A stretch of 43,713 nt of DNA from Dehalococcoidia bacterium (GTDB taxonomy: Bacteria; Chloroflexota; Dehalococcoidia; Bin125), in contig JAJDZG010000047.1 of NCBI GenBank assembly GCA_022824765.1, positions 1 to 43,713 of the forward strand, read 5' to 3'. This document shows positions 1-43,713 of this stretch, piece after piece (the stretch's first letter is position 1; each line of letters opens with the position of its first letter). The notes beneath the pieces were generated by a model, which saw only the letters and a list, made by a program, of their open reading frames with translations, ran no database searches and was not told the origin of the DNA. The translations under genes and the position numbers were made by a program.

Positions 1-37
1 TGTCCGTGCCGGCCGCCCCTCCATGCTGAGGCGAAAC

Positions 38-448
38 TCACTCGGGCTGGGCCTGCAACACCTCCTTCGGTACTGCCCACAAACTCGCTTCGAAAGGACT
101 CACGCCCAAACAGATGGCGAACTCATAGTTTTGGTCCCTCAACTGTTGAAAGACGTATTGATCATTTTCCCAACGTGTCGAGAATTTCACTTCGGCCCTG
201 TGACCAACAACGAGCAAATCGCAATCGGAATCTGGCGAAGAGCGGACCTGCAACCCTGCGGCGAGGCACCACCGCTCTACTATCTGCTCGCCGATCTTCC
301 CGCGACGACGCGACGCCTGACTCCTAATCCACGCGAAGGGACTCTCTACCCACGCTTCGTCACTTACCCTCCTATATTCCGCCTCCAGACGTCCCGCAAT
401 ACTCGCGAGACGATCAAAGTCAGCCCCCTCGTTCGCAAGAGCAGTCAT
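38..448 (-). CDS. Putative type II restriction endonuclease, PD-(D/E)XK fold
   Basis: A 136-residue protein whose ATG overlaps the stop of the upstream methyltransferase as ATGA (445-448), so the two are translationally coupled. A longer reading frame runs upstream into the methyltransferase, but the coupled ATG is the natural start. Residues 72-88 contain a PD...D-x8-E-V-K arrangement (D77, E86, K88), the metal-binding signature of PD-(D/E)XK nucleases, and a helix with a conserved-looking Glu (E54) precedes it. Position beside a DNA methyltransferase makes a cognate restriction enzyme the best reading. It is short for a type II enzyme, and I do not recognise the specificity. Base composition is visibly less GC-rich than the genes to its right, which suggests horizontal acquisition. 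It could instead be a non-restriction PD-(D/E)XK nuclease. Confidence 0.68.
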   Translation of the reverse strand: MTALANEGADFDRLASIAGRLEAEYRRVSDEAWVESPFAWIRSQASRRRGKIGEQIVERWCLAAGLQVRSSPDSDCDLLVVGHRAEVKFSTRWENDQYVFQQLRDQNYEFAICLGVSPFEASLWAVPKEVLQAQPE

Positions 449-1365
449 ACAAGCACTCCTTGCTTCCCGTCCAGCGTTGTCTCCTGAACCTCGAATCCTT
501 CGAGAATAGGGTCTGAGTAGGCCAGCCGCCTCGCCATGACTTCTACTGCTTCCGGATTCGAGTCCACCAACAGGAACCTTCTTCCGTTCCGCGCTGCCGC
601 GTCTCCAGTCGTTCCTGATCCTGCGAAACAATCTAGGACCATTTCCCCTGGATTAGAGTGAACCCTCACGATCCTCTCTAGAATGGCTAACGGCTTCTGG
701 GTTGGATAGCCAGTACGCTCGCGCCCATTCGTCGGGACGATGGTTTGCCACCAAACATCCGTTGGCGTCTTCCCACGCTCCGCCTTCTCCTTACCAACCA
801 AGCTAGGGGCCAAGTAAGGAATCCTGTCAATGTCATCGTAGCGAAACGTATAGTTGGTACTATCCTTTGCAAACCAGAAGATCACGTCATGCTTCGCCGG
901 CCATCTCGCTTTAGATCGTCCTCCGAAGTCGTAGGACCAAATGATCTCGTTAATGAACTGAGTTCGACCAAATATCTCGTCAAGCATCACCTTGCAGTAA
1001 TGGGACTCCCGATAATCGATATGAAAGAACAACGATCCCGCCGGAGTGAGGACCCGATGCAGCTCAACCAGCCTGCGACGCAAGAATCCTAGATAATCCT
1101 CGAATTCATCCTCGTAAGACGACTTACGCTCGTCAAGAATTGTTCTGTATCTTCGCTCCTGAAATCCTGTTCTGTCCCCGTTCTGATCATCACGGACCAC
1201 CGTCATCCTTTGATGAGACTTTCGCTTCCCTGTATTGAAGGGAGGGTCGATGTATACGAGAGGCACCGATTGTGACGGCATGTCTCGGAGCACATCAATG
1301 CTGTCCGCCAGCACTATTCTGTTGTCCACTGTCTGTCGTCCTTCCCCCTTAGGGGTGCTTGTCAT
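445..1365 (-). CDS. Type II DNA methyltransferase, beta-class (N6-adenine or N4-cytosine)
   Basis: A 306-residue S-adenosylmethionine-dependent DNA amino-methyltransferase. The catalytic motif IV DPPF is at residues 40-43 and the SAM-binding motif FAGSGTT at 247-253. A TQKP motif at 222-225 precedes the latter. This order (IV before I) is that of the beta class. The N-terminal segment NRIVLADSIDVL is typical of the family. It would protect host DNA from the nuclease encoded immediately downstream with an ATGA overlap. The start at 1365 lies 18 nt after the stop of the same-strand esterase gene, with only a weak AGGA upstream. Codon use and GC content differ from the neighbours, consistent with a recently acquired restriction-modification cassette. 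Confidence 0.88.
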   Translation of the reverse strand: MTSTPKGEGRQTVDNRIVLADSIDVLRDMPSQSVPLVYIDPPFNTGKRKSHQRMTVVRDDQNGDRTGFQERRYRTILDERKSSYEDEFEDYLGFLRRRLVELHRVLTPAGSLFFHIDYRESHYCKVMLDEIFGRTQFINEIIWSYDFGGRSKARWPAKHDVIFWFAKDSTNYTFRYDDIDRIPYLAPSLVGKEKAERGKTPTDVWWQTIVPTNGRERTGYPTQKPLAILERIVRVHSNPGEMVLDCFAGSGTTGDAAARNGRRFLLVDSNPEAVEVMARRLAYSDPILEGFEVQETTLDGKQGVLV

Positions 1366-1383
1366 GGCACCAGCATTTCCTAG

Positions 1384-2892
1384 TCAGAGTACGTCTTGCC
1401 AGGCGGTGGTTTCTTGGGCTCGGTGGTTGGGTTGGATTCGGACTGATTCTCCGAGGATGACGGTTTGGCGGGTTGAGGGGTTCCATTGGGGCCATGCGGG
1501 CATTTGCTCGGTGGCGGGGTTGCCGGTTTTGGCGAAGGCGAGCCAGGTGTCCATGGTGAATTCGGCGAGGGCGTTGGCGGCGACGCCCTGGCCGGCGAAT
1601 TCTGGGGCGATGTCCTGGGTGCCGAAGACGAATGGGATGTCGAGCGCGTGGCAGGAGCCGAGCGCGCCGTCGAGCATGGGGGATTTCCAGTCGAAGAGGT
1701 AGCACCAGGTCTGGTCGTTGTGCTGGGCCTGTGCGTCGAGCAGCCGGAGGGCGGGGATGCGGAAGAGTTCGTCACCTGAGGCGGCGGTCTGAATCTCGTA
1801 GGGGGTGGTCGACTCGCCGCGGGCCTCGCGGGCGGCTCGATAGATGTCGTAGAGCTTCTGACCATCGCCGTGCAGGGCGTCCATCACTGCGACGGCGTCC
1901 TCTTCGTTGGGCGGTTCGGTTGGGACCATTGCGGTGAAGAGCTTGCTCTCTTCGTCGAGGCAACCGATCAGGGCTGCGACGGCGGCGGCCTGGCCTGCGC
2001 GGACGGCGTCGATGGGCATTTGGGTGAGGAATTCTCCGTCGATGATTGGACGGAAGGGCATTTCGGGCTGTTTGCCGGCTTCCATGGCGACGTAGAGCAT
2101 TTGCTCTTCGAGCTTGGCCTGTGCGGCGAGGATGTCGGCGACGGAGGCGGACTGGAGGGCCTGGGCGTCAGTCGGGTCGACGCCGAGCAGGTCGCAGAAC
2201 TGCTCGCCGTGGGAGACGGCTTGAGGGTCATCGATGCCGTGATGGCCGGCGCCTGATTGTGGGATGGCCTTGTGGAAGAGTCCCTGTGCTTCGGGCGAGG
2301 CCATGAGGGAGGAGACGGACATTCCGCCGGCGGACTCGCCGAAGATGGTGATGTTGGAGGGGTCGCCGCCGAAGTTGGCGATGTTGTCGCGGACCCAGCG
2401 GAGTGCGGCGAGCTGGTCGCGCATGCCGAAGTTGGATTCGTCGAAGGCGGGCAGGTGGAGGAATCCGAGCGCGCCGAGCCGGTAGTTGATGGTGACGACG
2501 ACGACGTCGCCTCGTGCGGCGAGGGTGGCGCCGTCGTAGATTCGTTCACTGCCGGAGCCGATGGTGAAGGCTCCACCGTGAATCCAGACCATCACGGGCC
2601 GTGCGGCGTCGTCGGTGGCGGGGGTCCAGACGTTGAGGAAGAGGCAGTCTTCGGACTGCTGCTGGGGGGCGGCTCCGACCATTGCGTCGAGGGCTTCGTT
2701 GGGGATTTGGGGGGCGATGGGGCGGAACGATTCGCAATCGAGGACGTCGTCCCAGCCGGGATGGGGCTGTGCGACGCGGAAGCGCAAGTCTCCGATGGGC
2801 GGCGCGGCGTAGGGAATGCCGCGGTAGACGCTCAAGCCGTTTTGGGACGCGCCGTGGACTCTGCCTGCTTCGGTTTGGATGATGGCTGCCAT
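1384..2892 (-). CDS. Type B carboxylesterase / para-nitrobenzyl esterase family
   Basis: A 502-residue serine esterase of the alpha/beta-hydrolase carboxylesterase type B family. The oxyanion-hole HGGAF is at 105-109 and the nucleophile elbow GESAGG puts the catalytic Ser at 187. The SEDCLFLNVWTP segment at 80-91 is a family hallmark. A C-terminal SCHALDIPFVFG segment supplies the likely catalytic His. The ATG at 2892 is chosen because AGAGGAG stands just before it; the reading frame continues upstream only as arginine-rich antisense to the serine hydrolase gene. There is no signal peptide, so it is probably cytoplasmic. It is divergent from the serine hydrolase at 2986, and the 93-base gap must hold both promoters. 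The substrate is unknown. Confidence 0.92.
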   Translation of the reverse strand: MAAIIQTEAGRVHGASQNGLSVYRGIPYAAPPIGDLRFRVAQPHPGWDDVLDCESFRPIAPQIPNEALDAMVGAAPQQQSEDCLFLNVWTPATDDAARPVMVWIHGGAFTIGSGSERIYDGATLAARGDVVVVTINYRLGALGFLHLPAFDESNFGMRDQLAALRWVRDNIANFGGDPSNITIFGESAGGMSVSSLMASPEAQGLFHKAIPQSGAGHHGIDDPQAVSHGEQFCDLLGVDPTDAQALQSASVADILAAQAKLEEQMLYVAMEAGKQPEMPFRPIIDGEFLTQMPIDAVRAGQAAAVAALIGCLDEESKLFTAMVPTEPPNEEDAVAVMDALHGDGQKLYDIYRAAREARGESTTPYEIQTAASGDELFRIPALRLLDAQAQHNDQTWCYLFDWKSPMLDGALGSCHALDIPFVFGTQDIAPEFAGQGVAANALAEFTMDTWLAFAKTGNPATEQMPAWPQWNPSTRQTVILGESVRIQPNHRAQETTAWQDVL

Positions 2893-2985
2893 GTTGGGCT
2901 CCTCTGGTGACGTGCTCAGCTCTGGGCGCAGGCTACCCTGCGCGTCGATAGATGCACAGAGCGCACAGACGTGAGGAGTGATGCG

Positions 2986-4218
2986 ATGACAGCGACCGTA
3001 GGCAAGACCGGGATATCGGTTGAGGCACTGCATCGGCTGGACCGTCATCTGCTGGAGCGGTACATCGAGCCGGAGAAGATTGCGGGCTGTCTGACGCTGA
3101 TAGCGCGGCATGGGGAGATCGCGCATTTGTCGGCGATGGGGCAGATGGATCGGGAGCGCGGCAAGCCGATGGCGGTGGATACGATCATGCGCTTCTACTC
3201 GATGACGAAGCCGATCACGTCGGTGGCGTTGATGCAGCTGCATGAGCGGGGGATGTTCCAGCTGACGGATCCGGTGCACCGATTCATCCCGCACTGGCGT
3301 GATTTGCAGGTGATGGCACGGCCGGACGGGCCGGTCACGGATACTTGCGCGGGGGCGCGTCCGATGTCGATGCGGGATGTGCTGTCGCATCAGAGCGGGC
3401 TGACGTACGGCTTCATGGAGGTGATGGGCGCGGGGTTGGAGCGGGCGTACAACGACGCTGCGGTGTACTCGGCGGGGGCGATGCGGGGCCGAGACTTGCA
3501 GTCGATGATCGACCGTCTGGCGGAGTTGCCGCTGAAGTTCTCGCCTGGCGATCAGTGGAATTATGGGGTGTCGACGGACGTTTGCGGGTACCTGGTTGAG
3601 GTGATTTCGGGGCAGCGCTTCGACGAGTATCTGGAGGCGCAGGTCTTCGGTCCGCTGGGGATGGAGGACACGGGATTTGACGTGCCGGCGGAGAAGATCG
3701 AGCGGTTTGCGGCGAACTATGAGCGGGGGCCGGATCGCAAGCTTCGCCTGCTCGATGATCCGGCGACGAGTCACTATGGCGAGGAGCAGACGTTCTTCTC
3801 GGGAGGCGGTGGGTTGGTGTCGACCGTGGAGGATTATCGGCGTTTCTGCCAGATGCTGCTGAACGGGGGCGAGCTGGATGGGGCGCGGATTCTGGGTCCG
3901 AAGACGATTGAGCTGATGACGATGAACCATCTGCCGAACGGGGAGGATTTGTCGACGCGGGCGCTGGGCAGCTTCTCGGAGACGGCGAACGACGGGGTCG
4001 GTTTTGGTCTGGGATTTGCGGTGCTGCAGGACATCGCGCGGACGCAGAACGTGGGGTCGGTGGGGGAGTACTACTGGGGCGGGGCGGCGAGCACGATTTT
4101 CTGGGTGGATCCGGTGGAGGACATGATCGTGATTTTTCTGACGCAGTTCATGCCGTCGGGGACGTTCAACTTCCGAGGTCAGATCAAGCAGATTTTGTAT
4201 CCGGGTCTGTTGGACTAG
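2986..4218 (+). CDS. Serine hydrolase, class C beta-lactamase / family VIII esterase-like
   Basis: A 410-residue beta-lactamase-fold hydrolase. The SxxK motif is SMTK at 72-75 and the second catalytic element is the Tyr of WNYGVSTDV (Tyr193). In the position of the beta-lactamase YxN it reads YGV, as in esterases of this fold, so ester or amide hydrolysis is likelier than antibiotic resistance. A GTG exists at 2971, but GAGGAG at 2973-2978 places initiation at ATG 2986. There is no signal peptide, another argument against a periplasmic beta-lactamase. It is transcribed divergently from the carboxylesterase and followed 50 bases later by a cyclase-family hydrolase, which together look like a small catabolic hydrolase cluster. 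Confidence 0.88.
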   Translation: MTATVGKTGISVEALHRLDRHLLERYIEPEKIAGCLTLIARHGEIAHLSAMGQMDRERGKPMAVDTIMRFYSMTKPITSVALMQLHERGMFQLTDPVHRFIPHWRDLQVMARPDGPVTDTCAGARPMSMRDVLSHQSGLTYGFMEVMGAGLERAYNDAAVYSAGAMRGRDLQSMIDRLAELPLKFSPGDQWNYGVSTDVCGYLVEVISGQRFDEYLEAQVFGPLGMEDTGFDVPAEKIERFAANYERGPDRKLRLLDDPATSHYGEEQTFFSGGGGLVSTVEDYRRFCQMLLNGGELDGARILGPKTIELMTMNHLPNGEDLSTRALGSFSETANDGVGFGLGFAVLQDIARTQNVGSVGEYYWGGAASTIFWVDPVEDMIVIFLTQFMPSGTFNFRGQIKQILYPGLLD

Positions 4219-4223
4219 GTTGC

Positions 4224-4229
4224 TAGACT
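4224..4229 (+). promoter_or_regulatory. Candidate -10 box (TAGACT) upstream of cyclase gene
   Basis: TAGACT matches the -10 pattern seen repeatedly in this window. It lies just after the serine hydrolase stop, about 39 bases before the cyclase ATG, so it would give a short leader. I see no convincing -35. Confidence 0.3.
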
Positions 4230-4268
4230 GCGGCACGAACGAGCGTCTGTAGCGACCCTGGACTGGAC

Positions 4269-5249
4269 ATGGCCGACGTACCTGAGACCCTTCCGACGTA
4301 TGATCAGCTTCCCTTCAAGGCGGGTCATCCGGCCAAGACGGCGTGGGGGTTGTTTGGCGATGACGACCAGGTGGGGATGTTCAACCTGCAGACGCCGGAG
4401 AAGATTGTGCAGGCGGCGTCGCTGATTCGCAAGGGTTCGATGTTCCCGATGAATTGGGATCAGTCGCAGCCGAGTCCGCCGTTGTACAACCGCGGGGCGG
4501 TGCGGCACACGGTGATGCGTCGGGCGGGCTTCGGACACCACGGCGACGACGTGCTGGACAACTTCTACACGCAGCAGTCGTCGCAGTGGGACGCGCTGAC
4601 TCACGTGGGGGACTTTGAGCACGGCTTCTGGGGCGGGGTCACGAACGAGTGGCTTCTGGAGCATGGGGACACGCCGAAGCTGGGTATTGAGCACTGGGCG
4701 AAGCGTGGGATCGCGGGCCGCGCGGTGCTGCTGGATGTGGGGCGCTGGTTGGAGTCGCAGGGTCGGCCGTTGACGATGGACGAGTATCGACCGATTACGG
4801 CGGAGGAGCTGGAGGCGTGTCGGGCGTCGCAGGGGGTGGAGCTGGAGGCAGGGGATGTGTTGCTGATTCGGATTGGCTGGATTGGCTGGTACGAGCAGAC
4901 GGATGGGATGACGCGTCAGGCGCTGTCGCAGATGCCGAATCTGGCGTTTCCTGGTCTGGGCTGTTCGGAGGAGATGGCGGCGTACCTGTTCGATCACCAT
5001 CCGTCGGCGGTGTGCTCGGACAATCCGGCGCTGGAGGCGTGGCCGCCGCCGAACTTTGCGGATCCGGACGGCTTTCTGCATCACTGGATCATCGGGCGGT
5101 TCGGGATGGCGATTGGGGAGATGTTCACGCTGGACGCGTTGGCTGAGGATTGCGCGGCAGATGGGGTGTACGAGAGTTTCTTTGCAGCGGCGCCGCTGAA
5201 CGTGAGGGGCGGAACGGGCAGTCCGCCGAACGGTCTGGCGATCAAGTAG
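4269..5249 (+). CDS. Cyclase family protein (kynurenine formamidase-like metal hydrolase)
   Basis: A 326-residue member of the cyclase/kynurenine formamidase superfamily, metal-dependent hydrolases of amide or lactone bonds. The SQWDALTHVGD segment at about residues 105-115 corresponds to the HxGTHxD metal-binding region, in the variant form with a leading Gln-Trp-Asp. A later stretch, GDVLLIRIGW, is also typical. It is longer than bacterial KynB, matching the subgroup often annotated as putative cyclase. Its neighbours are hydrolases and there are no other tryptophan catabolism genes, so kynurenine need not be the substrate. Confidence 0.85.
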   Translation: MADVPETLPTYDQLPFKAGHPAKTAWGLFGDDDQVGMFNLQTPEKIVQAASLIRKGSMFPMNWDQSQPSPPLYNRGAVRHTVMRRAGFGHHGDDVLDNFYTQQSSQWDALTHVGDFEHGFWGGVTNEWLLEHGDTPKLGIEHWAKRGIAGRAVLLDVGRWLESQGRPLTMDEYRPITAEELEACRASQGVELEAGDVLLIRIGWIGWYEQTDGMTRQALSQMPNLAFPGLGCSEEMAAYLFDHHPSAVCSDNPALEAWPPPNFADPDGFLHHWIIGRFGMAIGEMFTLDALAEDCAADGVYESFFAAAPLNVRGGTGSPPNGLAIK

Positions 5250-5302
5250 GCGGCGAGTAGTCAGCAAGCAGCTGGCGAGTACGGGACCAAGTGGGAGTTA
5301 TG

Positions 5303-5308
5303 TAGGCT
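5303..5308 (+). promoter_or_regulatory. Candidate -10 box (TAGGCT) upstream of macrodomain gene
   Basis: TAGGCT in the 100-base gap between the cyclase and macrodomain genes would start a leader of about 35 bases that contains the GGAG at 5337-5340. There is no clear -35. Confidence 0.25.
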
Positions 5309-5349
5309 GTAGTGGGAAGCGATCAGACGATCCATCGGAGCCGTTGGCG

Positions 5350-5877
5350 ATGACAGACACACAGATCGAGATCGTGCAGGGCGATATCACGAAGCAGGAT
5401 GTGGATGCGATCGTGAACGCGGCGAACAACCATCTGTGGATGGGGGCGGGCACGGCTGGGGCGATCGTGCGTGCGGGCGGGCGTGAGATTGAGGATGAGG
5501 CGATCCGTCAGGGCCCGATTGATGTGGGCGAGGCGATTGTGACGGGTTCGGGCGCGCTGGTCTGCAAGCACGTGATCCATGCGGCGGCGATGGGTCAGGA
5601 TTTGCTGACGTCTGCGGCGAAGATTCGGGCCTCGACGGACAATGCGCTGAAGCGGGCTGAGGAGCTGGGCCTGGGGTCGATTGCGTTTCCGGCGCTGGGC
5701 ACGGGGGTGGGCGGATTTGACTACGGCGAGGCGGCGGAGATCATGATTGGCGAGGCGTCGGCACACTCTGGGGAGGCGCGGAGTGTGCGATTGGTTCGCT
5801 TTGTGCTGTTGGATCAGCTGGCGTTCGATGCGTTCCAGCAGGTCGATCAACAGCGTCGCCAGGCGCCCACCGACTGA
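5350..5877 (+). CDS. Macrodomain protein (ADP-ribose binding/hydrolysis)
   Basis: A 175-residue single macrodomain. It shows the N-terminal IEIVQGDIT strand, the substrate-binding NAANNHLWMGAGTAGAI segment, and the second loop PALGTGVGGF near the C-terminal half. Such proteins bind ADP-ribose or O-acetyl-ADP-ribose and many remove ADP-ribose from proteins or nucleic acid. The loop reads GAGTAGAI where VAGAI is commoner. A TTG in frame at 5344 is possible, but GGAG at 5337-5340 is better spaced for ATG 5350. No DarT-like toxin lies beside it, so a DarTG toxin-antitoxin role is not supported. A small unknown gene follows after 12 bases. Confidence 0.9.
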   Translation: MTDTQIEIVQGDITKQDVDAIVNAANNHLWMGAGTAGAIVRAGGREIEDEAIRQGPIDVGEAIVTGSGALVCKHVIHAAAMGQDLLTSAAKIRASTDNALKRAEELGLGSIAFPALGTGVGGFDYGEAAEIMIGEASAHSGEARSVRLVRFVLLDQLAFDAFQQVDQQRRQAPTD

Positions 5878-5889
5878 CAGGAATGGATC

Positions 5890-6249
5890 ATGTCGCGACG
5901 GATTGAGCACTGCCGACTGGAGATGCGGGAATCTACGGGATCGGACGAGTGGACGGCGGTGACCGCGCTGTCGGAGGTCGAATGGACGGGCTTTGCACCG
6001 GCGGGCTGCGGTGTCGATCAGGGTCGGGTGATTGCGCGTCCGGCGGACGCGTCTGTGGCGGCGCTGGATGCGGATGCGCCGGATCGGGTCTGGCGGCTGG
6101 TTGACTCGGACGGCGGGGCGCTGTTCGAGTTTCTGGGTTACGTGGATGATCGGCGTCCGCGGGCGGCGGGGCAGATCGTGCTGGGGATCAGCACGACGCC
6201 TGAGCTGTTGGGGGCGTGGTCGGAGTTGCAGGCGGCCACGGCTGATTGA
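5890..6249 (+). CDS. Small hypothetical protein
   Basis: A 119-residue, acidic, soluble protein I do not recognise. It starts 12 bases after the macrodomain gene with CAGGAAT upstream, suggesting co-transcription. There is no signal peptide, membrane segment or cysteine motif. Codon use resembles the neighbours and it fills the gap up to the cobalamin adenosyltransferase promoter, so I take it as real. A functional link with the macrodomain protein is conjecture from position only. Confidence 0.6.
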   Translation: MSRRIEHCRLEMRESTGSDEWTAVTALSEVEWTGFAPAGCGVDQGRVIARPADASVAALDADAPDRVWRLVDSDGGALFEFLGYVDDRRPRAAGQIVLGISTTPELLGAWSELQAATAD

Positions 6250-6283
6250 GTTGGGGGCGGTCGGCGCGATTACGGCTGGCAGA

Positions 6284-6289
6284 TAGACT
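6284..6289 (+). promoter_or_regulatory. Leaderless-type -10 box (TAGACT, 6 nt before ATG) of pduO
   Basis: TAGACT ends six bases before the ATG at 6296, and no Shine-Dalgarno sequence is present. This places the expected transcription start at the start codon itself. The same spacing recurs at four other genes in the window. No good -35 is visible. Confidence 0.6.
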
Positions 6290-6295
6290 CTGACC

Positions 6296-6847
6296 ATGCC
6301 GCATTACACCCGATCGGGCGACGACGGATCCACGACGTTGTGGGGCGGGGGACGGATCCCGAAGGATCACCCGCAACCGGAGGCGTATGGGGCGATTGAT
6401 GAGGCGTCGTCGGCGCTGGGACTGGGGCGGGCGCTGTCGACTGATTTGCGTACGCGGGAGATTGTGATTGAGTTGCAGCGGCGCTTCTATCTGATCATGG
6501 CGGAGCTGGCGGTGGCGCCGGGCAAGGAGATTCCGCAGGATTTCGTGACGGCGGAGTCGGACATTGAGCAGCTGGAGGCGTGGGCGGCGGAGCTGGAGCG
6601 TCTTGCGCCGCCGCCGTCGGAGTTTGTGCTGCCGGGCGGGTCTGCGGGCGCGGCGGCGCTGGATTTGGCGCGCACGACGGTGCGGCGGGCGGAGCGGGAG
6701 ACGGTGCGTCTGCGGGGTCACGGGCATCCGGTGAACGAGGAGACGATTCGGTATCTGAACCGGGCGTCGTCGGTGCTGTTTGATCTGGCGCGATACGAGG
6801 AACAACAGTCAGGTGTCGAGCCGATCCGCTCGCGGGCGGACTCATGA
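6296..6847 (+). CDS. pduO: PduO-type ATP:cob(I)alamin adenosyltransferase
   Basis: A 183-residue corrinoid adenosyltransferase that transfers the adenosyl group of ATP to cob(I)alamin to make adenosylcobalamin. The N-terminal ATP-binding motif YTRSGDDGSTTL is at 4-15. RAERE is at 131-135 and the C-terminal LNRASSVLFDLAR motif at 154-166, matching the conserved RNRLSD-type region. Length is normal for the family. It has no Shine-Dalgarno and probably a leaderless mRNA. Its stop overlaps the next gene by 4 bases (ATGA). No adenosylcobalamin-dependent enzyme is encoded nearby, so it serves enzymes elsewhere. Confidence 0.92.
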   Translation: MPHYTRSGDDGSTTLWGGGRIPKDHPQPEAYGAIDEASSALGLGRALSTDLRTREIVIELQRRFYLIMAELAVAPGKEIPQDFVTAESDIEQLEAWAAELERLAPPPSEFVLPGGSAGAAALDLARTTVRRAERETVRLRGHGHPVNEETIRYLNRASSVLFDLARYEEQQSGVEPIRSRADS

Positions 6848-8094
6848 GCGGCGAATCGGTGGCGCCGCTGGCGCTGATCTCGGATGACGCGTCCCTGCAG
6901 ACGGCGCGGATCGTTGGTGAGGGCGACACGTGGGAGGCGGAGCTGACGACGCAGCTGGACATGGCGTCGGAGGGCATGGTGTTCATGTGGCCGACGTGGT
7001 CGCCTGGGGGCGATCAGATCGCGGTGTCGGCGTCGTCGCAGCGGGTGGATGATCCGAAGCTGGAGCTGTGGCGCTTGCGGATCGGCGCGGGTCTGGAGGC
7101 GGAGGAACGGCTGGCGACAGTGTTCAAGAATCCGTATGACGGTCGGCAGGTGATCGCGACGGGTCTGGCGCATTATGTGCACTGGGCGCCGTCGGGTCGG
7201 GCGCTGGCGGTGGTGGGCAACGTGGGCAGCGGGATGGCGGTCAACCTGGTCGCGGCGAGCGGACGGGGCAGTCCGCGGCGACTGGTCGACGGGGCGCCGT
7301 TGTATTTCGACTGGGCTCCGGATGGTCGGGCGATTGTTGTGCATCGGGCGGCGCAGCTGGTGCTGTTCGATCTGACATCGGAGGCTGAGGGTCCGCTGCA
7401 GGTGCAGCGTGCGCGGCCGAGTTTCCGCTCGCCGGCGTGGTCGCATGACGGGTCGTGGATGTATTTCGCGCGTCCGCGTCCGGGCGGCGGATCGATCGTG
7501 TCGCGGGCGGCGCGCTCGGAGATTGGGGCGTCGAACGCGCAAGAGGAGCTGATGGAGGTGGCGGGCGCGTCGTCGTTCGTGGTGAGTCCGACGGATGATC
7601 GGTTGGCGGTGATGTCGCTGCCGATCAACGACGCGGGACCGCGGCGTCTGACGATCCTGAATCCGGGTACTGGGGATCAGCAGCTGGTCGCGGAACGGGA
7701 TATCACGGGCATCTGCTGGTCTCCGGATGGACGGGCGATCTTTGCGTTCGAGCCGCAGCCGTCGAGCACGATGATTTCGATTGTGCGTTACGAGGTCGGC
7801 GCGGAGCAGGTGGGATCGGGGTTGCGGCTGGCGCGGTTTCAGCCGTCGGCGGAGTTTGCGACGATGCTGAGCTTCTTCGATCAGTTCGCGCACTCGCACC
7901 AGATTGTGAGTCCGTGCGGGCGCTGGATCACGTTCTCGGGGCTGGCGCTGGGCAACGGCGGGTCGGGACGGCGGGGATTCGGTCCGCAGAATGGCTGCTA
8001 TCTGGTGCCGGCGGATGGGTCGGCGCCGCCGCGCCGGGTGGCGGCGGGGAGCATTTCGTTCTTTCCGCGAAGCGTGCCTGGGGAGTCGGAGTGA
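6844..8094 (+). CDS. TolB/WD40-like beta-propeller repeat protein
   Basis: A 416-residue protein built from TolB-like beta-propeller repeats. Repeating units of the kind WSPGGDQIAVSA, WAPSGRALAVVG, WAPDGRAIVVH and WSPDGRAIFAFE are spread through the sequence, with a likely 6- or 7-blade arrangement. It has no signal peptide, unlike periplasmic TolB, so it probably acts in the cytoplasm as a binding scaffold. It overlaps the adenosyltransferase gene by ATGA and its own stop overlaps or abuts the polyprenyl synthase start, so it belongs to that transcription unit. No enzymatic motif is visible and the function is unknown. Confidence 0.82.
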   Translation: MSGESVAPLALISDDASLQTARIVGEGDTWEAELTTQLDMASEGMVFMWPTWSPGGDQIAVSASSQRVDDPKLELWRLRIGAGLEAEERLATVFKNPYDGRQVIATGLAHYVHWAPSGRALAVVGNVGSGMAVNLVAASGRGSPRRLVDGAPLYFDWAPDGRAIVVHRAAQLVLFDLTSEAEGPLQVQRARPSFRSPAWSHDGSWMYFARPRPGGGSIVSRAARSEIGASNAQEELMEVAGASSFVVSPTDDRLAVMSLPINDAGPRRLTILNPGTGDQQLVAERDITGICWSPDGRAIFAFEPQPSSTMISIVRYEVGAEQVGSGLRLARFQPSAEFATMLSFFDQFAHSHQIVSPCGRWITFSGLALGNGGSGRRGFGPQNGCYLVPADGSAPPRRVAAGSISFFPRSVPGESE

Positions 8095-8096
8095 GC

Positions 8097-9173
8097 ATGT
8101 CGACGACGCCGGCGGCACTGAGCAGATACCGGGCGATGGTTCAGGCGGAGATGCGGGCCAGTTTTCCCGAGGCGGTGTCGGCGGTGCAGCCGATTTACGA
8201 CTTTGCGCGTTACGCGCTGGGCTGGCAGGACGAGACCGGGGTGTCGGCAGACGCGTCGGGGAAGGGGGCGCGTGCGGCGCTGACGATGTTGGGGGCGGAG
8301 GCGATCAGTCAGGAATCGGCGGCGATCCAGCGAGCGGCGGCGGGTGCGGCGGCGGTGGAGATCGTGCACAACTTCTCGCTGGTGCACGACGATGTGCAGG
8401 ACGGCGATGAGGAACGTCGGGGTCGTCCGACGGTCTGGCGTCTGTGGGGAGTGGCGCAGGCGATCAACACGGGTGACTTGATGCGAGAGCTGGCGGATGC
8501 GGCGCTGCGTCGAGCGTTGATGCATGGGGCAGCGGCGTCGACTGTGATTGCGGCGGGGCGGCGTCTGAACCGGGCCACGATGCTGATGATTGAGGGTCAG
8601 TATCTGGACTTGACGTTTGAGCGTCGGATGGATGTGTCGGTCGGTGAGTATCTGGCGATGGTGGAGCGCAAGACGGGGGCGATGATGGGGGTGTCGCTGG
8701 CGATCGGCGCGGTGCTGGCTGGGGGGTCGGAGGATCAGGCGGATGCGCTTGATCGGGCTGGCAGGCGGTTGGGTCGGTGCTTCCAGATGCGCGACGACTG
8801 GCTGGGCATCTGGGCGGATCCGGATGCGCTGGGCAAGCCGACGGATGCGGACATTCGGCGTCGCAAGAAGTCGTTTCCGATTCTCTATGCGCTGGAGCAC
8901 GCGCCTGCGGCGGCTCGTCGGCAGCTGGTTGAGACGTATGAGTCGGCGTCTGGGTTTGGCGGGATGGGCGATGAGGGAGGAGAGCTTCCTGAGGCGCAGG
9001 TGGACTGGGTCCACCAGCTGCTGGGTGAGGTGGGCGCGGATGCGGCGACGGACGATGCGGCGCGGGTTGAGTACGAGGCGTTTCGTCGGGAGTTGTCGGA
9101 GGCGGCGCCGCATGAGTCGGCCGTTGCGGACCTGGAGGAACTCGCGCTGTTCACATTGGAACGGGACCGTTAG
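8097..9173 (+). CDS. Polyprenyl diphosphate synthase (farnesyl/geranylgeranyl type)
   Basis: A 358-residue trans-isoprenyl diphosphate synthase that condenses isopentenyl diphosphate with allylic primers. The first Asp-rich motif is DDVQD at 98-102. The second is the DDWLGIWAD region at 233-241, where the usual second DDxxD is reduced. The start is ATG 8097, with GGAG at 8088-8091. A GTG at 8091 would give a GTGA overlap with the propeller gene and is a fair alternative. It lies 9 bases before squalene-hopene cyclase and near hpnCDE, so farnesyl diphosphate for squalene is the likely product. Exact chain length cannot be read safely from sequence. Confidence 0.88.
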   Translation: MSTTPAALSRYRAMVQAEMRASFPEAVSAVQPIYDFARYALGWQDETGVSADASGKGARAALTMLGAEAISQESAAIQRAAAGAAAVEIVHNFSLVHDDVQDGDEERRGRPTVWRLWGVAQAINTGDLMRELADAALRRALMHGAAASTVIAAGRRLNRATMLMIEGQYLDLTFERRMDVSVGEYLAMVERKTGAMMGVSLAIGAVLAGGSEDQADALDRAGRRLGRCFQMRDDWLGIWADPDALGKPTDADIRRRKKSFPILYALEHAPAAARRQLVETYESASGFGGMGDEGGELPEAQVDWVHQLLGEVGADAATDDAARVEYEAFRRELSEAAPHESAVADLEELALFTLERDR

Positions 9174-9182
9174 CGGGCATCG

Positions 9183-11111
9183 ATGTCGGACTCTGCGAGC
9201 GTTCCGGATGCTGAGATCGCCCGCGCGTTGGAACGCGCGACGGAGTGGTTGGTCGATCAGCAGGATCCTGCGGGATTCTGGTGGGGCGAGTTGGAGTCGA
9301 ACGCGTCGATCACGGCTGAGTACCTGTTGTTGACGCACCACCTGGGGATCGCGGACCGTCGGCAGTGGGATGGCATTGCGCGGTACTTGCGGGGTCGGCA
9401 GTGTCCTGAGGGGTATTGGGCGCAGTACTCGGATGGTCCTGGCGATGTGTCGACGTCGGTGGAGAGTTACTTTGCGCTGAAGCTGGCTGGTGATGACCCG
9501 GATTCGCCGCATATGACTCGGGCGCGGGAGTGGATTCTGGCGCAAGGGGGGATCGTCGAGGCGCGGGTGTTCACGAAGATCTGGCTGGCGTTGTTCGGAG
9601 AGTTCGACTGGGATCGGTTGCCGGCGATGCCGCCGTGGATCAATCTGCTGCCGAGCTGGCTGCCGATCAATCTGTATGAGTTCGCGAGTTGGGCACGGGC
9701 GACGATTGTGGGCATCACGGTGATCATGAGTTTGCGTCCGACGGCGGCGCTGCCGGCTGGCGCGGGTGTGGGCGAGCTGTGGGTGCAGCCTTCAGATCGA
9801 CGACGGTTCGCGGTGCGGACACCGAAGCGGTTGTTTTCGTCGGCTGGGGCGTTCTTCGTGGTCGACAAGCTGCTGCGGTTGCTGGATCGCAACCACATAC
9901 GGCCGTTCGAGAATCGTGCGCTGGCGTTTTCGGAGCGCTGGCTGCTGGACCGGCAGGAGGCGGACGGATGCTGGGGCGGGATTCAACCGCCGTGGGTGTA
10001 CGCGATTCTGGCGCTGCGGGCGATGGGCTACTCGCTGGATCATCCGGTGATTCGACGTGCGCTGGGCGGGTTCGACCGGTTTACGTGGAAGCGGGAGGAG
10101 TCGGACGGCGAGCACGTCTGGACGGAGAGTTGCCAATCGCCGGTGTGGGATACGTGTCTGGCGTCTGTGGGGTTGCTGGATGCGGGTCTCGATCCGCAGC
10201 ATCCGTCGTTGCAGTCGGCGGCGCGGTGGATGTTGAACGAGCAGGTGCTGTCGGGCGGTGACTGGCAGGTGAAGAATCCGGAGACGGCGCCGGGCGGCTG
10301 GTCGTTCGAGTTTGACAACGATGTGTATCCGGACGTTGACGACACGGCGGTGGTGTTGATGGCGCTGGAACGGATTCCGATGGATGGACTGGAAGCGGAG
10401 CGCCAGCTGGCGTTGGAGCGCGGGCTGCACTGGATGCTCTCGATGCAGTCGTCGAACGGGGGCTGGGGGGCGTTCGACATGGACAACGACAAGACGTTTC
10501 TGGCTGAGATTCCGTTCGCGGACTTCGGGGAGTTGCTCGATCCACCGACGGCGGACGTGACGGCGCACGCGTTGGAGTACATCGGTCAGCTGGGGTATCG
10601 GGGTGAGTATCCGCCGGCCAGTCGGGGGTTGCGCTTTCTCTATGCGTTGCAGGAGCCTGACGGATCGTGGTGGGGTCGCTGGGGGGTGAACTATCTGTAT
10701 GGGTTGGGCGCGACGCTGCCGGCGATTGCGGCGTTGGGGGAGCCGATGTCGGCGCCGGCGGTGCGTCGAGCGGTGGAGTGGCTGTTCCGTCACCAGCTGC
10801 CGGACGGCGGCTGGGGCGAGTCGTGCAACAGCTATTACGATCCATCGCTGCGTGGTCTGGGTCCGAGCACGCCGTCGCAGACGGCCTGGGCGTTGATGGC
10901 GCTGATCGCGGCGGGGGAGGCGGGGCACGAGTCGGTCGGTCGGGGGGTTCGGTATCTGATTGATCGGCAGCGGGAGGACGGCACGTGGGACGAGGCGGAG
11001 TTCACGGGGACGGGTTTCCCGCGCGACTTCATGATCAACTATCACCTGTATCGGCACTATTTTCCGCTGATGGCGTTGGGGCGTTATGCGAGGGCGCTGG
11101 CGCCGCGCTGA
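9183..11111 (+). CDS. shc: Squalene-hopene cyclase
   Basis: A 642-residue membrane-associated triterpene cyclase that converts squalene to hopene and diplopterol. The catalytic protonating motif DVDDT is at D384-D387. Several QW repeats are visible, such as QDPAGFWWGE near the N-terminus, QSSNGGWGAFD in the second half and QLPDGGWGES near the C-terminus. Length is that of bacterial Shc/HpnF. It follows the polyprenyl synthase by 9 bases without a strong Shine-Dalgarno. It sits upstream of hpnC-hpnD-hpnE, separated by an acetyltransferase and dodecin, so substrate and cyclase are made from one neighbourhood. Confidence 0.96.
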   Translation: MSDSASVPDAEIARALERATEWLVDQQDPAGFWWGELESNASITAEYLLLTHHLGIADRRQWDGIARYLRGRQCPEGYWAQYSDGPGDVSTSVESYFALKLAGDDPDSPHMTRAREWILAQGGIVEARVFTKIWLALFGEFDWDRLPAMPPWINLLPSWLPINLYEFASWARATIVGITVIMSLRPTAALPAGAGVGELWVQPSDRRRFAVRTPKRLFSSAGAFFVVDKLLRLLDRNHIRPFENRALAFSERWLLDRQEADGCWGGIQPPWVYAILALRAMGYSLDHPVIRRALGGFDRFTWKREESDGEHVWTESCQSPVWDTCLASVGLLDAGLDPQHPSLQSAARWMLNEQVLSGGDWQVKNPETAPGGWSFEFDNDVYPDVDDTAVVLMALERIPMDGLEAERQLALERGLHWMLSMQSSNGGWGAFDMDNDKTFLAEIPFADFGELLDPPTADVTAHALEYIGQLGYRGEYPPASRGLRFLYALQEPDGSWWGRWGVNYLYGLGATLPAIAALGEPMSAPAVRRAVEWLFRHQLPDGGWGESCNSYYDPSLRGLGPSTPSQTAWALMALIAAGEAGHESVGRGVRYLIDRQREDGTWDEAEFTGTGFPRDFMINYHLYRHYFPLMALGRYARALAPR

Positions 11112-11229
11112 CTGGTTGCGCTGACTTCTGTGTCGGGGCGGGGCGGCGATGCTTGATTTTCAGCGGCTACCATGTCAGATCAGTGTCAGACCAGTCCGAC
11201 GAACCGACCAGAGGAGAGGGGGAGTCGTG

Positions 11230-11907
11230 GTGACGACGCCGCAACAGACCGACATTGAGATGCAGCAGCTCCCGCTCACACTGAACCGCGAGGGACGATC
11301 GATCGACTTGCGCGGGATGGATGAGTCGGACGGCAACAAGCTGATCGAGTTTGGCATCCGACAGCCGAGTGAGGATTTGCTCTACGAGGAGCGAGACATC
11401 ACGAGCGTCGCCGATGTGGGCGATTGGCTGCACGATACGGAGGCTGGTCGAATCCGCACGGTGATTGCGGAGGAGGACGGGAGGATCATCGGATATTCGT
11501 CGATCGAGCGTGGGCGGCTGCGCTGGACGCGTCATGTGGCGGAGATTCGGGTGATGGTGGACGTGGATGCTCGACGGCTGGGATTGGGTCACGTGCTGTT
11601 GGGGTTGGCGTTTGAGGCGGCGCTGTCGGACGATGTGGCGAAGATCATTGCGCAGATGACGCCGAACCAGGTGGGTGCGCGGAAGATCTTTGAGCAGTTG
11701 GGCTTTGTTGAGGACGCGGTGCTGACGCGTCACGTGGCATCGGCGGACGGGGAGCTGCATGATTTGATTGTGATGCGGTTCGACACGGCGCAGCGGCTGA
11801 TCTGCGCGGAGTGCGGTCAGTATGTGCTGACCTTGATTCCGATGCAGGGGAAGCAGCTGTGCTGGTCGTGCTACGAGATGATGGATCTCGAGCTGGGCGC
11901 GGGCTAG
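11230..11907 (+). CDS. GNAT N-acetyltransferase with C-terminal zinc ribbon
   Basis: A 225-residue protein. Residues about 23-185 form a GNAT acetyltransferase domain; the acetyl-CoA loop is RRLGLG at 115-120, preceded by VAEIRVMVDVDARR. It is followed by a short C-terminal zinc-ribbon-like tail with CxxC pairs at C192/C195 and C211/C214. A longer frame begins at ATG 11149, but the purine-rich GAGGAGAGGGGGAG at 11211-11224 favours a GTG start at 11230 (or 11227). The zinc tail suggests protein or nucleic acid contact, so a macromolecular acetyl acceptor is possible. It interrupts the hopanoid genes and no functional link with them is evident. Confidence 0.82.
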   Translation: MTTPQQTDIEMQQLPLTLNREGRSIDLRGMDESDGNKLIEFGIRQPSEDLLYEERDITSVADVGDWLHDTEAGRIRTVIAEEDGRIIGYSSIERGRLRWTRHVAEIRVMVDVDARRLGLGHVLLGLAFEAALSDDVAKIIAQMTPNQVGARKIFEQLGFVEDAVLTRHVASADGELHDLIVMRFDTAQRLICAECGQYVLTLIPMQGKQLCWSCYEMMDLELGAG

Positions 11908-11989
11908 CCGGGTTGGCTCGTTGAGCGCGGATCGAGGACCGTGGACGCTGAGCTATTGCAGCGAATGAGAGCGGATTGAGGAGAGCGAC

Positions 11990-12229
11990 ATGGCAGAACA
12001 CCGGGATCACACGTACAAGATCGTGGAGCTGGTCGGGTCGTCGCCGGACGGTGTGGATCAGGCGATTCGCAACGCGATATCGCGGGCGTCGGAGACGCTG
12101 AAGAATCTCGATTGGTTCGAGGTTCGGGAGATACGGGGGCCGATCCAGGATGGGGAGATCGGCTGGTTCCAGGTGAAGCTGGGGGTAGGATTCCGGATCC
12201 TCGAGCCGGCTGATCTGGAGGACGATTAG
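11990..12229 (+). CDS. Dodecin (flavin-binding small protein)
   Basis: A 79-residue dodecin, which forms a dodecameric shell that stores or buffers flavin (FMN, riboflavin) or coenzyme A. The sequence matches the family almost end to end: YKIVELVGSSPDGVDQAIRN at the start, then NLDWFEVREIRG with the flavin-stacking Trp, and FQVKLGVGFRI at the end. GAGGAGAG just upstream is a strong Shine-Dalgarno. It would be useful in a genome rich in flavoenzymes; a Baeyer-Villiger monooxygenase and HpnE are in this window. Confidence 0.95.
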   Translation: MAEHRDHTYKIVELVGSSPDGVDQAIRNAISRASETLKNLDWFEVREIRGPIQDGEIGWFQVKLGVGFRILEPADLEDD

Positions 12230-12273
12230 TCGCGGTCGGGCGCGAATGGTTGAGTGACGGGCGAGACGCGCCG

Positions 12274-13212
12274 ATGAGTCTGAGTGCGAGGGTGGGCTCG
12301 GAGTCGAGTGAGGCTGCCTTTGAAGGCGGGCCTGAGGAGGCGCTGCGCTGGTGCGAGCGCTACTCGCGCAAGCATGGCGAGAATTTCACGGTCGTGAGCT
12401 GGTTTCTGCCGCGCGAGCTGCGCGCTCCGATGTTTGCTGTGTACGCCTTCTGCCGATTCACGGACAACATCGGCGACGATGCGGGCGCGGACGCGGGGGA
12501 GCGGTTGGCGCGGCTTGATGCCTGGCAGGTTGATTTGGAGTGCGGGTTCGAGGGAGCGCGTCCGCAGCACCCGATCAACGTGGCGTTGCAGCATGTGGCG
12601 CGGTCGAAACCGTTGAGTGTGGATCCGTTTCGTCGGCTGATTGAGGCGAACCGGGTCGATCAGCGGCGGTCGCGTTATGACACGTTCCAGGATGTGTTGG
12701 CGTATTGCGATCTGTCGGCCAATCCGGTCGGCGAGATGGTGCTGGCGCTGTGGGATGTGGACACGAGCAGTGAGGAGGGGCGGTACCGGATTGATCTGTC
12801 GAACGCGACGTGCACGGCGTTGCAGCTGTCGAATCATTGGCAGGATGTGCGTCGCGATTGGTTGGAGGCTGGGCGGCTGTATCTGCCGCTGGAGGATTTG
12901 CGAGATTTCGACCTGAGCGAGGAGGAGATCGGGCAAGGCATTGCGGATCGTCACTGTCCTGAGGCGTTTCGGGAGATGATGCGCTTCCAGGTTGATCGGG
13001 CTGAGGCGTACTTCCGCAAGGGGGAGCGTCTGCTGGACGAGGTGCCGGGCGAGTTGGCGATTGATCTGCGGCTGTTCACGGACGGCGGGCGGGCGGTGCT
13101 GCGGGCGATTGAACGGCAGGACTACGACACGCTGACTCGGCGTCCGCGTGTCGGCAAGGGGACGCGGGCGTGGTTGGCGTTGCGGGCGTTCGCGCAGCTG
13201 AACCTAGGCTGA
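12274..13212 (+). CDS. hpnC: Squalene synthase HpnC (hydroxysqualene-forming branch)
   Basis: A 312-residue squalene/phytoene synthase family enzyme. The first Asp-rich motif RFTDNIGDD is at 61-69, and LSNHWQDVRRDW marks the second helix motif. In the three-enzyme HpnCDE route, HpnD makes presqualene diphosphate, HpnC turns it into hydroxysqualene and HpnE reduces that to squalene. The start is ATG 12274; an in-frame TTG at 12250 has no better ribosome site. hpnD begins 5 bases after its stop and the order hpnC-hpnD-hpnE is the classical one, which supports the specific assignment. Confidence 0.93.
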   Translation: MSLSARVGSESSEAAFEGGPEEALRWCERYSRKHGENFTVVSWFLPRELRAPMFAVYAFCRFTDNIGDDAGADAGERLARLDAWQVDLECGFEGARPQHPINVALQHVARSKPLSVDPFRRLIEANRVDQRRSRYDTFQDVLAYCDLSANPVGEMVLALWDVDTSSEEGRYRIDLSNATCTALQLSNHWQDVRRDWLEAGRLYLPLEDLRDFDLSEEEIGQGIADRHCPEAFREMMRFQVDRAEAYFRKGERLLDEVPGELAIDLRLFTDGGRAVLRAIERQDYDTLTRRPRVGKGTRAWLALRAFAQLNLG

Positions 13213-13217
13213 TCGCC

Positions 13218-14138
13218 ATGTCGTTTCCAGGCAGCCGCATGGATCCGGAGATTGCCGAGGCGTACCGGGCATGCCAGGCGTTCACGCGGGAGCGGGCGAC
13301 GAACTTTTATGTGGCGTTTTCGGCGCTGCCGCAGCGCAAGCGTCTGGCGATCTACGCGGCGTACGCGTATGCGGGAACGGTGGACGACGCGGTTGACGAC
13401 GCGGGGACGCAGGAGGAGCGGTCGGCGGCGCTGAGCACGGCTCATGGTCTGCTGCGGGCGTCGTATGAGTCGGGCGGTGCGGGGGCGGAGCCGGTCTGGC
13501 TGGCTCGGGGCCTGGCGGATGCGGTTGGCAGCTTCGACATCCCGCGTGAGCATTTCGAGGAGCTGGTGCGGGGGATGGAGCAGGACCTGACGACGACGCG
13601 TTATGAGACGTGGGATGATCTGGAGCAGTATTGCTACCGTGCGGCGTCGGTGATTGGCCTGATCTGCATCTGCATTTTTGGGTACGACCGGACACAGTCA
13701 GCGGCGGCGACGCGGACGGCGGTGGCGATGGGCAAGGCGTTGCAGATCACGAACATCATGCGGGACGTGAAGGAGGACGCGGAGCGTGGGCGGATCTACA
13801 TCGCGCGGGAGGATCTGGCGCAGCACGGTGTGTCGGAGGGGAACATCCTGGGCGGGGTGTACGATGCTCCGTTTCGGTCGTTGATGGCGGACTATGCGCA
13901 GCGGGCGTACGCGTTGTACCGGGAGGGGAGCGGTTTGATTCCGCTGCTCGATGGGCCGCGCAGTCGGGCGTGTTGCAACGGTCTGCAGGGCGTGTATCGG
14001 ATGATTCTGGACGAGATTGTGGCGCGGGACTACGACGTGTTGAGCGGGCGGGTGTCGCCGTCGCGGTCGGGCCGGGTGCTGCGTCTGTTGGAGCTGTGGA
14101 TGCTGGGGGCGCTGCCCAACATCACGCGAGTTGGCTGA
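13218..14138 (+). CDS. hpnD: Presqualene diphosphate synthase HpnD
   Basis: A 306-residue squalene/phytoene synthase family enzyme that joins two farnesyl diphosphates into presqualene diphosphate. The first Asp motif is DDAVDD at 56-61. The second is NIMRDVKEDAERGRIYI, which holds the canonical RDxxED arrangement. ATG 13218 is used because it lies just after the hpnC stop. The longer frame from 13170 lies inside hpnC. It is followed 6 bases later by hpnE at a GTG start, so the three genes are one transcript. Confidence 0.93.
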   Translation: MSFPGSRMDPEIAEAYRACQAFTRERATNFYVAFSALPQRKRLAIYAAYAYAGTVDDAVDDAGTQEERSAALSTAHGLLRASYESGGAGAEPVWLARGLADAVGSFDIPREHFEELVRGMEQDLTTTRYETWDDLEQYCYRAASVIGLICICIFGYDRTQSAAATRTAVAMGKALQITNIMRDVKEDAERGRIYIAREDLAQHGVSEGNILGGVYDAPFRSLMADYAQRAYALYREGSGLIPLLDGPRSRACCNGLQGVYRMILDEIVARDYDVLSGRVSPSRSGRVLRLLELWMLGALPNITRVG

Positions 14139-14144
14139 TCAGCG

Positions 14145-15548
14145 GTGAGTGGCGGGGCGGGTCCGATTGCTGTTGTCGGAGGGGGGCTGGCCGGGCTGAC
14201 GGCGGCGCTGGACCTCGCGGAGGCGGGCCGGCGCGTGGTCTTGTTTGAGCGGCGGCCGTTCGTTGGCGGCAAGGCGTACTCGTTCGATGATCCGAACCAT
14301 CACGTCGAGCTGGACAATGGCCAGCACATCACGATGCGATGCTGCACGGCGTTCCAGGCGTTGCTGGAGCGGATCGGCTGTGGGGAGATCGTGCGTTATC
14401 AGGACGCGCTGGCGGTGGCGGTGATCGATCCGTCATCGTCGGGTCGGCGGGTGAGCGTGCTGGCGCGGGCGGAGGTGAGTTGGTTGCGGCGGTTTGGTCC
14501 TCGTCTGTTGCCGGCGCCGCTGCATCTGGCGCCGTCGCTGACGATGTACGAGCACCTGAGCACGGTGGAGAAGGCGCGGCTGGCGCTGGCGTTGGAGCCG
14601 ATTCGGCGAATGGGTGAGTCGGAGCGGCGGGCGCTGGACGGAGAGTCGTTCGCGGACTTTCTGATCGCGCATCGGCAGACGGTACGGGTGATCGAGCGGT
14701 TCTGGGACTTGATCGTGCTGCCGACGTGCAATGATCGCTCGGCGGAGGTGTCGGCGGCGCAGGCGATTCAGGTGTTTCAGGAGGGGTTCAGCCGAGAGTC
14801 GTCGGCGGCGGACATTGGCAACTTCGTTCGCGGTCTGGGCGAGGTGGCGGAGGCTGCGCTGGCGCGTCTGCGGGAGTTCGGCGGGGAGGTTCAGCTGAAC
14901 GCCGCTGTTTCGTCGCTGACGGTTGAGGGAAAGACGGTGACGGCGATCGGTTACGGGCGGGATCGGGAGCTTGAGGTGAGCGGGGTGGTGTTGGCGTTGC
15001 CGCCGAAGCAGGCGATGGCGTTGATTCCGGCGGGCTGGCGCGGACGGGAGCCGTTCTGGCGGCTGGGGCAGTTTGAGGTGAGTCCGATTGTGAATGTGCA
15101 CATGCGCTGGGATCGAGCGGTGATGGGTCGGGACTTCGTGGCGGTGTTGGACGACGATGCTCAGTTCATCTTCAACCGGTCGAAGCTGCACGGCTGGGCT
15201 GACGAGCACTGGATTTCAGTGTCGCTGAGCGGCGCTCATGAGCTGGCGGCTCTGCCGCAGGCGGAGGTGTCGGCGCGGGTTGAGCGGGCGGTGCGACGGG
15301 CGCTTCGTCGGTCGCAGGAGGCGACGCTGCTGGCGTCGCGGGTGATCAAGGAGTCTGAGGCGACGTTTCGTCCCAAGCCGGGGATGGGTTCGCACCGGCT
15401 GGGGGCTCGGACGTCGATTGGGAACCTGTTTCTGGCGGGGGCCTGGACGGCGACGGGTTGGCCGGCGACGATGGAGTCGGCGGTGCGCAGCGGACATGCG
15501 GCGTCCGCGGCGGTCCTGGAGCAGGCTGGAGCGGGAGGATTGCGATGA
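14145..15548 (+). CDS. hpnE: Hydroxysqualene dehydroxylase HpnE
   Basis: A 467-residue FAD-dependent amine oxidase-fold enzyme that reduces hydroxysqualene to squalene. The dinucleotide-binding motif VVGGGLAGLTAALDLAEAG is near residues 9-27, followed by FERRPFVGGKAYSF. The C-terminal FLAGAWTATGWPATMESAV segment is the conserved FAD-contact region of phytoene-desaturase relatives. The GTG start at 14145 is the only in-frame start near the hpnD stop. Its stop overlaps the following RidA gene by ATGA. It completes the route from farnesyl diphosphate to the substrate of Shc. Confidence 0.94.
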   Translation: MSGGAGPIAVVGGGLAGLTAALDLAEAGRRVVLFERRPFVGGKAYSFDDPNHHVELDNGQHITMRCCTAFQALLERIGCGEIVRYQDALAVAVIDPSSSGRRVSVLARAEVSWLRRFGPRLLPAPLHLAPSLTMYEHLSTVEKARLALALEPIRRMGESERRALDGESFADFLIAHRQTVRVIERFWDLIVLPTCNDRSAEVSAAQAIQVFQEGFSRESSAADIGNFVRGLGEVAEAALARLREFGGEVQLNAAVSSLTVEGKTVTAIGYGRDRELEVSGVVLALPPKQAMALIPAGWRGREPFWRLGQFEVSPIVNVHMRWDRAVMGRDFVAVLDDDAQFIFNRSKLHGWADEHWISVSLSGAHELAALPQAEVSARVERAVRRALRRSQEATLLASRVIKESEATFRPKPGMGSHRLGARTSIGNLFLAGAWTATGWPATMESAVRSGHAASAAVLEQAGAGGLR

Positions 15549-15940
15549 CGGAGCGACGGCGGGTGCACTCGAATCCCGAGTTTGAGCGTCGATTTGCGTA
15601 CTGCCGCGCGGTGCGAGTCGGTGATGTGATTCATGTGAGCGGGACGGCGGCGTCGGAGGCGGACGGCAGCGTGACGCCGGGCGGGATGGGTCCGCAGACG
15701 GAGCGATGCCTGCGGATCATCGAGGGGGCGATCGGTGAACTGGGCGGCGGGATGTCGGATGTCGTTCGGATCCGCATCTATGTGACGGACATCACGCAGT
15801 TCGAGGGGGTGGCGGAGCCGCTGCGTCGTGCGTTTGGGGACTCGCCGCCGACGTCGACGTTGGTGGAAGTGTCGGGGCTGGTGGATGCGGAGATGCTGGT
15901 GGAGATTGAGGCGGAGGCGATCATTGACGGAGGGGACTGA
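15545..15940 (+). CDS. RidA/YjgF-family protein
   Basis: A 131-residue Rid-family protein. Its members hydrolyse reactive enamine/imine intermediates or have related roles. VIHVSGTAA near residues 28-36 and [14 protein letters not shown] in the middle are family hallmarks, and the segment [12 protein letters not shown] is the subunit-interface region. It overlaps hpnE by 4 bases (ATGA), so it is co-translated with the hopanoid genes although no hopanoid role is known for the family. Its last 20 bases overlap tail-to-tail with the opposite-strand GGQ gene. Confidence 0.9.
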
Positions 15941-16472
15941 GGCCGTGTCGTTCGCGAATCTGATTGGCGGCGGCCCAGAGGTGGGACTCTGAGGCGAGTA
16001 GCTTGACGAGTTGATTGCCGGAGCAGCCGATCCGCGCGGCGGTGTCGGCGCTGGAGGCGTTGGAGGCGTCGAAGAGGTCGAGGAGGAGGGCAGCGCCGTT
16101 CCAGAAGTCGCGGTGGCGGGGCCCGATGCGTTGCCTGGCGGAGATGTCGGTGCGGATCGATCGGGGCAAGATTCGTTGCAGGGCTGTGGGCGGGTGGTAT
16201 GCGTCGAGGGAGACGGGGGCGCGCTGTTCGAGGGCCATGCTGCGACGCAGACGCTGGAGGGCGATGAGTCTGTTCTGGTGCTGGGAGCGGCGCTCGGCTG
16301 CGTAGCCGACGACGCCTGAGGGTTGATGGGTGAGTCGGACGGCGGAGTCGGTCTTGTTGCGGTGCTGTCCGCCGGGTCCGGAGACGCGGAAGTGCTCGAC
16401 GCGGCACTGAGCGAGCAGGTCGTGGTCGGAGAGGTTGAGCCAGTCGTCAGAGGCCCTGGACGAGTCGGACAT
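15921..16472 (-). CDS. Peptide chain release factor-like GGQ protein with C-terminal helical domain
   Basis: A 183-residue protein with the peptidyl-tRNA hydrolysis motif [10 protein letters not shown] (GGQ at about residues 34-36), as in class I release factors and the rescue factor ArfB. It has no codon-recognition domains. Instead of ArfB's short basic tail it carries about 60 extra residues that look like a small helix-turn-helix ([19 protein letters not shown]). A related layout occurs in release-factor-like proteins of some other phyla. The likely role is release of stalled ribosomes, which is inference. The start is uncertain: ATG 16472 overlaps the permease gene by 26 bases, ATG 16505 by 59, and neither has a Shine-Dalgarno. 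It is probably coupled to the permease gene. Confidence 0.82.
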
Positions 16473-18207
16473 CGCTTGGTTGTCGGGTGATGACGAAGGA
16501 GACATATTGCCAGCCGGAGATTGAGGTGTGGCTCACGTTTGAGGCTAAGCGGGTGAGGAGGACGAGGCCGAGGTCTTGCAGCTCGTCGTCGTCGGCCTGC
16601 AAGAGGTCGGGCGGGAGGTTGGACTCTTCAACGTCGGGTACGTCGGATCGGTCGGTGACGATGATTTCGATTTCGTCGTCGTTGGCGGTGGCTTCGATAC
16701 GGACGGTGCGGTCTGGGTCGCCGTGTTCGACGATGTGGGTGAAGAGTTCTTCGAGGCATAAGACCAGGCGGTTGGCTGGTCCGGGTTCGAGGTTGAAGCC
16801 GTCGGAGACGTGGGCGCCGAAGGCGAGCACCTGGTCGAGCGATGTGATGGCCGCGTCGCCGCGCCAGCGGAAGCGTCGGCGGGGCATGATGGCAAAGATC
16901 GCGGAAACGAGCACGGCGATGACGGAACCGAGCGCGATGGCGTTGCCGGTGATGGGGGTGAGGGCGTTGGGGATGTGTTCGAGGAAGGGGAGGGCGAGTT
17001 CGTCGGCGAATTCGCCGCAGAATCCGCCCCAGAATCCGAAGGAGACGACCATCGCGGCCCTGGAGTTGAGTCCGGCGTCGACGACGGTCTGCATGCCGAG
17101 GATGAAGAGGAGCAGCATGGCGACAAAGGAGATGCCGCCGACGGCGGGTCCGGGCAGGTCGAGGACGAAGGCGCTGAGGATGGGGAAGAAGGCCATGACG
17201 ATCATGAGGCCGGCGCCCCAGAGTCCGATCCAGCGGGATCCGACGCCGACGACGGGGACCATGCCGATGGGGGAGGAGTAGGTGGTGTTGGGGGTGGTGC
17301 AGAAGATGCCGGCGAGGGCGTTGCCGACGCCGTCGGCGTTCAAGGCGCCGCGGACGGCGTCGTAGTCGATGCGGCGGAAGTCGCGGAGGGAGACTTTCTG
17401 GATGGCGATGGCGTCGCCGACGGTCTCGAAGGTTCCGGAGAGGGTGGCGATGATGAATGCGCCGAGCACGGCGAAGGCTTCGCCGGAGATGGGGAATGTG
17501 GGCGGTTCCCATTCGCTGATCGGGAACCCGACGATGGCGGCGTCGCGGGATTGGTTGAAGGACCAATCGCCGCTGATGGCGGCGACGATGCAACCGGCGG
17601 TCAGGCCGGCGATGGGCGACCAGAGTCGGTAGCGGGCGGGGGCGACGACCATCATGGCGACCATGACGAGGACGGAGACGCCGCCGATCAGGAGGTAGGC
17701 GAGTGATCCTGCGCGTTCGGTTCCGGCACCGTTCCATTGTTGGATGGTGAGCGGGACGATGGTGATGGCGACGCACATGACGACGACGCCGCCGACGGTG
17801 GGGGTGAAGACGTTGCGGAAGAAGCGGAAGAAGCGGGCGATCAGCATTTCGGTGGGGGCGGCGATCAGGGCGAGGGCGGCGACGAATCCGATGCCGGCGA
17901 GTTCGATGGCGTCGAAGGTGGCGGCGAAGAAGGCGCCGGAGGTGCCCATGAAGAGCATGAAGCCGGAGCCGACGGCGCCGATTCGGATCGCCTGGACGGC
18001 GGTCGACAGTCCGGCGGTGAGCAAGGAGGCGGAGATGAGGAATGCGGCTTCGGCGGCGGTGATCACGTCGGCCGCCTGCAAGAGGATGGGCAGCAGGATG
18101 GCGCCGGAGATGACGAAGAGGGCGTTTTGCAGACCGAGCCCGGCACCGATGAGGAGGGGTGGACGCTCGTTGACGTCGTAGCTCAGCGCGGGCCGCTGTT
18201 GGCTCAT
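16447..18207 (-). CDS. NCS2 xanthine/uracil permease fused to HATPase_c_2 anti-sigma-like domain
   Basis: A 586-residue fusion. Residues about 1-440 are a nucleobase:cation symporter-2 (xanthine/uracil) permease with roughly a dozen hydrophobic segments and the conserved interior [14 protein letters not shown] and [13 protein letters not shown]. Residues about 449-586 form a GHKL ATPase domain of the anti-sigma/RsbW (HATPase_c_2) type: [15 protein letters not shown], then [13 protein letters not shown], then [16 protein letters not shown]. The N-box Asn is His (H491) and the G1-box Gly position is Ser (D519-R-S), so ATP binding may be weakened or lost. The C-terminal half would face the cytoplasm. 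A release-factor-like gene overlaps its 3' end. The purine or pyrimidine substrate is not determinable. Confidence 0.88.
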
Positions 18208-18216
18208 GGCGCGCTT

Positions 18217-18222
18217 AGTCTA
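18217..18222 (-). promoter_or_regulatory. Candidate -10 box (TAGACT) of permease-ATPase gene
   Basis: Read on the minus strand, TAGACT stands nine bases before the permease ATG at 18207. No Shine-Dalgarno is seen between them. The transcript would be leaderless or nearly so. Confidence 0.4.
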
Positions 18223-18276
18223 TCTGTAGCGCTGCGTGTGCAGCGTTGCGAGAGCGGGGAGGAGTTGGAACGCAGC

Positions 18277-19110
18277 ATGAGCACTGAACACCGAGCCGAG
18301 GTGAACGGACTGAGCCTGCACTATCTGGATCATGGCGGTGAGGCGTCGGTCAGCGCGGTGGCGCTGCACGGTTTCGCGCTGAACTGTCACTCGTTCGACG
18401 AGGTTGCGCCGGCGCTCTCGGATCGTCTGCGCTGGTACGCGCTGGACCAACGCGGTCATGGTCTTTCGGATCGGGCCGCGGAGCTGGGGGATTACTCGCG
18501 CGATCGGATGGCGGACGATGTTCGCGGGTTCATTGAGTGTGCGGGTCTGGAGCGGCCGGTGGTGTTGGGTCACTCGATGGGCGGGATGAATGCGATGACG
18601 TTTGCGGCGGCGCATCCGGAGATGCTGCGGGCGCTGGTGTTGATTGACGTCGGGCCGGGCGTGAGTGTCGACGGGGCGCAGCAGGTGCGGCAGTTCGTTC
18701 AGGGTCCGTACGAGATGGAGTCGCTGGAGGCGTGGGTGGAGATGACGCACCGGTACTATCCGTACCGCTCGAAGGAGAACATCCGCAGGCGTCTTGAGGT
18801 GTCGCTGCGGGAGACGTCGGAGGGGAAGATGGCGAAGATGTTTGACGAGCGGTTCCGCGAGGCTGATTTCCGAGGTGTCGGCGACGCGCGCACGGGTATC
18901 TGGGAGACGGCGCGGGCGCTGCGGGTGCCGACGCTGCTGTTGCATGGCGAGAAGAGTCCGGTGTTGCGGTTGGAGCAGGCGGAGGAGTTCGCGGCGAAGG
19001 TGGATGTGGTGCGTCTGGTGACGATTGCGGAAGCGGGCCACTCGGTGGCCGGCGATCAACCTGAGGCGGTCGGCGCGGCGCTGCGTGAGTTTCTCGACGA
19101 TGTCCTCTAG
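18277..19110 (+). CDS. Alpha/beta hydrolase
   Basis: A 277-residue single-domain alpha/beta hydrolase. The oxyanion HGFALN is at 31-36, DQRGHGLSD at 57-65 and the nucleophile elbow GHSMGG puts the catalytic Ser at 100. The C-terminal EAGHSVAGDQPEAV contributes the catalytic His. GGGGAGGAG 12 bases before ATG 18277 supports the start. A large acidic frame that covers this gene upstream is antisense to the permease and is rejected. Its stop overlaps the next gene by 11 bases. The substrate is unknown; epoxide, ester and C-C bond hydrolases share this fold. Confidence 0.9.
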   Translation: MSTEHRAEVNGLSLHYLDHGGEASVSAVALHGFALNCHSFDEVAPALSDRLRWYALDQRGHGLSDRAAELGDYSRDRMADDVRGFIECAGLERPVVLGHSMGGMNAMTFAAAHPEMLRALVLIDVGPGVSVDGAQQVRQFVQGPYEMESLEAWVEMTHRYYPYRSKENIRRRLEVSLRETSEGKMAKMFDERFREADFRGVGDARTGIWETARALRVPTLLLHGEKSPVLRLEQAEEFAAKVDVVRLVTIAEAGHSVAGDQPEAVGAALREFLDDVL

Positions 19111-19675
19111 CGGCGGGCGGTCTGGGTCGAGGCAGCGGCAGCGGGGATCGCTGCTGTTTCCGATCATCGGCGGGGTGATTGGGTTCATCGCGGCGTTGTT
19201 TCTGCTGCGGGAACTGGATATTTTCGAGGGCGATCCGGGTCCGCCCGATGTTGGGGTGAGCGGGTACTGCACGTATCCGGCGGGGAGTTACCACGACGAG
19301 CTGTGCAATCTGGTCGTGCGGGGGACGGTGGAGATCCAGTCGACGCTGGACGCGGAGGTTGCGGAGCGCTGCGTGGCTGAGGCGATCGACTGTCGCGTGC
19401 ATCGCGAGCAGCTGCGTCTGGCGCTGTTGGAGTCGGAGCGTCTGCGGGACGGGCTGTTTGCGCTCGACCCTCCTGAGCAAGCCGCAGATTGGCACGGGCG
19501 TTATCTGACGTCGGTGGCGCTGCTGCACAGCGGCTTCAACGCTCAGTTTTCGGCGTTGCGGGAGGGCGACCGCGATGCGTTTCTTGCGGCTCACGAGCGG
19601 ACGCTGGAGGCCGCGGATGAGAGTGAGGAGCTGTTCGAGGACTTCCAGGTGGCGTTTACTGATCTGCGTGAGTAG
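19100..19675 (+). CDS. Hypothetical single-pass membrane protein
   Basis: A 191-residue protein with a basic N-terminus, one transmembrane helix at about residues 17-36 (LLFPIIGGVIGFIAALFLL) and an extracytoplasmic domain of about 150 residues, mostly helical and charged. The outer domain has several cysteines that could form disulfides. The start at ATG 19100 lies inside the alpha/beta hydrolase gene, an 11-base overlap, so the two are co-translated. I do not recognise the outer domain. Its last 30-40 residues look like a coiled coil. Confidence 0.75.
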   Translation: MSSSGGRSGSRQRQRGSLLFPIIGGVIGFIAALFLLRELDIFEGDPGPPDVGVSGYCTYPAGSYHDELCNLVVRGTVEIQSTLDAEVAERCVAEAIDCRVHREQLRLALLESERLRDGLFALDPPEQAADWHGRYLTSVALLHSGFNAQFSALREGDRDAFLAAHERTLEAADESEELFEDFQVAFTDLRE

Positions 19676-19709
19676 GTCGGGGGTCTGCGTCGGGGCAGGT
19701 GGACTCAGA

Positions 19710-20165
19710 TCAGGAGCTTGACTCCAGGTGGCTGCGGAGGTGGTTGATTTCCTGCCGGAGCATGCGGTTGGCGACGATGGCGCCGAGTGGGCGGAGCGGG
19801 CCCATCATCAGCGTCATCAGGCGGGCGGTGGGGTAGAGGGTGACGCGGTAGCGAATGCGCGAACGTGCGTCGTCGCCGGAGCAGTCGATTTCGGTGAGGA
19901 ACGGAGTGTGTCCGTCGGCGTTGTCCCAGGAGATGCGGTGCGGGGGGTCGAAGTCGCGGACGTGCATGGTGACGCGCAGGGCGGTGCCGCGCTCGGTCGA
20001 GGTGCCTTCGATGACTGAGCCTGCCTGGACGGGGTCGCCGCCGCGGACTGTGGAGTGTGACATGCCGAAGACCCACTGGTCCTGATTGGGGACATGGGAG
20101 ACGAAGGTCCAGAGGTGGTGGAGGGAGCAGTCGAAGTCGGCTTCGATGCTGAATGTGGCAGCCAT
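19710..20165 (-). CDS. SRPBCC family protein
   Basis: A 151-residue START/SRPBCC (polyketide cyclase/dehydrase type) hydrophobic-ligand binding protein. It opens with FSIEADFDCSLHHLWTFVSH, the usual first strand and helix. The middle has DPPHRISWDN and the C-terminus a long helix. It lies 39 bases downstream of cofE on the same strand, so it is probably the third gene of the npdG-cofE unit. Between the genes is a short CTAT/ATCT microsatellite. The ligand is unknown. Confidence 0.82.
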   Translation of the reverse strand: MAATFSIEADFDCSLHHLWTFVSHVPNQDQWVFGMSHSTVRGGDPVQAGSVIEGTSTERGTALRVTMHVRDFDPPHRISWDNADGHTPFLTEIDCSGDDARSRIRYRVTLYPTARLMTLMMGPLRPLGAIVANRMLRQEINHLRSHLESSS

Positions 20166-20204
20166 GTCGTCGTCCGATCTGGGTTGTGCTATCTGGCTAT
20201 CTAT

Positions 20205-20966
20205 CTATCTGAAGAGGTCCATTTCGGCGGGTCGGACGAGGGAGGTGTGGTCGAATTCTTCGACGGGGATGTCGAGGCCGCGGACGACGGCGACGGGGAC
20301 TTTGTCGAGCTTGTTCATGACAGGTTCGGCGGCGGAGGCGAGTTCGTCGACGATGGCCATTTCGGTGACGCGCAGGTCGTAGCCTTCGGCGTCGACTTCT
20401 CCGATGTAGGAGCGGATGGGGTTCATGCCGCTGACGCCGATGGCGACGTTGGTGAGGCCGTTGCGCCAGGGTCGGCCGAAGGTGTCGGTGACGATGACGG
20501 GGACGTCGACCTGTCCGAGTGAGACGAGTCCGTGGCGGATTTGTTGAGCGGAGGCGGAGGAGTCGATGGGGAGAAGGGTGACGGCGTCGCCGCCGCCGAC
20601 GTTTGATTGGTCGACGCCGGCGTTGGCGCAGACCCAACCGTGGCGAGTTTCGGAGAGGATCAGGCCGCGGGTCATGCGGACGATTCGTTTGGATTCGCGG
20701 AGGACGAGCTCGACGGCGCGGGCGTCCTTCTCCCAGTCGTCTGCCCAGTCTTGAGAGAAGCCGCCGGCGGTGATGTCGTCGAGGCGGATGACGCGGCCTT
20801 CGGCCTTGGAGACGATTTTTTGGGTGACGAGGAGGACGTCGCCGGATTGGAGCGGGGTTTGCTGGTCGTTGAGGGCGTCGTGGATGAGTTGGGCGAGGTC
20901 ATCGCCCTCGACGACTTCGGGGATGCCGCCGACGGCGAAGACTCGGTATTCGGAGGGAGGCGCCAT
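20205..20966 (-). CDS. cofE: Coenzyme F420-0:L-glutamate ligase
   Basis: A 253-residue F420-0:gamma-glutamyl ligase, which adds the polyglutamate tail to coenzyme F420 using GTP. GDVLLVTQKIVSKAEGR at 42-58 and RHGWVCANAGVDQSN at 108-122 are conserved blocks. TDTFGRPWR at 160-168 is the nucleotide/metal region. It is the stand-alone CofE form without the FbiB C-terminal nitroreductase domain. Its ATG shares a base with the stop of npdG (TGATG), so the two F420 genes are translationally coupled. Confidence 0.93.
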   Translation of the reverse strand: MAPPSEYRVFAVGGIPEVVEGDDLAQLIHDALNDQQTPLQSGDVLLVTQKIVSKAEGRVIRLDDITAGGFSQDWADDWEKDARAVELVLRESKRIVRMTRGLILSETRHGWVCANAGVDQSNVGGGDAVTLLPIDSSASAQQIRHGLVSLGQVDVPVIVTDTFGRPWRNGLTNVAIGVSGMNPIRSYIGEVDAEGYDLRVTEMAIVDELASAAEPVMNKLDKVPVAVVRGLDIPVEEFDHTSLVRPAEMDLFR

Positions 20967-21631
20967 CAGTCGACTCCGACCATACGCACGGCGGCCTGTG
21001 TTTTGTAGCGCATGTTCATGCCGATGATGAGGGCGGTGAGGTCTTCGACGAATTTGGACATGGAGAGAGGTCCGGCGTCGATGGGCCGCAGGTCGGGCAT
21101 TTTGCTGACGAGGTTGATCACGGCCTGCTTGGCGTCGTCGTCATCGGCGGTGATGAGGACATCGCCCTCCATGGGATCGGAGAGCTTCTGGAGTTTGCGG
21201 GCGGAGAGGTTGTGGAAGGCGCCGACGACTTTGGCGTCGGGCAGGAGGGCTTGGGCCTGCTCGGTGGCTGAGCCCTGGGGGACGTCGGCGATGCCGGGCA
21301 CGCGGTTTTCCATGGTGAGTGGCACAGCGGCGTCGATGACCAGCTTGGAGCCGATGGCGTCGCGCAGATCGTTGAGGGTCGCTTCGTGTCCGTCGAAGGG
21401 GACGACGATGATGACGAGGTCGGATTGCTCGACGACGTCGCGGTTGACGCCGCCGCCGGCGTCGGCGCTGGCGCCGGCTTGTTGGACGGCGTCGCGGACG
21501 GTTTGGGCGGCGTCTTCAGCGCGCTCGATGCGTCTTGAGCCGATGAGGATGCGTTCGCCGGCGAAGGCGAGCCGCATGGCCAAGCCGAGCCCTTCTGGTC
21601 CGGTTCCGCCGATGAAGCCAATGGTTGCCAT
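20966..21631 (-). CDS. npdG: F420H2:NADP oxidoreductase (NADPH-dependent F420 reductase)
   Basis: A 221-residue Rossmann-fold enzyme that moves hydride between NADP(H) and coenzyme F420. The dinucleotide motif GGTGPEGLGLAMR is at 8-20 and GSRR at 31-34 binds the NADP phosphate. The C-terminal DAGPLSMSKFVEDLTAL is also characteristic. ATG 21631 is preceded by GGGAG with a 5-base spacer, and upstream in-frame sequence lacks the fold. It is the first gene of npdG-cofE. It indicates that the organism makes and uses F420; cofC, cofD, cofG and cofH are not in the window. Confidence 0.92.
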   Translation of the reverse strand: MATIGFIGGTGPEGLGLAMRLAFAGERILIGSRRIERAEDAAQTVRDAVQQAGASADAGGGVNRDVVEQSDLVIIVVPFDGHEATLNDLRDAIGSKLVIDAAVPLTMENRVPGIADVPQGSATEQAQALLPDAKVVGAFHNLSARKLQKLSDPMEGDVLITADDDDAKQAVINLVSKMPDLRPIDAGPLSMSKFVEDLTALIIGMNMRYKTQAAVRMVGVD

Positions 21632-21731
21632 GCCCACTCCCATTCTGCGCGTACACTGAATCGTGCGAGAGCCGCACATGATCAGGCTAGCGCCACCGAG
21701 CGAATAGCAAGCGAAGTTTTCGATCCGCGAC

Positions 21732-22598
21732 ATGACGAGCCTGGCCGCCAGCACTCCACCCGTGATCAGGCATCCGATTGAGCCTGAGGCGGCGCCGGCC
21801 GTGCAGCTGGAGGGTGCGGGTCTGACGTATGAGTCGAAGGACGGGGCTCTGGAGGCGGTGGCGCCGACGACGTTGAAGATTCGGGCTGGGGAGTTTGTGG
21901 CGCTGGTGGGGCCGTCGGGCTGCGGGAAGACGACGTTGATGCGGATCATCGCGGGGCTGATCGCGCCGACGGTGGGCAGGGCGCAGGTGTTTGGGGATTC
22001 CCCGCAGGTCGCGCAGCAGCGTAAGCGTCTGGGGCTGGTGTTTCAGGAGCCGGCGTTGCTGGCCTGGCGGAGCGTGGAGGACAACATCCGTCTGGGTCTG
22101 GAGCTGAATCCTCGCGAGACGGATACGGGGATGAACATTGAGGAGCTGATTGCGGTCGTGGGGCTGACGGGCTTTGGTCGGTATCGGCCGGCGGAGCTGT
22201 CGGGGGGGATGCAGCAGCGGGTGGCGTTGGCGCGGGCGCTGGCGATCGATCCGCCGTTGCTGTTGCTGGACGAGCCGTTTGCGGCGTTGGACGAGATCAC
22301 TCGGGAGCAGATGCGCTACGAGCTGCTGCGGCTGTGGGGGGTGTCGCATAATGCGCAGGAGCCGCCGCGCTCGGCGATGTTCGTGACGCATTCGGTTGCG
22401 GAGGCGGTGGCGATTTCTGATCGGGTGCTGGTGATGTCGCCGCGGCCTGGCCGGATCATTGCGGATGTGCCGATCACGACGCCGCAGCCGCGTCGTCCGG
22501 AGCATGAGCATTCGGATCGGTTTATCAACAACTGCGCGATTGTGCGGGCGGCGCTGCGAGCGCCGACCACGCCGGCCGTTCCGTTGGACGCGGCCTGA
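21732..22598 (+). CDS. ABC transporter ATP-binding protein, nitrate/taurine/NMT1 type
   Basis: A 288-residue ABC ATPase. Walker A is GPSGCGKTT at 60-68, Q-loop FQEPALL near 104, signature LSGGM at 156-160, Walker B LLLLDEP at 176-182 and the switch His at 220. It is the SsuB/TauB-like class that works with a single permease type. It has a Pro/Ala-rich N-terminal extension of about 25 residues. It starts about 100 bases from npdG in divergent orientation and is followed 14 bases later by its permease and then a lipoprotein binding component. The substrate is probably a small organic nutrient. Confidence 0.92.
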   Translation: MTSLAASTPPVIRHPIEPEAAPAVQLEGAGLTYESKDGALEAVAPTTLKIRAGEFVALVGPSGCGKTTLMRIIAGLIAPTVGRAQVFGDSPQVAQQRKRLGLVFQEPALLAWRSVEDNIRLGLELNPRETDTGMNIEELIAVVGLTGFGRYRPAELSGGMQQRVALARALAIDPPLLLLDEPFAALDEITREQMRYELLRLWGVSHNAQEPPRSAMFVTHSVAEAVAISDRVLVMSPRPGRIIADVPITTPQPRRPEHEHSDRFINNCAIVRAALRAPTTPAVPLDAA

Positions 22599-22612
22599 GG
22601 TCGAGCTGAGGC

Positions 22613-23485
22613 ATGTTTTCGAATCCCGTGCGTCGTTTGGACTCTGTGGATGCGCCGTTCGGTGCAGAGGGAGCGGGTCAGCGCGAGCGGTTGGCGCCTG
22701 TGGCGCTGCCGAGTTGGCGTCCGCTGGCTGCCTGGGTGGTGCCGCCGTTGGTGGCGCTGATCATCCTGGCGGTGGCGGTCGAGATTTGGGTGCGGGCGGG
22801 CGGCGTATCGGTCTGGGTGATGCCGAGGCCGTCGTCGGTGCTGGAGGTCTTTGTGAGCGACTTCGGGCTGTATTTCTCGGAGGGACTGTTGACGGTTGCG
22901 GTGTCGCTGGCGGGATTGGCGGTGGGGACGGCGGCGGCGACGCTGCTTGCGGCGGGGGTCGCGCACTCGCAGCTGTTGGAGCGGGCGGTGCTGCCGATTG
23001 CGATCATGGTCAAGGTCACGCCGGTGGTGGCGCTGATACCGCTGTTCATCATCTGGCTGGGGCACAGCATCGAGCCGAAGATTGCGATTGCGGCGCTGAT
23101 CACGTACTTCCCGGTGCTGATCAACGCGATCGCGGGTTTCCGCGATGTTGACGCGCGGATGCATGATTTCTTCCGGTCGGTGGATGCGTCGACGTGGGAG
23201 ATATTTCGGTATCTGCGACTGCCGGCGGCGGTGCCGTACCTGTTTGCGTCGCTGAAGATATCGGTCACGCTGTCGCTGATTGGGGCGGTGGTGGCGGAGT
23301 TCTTTCTGTCGGGACAGGGTGGGTTGGGCGCGTTGATCTGGATTGAGCAGAACAATCTGCGGCTCGATCGGGTGTTTGCGGCGGTGTTGATGCTGACGTT
23401 GATTGGGGTGACGCTGTCGACGGCGGTGGTGGCGGCGGAGCGGGTGTTTTCGTGGCGTCTCGACCAACCATCTGCTGGCGCATAA
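22613..23485 (+). CDS. ABC transporter permease, NMT1/SsuC type
   Basis: A 290-residue inner-membrane permease of the binding-protein-dependent transport family. It has a short soluble N-terminus, then about six transmembrane segments. The EAA-like loop around residues 180-200 (FFRSVDASTWEIFRYLRLP) docks on the ATPase. TGAGG stands just before the ATG. It lies between the ATPase gene and a 98-residue small gene, and belongs with the lipoprotein at 23962. Confidence 0.9.
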   Translation: MFSNPVRRLDSVDAPFGAEGAGQRERLAPVALPSWRPLAAWVVPPLVALIILAVAVEIWVRAGGVSVWVMPRPSSVLEVFVSDFGLYFSEGLLTVAVSLAGLAVGTAAATLLAAGVAHSQLLERAVLPIAIMVKVTPVVALIPLFIIWLGHSIEPKIAIAALITYFPVLINAIAGFRDVDARMHDFFRSVDASTWEIFRYLRLPAAVPYLFASLKISVTLSLIGAVVAEFFLSGQGGLGALIWIEQNNLRLDRVFAAVLMLTLIGVTLSTAVVAAERVFSWRLDQPSAGA

Positions 23486-23511
23486 GTTAGAGAGCAGAGA
23501 CAGGAGCCCTC

Positions 23512-23808
23512 ATGACCACGCCCGCCGCTGAATCTGGCGCCGACGCTACCGATCAACAGCGCGGCAGCGAACACGATCACCGTCTGCCGCAGCAGCAGCC
23601 TCCACCGGAGATCGATTCGGTGGTGATCAAGTTCTCGAACGACGGATTGGTGCTGGAGCTGGAGGGCGACGATGTCGATCTGGGGACGGATCTGAAGGTG
23701 CGGCGTGAGCACCGACTGATCGCGGAGTTTCGTCGCGACGCGGTGGACGGCTGGTGGTACAAGTCGGCGGTGCTGTCGGAGCCGCGTCGGCTGAATTCGG
23801 AGGGGTAG
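23512..23808 (+). CDS. Small hypothetical protein within ABC importer locus
   Basis: A 98-residue soluble protein of unknown function. The first 35 residues are Gln/Pro/Ala-rich and look disordered, followed by a short beta-rich domain (SVVIKFSNDGLVLELEGDD and DGWWYKSAV). A good AGGAG precedes the ATG and codon use matches the neighbours. It is inserted between permease and binding-protein genes, 26 bases after the permease, so co-expression with the importer is likely. No known accessory subunit is recognised. Confidence 0.65.
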   Translation: MTTPAAESGADATDQQRGSEHDHRLPQQQPPPEIDSVVIKFSNDGLVLELEGDDVDLGTDLKVRREHRLIAEFRRDAVDGWWYKSAVLSEPRRLNSEG

Positions 23809-23961
23809 CGGCGGGAGTTTTGGGGCGGTTGCCCGTTTGCGGTGTCGTGCATACGCTAGTGGCGGTCGCTATCGCCTCGGCAACCCCGTGGAAGCGGCTC
23901 CGGCTCGCCGGCCCGGCCATAGAGTGTTCCGGCCCCGTCTAGCCCAAGGAGCCAGATTCCC

Positions 23962-24999
23962 ATGTTTGCTGTGTCCCGATTGAGCCGTCCGTTGGTGCTG
24001 ATTGCGATGTTGATTGCGGCGTCGGCCGCGATGTTGGCTGCGGCCTGCGGCGGCGATGACGCCGACGAGATTCTGACGATGCGCTACAGCGCGGGATTCG
24101 TCCCGCAGGCGAACCTGCCGTTTGTCGCGGTGTATGTCGCGGAGGATCGCGGTTATTTCGCCGATGAGGGCCTGGAAGTCGACATTCAGCACGCCGGATT
24201 CACAGGGAGCCACAAGAGCCTGATTCTGGCTGGCGAGATTGACATCACGACGCTGCCGGCGTCGGAGTTGCTGCAGACGCGGGCCAACGCGGGCGCGCCG
24301 TATGTGGCGGTGATGCTCTTCGGTCAGCGTGGAGACTTCGGTTATGCGGTGCTGAACAAGTCGGGCATCTCGTCGCCCGCTGACTTTGCGGGGCGGAACG
24401 TCGGTTTCAAGGGGATTGTTCAGTCTGAGTTTCACGCGATGCTCGCCGCGCACAGCCTGACGACTGACGACATGACGATGATCGATGTGGGCTTCAACCC
24501 GGTGGTGCTGGTCGAGGAGCAGGTTGATGTGTACCCGGTGTTTCTCTCGAACGAGCCGGACACGCTGACGCGGAACCTGAACCAGGAGATCACGGTGTTT
24601 GAGGCGGCCGACTACGGGGTGCCGACGCTGGGTGTGGTGTATCTGGTGACTGAGGAGTTTCTGGAGGACGAGACGAATCGGGAGAAGCTGGAGCGCTTCC
24701 TGCGAGCGACGGCGCGTGCGTTTGAGTTTGCGCTGGATGATCCGGCGGCGGCGATTGAGTCGACGGTGAAGTTCCTGCCGGAGGATCCGGCGCCGGATCT
24801 GGCGCATGAGCGCTTCATCCTGGATACGGAGCTGAACAACGCGGTCAGCGATCTGACGCGGGCGAATGGTGTCGGCTGGTTCACGATGCAGCAGTTCCGG
24901 GCGTTGACGGACGTGTTGCTGGAGTACGGCGCGCTGGACCAGGACGTTGACCTGGAGGCGGCGCTGGATCGGTCCGCGCTCGAGGCGGTTCATCGCTAG
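23962..24999 (+). CDS. ABC transporter substrate-binding lipoprotein, NMT1/THI5-like
   Basis: A 345-residue exported lipoprotein. The signal peptide ends in the lipobox LAAAC with the lipidated Cys at 29. The mature part is an NMT1/THI5-like (SsuA-type) periplasmic binding fold: LPFVAVYVAEDRGYFADEGL, then a two-domain hinge and GVPTLGVVYLV. Family members bind thiamine precursors (ThiY), riboflavin (RibY), sulfonates or nitrate. Which applies here is not clear. AAGGAG with an 8-base spacer supports the start. It is separated from the ATPase and permease genes by a small gene and a 153-base gap that may carry its own promoter. Confidence 0.9.
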   Translation: MFAVSRLSRPLVLIAMLIAASAAMLAAACGGDDADEILTMRYSAGFVPQANLPFVAVYVAEDRGYFADEGLEVDIQHAGFTGSHKSLILAGEIDITTLPASELLQTRANAGAPYVAVMLFGQRGDFGYAVLNKSGISSPADFAGRNVGFKGIVQSEFHAMLAAHSLTTDDMTMIDVGFNPVVLVEEQVDVYPVFLSNEPDTLTRNLNQEITVFEAADYGVPTLGVVYLVTEEFLEDETNREKLERFLRATARAFEFALDDPAAAIESTVKFLPEDPAPDLAHERFILDTELNNAVSDLTRANGVGWFTMQQFRALTDVLLEYGALDQDVDLEAALDRSALEAVHR

Positions 25000-25017
25000 C
25001 CGGGTGTGACTGGGTGT

Positions 25018-25049
25018 CAGCGGGTCGCGGGGCCGAGGCGGTCCCGCTG
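25018..25049. terminator. GC-rich hairpin between convergent genes
   Basis: CAGCGGG (25018-25024) pairs with CCCGCTG (25043-25049) across an 18-base loop that is itself GC-rich. It lies between the convergent binding-protein and ferredoxin genes and could terminate both, but there is no strong T-run. Confidence 0.35.
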
Positions 25050-25071
25050 CCGAGCGTTTGCCGTTTGGCGT

Positions 25072-25566
25072 CTACCGATTGCGGACGAACTTTTCCTGGC
25101 CTGGGGTGGGCTTGTCGGCGGGGTAGTGGAGCTTCTTGAGCATGTCACGGCGAGGGAAGATGTGGACGGCGTCCCAGCCGCAGCTCTGCTCGCAGAGACG
25201 GCAGCCGGTGCAGTTCTTTTCGATCACGACGGCCTGGCCGAAGAAGTCGCTGGCGGAGTCGGTGTAGTCGAGTTCGAGGGCCTCGAAGGGGCAGACGTTG
25301 ATGCAGAGTTCGCAGCCGGAGCCGATGCACTTGTCGGGGTCAACCTCGGCCTTGGGCCATTCCTTCTTGGCGAACTTGCGGCAGATGTCGCCGTCGTCGT
25401 CGAGGATGCACTCGACGGGACAGACGGCACCGCAGGCACCGCAGTCGATGCAGAGCGCGGGGTCGATGTAGTGGATGGTGTTGCGTTCGCCCCAGATGGC
25501 GTTGGTGGGGCAGCGGTTGGTGCAGGCGGTGCAGCCGATACAGGTTTCGACGATCTCGTAGGCCAC
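25072..25566 (-). CDS. Ferredoxin-type protein with four [4Fe-4S] cluster motifs
   Basis: A 164-residue electron-transfer protein with four cysteine motifs: C9-C12-C15-C19, C39-C42-C45-C49, C80-C85-C88-C92 and C119-C122-C125-C129. The third is the CX4CX2CX3C variant. As in other polyferredoxins the motifs pair (1 with 2, 3 with 4), giving up to four [4Fe-4S] clusters. The start is a GTG at 25566 with GAGGAG upstream; the longer frame is unsupported. It stands alone between the importer and a divergent lipoprotein gene, so its redox partners are elsewhere. A role with F420- or flavin-linked oxidoreductases is speculation. Confidence 0.9.
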   Translation of the reverse strand: MAYEIVETCIGCTACTNRCPTNAIWGERNTIHYIDPALCIDCGACGAVCPVECILDDDGDICRKFAKKEWPKAEVDPDKCIGSGCELCINVCPFEALELDYTDSASDFFGQAVVIEKNCTGCRLCEQSCGWDAVHIFPRRDMLKKLHYPADKPTPGQEKFVRNR

Positions 25567-25601
25567 GGTCAACTCCTCTGCGCTGATCGCAGTCGAGTAC
25601 C

Positions 25602-25631
25602 AGTATATGCACGGCAGCAATCGGCGTTCAA
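25602..25631 (-). promoter_or_regulatory. Sigma-70-like promoter of the ferredoxin gene
   Basis: Read on the minus strand, TTGAAC (25631-25626), an 18-base spacer and TATACT (25607-25602). It gives a leader of about 30 bases carrying GAGGAG before the GTG at 25566. It is the best -35/-10 pair I see in the window. Confidence 0.55.
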
Positions 25632-25666
25632 ACGGTCGTGAGGGGGGCAAGTTCGCGTGAGACTCG

Positions 25667-25672
25667 TATAGT
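25667..25672 (+). promoter_or_regulatory. Candidate -10 box (TATAGT) of the PPC lipoprotein gene
   Basis: TATAGT lies 31 bases before ATG 25704, divergent from the ferredoxin promoter. The -35 region is not convincing. Confidence 0.35.
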
Positions 25673-25703
25673 GGCTTGAAGAGGGCGGGGTGCAGGACGA
25701 ATC

Positions 25704-27050
25704 ATGATGCCATTCATCGATCGCGGTTGGCGAGCAGGGATCAAGCTGGGCGCGGGGGTGTTGCTGTTTGCGGCGCTGCTCGTGGGGGCGTGCTCGGGCG
25801 ACGGCGCGGAGCAGGCTGAACAGAGCGAGCAGGCAGAGGACGCGGCCGAGCAGGCGCAATCGGAGCCGATCGATGCGTCGCAGGAGGCGGAGCAGTCAGC
25901 GGCTGAGTCGCAGATGTCGCAAGAGGAGGCAGCGGAGGAGCCGGCGGCGTCGGAGGCGTCCGATGAGCAGCAGGCGGCGCCGTCTGACGCGCAAGAGGAG
26001 CCAGCGGAGGAGCCGGCTGCCGATCCTGACCGTGACACGTTGATTGCGGGCGAGCGGTTCGCCTCGTCGATTGGTGCTGAGGAGTCTGAGAAGCAGTTCC
26101 GGTTCGAGGCGTCGGCTGGGTCGTGGCTGCGGATCGAGGTGGACGGCAAGGGCGGGATGGATCCGATTGCGACGCTGTTGGGACCGGACGGGGTGGAGAT
26201 CGCGGTCAACGATGATCAGTCGAACACGAATCGCGATTCGCTGATCATCGCGCAGGTGGCTACGGACGGTCTGCAGTACATCCGGGTCGAGCCGTATGCG
26301 GCGGCGAACATTGGGGACTTTGTGATCCAGGTGCAGGTCTGGAACGTGGGACCGGACAACGATGACGCGGTGATCAGGGTGGGCGACAGCGTCGACGGGC
26401 GGCTGAATCTGCCTGACGATGTGGATGTGTTTGACTTTGAGGTCGAGGCGGGGGAGCAGGTGTTCGTGCTGATCGATGGGGACACGGGGGTCGATGTGTA
26501 CGGTCAGGTGTTCCAGCCGGACGGGAATCTGCTGCAGATCGATGACGACGGGGGTCATGGGCTCGATTCGGAGATGTATTTCAGGGCGGGCAGCACGGGC
26601 ACGTGGCGGGTCGAGGTGTGGCCGGCGGCGAACAAGGACGGTGTGCGTCAGTTGATTGGTTCGTACCGTCTGTACGTGCGTTCTGGTCTGCCGACGAGCG
26701 CGGTGACGGAGGCGGTGGCGAGCGACTTGGCGGGCGCGGCGTTGACGTTCCTGCAGGCGTTGCGAGACGAGGACACGGCGACGTTGCTGGCGTTGGCTGG
26801 TCCTGAGGCGTTGACGACGTGGGGCTGGGACGACACGGGCGACATCGACCGCGATCTGGCGAAGCTGACGACGATTGATCTGGGCGGGGAGATTTTGCAG
26901 TCGGTGGCGTTTGGCGATGTGATCAACTCAGCTCGGGGGCGGGTGTATTTCCAGTTCGACGAGACGGACTGGATGCGGTTTGAGTTGATTCAGCTGGCTG
27001 GTCACTGGTTGGTGGACGACTGGGCGCACAGCGTTGGTCCGCCGAGCTGA
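25704..27050 (+). CDS. Lipoprotein with acidic linker and tandem PPC-like domains
   Basis: A 448-residue exported lipoprotein. The lipobox LVGAC gives the lipidated Cys at 30. Residues 31-110 are a low-complexity linker of Glu, Gln, Ala and Ser. Two consecutive beta-sandwich units of the pre-peptidase C-terminal type follow, about 112-215 and 224-326 (each with FRFEASAGSWLRIEV- or FDFEVEAGEQVFVLI-like strands and a DPIATLLGPDG- or VDVYGQVFQPDG-like turn). Residues about 335-448 form an alpha+beta tail resembling an NTF2-like fold. It is likely anchored to the outside of the membrane on a flexible tether and to bind carbohydrate or protein. No catalytic residue pattern is seen. Confidence 0.82.
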   Translation: MMPFIDRGWRAGIKLGAGVLLFAALLVGACSGDGAEQAEQSEQAEDAAEQAQSEPIDASQEAEQSAAESQMSQEEAAEEPAASEASDEQQAAPSDAQEEPAEEPAADPDRDTLIAGERFASSIGAEESEKQFRFEASAGSWLRIEVDGKGGMDPIATLLGPDGVEIAVNDDQSNTNRDSLIIAQVATDGLQYIRVEPYAAANIGDFVIQVQVWNVGPDNDDAVIRVGDSVDGRLNLPDDVDVFDFEVEAGEQVFVLIDGDTGVDVYGQVFQPDGNLLQIDDDGGHGLDSEMYFRAGSTGTWRVEVWPAANKDGVRQLIGSYRLYVRSGLPTSAVTEAVASDLAGAALTFLQALRDEDTATLLALAGPEALTTWGWDDTGDIDRDLAKLTTIDLGGEILQSVAFGDVINSARGRVYFQFDETDWMRFELIQLAGHWLVDDWAHSVGPPS

Positions 27051-27104
27051 TCTGCGGTTTCTGGGCGTAGTGTTGTTGCGTTTGTGGGGAGAGCCCCCCT
27101 CTAA

Positions 27105-27135
27105 CTCCCCCCGGAGGGGGGAGGATTGGAATCCT
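27105..27135. repeat. Twin hairpin intergenic repeat
   Basis: CTCCCCCC/GGGGGGAG forms an 8-base-pair stem with a 3-base loop (27105-27123), immediately followed by AGGATT-GG-AATCCT (27122-27135). It lies in the 159-base gap between the lipoprotein and cupin genes. It looks like a dispersed intergenic palindrome that may act as a terminator or mRNA-stabilising element. Confidence 0.6.
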
Positions 27136-27209
27136 GGCGGCCTGGGTTGGTGGGGGTTTGGAGCTGGTATTGTGATTTTGATGGTTGGTATTGGTGTTGG
27201 GAGTGTTTG

Positions 27210-27650
27210 ATGACTGACTTTGCGACGGACGAGCGACTTGATGGGGTGATTGTGATGACCGACGGCCGGGAGGCTGAGTGGTCGAATCATCGCTCGGGGA
27301 TGGATATCCAGTTTGGGGTGTCGGGGGAGCTGTCGGGTTCGAGCGAGGTGTTCATGACGCGGCAGAAGATTCCGCCGGGGATGTACTCGACGCCGCACTG
27401 GCATGTGAACTGTGAGACGGCGATTTACATCCTGCAGGGTCCGGTGGTGATGGCTTACGGCGAGCAGCTGGAGCATGTGCACGAGTGCGAATCGGGCGAT
27501 TTCCTGTATGTGCCGCCGCGGGCGATTCACCAGATATCGAATCCGCGCGAGGATCGGGACGCGGAGGTGGTGTTGTGCCGCAATGCGGCGGAGGAGATCG
27601 TGGCGGAGGTGGACATTCCGGGCGCGCCGGGCTGCTCGGCGGCGGAGTAG
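27210..27650 (+). CDS. Cupin domain protein
   Basis: A 146-residue single-domain cupin. The metal site first motif appears as STPHWHVNCETAIYILQG (His pair and Glu) and the second as GDFLYVPPRAIHQISNP with the last His. The C-terminus ends with two cysteines-free acidic segments and one Cys near the end. GGGAG precedes the ATG. Catalytic versus binding function cannot be told from the sequence. It is convergent with the GltD-like gene, 23 bases apart. Confidence 0.88.
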   Translation: MTDFATDERLDGVIVMTDGREAEWSNHRSGMDIQFGVSGELSGSSEVFMTRQKIPPGMYSTPHWHVNCETAIYILQGPVVMAYGEQLEHVHECESGDFLYVPPRAIHQISNPREDRDAEVVLCRNAAEEIVAEVDIPGAPGCSAAE

Positions 27651-27673
27651 GCCGGAGTCGCGGTGGGGGGCTG

Positions 27674-29221
27674 TTAGCTGGCGGCGAGGGGGATGTCGCG
27701 CTCGGCGGCGCGTTCTTCGAGGTAGCGGAGCATGGCGGGCATGGCGTCGTGTGCGCCGCGCAGGGCGGTGACGACGAGGTCAGCGCCGCGCACGTTGTCT
27801 CCGCCGGCGAAGGCGCCGGGGCGTGATGTGCGGCCGTCGTCGTCGACCAGTACTTCGCCCCAGTCGTTGACGTCGATGCCGGAGCCGGCGTAGATGTCGC
27901 TGGCGACGTCGTAGCCGACGGCGACGACGAAGGCGTCGCAGTCGATGATGAATTCGGAGCCGTGGATTGGCTCGGGGCGTCGGCGGCCGCTGTCGTCGGG
28001 CTCGGTCAGGCTCATGCGCACGCATTCGACACCGACGACGGCGCCGTTGTCCTGGACGAGGCTGACGGGGGTGGTGAGGTACTCGAAGTTGACGCCTTCC
28101 TCGCGGGCGTGGCGTCGTTCTTCTTCGCGGCCCTGCATTTCGTGTTCGGTGCGACGGTAGAGGAGGGTCACTTCGTCGGCGCCGAGTCTGACGGCGGAGC
28201 GGACGCAGTCCATGGAGGTGTCGCCGCCGCCGACGACGACGACCTTGCGGCCGATGTCTGGGGTGGCGCGGAGCGCGGTGGGCAGTGCGTCGTCGGGCAG
28301 GTTGGCGCGGACGAGGAATTCGGTGGCGCTGTAGACGCGGGCGACGCGTTCGCCGTCGAGTCCGAGCCGTTTGCCGAGGCTGGCGCCGTGGGCGAGGAAG
28401 ACGGCGTCGAAGCGGGCGAGGTCGTCCCAGCTGACATCGAGGGGGATACGGCAATCGGTGCGGAATTGGACGCCGCCGGCTTGGAGCGCGGTGATTTTTT
28501 CGTCGACGATGTCTTTGGCGGACTTGAAGTTGGGGATGCCGTAGCGGAGGACGCCGCCGGCCTGGGGCCAGGCCTCGAAGACGGTGACGTGGTGACCGGC
28601 ACGGCGCATTTGCTCGGCGGCGGAGAGTCCGGCGGGTCCGGAGCCGATGACGGCAACGCGTTGACTGGTCTCGAAGGCGGGATGGGGGATGGGGAATCCG
28701 CCGCGCTGCTCGCGATCCCAGTCGCCGAGGAAGGCTTCGAGCTTGCCGATGGCGACGGGCTTGGCGTTCTTGCCGACGACGCAGGAGCCTTCGCAGAGGG
28801 ATTCCTGGGGGCAGAGGCGCCCGCAGAGTTCGGGCATTTCGGAGGCCTGGCGGAAGACGTCGGCGGCTTCGTGGAGGCGTCCGAGTTCGAGGAAGGCGAG
28901 GGCGCCGGGGATGTCGTTGTCGATGGGGCAGGCGGCGGTGCAGGGCGCGGCGGGGCACTGGATGCAACGCTGGGCTTCGAACATGGCGGGTCCGGCGGTG
29001 TAGCCGAAGTAGACTTCGTCCCAGTTGTGGACGCGGTCGTAGGGGGTCTGTTTGGTGACGTGGTGGGGGGGGATGCGGAGGCGCTGTCGTCGGTCGATGG
29101 GGACGCCGGCGCGGGTCAGCTGCTGTTTCTTGGCCTTGGGTTTGGCCTGAGGTTTGGCCGTTCGAGGCGGGGCACCCCGAGGCTGGTGATCGCTGCTGGG
29201 TTCAGGCTCGTCGTCCGTCAT
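27674..29221 (-). CDS. GltD-like NADPH/FAD oxidoreductase (glutamate synthase small-subunit family)
   Basis: A 515-residue flavoprotein of the glutamate synthase beta-subunit/NADH-dependent family. The N-terminal iron-sulfur domain has CIQCPAAPCTAACP with C86, C89, C94 and C98 and a second Cys group near 133-149. FAD-binding VAVIGSGPAGLSAAEQMRR and NADP-binding VVVVGGGDTSMDC follow. The first 50 residues are a Lys/Pro/Gln-rich extension. No gltB large subunit is nearby, so it may serve another redox partner such as the sulfide dehydrogenase/NfnB relatives. A GAGGAA stands 12 bases before the ATG. It is divergent from sirB1 over an 87-base shared promoter region. Confidence 0.88.
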   Translation of the reverse strand: MTDDEPEPSSDHQPRGAPPRTAKPQAKPKAKKQQLTRAGVPIDRRQRLRIPPHHVTKQTPYDRVHNWDEVYFGYTAGPAMFEAQRCIQCPAAPCTAACPIDNDIPGALAFLELGRLHEAADVFRQASEMPELCGRLCPQESLCEGSCVVGKNAKPVAIGKLEAFLGDWDREQRGGFPIPHPAFETSQRVAVIGSGPAGLSAAEQMRRAGHHVTVFEAWPQAGGVLRYGIPNFKSAKDIVDEKITALQAGGVQFRTDCRIPLDVSWDDLARFDAVFLAHGASLGKRLGLDGERVARVYSATEFLVRANLPDDALPTALRATPDIGRKVVVVGGGDTSMDCVRSAVRLGADEVTLLYRRTEHEMQGREEERRHAREEGVNFEYLTTPVSLVQDNGAVVGVECVRMSLTEPDDSGRRRPEPIHGSEFIIDCDAFVVAVGYDVASDIYAGSGIDVNDWGEVLVDDDGRTSRPGAFAGGDNVRGADLVVTALRGAHDAMPAMLRYLEERAAERDIPLAAS

Positions 29222-29264
29222 CTCGTCAACACGTTCCTCGCACTGACGCGTGCGGTCCGAGATC

Positions 29265-29270
29265 ACTATA
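29265..29270 (-). promoter_or_regulatory. Candidate -10 box (TATAGT) of the GltD-like gene
   Basis: On the minus strand TATAGT gives a leader of about 37 bases with GAGGAA before the ATG at 29221. It is back to back with the sirB1 box at 29297. Confidence 0.4.
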
Positions 29271-29296
29271 TCCCCGATGGCGCGGCGGCTGGCTGC

Positions 29297-29302
29297 TAGC
29301 CT
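29297..29302 (+). promoter_or_regulatory. Leaderless-type -10 box (TAGCCT, 6 nt before ATG) of sirB1
   Basis: TAGCCT ends six bases before ATG 29309 and no ribosome site is present, as at pduO, midA, sufU and hpnG. Confidence 0.5.
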
Positions 29303-29308
29303 CGCGTC

Positions 29309-30223
29309 ATGGAACCGAATGATCAGAAACGTTACGTAGAGCACACGAACGCGGGTGACGGTGGCGCTGGCCGCGCTGCGGTTGGAGTCGATGATGGGTT
29401 GGATTGGGCGCGCCAGTTCGGGATGCTGGCGCGCGGCAGCGAGCAGGCGGTGCGGCTCGATCTGTGCTGTCTGCAGATTGGCCGGATCGTGGAGCCGGGG
29501 CTCGATCCGCTGGCGGCGCTGGCCAAGCTCGACGAGTTGGCGGGTGATGTGGGGGAGGTCGGGGATGATCCTGCGGCGCTTGCGGCGAGGATCAACACGG
29601 TCCTGTTTGAGGAGCACCGGTTACGGGGCGATACGGAGACGTATTACGAGCCGAGCAACTGCTGTCTGCACTCGGCGCTGGTATCGGGACGGGGGATGCC
29701 GATCACGCTCGCGGTGGTGATGATCGAGGTTGCGCGTCGGGTCGGGTTGGAGTTGCAGGGGGTGGGCACGCCGTTTCATTTTCTGGTCAAGTACCGCGAT
29801 GCGGGTACGGGTGCGGATCGGTTCCTCGATCCGTTTCATGGCGGACGGGAGATTGATCGGACGGCGCTGGTGGAGCGTCTGCGGGCGACGAATCGGGGTC
29901 TTGGGCCGAATCCGGACTCGTTTCTGGCGTCGGTGACGAAGCGGCAGATGCTGCAGCGGGTTCTGACGAATCTGAAGGGGATCAGCGTTCGGCGGCGGGA
30001 CTATCACGCGGCGATCCGGACGACGGACTATCTGTTGGCGTTGTCGCCGTGGTCGTTGGAGGAGCGTCGGGATCGGGGCATGCTGTGTTATCAGACGGGG
30101 CAGTACATCGAGGCGTTGGACGATTTGCAGCAATATCACGAGCACGCAGGGAAGACGCCGGATCTGGCGCGGGTGGCGGACTTCATCGAGCGGATTCGGA
30201 CGCGGATCGGGGAGCCGGGCTGA
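29309..30223 (+). CDS. SirB1/transglutaminase-like family protein
   Basis: A 304-residue SirB1-family protein. An N-terminal Ala/Leu-rich helical region leads to the conserved block NCCLHSALVSGRGMPITLAV near residues 119-138 and the PFHFLV motif shortly after. The C-terminal third contains a TPR-like pair (YHAAIRTTDYLLAL and GQYIEALDDL). The biochemical role of the family is not settled. It appears to have a leaderless mRNA. Its stop codon lies within the first of two 16-base direct repeats that precede yjbQ. Confidence 0.85.
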   Translation: MEPNDQKRYVEHTNAGDGGAGRAAVGVDDGLDWARQFGMLARGSEQAVRLDLCCLQIGRIVEPGLDPLAALAKLDELAGDVGEVGDDPAALAARINTVLFEEHRLRGDTETYYEPSNCCLHSALVSGRGMPITLAVVMIEVARRVGLELQGVGTPFHFLVKYRDAGTGADRFLDPFHGGREIDRTALVERLRATNRGLGPNPDSFLASVTKRQMLQRVLTNLKGISVRRRDYHAAIRTTDYLLALSPWSLEERRDRGMLCYQTGQYIEALDDLQQYHEHAGKTPDLARVADFIERIRTRIGEPG

Positions 30224-30258
30224 CGGTCAGGGTCGACGGGCGGGGCTGACGGTCAGGG
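30217..30258 (+). repeat. 16-base direct repeat, each with a TGACGGTCA palindrome
   Basis: GGGCTGACGGTCAGGG occurs exactly twice, at 30217-30232 and 30243-30258, spaced 26 bases start to start. The core TGACGGTCA is self-complementary. The first copy includes the sirB1 stop codon. They lie upstream of the candidate yjbQ promoter and look like a paired operator. Confidence 0.5.
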
Positions 30259-30270
30259 CGCCGCTGCACT

Positions 30271-30301
30271 TGTCAACGGTGTGTGACATCTCCGCTATAT
30301 T
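30271..30301 (+). promoter_or_regulatory. Inverted repeat and -10 box upstream of yjbQ
   Basis: TGTCA (30271-30275) and TGACA (30284-30288) form an inverted repeat separated by 8 bases, followed by TATATT (30296-30301). A TTGTCA at 30270 is 20 bases from TATATT, too far for a good -35. The position suggests an operator overlapping a promoter with a leader of about 85 bases. Confidence 0.4.
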
Positions 30302-30393
30302 GGATCACGGCTGTTGGCGGGAATGCTGCAACCGTCGCGGCCGTTCTCATTCTTGTCATTCAATCATCTCGCAGCCTGAGAAACGCAAGGGGA

Positions 30394-30912
30394 ATGGCCA
30401 ACGCAACCACTCTGCGCACGGTCAGCGTGCCTGTGTCGAACAATGGCGCAACCGCCCATGCCTACTGCCACGTGCACGACGAGCTCCGCTATCGGACGGA
30501 GGACGGGCCGTGGTTCCGGGACATTACGGACGAGGTGCGCGCGATCGTGCAGCGCTCGGGCGTGGTGTCGGGTCAGGTGTCGGTGTTTTCGCAGCACACG
30601 ACGGCGGCGATCATCCTGCAGGAGCACGAGCCGCTGTTGCTTGAGGATCTGCGTGATCGGCTGAAGTCGTTTGCGCCTGCGGGCAAGTACTACCGGCACA
30701 ACGACTTCGAGATTCGCACGGTGAACATGCACGAGAACGAGCCGGAGAACGGTCACTCGCACGTGCAGCACATGCTGCTGGGCACGTCGGAGACGGTTCC
30801 GGTGCTCGGCGGGCAGATGCACATCGGCGAGTTTCAGTCGGTGTTTCTGGTAGAGCTGGACGAGGCGCGCGACCGTTGTGTCAGCGTCACGGTTCAAGGC
30901 ATCACGGGCTGA
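30394..30912 (+). CDS. yjbQ: YjbQ family protein (UPF0047)
   Basis: A 172-residue YjbQ/UPF0047 protein. The block VSVFSQHTTAAIILQEHEP and the later HSHVQHMLLGTSETVPV carry the conserved histidines of the family, which is related to secondary thiamine phosphate synthases. GLGGGMQHIG-like GGQMHIGEFQSVF completes the signature. AAGGGGA before ATG 30394 fixes the start. An upstream in-frame stretch from 30283 is not supported. A strong hairpin follows the stop. Confidence 0.9.
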   Translation: MANATTLRTVSVPVSNNGATAHAYCHVHDELRYRTEDGPWFRDITDEVRAIVQRSGVVSGQVSVFSQHTTAAIILQEHEPLLLEDLRDRLKSFAPAGKYYRHNDFEIRTVNMHENEPENGHSHVQHMLLGTSETVPVLGGQMHIGEFQSVFLVELDEARDRCVSVTVQGITG

Positions 30913-30939
30913 CTGTTCGAAGCAGCGGCGTAGGAATCA

Positions 30940-30971
30940 GGACGGCCGCCTCCTGCGGGGGGCGGCCGTTC
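30940..30971 (+). terminator. GC-rich hairpin after yjbQ
   Basis: ACGGCCGCC (30942-30950) pairs perfectly with GGCGGCCGT (30961-30969) around a 10-base loop; one wobble and one GC pair extend it outward. It sits 27 bases after the yjbQ stop and directly before the midA -10 box. It lacks a long T-run. Confidence 0.55.
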
Positions 30972-30972
30972 G

Positions 30973-30978
30973 TATACT
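30973..30978 (+). promoter_or_regulatory. Leaderless-type -10 box (TATACT, 6 nt before ATG) of midA
   Basis: TATACT ends six bases before ATG 30985. The preceding hairpin separates it from yjbQ, and no Shine-Dalgarno exists. Confidence 0.6.
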
Positions 30979-30984
30979 CGCGGC

Positions 30985-32148
30985 ATGACACAGCGCGGAG
31001 CCGCCCCGTTCGACCCGCTTGCGGCGGTCAACCTGCCTGGGCTGGACACTCCGCTGGCGATGAGGCTGGCTGAGCGAATCGCTGAGCGTGGTCCGATCAC
31101 GTTCGCGGAGTGGATGGAGGCGTGTCTCTACGATTCGGAGCACGGCTACTACCGTCGGGGCGTGCCGACGGTCGGCAGGGACGGCGATTTTCTGACCAGT
31201 CCTGAGGTGCATCCGCTGTTTGGGGCGTCGGTTGGGCAGGTGATTTCGGAGCTGTGGAGGGGGAAGCCGCTGACGGTGGTGGAGGTTGGACCGGGCAGCG
31301 GGGCGATGGCTGAGTCGATCCTGCGTCAGCTGCACGCGACGTCGGCTGATGTGGCGTCGGAGCTGTCGTACGTGCTGGTGGAGCCTGATGCGGCGGCGGC
31401 CGAGCGGACGCGGTCGCGGCTGTCGCAGGTGCACGAGGCGAGACGGTTGCAGTTCTGTTCGGCGATCGCGGAGATGCCGTCGGCGGACTTGGTGGTGGCG
31501 AATGAACTGCTCGATGCGTTGCCGGTGCATCGACTGGTCGCGCGTGCGGGCGCGTGGCGGGAAATCTATGTGGATTGTTCTCGCGCTCTGGGCTTTCACG
31601 ACTGGGAGTGGGAGTTGAGCGATGGATCGCTGCTCGATCCGCTGATGGGGGTGGAGCCGAGCGAGGGTCAGATTGTGGAGGTGTCTCCGTTGCGGGCGGA
31701 GATCGTTGAGTCGCTGGCGGGCAGGGTGTGCGATGGCGGTCTGCTGCTGTTGTTCGACTACGGATACGAGCGGTCGCGGCTGTATGCGTCGTGGCGTCGG
31801 GAGGGGACGCTGATGACGTTTCGCAAGCACGTGCCGGGCGATGATCCGTATGTGTCGCCGGGCGAAACGGACATCACCTGCCATGTGGATATCGATCAGG
31901 TGAGTGAGGCGGCGGAGGGGGCTGGTCTGAGGGCGCTGCCGTCGCGGTCGCAGGCGGAGTGGCTGCATGATCTGGGCGCGGCGGTGCTGCCGTCGGTTGC
32001 GGATGCGGGAGGCGACCGTTCGCGCTATCTGGCGGCTCGACGAGCGGCCGAGACGTTGACAGACCCTGCCGGTCTCGGTCGTGTGGCGGTGATGGGGTTC
32101 GTTCGGGGCGAGGTAGCGTCGTTGTCGGGCTGGCGCGGTTATGTCTGA
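30985..32148 (+). CDS. MidA-family class I SAM-dependent methyltransferase
   Basis: A 387-residue methyltransferase of the MidA/NDUFAF7 family (PF02636). The early block ITFAEWMEACLYDSEHGYY and the SAM-binding EVGPGSGAM are present, with VVANELLDALPVHR afterwards. The mitochondrial relative methylates an Arg of complex I; a bacterial role is not established. It is the first gene of a tightly packed unit: its stop overlaps the peroxiredoxin start by 8 bases. Confidence 0.92.
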   Translation: MTQRGAAPFDPLAAVNLPGLDTPLAMRLAERIAERGPITFAEWMEACLYDSEHGYYRRGVPTVGRDGDFLTSPEVHPLFGASVGQVISELWRGKPLTVVEVGPGSGAMAESILRQLHATSADVASELSYVLVEPDAAAAERTRSRLSQVHEARRLQFCSAIAEMPSADLVVANELLDALPVHRLVARAGAWREIYVDCSRALGFHDWEWELSDGSLLDPLMGVEPSEGQIVEVSPLRAEIVESLAGRVCDGGLLLLFDYGYERSRLYASWRREGTLMTFRKHVPGDDPYVSPGETDITCHVDIDQVSEAAEGAGLRALPSRSQAEWLHDLGAAVLPSVADAGGDRSRYLAARRAAETLTDPAGLGRVAVMGFVRGEVASLSGWRGYV

Positions 32149-32584
32149 GCCTGGGCCTGAGATTGGCGATTTGCTGCCGGATACGAGTCTGCATCTGCGT
32201 CTGCGGCTGGGGGACGGTCCGTTGCTGGTGCTGTTCTTCAGTGAGGCGAACACGCCGCTGTGTACGACGCAGCTGTGCGCGTTTCGCGATGATTACGAGA
32301 TGCTGGCCGAGCTCGGGGCGGATGTGGTGGCGGTGTCGACCGATTCGGAGGCTGATCAGGCGCGGTTCCGCGAGGAGCATCTGCTGCCGTTTGCGCTGCT
32401 GTCGGACGGCGATCTGAGCGCGGCTGCGGCGTTTGGCGTTGCGGATGGGGAGGGCAGGCGGGCGCAGCGGGCGGCGTTTGTGGCGGATCGCGAGGGGGTG
32501 ATCCAGCTGGCGATTCCGTTCTACCAACCGACCAACTTCGAGCACTACCAGCAGGTCTTCGAGGCGCTGGGACTGGATGTGTGA
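32141..32584 (+). CDS. BCP/PrxQ-type peroxiredoxin
   Basis: A 147-residue thiol peroxidase that reduces hydroperoxides. The active-site segment NTPLCTTQLCAFRD carries the peroxidatic Cys41 and a resolving Cys46, the CxxxxC spacing of the PrxQ/BCP class. The downstream VVAVSTDSEADQARFREEH is also typical. It overlaps midA by 8 bases and shares one base with the peptidase start (TGATG), so all three are co-translated. Confidence 0.88.
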   Translation: MSEPGPEIGDLLPDTSLHLRLRLGDGPLLVLFFSEANTPLCTTQLCAFRDDYEMLAELGADVVAVSTDSEADQARFREEHLLPFALLSDGDLSAAAAFGVADGEGRRAQRAAFVADREGVIQLAIPFYQPTNFEHYQQVFEALGLDV

Positions 32585-33765
32585 TGTTTGAGCGCTTTGA
32601 GGTCGAGGCCGAGGCGATTCTGGAGGAGCAGATTCGGCTCTGCGAGATCGCTGCGCCGACTGGGCAGGAGTCGACGCGGGGCGATGCGGTGGCGTCGGCG
32701 TTTGAGTCGCTGGGACTGCGGGTTGCGCGGGATGCGGTGGGGAATGTGATTGCTGAGGGGGCGCGACGGCCGCGGCGTCCGCTGATTCTGAGCGCGCATC
32801 TGGACACGGTGTTCGGGCCTGAGCAGTCGTGTCGGGTGGCGCGGCCGGGTGAGTCGAATCCGTATCGTGGCGGCGCGATCGTGCCGGCCAACGAGTATCA
32901 CGCGCCGGGCATCTCGGACGCGGCGGCTGGGCTGGCGGCGATGCTGGCGGTGGCGCGGGCGTTGTCGGGCACGTCGGCGGGGGAGCAGATCGTGTACGCG
33001 GCCACGGTTGGCGAGGAAGGGCTGGGCGACTTGCGAGGGGCGCGGCAGCTGTTCGCCACTGATCTGGGACGGCGGGCGCGCGCCTTCATCACGATTGACC
33101 ACTCGGACGCGTCGGCGATCGTCAACGCGGGGATCGGTTCGCGGCGCTTCCGCGTGCAGTTTCGGGGACGCGGTGGGCACAGCTGGGGGCACTTCGGGCG
33201 CTACAACCCGGCGTTCGCGCTGGCGGCGGCGTCGGATCGTCTGGCCGCGACGGAGGTGGTGCGGGAGCCGCGGACGACGTTCAACATCGGTGTTGTGCGT
33301 GGGGGCGAGACGGTTAACGCCATCCCGGAGTTCGCGGAGGCGGAGGTAGACCTGCGCAGCGAGTCCCCGTTGGCGCTCGACGGGCTGGAGCGTGTTCTGC
33401 GGGACGCGGTTGCGTCTGGGCATCAGCGCGAGGTCGCGCGACGGAGCGAGGCGGCGCTTGAGCCGTCGCTGGCGCCGATCGGCGATCGACCGGCGGGGGT
33501 GACGCCTGCGGAGAGCGAACTGGAGCGGACGGCGCGGCGGGCGATTGAGGATGAGTCGCTGACGCCGCGGCTGATTGCTGCATCGACGGACGCCAATGCG
33601 GCGATTGCGGCGGGCGTGCCGGCGATTGCGATGAGCTGGGGCGGACGCTCGGACAACCAGCACAGCGTTCGGGAGTGGTTCGATCCGACGGATCGGGCGC
33701 GGTCGCTGCGTGTGCTGTCGCGGATTCTGGTGGACCTGGCGGGTTCGGACGATGAGCGCGGCTGA
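32584..33765 (+). CDS. M20 family metallopeptidase
   Basis: A 393-residue dizinc peptidase/deacylase of the M20 family. The metal and catalytic blocks are SAHLDTVFG, the HAPGISDAAAGLAAML segment with its bridging Asp, and ATVGEEGLGDLRGAR with the catalytic Glu pair. The RGRGGHSWGHFG segment begins the dimerisation domain. The layout resembles peptidase T-like enzymes. ATG 32584 is used; GTG 32581 would give a 4-base overlap. The substrate is unknown. Confidence 0.9.
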   Translation: MFERFEVEAEAILEEQIRLCEIAAPTGQESTRGDAVASAFESLGLRVARDAVGNVIAEGARRPRRPLILSAHLDTVFGPEQSCRVARPGESNPYRGGAIVPANEYHAPGISDAAAGLAAMLAVARALSGTSAGEQIVYAATVGEEGLGDLRGARQLFATDLGRRARAFITIDHSDASAIVNAGIGSRRFRVQFRGRGGHSWGHFGRYNPAFALAAASDRLAATEVVREPRTTFNIGVVRGGETVNAIPEFAEAEVDLRSESPLALDGLERVLRDAVASGHQREVARRSEAALEPSLAPIGDRPAGVTPAESELERTARRAIEDESLTPRLIAASTDANAAIAAGVPAIAMSWGGRSDNQHSVREWFDPTDRARSLRVLSRILVDLAGSDDERG

Positions 33766-33766
33766 T

Positions 33767-33772
33767 TAGACT
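33767..33772 (+). promoter_or_regulatory. Leaderless-type -10 box (TAGACT, 6 nt before ATG) of sufU
   Basis: TAGACT ends six bases before ATG 33779. TTCGGA, 17 bases upstream, is a weak -35. It lies in the 13-base gap after the M20 peptidase stop. Confidence 0.55.
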
Positions 33773-33778
33773 GAAGCT

Positions 33779-34186
33779 ATGGCGGACGACGACCTGCGGG
33801 CGTACAGCGAGATCGTGATCGATCACTTTCAGCATCCGCGCAATGCGGGGGTGCTGGAGGATGCGAACGCCGTGGGGGAGGATCGCAATCCGGTTTGCGG
33901 CGATCACATGAAGCTGATGCTGCGGATCGAGGGCGAGGCGATTCGCGAGGCGCGCTTTCAGACGCGGGGCTGTCCGGCGTCGATTGCGACGAGCAGCATG
34001 GCGACCGTGGTGCTGACCGACATGCGGGTTGCGGATGCGGCGGGGTTGACGCGGCAGGACTTTGTTGATGCGGTGGGCGGGTTGCCGAAGGCCAAGATTC
34101 ACTGCTCGGTGCTGGCGGCGGCGGCGCTGACGCGTGCGCTGGCCGACTATCGGGAGCGATCCACGAAGTCAGGCGCGAGCGCGTGA
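33779..34186 (+). CDS. sufU: SufU/IscU-type iron-sulfur cluster scaffold
   Basis: A 135-residue NifU N-terminal-domain protein that carries nascent Fe-S clusters or receives sulfur from a cysteine desulfurase. The three ligand cysteines are in NPVCGD (C40), GCPASIA (C65) and HCSVLA (C109), with the adjacent Asp42. The length is normal. No sufS or sufBCD gene is nearby. It has its own leaderless-type promoter and ends with a GTGA overlap onto the next gene. Confidence 0.92.
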   Translation: MADDDLRAYSEIVIDHFQHPRNAGVLEDANAVGEDRNPVCGDHMKLMLRIEGEAIREARFQTRGCPASIATSSMATVVLTDMRVADAAGLTRQDFVDAVGGLPKAKIHCSVLAAAALTRALADYRERSTKSGASA

Positions 34187-34845
34187 ACGAGCGCCGCGTG
34201 CCGCTGCACCACTCGGTGCTTGATCTGCAGTCGGAGGGCGAGAGCGCGCTCAACGATTGGTTTCGGATTGGCGGTTCGGTCTCGACGATTCGCATTTGCC
34301 TGTCCGACGCCGAGCACGTGTCACTGGCTGCTGCGCTGATTGTGCTGGACGCTGCGCTCGCGCTCTCGGATGGATCGAGGGAGCGGCTGGACGCGCGTCT
34401 GCTGGCGGAGGGCGGGGTGGACGTTGATGGTCGGGAGGGCGCATTGGCGGCGCAGGAGCTGGTCATCCCCAGGCTGCCGCGCGGGGCGCAGACGGCGTTG
34501 GCGACGGCGAAGGCATCGAATGGGGTTGGTGCTGCCGCGCGGCTGTCGCGCAATGGCGATGCGGCGGTGATGCTGGTCGGCGTTGCACCGCATCCGATTC
34601 GGGCGCGTCAGATTGAGTCGGTGGTGCGCGGGCGGGTTCTGGACGACCGGATCATCGACCTGGCGGCGCAGACGGCGCGATCGGAGGCGCAGCCGTACGG
34701 CGTGGGGGAGCTGACCGAGGCGTTCGCCGTGGATCAGGTCGAGGACGCGGCGCGGCGTCTCTTCCGGCGTCTGCGGGACCGTTTCGATTCTGAAGAGTTG
34801 CAGACACCGCCGCATGATCGCCGCCGTCCTGCTCGCCGCCGGTGA
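34183..34845 (+). CDS. Half-length CoxM-like (molybdopterin dehydrogenase FAD subunit) protein
   Basis: A 220-residue protein from a GTG that overlaps the sufU stop by 4 bases. Residues about 40-120 resemble the latter part of the FAD-binding domain of CO dehydrogenase medium subunit CoxM (VSLAAALIVLDAALAL, QELVIPRLPRG). Residues about 130-205 match the CoxM C-terminal domain (MLVGVAPHPIRARQIE, then RIIDLAAQTARSEAQPYG). The N-terminal FAD-binding half is missing. No coxL or coxS lies nearby, but mocA follows with a 32-base overlap, and the pair supports a molybdenum-hydroxylase context. It could be a remnant or an assembly accessory. Confidence 0.72.
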   Translation: MNERRVPLHHSVLDLQSEGESALNDWFRIGGSVSTIRICLSDAEHVSLAAALIVLDAALALSDGSRERLDARLLAEGGVDVDGREGALAAQELVIPRLPRGAQTALATAKASNGVGAAARLSRNGDAAVMLVGVAPHPIRARQIESVVRGRVLDDRIIDLAAQTARSEAQPYGVGELTEAFAVDQVEDAARRLFRRLRDRFDSEELQTPPHDRRRPARRR

Positions 34846-35401
34846 ATCGTCGCGGATGGGCGAGCCGAAGCAGCTGCTTGATTGGCAGGGTCGGAAGCTG
34901 GTGACCGCGCAGAGTGAGGCGTTGTTGGCGGCCGGCTGTCGACCGCTGGTCGTGGTGCTGGGAGCGCACGCGGCGCGGGTGCGTCCGCACGTGCCTGATC
35001 ATCCGGGCGTGCAGATCGTGACGAACCACGCGTGGCGATCTGGTCGTGCGTCCTCGATTCGGGCCGGGGCGCGAGCGGTGCCGTCGGAGGTGGAGGCGGT
35101 GGTGGTGGTCTCGGTCGATCAGCCGACTTCGGCGTCGGTGGTGGAGCGGCTGGCGGAGACGCTGTCGGCGTCGGATGCGGAGATAGTTGTTCCGCGCTAT
35201 GGGGATCGCAACGGGCATCCGCCGATGTTCGCTGCTGGGTTGGTAGCGGAGTTGCGTGAGGTGTCGGAGCGGGGCGAGGGGCTGCGGGAGATTCGGCGCG
35301 GTCATGCGGATGGCACTATCTTCGTGGATATGGACGATCCAATGGTGACGCTGAACCTGAACACGCCTGAGGCGTATCGGCGTGCGGTGTCGCTGCTGTA
35401 A
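34814..35401 (+). CDS. mocA: Molybdenum cofactor cytidylyltransferase MocA-like
   Basis: A 195-residue nucleotidyltransferase that converts molybdopterin to the cytosine dinucleotide form used by xanthine-dehydrogenase-type enzymes. The nucleotide motif LLAAGESSRMGEPKQLL is at about 6-22. VVSVDQPTSASVVERL and GDRNGHPPMF follow as in the MocA/NTP-transferase family. Its 5' end overlaps the CoxM-like gene by 32 bases. The related MobA is the main alternative, but the context and sequence favour MocA. Confidence 0.86.
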   Translation: MIAAVLLAAGESSRMGEPKQLLDWQGRKLVTAQSEALLAAGCRPLVVVLGAHAARVRPHVPDHPGVQIVTNHAWRSGRASSIRAGARAVPSEVEAVVVVSVDQPTSASVVERLAETLSASDAEIVVPRYGDRNGHPPMFAAGLVAELREVSERGEGLREIRRGHADGTIFVDMDDPMVTLNLNTPEAYRRAVSLL

Positions 35402-35423
35402 GGTGCATGTAGTGCAAGAAACC

Positions 35424-35469
35424 AGCGCCGAACAGGCCGCAGGAGGAAATGTCCTCTGGCAGCGGCGCT
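35424..35469 (+). other. Structured leader candidate upstream of hpnH
   Basis: AGCGCCG (35424-35430) pairs with CGGCGCT (35463-35469). Nested inside are GCC/GGC (35436-35438 with 35458-35460) and GGAGG/CCTCT (35442-35446 with 35453-35457) around an AAATGT loop. It occupies the middle of the 108-base gap before hpnH. It matches no riboswitch class I recognise. Confidence 0.35.
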
Positions 35470-35509
35470 CGCGTCTGGCAGATCGGGCGCGACAGAGAGT
35501 GGACGAGTG

Positions 35510-36517
35510 ATGGCTACCCCGCTACGTCAAACGCTTCAGGTGGGCAAGTATGTGGTCGGTCAGCGGCTGCGCGGCACGAAGCGCTATCCGCTGGTGCTGA
35601 TGCTCGAGCCGCTGTTGCAGTGCAATCTGGAGTGCGCGGGTTGCGGCAAGATTCAGCATCCGACGGATATCTTGCGGCGGCGTCTGACGCCGCAGCAGTG
35701 CTGGGACGCGGTGGAGGAGTGCGGCGCGCCGGTCGTCGCGATCGCGGGCGGCGAGCCGTTGATCCATCAGGACATTGTGGAGATTGCGAACGGCTTCACG
35801 GATCGCAAGAAGTTCGTGTACCTCTGCACCAACGCGATCCTGCTGGAGCGCAAGCTGGCGGAGTTCGAGCCTAACCCGTATCTGACGTTTTCGGTGCATG
35901 TAGACGGGTTCGAGCAGGATCACGACGACTCGGTTTGTCGCGACGGTGTGTGGGAGGTGGCGATCCGCGCGATTGAGGCGGCGAAGGCGCGCGGCTTCCG
36001 GGTGACCACGAACAGCACGTTCTTCCTGGGCGCTCAGCCGGAGCGGATTCGGATGATGTTCGACAAGCTGATGGAGATCGGCGTCGACGGGCTGATGATC
36101 TCACCGGGCTATCCCTATGAGAAGGCGCCGGATCAGGAGCACTTCCTGGCGCGCAATCAGACGAAGGAACTGTTCCGCGACATACTGAATGATCCGCCGA
36201 AGCGCTGGAGCTTCAACCATTCGGAGCTGTTCCTCGATTTCCTGAAGGGCGAGATCGAATACGACTGCACGCCGTGGGGGAATCCGACGTACACGGTGTT
36301 CGGCTGGCAGCGTCCGTGCTATTTGATGGACGAGGGGTACGCGGAGAGCTTCGAGGAGCTGATTGAGGAGACGGAGTGGGAGAATTACGGCGTGGCTTCG
36401 GGTAATCCGAAGTGCGTGGATTGCATGGTGCACTCGGGCTACGAGGCGTCGGCGGTGATCGACGCGACGACGAATCTGAAGGCAGGGGTGAGGAGCTTCG
36501 CTGGTTCGCTACGCTAG
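35510..36517 (+). CDS. hpnH: Adenosyl-hopene transferase HpnH (radical SAM)
   Basis: A 335-residue radical SAM enzyme that attaches an adenosyl group to the hopene side chain, the first step to extended hopanoids. The [4Fe-4S] CxxxCxxC motif is C38-C42-C45 (LQCNLECAGCGK). The GGEPL motif and YLCTNAI follow. The length fits HpnH, and the C-terminal cysteines (NPKCVDCMVHSGYEA) are also typical of the family. ATG 35510 is chosen over GTG 35507. It is separated by about 20 kb from shc-hpnCDE, and hpnG and hpnA lie just beyond the next operon. Confidence 0.94.
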   Translation: MATPLRQTLQVGKYVVGQRLRGTKRYPLVLMLEPLLQCNLECAGCGKIQHPTDILRRRLTPQQCWDAVEECGAPVVAIAGGEPLIHQDIVEIANGFTDRKKFVYLCTNAILLERKLAEFEPNPYLTFSVHVDGFEQDHDDSVCRDGVWEVAIRAIEAAKARGFRVTTNSTFFLGAQPERIRMMFDKLMEIGVDGLMISPGYPYEKAPDQEHFLARNQTKELFRDILNDPPKRWSFNHSELFLDFLKGEIEYDCTPWGNPTYTVFGWQRPCYLMDEGYAESFEELIEETEWENYGVASGNPKCVDCMVHSGYEASAVIDATTNLKAGVRSFAGSLR

Positions 36518-36534
36518 TCGTTGTGGTGGGGCGT

Positions 36535-37305
36535 TTAGACGAGGCGGAAGCGGACGCCGCCGAGCATGATCGTGGTCTGATCTTCTGAGACCTGTAGCTC
36601 GTGGTGGCGGGCGGCTGCGATCACGTGGTCGCGGTCAACGACTGAGACATCGAGTCCGCCGAGTCCGTCGCCGCGGCCGTCGGCGTCCTGGACGAAGCGC
36701 AGGACTGCGTCGTCGAGCTCGATTGTGGGGACTCCGTCGTCGGAGGACACTGGTCGTTGCACGACTTCAGACCAGCGGGCGGCCATGGCGGCGGGGTCGC
36801 TGCTCTGCAGCTCGGCGGCGGTCATTGCGAGGGCGACCTGATCGCGTCGGGACTCGAGCACGTGTTCGCGGGGACCGGCGGGATTCCAGGGGCCGTCGGG
36901 GGCGTCGCCGCCGCGGTTCCAGCGCAGTTCGGCGATGGCGCCGGGGACGTCCTTGGGATGCAGCTGAATGCCGTCGGTTTCGTCGTTGGCGGAGTCGAGC
37001 ACGATGCGGATGCCGAGCGCGTCGACGTGCTGGCGGCGTTCGGCGATGTTGTCGCACTGCATGATGACCATGTATCCGCCGTCACCGCCGCGTCGCTGGA
37101 TGTAGCGTCCGCCGGCGGTGCCGGGCTGGAACGGGGAGACGACTTCGAGGAATCCGTTGCCGATCGGCATGAGGAAGTTGTGGAGTCCGAAGCGTGCGAG
37201 GCCGGGGTCGCGGTGGCAGACCTCGAGGCCGAGGACGCCGCGGAGGTGGGACTCCACGTGGTCGAGGTCTTGCGCGACGAGGCAGATTTGGCGCATGCGC
37301 AGCAT
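36535..37305 (-). CDS. VOC/glyoxalase-like domain protein
   Basis: A 256-residue vicinal oxygen chelate-fold protein with two betaalphabetabetabeta modules. The N-terminal MRQICLVAQDLDHVESHLRG resembles the glyoxalase-like PF13468 start, and LEVVSPFQPGT follows. AAGGAG stands 7 bases before ATG 37305. It lies 15 bases downstream of the enoyl-CoA hydratase gene on the same strand, forming a two-gene operon with it, so a role in breakdown of an acyl-CoA or aromatic compound is plausible. The reaction is unknown. Confidence 0.82.
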   Translation of the reverse strand: MLRMRQICLVAQDLDHVESHLRGVLGLEVCHRDPGLARFGLHNFLMPIGNGFLEVVSPFQPGTAGGRYIQRRGGDGGYMVIMQCDNIAERRQHVDALGIRIVLDSANDETDGIQLHPKDVPGAIAELRWNRGGDAPDGPWNPAGPREHVLESRRDQVALAMTAAELQSSDPAAMAARWSEVVQRPVSSDDGVPTIELDDAVLRFVQDADGRGDGLGGLDVSVVDRDHVIAAARHHELQVSEDQTTIMLGGVRFRLV

Positions 37306-37320
37306 GTGGGACTCCTTCCG

Positions 37321-38106
37321 TTAGCGGCCGGTGAAGACCGGGCGTCGCTTTTCGACGAAGGCTTTGCGGGCCTCGATCGAGTCTTCGGTCTCGCCGACGC
37401 GTCGCATGCGGTCAGCCTCGCGTCGGACGGCTTCGGAGAGGGGGATGGTGAAGGCATCGTTGAGGTTGCGCTTGATGCCGGCGATGGCGCCGGGATGGGA
37501 GTCGCGCAGCTGGGCGGCGATCTGGAGGACGTAGGGCATGAGTTCTTCGGGATCGAAGACGCCGTTGGCGAGGCCGAGCTCGCGCGCTTGATCGGCCTGG
37601 ACGCGGTCGGGCAGGAGGTACATTTCGCGGGCCTTGCCCATGCCGACGAGTCTGGGGAGGGTCCAGGTGCCGCCGAAATCTCCGGAGAATCCGACCTTGA
37701 GGAAGGCGGTGTAGAGGTACGCGGTGGAGGACATGTAGCGGAGGTCGCAGGCGAGGGTGAGGGAGCAACCGGCGCCGGCGGCGCCGCCGTTGATGGCGGC
37801 GATGGTCGGTTTGGGCATTTCGTGGAGGAGGACGGAGGCGCGTTCCTGGTTGGTCAGGGAGTAGATGCTCTGCTCGAGGTTGCGGATGTCACCGCGGCCG
37901 GTGTCTTTGAGGTCTCCACCGGCGCAGAAAAGTCGGCCGGCGCCGGTGAGGATCACGACGCGCACGTCGTTGTCTGCGGCGGCGGCCTCGATGGCGAGCG
38001 GCAGTTCGTTGAGCATCGTGCCGTTGAGGGCGTTGAGCGACTCAGGGCGGTTGAGGGTGATCGTGCAGATGCCGTCATCGATGTCGTAGAGCAGGGTTTC
38101 GTACAT
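37321..38106 (-). CDS. Enoyl-CoA hydratase/isomerase family protein
   Basis: A 261-residue crotonase-fold enzyme acting on acyl-CoA esters. The first oxyanion block is GRLFCAGGDLKD and the second INGGAAGAGCSLTLACDLR; the LPRLVGMGKAREM segment places the usual catalytic acidic residue nearby. Length is normal. The ATG at 38106 has GAGGAC upstream and a TACACT box about 40 bases before it. It is divergent from hpnG, so the two share a 100-base regulatory region. Specific substrate not determinable. Confidence 0.9.
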   Translation of the reverse strand: MYETLLYDIDDGICTITLNRPESLNALNGTMLNELPLAIEAAAADNDVRVVILTGAGRLFCAGGDLKDTGRGDIRNLEQSIYSLTNQERASVLLHEMPKPTIAAINGGAAGAGCSLTLACDLRYMSSTAYLYTAFLKVGFSGDFGGTWTLPRLVGMGKAREMYLLPDRVQADQARELGLANGVFDPEELMPYVLQIAAQLRDSHPGAIAGIKRNLNDAFTIPLSEAVRREADRMRRVGETEDSIEARKAFVEKRRPVFTGR

Positions 38107-38146
38107 GTGCGTCCTCGTCTGGCTGGCGGTCGGTCTGGTCGGTTCC

Positions 38147-38152
38147 AGTGTA
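38147..38152 (-). promoter_or_regulatory. Candidate -10 box (TACACT) of enoyl-CoA hydratase operon
   Basis: On the minus strand TACACT gives a leader of about 33 bases with GAGGAC before the ATG at 38106. There is no strong -35. Confidence 0.4.
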
Positions 38153-38194
38153 GCCATCGAGCGTTTGCGGGCAGCGGGAGGCGATCGGCTGGCG

Positions 38195-38200
38195 TAGACT
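38195..38200 (+). promoter_or_regulatory. Leaderless-type -10 box (TAGACT, 6 nt before ATG) of hpnG
   Basis: TAGACT ends six bases before ATG 38207, with no Shine-Dalgarno. It is in the shared region with the divergent enoyl-CoA hydratase promoter. Confidence 0.6.
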
Positions 38201-38206
38201 GAGTCC

Positions 38207-38920
38207 ATGCTGATCATCACAGCGGCATTGTCGTGGGAGTCGCGCGCGGCGCGGGCGGGCCAGGCGATCGCTGGTCGAGGGCGCGTGCGATTGATGACCT
38301 CAGGGGTGGGTCCGCAGCGGGCGCGGGATGCGGCGGAGGAGCTGATCGAGCGGGGCGAGGCGACGGGCGTGATCAGCGTCGGGGTTGCGGGCGGACTGAC
38401 CAACGACCTGCGGCGGCCGTCGATCACCGTGCCTGACCAGATCATCCGCCAGTCGGATGGTGCGGTGTTCGAGCCGGACATCGAGCTTCGCAAGCAGACG
38501 TTTCGGTTGCTGAACCGTTCGGACATTCCGTGGCACTCGGTGATCAGCATCACGACGCCGGAGATTCTGTTCACGAAGCCGGAGAAGCGGGAAGCGGCGG
38601 CGTCGGGCGCGCAGATCGTGCAGATGGAAGACGCGGAGTGGGCCGATGTGTGCTCGGCGGCGGGCGTGCCGTTCGCGTCGGTGCGGGTGGTGATGGACGC
38701 GTTGGACGACGACATCCCGACGGAGGTGGTGGGCTGGGGCGGCAATCCGTCGGCGCTGGACATCGCGCTGGGCGCGGTTCGGCGTCCGGGTCTGGTGCCG
38801 GAGCTGGTCTCGCTGGGCTTGCAGCGACAGTCGGCGTTGAGCGTGCTGGAGCGGGCGATGACGCTGATCATTCCGTCGCTCGCGCCGGCGCGAGCGGACC
38901 AATCGGTCGCTGCCGAGTAG
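38207..38920 (+). CDS. hpnG: Adenosylhopane phosphorylase/nucleosidase HpnG-like
   Basis: A 237-residue purine nucleoside phosphorylase/MTA-SAH nucleosidase family protein. It shows the family start MLIITAALSWESRAAR, the SGVGPQRARDAAEEL block and QMEDAEWADV (the conserved Glu of the substrate site). In hopanoid synthesis HpnG removes adenine from adenosylhopane. Assignment rests on family, length and position between hpnH and hpnA; a general MTA/SAH nucleosidase is the alternative. It is followed by hpnA after 31 bases. Confidence 0.84.
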   Translation: MLIITAALSWESRAARAGQAIAGRGRVRLMTSGVGPQRARDAAEELIERGEATGVISVGVAGGLTNDLRRPSITVPDQIIRQSDGAVFEPDIELRKQTFRLLNRSDIPWHSVISITTPEILFTKPEKREAAASGAQIVQMEDAEWADVCSAAGVPFASVRVVMDALDDDIPTEVVGWGGNPSALDIALGAVRRPGLVPELVSLGLQRQSALSVLERAMTLIIPSLAPARADQSVAAE

Positions 38921-38951
38921 GCGCGAGCGGGTCGTCGCTCGGACGAGTCAG

Positions 38952-39953
38952 ATGCGCCGGGTGCTGGTCAGCGGAGCGAGCGGATTTATTGGCGCGCACG
39001 TCGTTCGATCGGCGTTGGAGGCGGGGGCGGAGGTGCGCGCGCTGGTCCGGCCGCGCAGCGATCTGAGCAATCTGGATGGCCTGCCGGTCGAGCTGGTGCG
39101 CGGCGATCTGACTGAGGCGGCGTCGCTGCGGGATGCGCTCGAGGGGATGGACACGCTGTTCCACGTGGCGGCGCGGTATGACCTGAGCCGTCGGGCGCGG
39201 GGCGACGCGTTTGCGGCCAATGTGGGTGGGACGCGAGAGCTGATGCTGGCGGCGCTGCGGGCGCAGGTTGACCGGGTCGTGCATACGTCGTCGGTGGCGG
39301 CGGTTGGTGCGCCGCTCAATCCACGGCGTCCGGCGGATGAGTCGCAATGGGCGAGCGCTGACGATGCGCCGGGTCCGTATGAGGAGACGAAGATTGTCAG
39401 CGAGCGTCTGGTGCACGGTCTGGTGCGGTCAGAGGGGTTGCCGGCGGTCACGGTCTTGCCGACGGCGCCGATAGGCCCGCTGGATGTCAAGCCGACGCCG
39501 ACGGGTCGGCTGATTCGCGATGCGGCGCGGGGCGTGATGCCGGGGTACTTGGCGTCGGCAGGGCTGAACGTGGTGCATGTGCGCGATGTTGCCGATGGAC
39601 ACATCCAAGCCGCCACTGTTGGACGCACCGGGGAGCGTTACATTCTGGGTCATCGCGATGGCAATCTGACGCTGCGGAAGATCATCGAGCGGGCGGCGGC
39701 AGCGGGCGGCGTGAGGCCGCCTCGTCTGGCGATTCCTGCGCCGGTCGCGTATGTCGCGGCGGTGGTGGATGAGTATCTGGTCAGCGTTCTCAGGGGTCAG
39801 CAGCCGCGGGCGACGGTCGCTGGCGTACGGTTGGCGCGTCGGCGTCAGTGGTTCAGTCCTGATCGGGCGATTGGGGAGTTGGGGCTGCCGCAGACTGATC
39901 TTGCGGTCGCCTTTGCTGAGGCGGCGGAGTGGTTCGGTGGGCAGGATCGATGA
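38952..39953 (+). CDS. hpnA: Hopanoid-associated sugar epimerase HpnA
   Basis: A 333-residue short-chain (extended) dehydrogenase/epimerase family protein. The NAD-binding GASGFIG is at 8-14 and the catalytic YxxxK at Y143-K147 (GPYEETK). The latter half contains NVVHVRDVADGHIQAA, characteristic of HpnA. HpnA is linked to hopanoid gene clusters but its reaction is not established. It is the last plus-strand gene before a repeat cluster and is convergent with the monooxygenase gene. Confidence 0.92.
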   Translation: MRRVLVSGASGFIGAHVVRSALEAGAEVRALVRPRSDLSNLDGLPVELVRGDLTEAASLRDALEGMDTLFHVAARYDLSRRARGDAFAANVGGTRELMLAALRAQVDRVVHTSSVAAVGAPLNPRRPADESQWASADDAPGPYEETKIVSERLVHGLVRSEGLPAVTVLPTAPIGPLDVKPTPTGRLIRDAARGVMPGYLASAGLNVVHVRDVADGHIQAATVGRTGERYILGHRDGNLTLRKIIERAAAAGGVRPPRLAIPAPVAYVAAVVDEYLVSVLRGQQPRATVAGVRLARRRQWFSPDRAIGELGLPQTDLAVAFAEAAEWFGGQDR

Positions 39954-40014
39954 CTGCGTCATCGTCGCAGGCTGTCTTGAACGGCGGGGCGAGCAGCGGG
40001 ATTGTCTGGCCACG

Positions 40015-40210
40015 AGTGCGGAGGGGGCGAGATTCCAGACGAGCTGGAATGACGGTTGGGGGCTGGATTGACGGTGGGGCCGGCCTTGTCTGGCTGGAAG
40101 TGCGGAGGGGGCGAGATTCCAGACAAGCTGGAATGACGGTGGGGAGCTGGAATGACGGTGGGGGGTTGGGGTGAGGGAGGGGGCGGGGTTCCAGGGGGGC
40201 TGGGGTGGCG
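40015..40210. repeat. Tandem palindromic repeats between hpnA and monooxygenase gene
   Basis: AGTGCGGAGGGGGCGAGATT and the CCAGAC that follows recur at 40015 and 40099, an 84-base period. Each contains the inverted repeat ATTCCAG/CTGGAAT (40032-40050 and 40116-40134) with a 5-base loop, and is followed by GAATGACGGT. A degenerate third copy runs to about 40210. The 267-base gap holds nothing else. It may serve as a bidirectional terminator for the convergent genes. Confidence 0.75.
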
Positions 40211-40220
40211 GACCTTGGGG

Positions 40221-41837
40221 TTAGGTTAGGGTGAAGCCTTGGTAGGTGCTTTTGGCGACGTTTTCTAGGTGTTCTCGGTAGCGGGGTGCGCCGCCGGGCC
40301 AGATGAGGGTTCGGATGTGGTCGTGGCCTTCGACGTTGGAGTTGTAGCCGGTGAACCAGCTCTTGACTTTGCTGGCGAGCTGGAATGAGTACATTTCGTC
40401 GACGCGCTGGAGCCACTCGGCTTCGGCCGACGGTAGTGGCTCGACGCGTTGGTGTCCGTGGGCGCGCATGTAGGCGAGCAGGTCGGAGATCCAGTCGACG
40501 GCAGTCTCGATGCCGCGCGGGTAGTTGGTGGAGACGGAGCCGCCAAGCGGCCCGCTGAGCATGAGGAGGTTGGGGAAGCCGGAGGTTTGGATGCCGAGGA
40601 AGGTGTTGGGTCCGTTTTGCCACTGGTCGCGGAGGGCGGTGCCGCCGAGGCCGCGGAAGTCGATACGGTCGAAGGCGCCGGTGATGGCGTCGAAGCCGGT
40701 GGCGTAGATGATGATGTCGAAGTGATACTCGTGGGCGGTGGTCTGGATGCCGTTGTGGGTGATTCGCTCGATTGGAGTTGCGTTGAGGTCGACGAGGTGG
40801 ACGTTGTCGCGGTTGTAGGCCTCGTAGTAGCGGGTTTCGAGGGGGACGCGACGGGTGCCGAAGCCGTGGTCTTTGGGGATCAGCAGTTCGGCGGTGTCGG
40901 CGTCATGGACGCGCTGGCGGATTTTGTCGGCGATGAAGGCGGAGTAGGAGGCGTTGGCTTCGGGCTGGATGCCGACATCGACGAAGTTGCTCATCCAGAC
41001 GCTGAAGCCGCGTGCTTGGTAGAGCTGTTCCCAGAGTTCGAGGCGGTCTTGTTCGCTGACTTCGTGGAACTTGCGTGGGTCGGGTCCGTGCAGGAAGCCG
41101 CCTGGGGTGCGTCGGCAGATGTCGAAGATTTCGTCGTAGGAGGCTTTGATCTGCTGCTGGTCGATGGGGTCGATTGGTCCGTTGTGGAGGGGGGCGCACC
41201 AGTTGGGTCGGCGCTGGAAGACGGTCAGGTCGCCGACCAGGTCGGCGATTTCGGAGATGACCTGGACGCCGGTGGCGCCGGTGCCGACGACGGCGACGCG
41301 CTGTCCGTCGAGTTGGACGGGCTCGTGTGGCCAGTAGTAGGTGTGCCAGGAGCCGCCCTGGAAGTCGTCGATGCCCTCGATGTTGGGCATGGTGGCGGCG
41401 GAGAGCATGCCCATGGCGGCGAGCAGGAAGCGGGTGGTGAGCTCGCGGCCGTCGTGCAGCGTGAGGCGCCAGAGGTTGTTGGGTTCGTCGTAGGAGGCGG
41501 CGTTGACCTGGCAGTCGAACTGCATGTGCTGGCGGAGGTCAAACTTGTCGACGACGTGGTTCAGATAGCGGAGGGTCTCGGGCTGGCTGGCGAAGTGTTC
41601 GCTCCACTCCCACTCCTCGAGGAGTTCTTTGGAGAAGGAGTAGCCGTAGGTGTAGCTCTCGGAGTCGAAGCGGGCGCCTGGGTAGCGGTTCCAGTACCAG
41701 GTGCCGCCGGGTCCGCTGGCGGTTTCGAGGACGGTGGTGTGGAGGCCGAGTTCGAGCAGCTTGTAGAGCTGATAGATGCCGGCGACGCCGGCGCCGATGA
41801 TGATTGCGTCGTATTGGGGTTGGTCAAGGTGGGACAT
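40221..41837 (-). CDS. Baeyer-Villiger flavin monooxygenase
   Basis: A 538-residue FAD/NADPH-dependent type I Baeyer-Villiger monooxygenase that inserts oxygen next to a ketone. The fingerprint FQGGSWHTYYWP is at 159-170. FAD-binding GAGVAG is at 15-20 and the NADPH-binding GTGATG at 185-190. The length fits the cyclohexanone-monooxygenase group. AAGGAG precedes the ATG, and a 14-base-pair hairpin stands just upstream of it, between this gene and the binding-protein gene. No lactone hydrolase adjoins it directly, but several esterases lie elsewhere in the window. Confidence 0.92.
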   Translation of the reverse strand: MSHLDQPQYDAIIIGAGVAGIYQLYKLLELGLHTTVLETASGPGGTWYWNRYPGARFDSESYTYGYSFSKELLEEWEWSEHFASQPETLRYLNHVVDKFDLRQHMQFDCQVNAASYDEPNNLWRLTLHDGRELTTRFLLAAMGMLSAATMPNIEGIDDFQGGSWHTYYWPHEPVQLDGQRVAVVGTGATGVQVISEIADLVGDLTVFQRRPNWCAPLHNGPIDPIDQQQIKASYDEIFDICRRTPGGFLHGPDPRKFHEVSEQDRLELWEQLYQARGFSVWMSNFVDVGIQPEANASYSAFIADKIRQRVHDADTAELLIPKDHGFGTRRVPLETRYYEAYNRDNVHLVDLNATPIERITHNGIQTTAHEYHFDIIIYATGFDAITGAFDRIDFRGLGGTALRDQWQNGPNTFLGIQTSGFPNLLMLSGPLGGSVSTNYPRGIETAVDWISDLLAYMRAHGHQRVEPLPSAEAEWLQRVDEMYSFQLASKVKSWFTGYNSNVEGHDHIRTLIWPGGAPRYREHLENVAKSTYQGFTLT

Positions 41838-41849
41838 GGGAGCTCCTTC

Positions 41850-41894
41850 GCGTCAGGCAAGGCTAGAGGCTTGGCGGGTCGCCTTGCCTGACGC
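41850..41894 (-). repeat. 14-base perfect inverted repeat upstream of the monooxygenase gene
   Basis: Arms GCGTCAGGCAAGGC (41850-41863) and GCCTTGCCTGACGC (41881-41894) are exactly complementary around a 17-base loop. It starts 15 bases after the binding-protein stop and ends two bases from the AAGGAG of the monooxygenase gene. It could be a terminator/attenuator, a processing stem or a dimeric-regulator site. On the minus strand a TAGCCT box overlaps it. Confidence 0.65.
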
Positions 41895-41909
41895 GGGAGC
41901 GGTTGAGGG

Positions 41910-43526
41910 TCAGCTGCCGTCGTCTCCTTCGTTGGCGCTGTCGTCGTCGACGGCGTCGGCCGATTCGGTGTCGTTGGCGCCGAGGTAGCGGTCGTGGATT
42001 TCTGGGGGGATCAGGGCGTTGGTGACCTTGCGCATCTGGTCGGCGTCGGCGATTTGGGGTTCGATCAGGAGGGTCATGCCGTTGAAGAGGGAGACGGGGT
42101 CGAGCCGGAGGCGCTCAATGAGCAGCGCGCCCATGACGCCGAGGTAGGTCTGGACGAGCGGGTGGTCGTAGATGGCGAAGAGGATTTTGCCTTCTTCGAC
42201 CCAAGTGGCAAAGCCGAGGTTGAAGCCAAAGGTGGCGAGCGGTACCTGCGGGTTGGGCCACTGCTCGAAGAGGATGCTGAGGCCGACGGAGTCGGAGAGG
42301 GCGAGCACCGCGCCGATGTCGCCCGCGTGGGTGCGGGCCACAAGGGCCGCGGCTGGGCGTTCGCCGTCGTAGCTCCAGGTTTCGACGTCACCGTTGGCGT
42401 AGGTGTTGGAGAGGCCTTCGCAGCGCTCGTGCAGTCCGACGTTGTCGGCTTCGTGGATGACGCAGAGGATGGTGCCCTGGATCTGTTCGAGGTTGAACTG
42501 CTCGCCGGCCAGTTCGCCGGCGCGACGGTCGTTCAGTCCGATGTGGAAGCTGGAGCCGACGTCGCTGGCGGCGGCGGCGCCGGAGTTGAAGGACATGACG
42601 GGGATGTCGGCAGCGGTGGCTTCGGCAACGGCTGGGGCCAGGCCGTCGGGCGAGGCGAGGGTGGTGGCGATGGACACGGCGCCGTCGGCGACGCATTGTC
42701 GGATGGCTTCGGCCTGTTCTGCGACATCGGCGAATGCTTCTGCGCGCAGGTTGAGACCGAGCGCGGCCGAGGCGGTGATGGCGGTGTCGGTGGCGAGACC
42801 CCAGAAGATGTCGGTGCCGCCGTGGCTGATGACGCAGAACAGGTCATCTTCTGCGGGCAGCAGGGGATCGATCATTTCGAACCAGTAGTGGATCCAGGTC
42901 CAGGGGAGGTGCGGGTTGTTGAAGAGGATGTGGTCACGGGCGAAGACGGCGGTCTCGGAGATTTGGTTGGAGGTGCCCATGATCTGTGAGATTTCGCCGG
43001 CGAGGAGTCGGCGCTCGACTTCGTCGGCGACTGCGTTGTAGTCGTCGGACTCGATGATGTCGACGCCGGTGGGGAAGGTGTCGCCGATGCCGTTGCAGAG
43101 TGCGCGCAAGGCGGAGTGTGCGGGGTCGACGAGGCAGAGCACGGGCGGGAGGGATTCGGGGTCGTCTTGGGCGTGGAATTGCTCGACGAAGTAGTCGCCG
43201 GTGAGCTGGCCGGTCTCGAAGAGCTCGGTCTCGTAGTCGGCGGCGATTTCTTGGGCGCGGCTGACCTGTTCGAAGGTGACGGAGGAGCTGAACCTGATTT
43301 CGCCGGGGTCGGCGTCGGGGGCGAGGAATCTATGGTCGGGCTGTTGAATGACGCCCCAGGTTCCGTCGTCGCTGCGCTGTTGCAGACCGATTTCGACGCG
43401 TCCGTCGTCGAGGCGTTCGACGGCGACGCGCACTTCAACGCCGTCCGATTCTTGATTGGCCCAGACGGCGCCCAAGGCCGCTGCGCCGATGAGGATTCCG
43501 ACGGCAAGTAGAACAATTGCCCGCAT
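41910..43526 (-). CDS. Exported periplasmic-binding-like protein with internal duplication
   Basis: A 538-residue protein with an N-terminal signal or anchor helix (about residues 3-23). Residues about 230-500 form a sugar-binding Peripla_BP_4-type fold (FCVISHGGTDIFWGLA, then PVMSFNSGA and TILCVIHEADNVGLHERC). Residues about 128-215 (VLCLVDPAHSALRALC onward) look like a second copy of part of that fold, corresponding to 351-437. Cysteines recur at matching places (C131/C144 and C355/C369). An acidic tail ends the protein. No ABC transporter partner genes are visible here, so it may be a receptor or a stand-alone binding protein. GGAG precedes the ATG. Confidence 0.8.
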   Translation of the reverse strand: MRAIVLLAVGILIGAAALGAVWANQESDGVEVRVAVERLDDGRVEIGLQQRSDDGTWGVIQQPDHRFLAPDADPGEIRFSSSVTFEQVSRAQEIAADYETELFETGQLTGDYFVEQFHAQDDPESLPPVLCLVDPAHSALRALCNGIGDTFPTGVDIIESDDYNAVADEVERRLLAGEISQIMGTSNQISETAVFARDHILFNNPHLPWTWIHYWFEMIDPLLPAEDDLFCVISHGGTDIFWGLATDTAITASAALGLNLRAEAFADVAEQAEAIRQCVADGAVSIATTLASPDGLAPAVAEATAADIPVMSFNSGAAAASDVGSSFHIGLNDRRAGELAGEQFNLEQIQGTILCVIHEADNVGLHERCEGLSNTYANGDVETWSYDGERPAAALVARTHAGDIGAVLALSDSVGLSILFEQWPNPQVPLATFGFNLGFATWVEEGKILFAIYDHPLVQTYLGVMGALLIERLRLDPVSLFNGMTLLIEPQIADADQMRKVTNALIPPEIHDRYLGANDTESADAVDDDSANEGDDGS

Positions 43527-43693
43527 GACGATCTCCGATCTGTGGTCATCTCGGTGTTGTGCAGCCGAACGCTATCGAGGATATGGGACGATTGGGTCGG
43601 GGTCGTGTGTGGTTGGGAGGCGGCGGGATCTTTGAGTAGATGGGACTGGTTGATGCTTAGTGTGAGGGGGTCGAGTTGTCGGGGGAGATGGCG

Positions 43694-43713
43694 GGCGAGA
43701 TTCCAGACAAGCT
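43694..43713. repeat. Partial copy of the palindromic repeat at window edge
   Basis: The last 20 bases match the core of the repeats at 40015-40134 (GCGAGATTCCAGAC and AAGCT) and are cut off by the window end. The 167 bases before it, back to the binding-protein start, hold no gene I can support. Confidence 0.65.

Follow-up and report, generated by a model that had tools for sequence, protein, structure and literature searches.

The window (the whole stretch of DNA that was analyzed, 43,713 nucleotides) belongs to a Chloroflexota MAG of 2.35 Mb that is 91.6% complete and has close relatives labelled Dehalococcoidia or Chloroflexi. On its forward strand, an M20-type peptidase gene identified with Pfam (positions 32581 to 33765) precedes an iscU-like scaffold gene, also called sufU (33779 to 34186), which has a NifU_N match of 136.7 bits and is the second NifU_N gene of this genome. 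It is followed by an open reading frame of 220 amino acids with a GTG start (34183 to 34845), which we call half-CoxM, and then by a mocA-like gene for a molybdenum cofactor cytidylyltransferase (34814 to 35401). The MocA-like protein matched NTP_transf_3 with 119.4 bits and matur_MocA_YgfJ with 124 bits, the latter under its cut-off of 186. Downstream of mocA is an hpnH-like radical SAM gene (35507 to 36517; Radical_SAM and DUF3463 in Pfam). With M20, iscU, mocA, and hpnH as its neighbors, half-CoxM is not beside coxS and coxL, and CoxL and CoxS are encoded on other contigs.

Half-CoxM overlaps the genes on both sides. Its start shares four bases, GTGA, with the iscU stop (34183 to 34186), and its end shares 32 bases with the start of mocA (34814 to 34845). 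The start codon and both overlaps are unchanged in all 15 members of the genus, which suggests coupled translation and bears out the initial annotation of an in-frame gene with overlaps of these lengths. The order M20-iscU-half-CoxM-mocA was found in 14 of 14 genus loci, these being the ones taken with wide flanks. The hpnH-like gene followed in 13 of them; the 14th locus (L034) stops within mocA, so that hpnH is out of reach there. This radical SAM gene is also kept beside the half-CoxM locus across the family.

CO_deh_flav_C (PF03450) was the sole Pfam family found in half-CoxM, matching residues 116 to 195 (34528 to 34767) with 30.8 bits against a cut-off of 25.5, and it was above cut-off in every family half-CoxM sampled. 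Alignments, dN/dS, and a weak structure model support the same domain, and its signature in the alignments is GVAPxPxRARQxE...RGR...QTARxExQPxGxG. The preceding residues 40 to 115 (34300 to 34527) match the CoxM middle (FAD) domain over its distal part in profile alignments and are the least conserved of all parts. When the half-CoxM profile was compared with a profile built from 12 full-length CoxMs of the class, residues 25 to 171 corresponded to CoxM columns 128 to 277 with a probability of 97.3, from the second glycine motif onward. A PDB search with a single half-CoxM sequence gave no convincing match. The family profile matched solved M subunits, and these matches were confined to their C-terminal 160 or so residues (4zoh_B 120-277 and 1n5w_C 126-286; 1ffu_C was also matched).

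The FAD motifs are another matter. FAD_binding_5 (PF00941), which includes the first glycine motif (AGG), had no Pfam match in the half-CoxM of the window, and the alignment shows this region to be missing. A domain search did not find it in the half-CoxMs of genera g2, g4, and g5 either. At the site aligned with the second motif (TIGG), where the alignment is approximate, two of the 15 genus members have IGG and the others have IGD, IGN, FGD, or FSN. Judged by its sequence, the second motif is eroded. In the domain layout described for KdhM, the N-terminal domain (1-61) holds the first FAD motif, the middle domain (62-172) has TIGG at 111-114, and the C-terminal domain (173-287) is described as not contacting FAD directly (PMC8305194). 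Together with our alignments, this layout implies that the first FAD domain is absent from half-CoxM, as is the greater part of the second. Pfam and the profile comparisons agree with the original description of half a CoxM, in which the C-terminal and distal FAD-domain parts are kept and the N-terminal FAD half is gone. We rejected the idea that a front half is concealed upstream or in a different frame, because sufU occupies that stretch. In frame, half-CoxM is preceded by only 38 open codons in the window, and in one relative by as few as 16. A second match in the window genome (G000:C87) was a chance one, with an E value of 0.016 and a position within an unrelated gene.

Structure models rest on 15 close sequences and are weak for that reason. 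The model of the whole protein (mean pLDDT of 46) was set aside, and that of residues 40 to 200 (mean pLDDT of 58) was used just to rank matches to M subunits. Its end part has three strands and then three helices, like the description of the KdhM C-terminal domain. The top 15 PDB matches were all M subunits or the corresponding part of xanthine oxidoreductases, the best being 1ffv_C (76 residues aligned, rmsd of 3.4) with a Z score of 5.4, although a Z score of about 5 is weak. Foldseek with the same model found no match at an E value of ≤0.001.

Every one of the 15 genus genomes has half-CoxM, with 70 to 93% protein identity, and the sole length change is of four residues near the end. Its median dN/dS over 105 pairs, with the overlaps excluded, was 0.136, compared with 0.114 for iscU and 0.194 for mocA; these and the following dN/dS figures are approximate because dS is high (median pS of 0.60). 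The CO_deh_flav_C core had the lowest value of any part (0.077), residues 46 to 115 were at about 0.21, and the closest pair gave 0.044/0.461, or about 0.10. A decaying fragment, or an open frame whose sole use is as a leader for mocA translation, might be suspected here, since half-CoxM belongs to an enzyme-subunit family but is truncated, and coupling could be achieved by the overlaps alone. However, dN/dS is low outside the overlaps and lowest in the core, and the protein has kept its sequence and nearly its exact length across 15 genomes. We regard decay or a leader function as highly improbable. Half-CoxM is a real protein under selection. The first reading of the gene, that it does not look like decay, holds: it is intact throughout the genus, it is carried by many genomes and not by one only, and a dN/dS of about 0.14 is far below 1.

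The half form was found in 19 of the 20 family genomes, that is, in every genus member and in four of the five others, where it has 196 (G017), 215 (G018), 226 (G019), or 214 (G015) amino acids. In all genomes with the half form, iscU/sufU is immediately 5′ of it. The link to mocA is looser. In genus g5 a luciferase-like gene separates half-CoxM from mocA, and in genus g2 an alpha/beta-hydrolase-like frame follows half-CoxM and mocA is farther away. Therefore, the order sufU-half-CoxM-mocA, which the initial annotation proposed to look for in relatives, is conserved within the genus and always has sufU directly in front, but its mocA end does not hold in g5 and g2. The intervening gene in g5 encodes a luciferase-like monooxygenase (L018 2050-3000; also in L048). 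The g2 IscU-like protein (L028 2104-2586) has NPAMSI where its relatives have NPVCGD, so that the first cluster cysteine is missing.

G016 is the one family genome with no half form; at the exact site of half-CoxM it has a divergent full-length CoxM of 284 amino acids, with both FAD_binding_5 (63.9 bits) and CO_deh_flav_C. A profile search of a 245-genome class sample gave at least 166 bits for family members and at most 60 bits for everything else, a gap that is partly built in because the search profile contains the family members (halves and G016). Among the matches listed, no half form outside the family was confirmed in this sample. Two short frames were rejected as half-CoxMs: one (G153, 153 amino acids) comes from a full CoxM whose frame is broken and that lies next to CoxS and CoxL, and the other (G065, 220 amino acids) is cut by a contig end.

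We also compared 36 iscU loci from outside the family, which were the best iscU matches and thus a non-random choice. A complete iscU-coxM-coxS-coxL-mocA series was present in four (L095, L100, L111, and L116). Another five have iscU followed by cox genes and end before mocA could be reached (L094, L110, L112, L113, and L114). In 14, iscU and mocA occur without cox genes, and 13 have neither pattern. A methyltransferase-28 gene, often together with a redoxin gene, lies 5′ of iscU in many of these loci, as it does in the window. This neighborhood, with iscU beside mocA, recurs across families of the class (L090 to L125), and its recurrence without cox genes hints that iscU and mocA are a wider functional pair. 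In one of the complete loci (L100 8437-9270), CoxS and a retropepsin-like aspartyl protease domain (gag-asp_proteas, 41 bits) share a single reading frame, which reflects either a fusion or a missed start.

These loci suggest where the half gene might have come from. Since coxM is the first cox gene after iscU, removal of coxS and coxL yields exactly the order seen in G016, and a further loss of the CoxM front yields the arrangement in the window. In the series that we propose, coxS and coxL would have been lost from, or moved out of, an iscU-mocA operon. The coxM gene alone would have remained, as in G016, and its front half would then have been lost once, leaving a half gene with the FAD part gone. 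The half-CoxMs form a single clade in the tree (support of 98/94), which fits a single truncation. The QTAR-E signature is common to the G016 CoxM and the half-CoxMs and occurs in none of 16 other CoxMs compared. The G016 CoxM has a loosely placed branch of 3.03 in the tree, and a profile of the halves only gave it 32 bits, with 13 to 37 bits for CoxMs of iscU loci and up to 53 bits for ordinary CoxMs. Neither the tree nor this profile singled out G016 or the iscU-locus CoxMs as the nearest kin of the halves. From gene order and one shared motif, QTAR-E, we infer that half-CoxM would descend from the coxM of an iscU-locus operon. Direct iscU-mocA neighbors without cox genes are the commoner arrangement, so coxM alone could instead have inserted between them. 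Living genomes present a stepwise series, from a full operon between iscU and mocA through a lone full-length CoxM to a conserved half-CoxM. With whole coxM-coxS-coxL sets at the same locus elsewhere and a full-length CoxM in G016, half-CoxM appears to be a retained remnant of a trimmed operon. The idea in the initial annotation that it was repurposed is plausible and now has this evolutionary series behind it.

Genes for CoxL, CoxM, and CoxS were counted in 18 family genomes, all except G003 and G012, and those for NifU_N and XdhC in eight. Two CoxLs and a single copy each of CoxS, full CoxM, and half-CoxM make up the set in G017 and in every one of the 13 genus genomes examined. Both g5 genomes (84 and 87% complete) have a single CoxL, CoxM, and CoxS in addition to half-CoxM, and G016 has five CoxLs, four CoxSs, and four ordinary CoxMs besides the CoxM at the locus. 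The orphan CoxL (L054 7821-10109; L053 1-2225) has no CoxS or CoxM nearby, lies beside MaoC-like and ThiS-like genes, and retains the GVGE glutamate stretch. An XdhC gene is found elsewhere in these genomes, away from the half-CoxM locus, and seven of the eight genomes examined have another NifU_N gene elsewhere, of a more typical kind. The iscU-half-CoxM-mocA set therefore looks dedicated rather than general.

What might this protein do? Half-CoxM is probably a non-flavin protein with a docking or assembly role. It would no longer carry FAD, would retain the non-flavin C-terminal domain, and would dock on molybdenum hydroxylases or assist their assembly, perhaps by holding the M-subunit site on a CoxS-CoxL complex. 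The products of its neighbors would supply cofactors, with iron-sulfur clusters from IscU and molybdopterin cytosine dinucleotide from MocA. The Kdh structure as described in PMC8305194 has KdhS bridging KdhL and KdhM, so an FAD-less M C-terminal domain could dock on CoxS or on a CoxS-CoxL complex. The IscU-like protein of g2, without its first conserved cysteine, weakens a general iron-sulfur delivery story. We give roughly an even chance to the whole proposal, an FAD-less operon remnant kept to dock on molybdenum hydroxylases or help assemble them. A narrower form is rather doubtful, namely, an assembly placeholder that would occupy the M site during cofactor delivery by IscU and MocA and later be swapped for the true CoxM.

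Two other partners have to be weighed. Half-CoxM might complete or stabilize the orphan CoxL as a structural partner in an FAD-less complex. The extra CoxL found alongside a single full CoxM, a single CoxS, and the half gene in the genus and G017, the surplus CoxL of G016, and the retained GVGE stretch all fit this, and so do four of the five genera. However, in both g5 genomes the half gene occurs with a single CoxL that comes with its own CoxM and CoxS, the orphan CoxL is encoded elsewhere, and M usually touches S and not L in the structure described (PMC8305194), while a second CoxS is absent. On balance, this seems unlikely to us. Alternatively, half-CoxM might bind MocA or IscU alone, handing over a cofactor or cluster or tethering the two proteins, with the M site not taken. 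The overlapping genes of the genus, which suggest coupled translation, and the presence of iscU directly 5′ throughout the family would be expected. But mocA is displaced by the luciferase-like gene in g5 and is farther off in g2, and most families with iscU-mocA have no half-CoxM, so that this too is improbable. As a cofactor-insertion partner for MocA, the role first suggested for it, half-CoxM would fit its neighbors, and its partner could equally be IscU, CoxS/CoxL, or the orphan CoxL. Reading the sequence evidence as a whole, we would place a docking or assembly role first, a partner for the orphan CoxL next, and binding to MocA or IscU alone last.

A half gene kept between two cofactor-assembly genes suggests that a leftover piece of an enzyme gained a new supporting job. 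If the docking or assembly role is true, a catalytic subunit was converted into an accessory protein, and the small set of IscU-like protein, half-CoxM, and MocA is directly testable for molybdenum hydroxylase assembly. Our searches of the open-licence literature found no published description of half-CoxM. To our knowledge, little is known about molybdenum-hydroxylase chaperones besides XdhC.

The M subunits CoxM, CutM, and KdhM have the same C-terminal domain and distal stretch of the middle domain as half-CoxM. In contrast to them, half-CoxM has no N-terminal FAD domain, has an eroded second glycine motif, and is not encoded with CoxL and CoxS. It also has QPxGxG in place of the CoxM end motif PisDxRGSaexR. 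In some bacteria, the genes for XdhC chaperones are reported to share a transcript with mocA (PMC2997495), and half-CoxM is similarly a small non-catalytic gene that adjoins mocA. However, it is not XdhC; no XdhC family domain was among its Pfam or NCBIfam matches up to an E value of 1, and these genomes have a separate XdhC gene elsewhere. Some molybdenum hydroxylases, such as the aldehyde oxidoreductase of Desulfovibrio gigas, have no flavin subunit, and their L and S subunits work without M. Those enzymes have no M whatever, whereas half-CoxM is a part of M that has been kept under selection.
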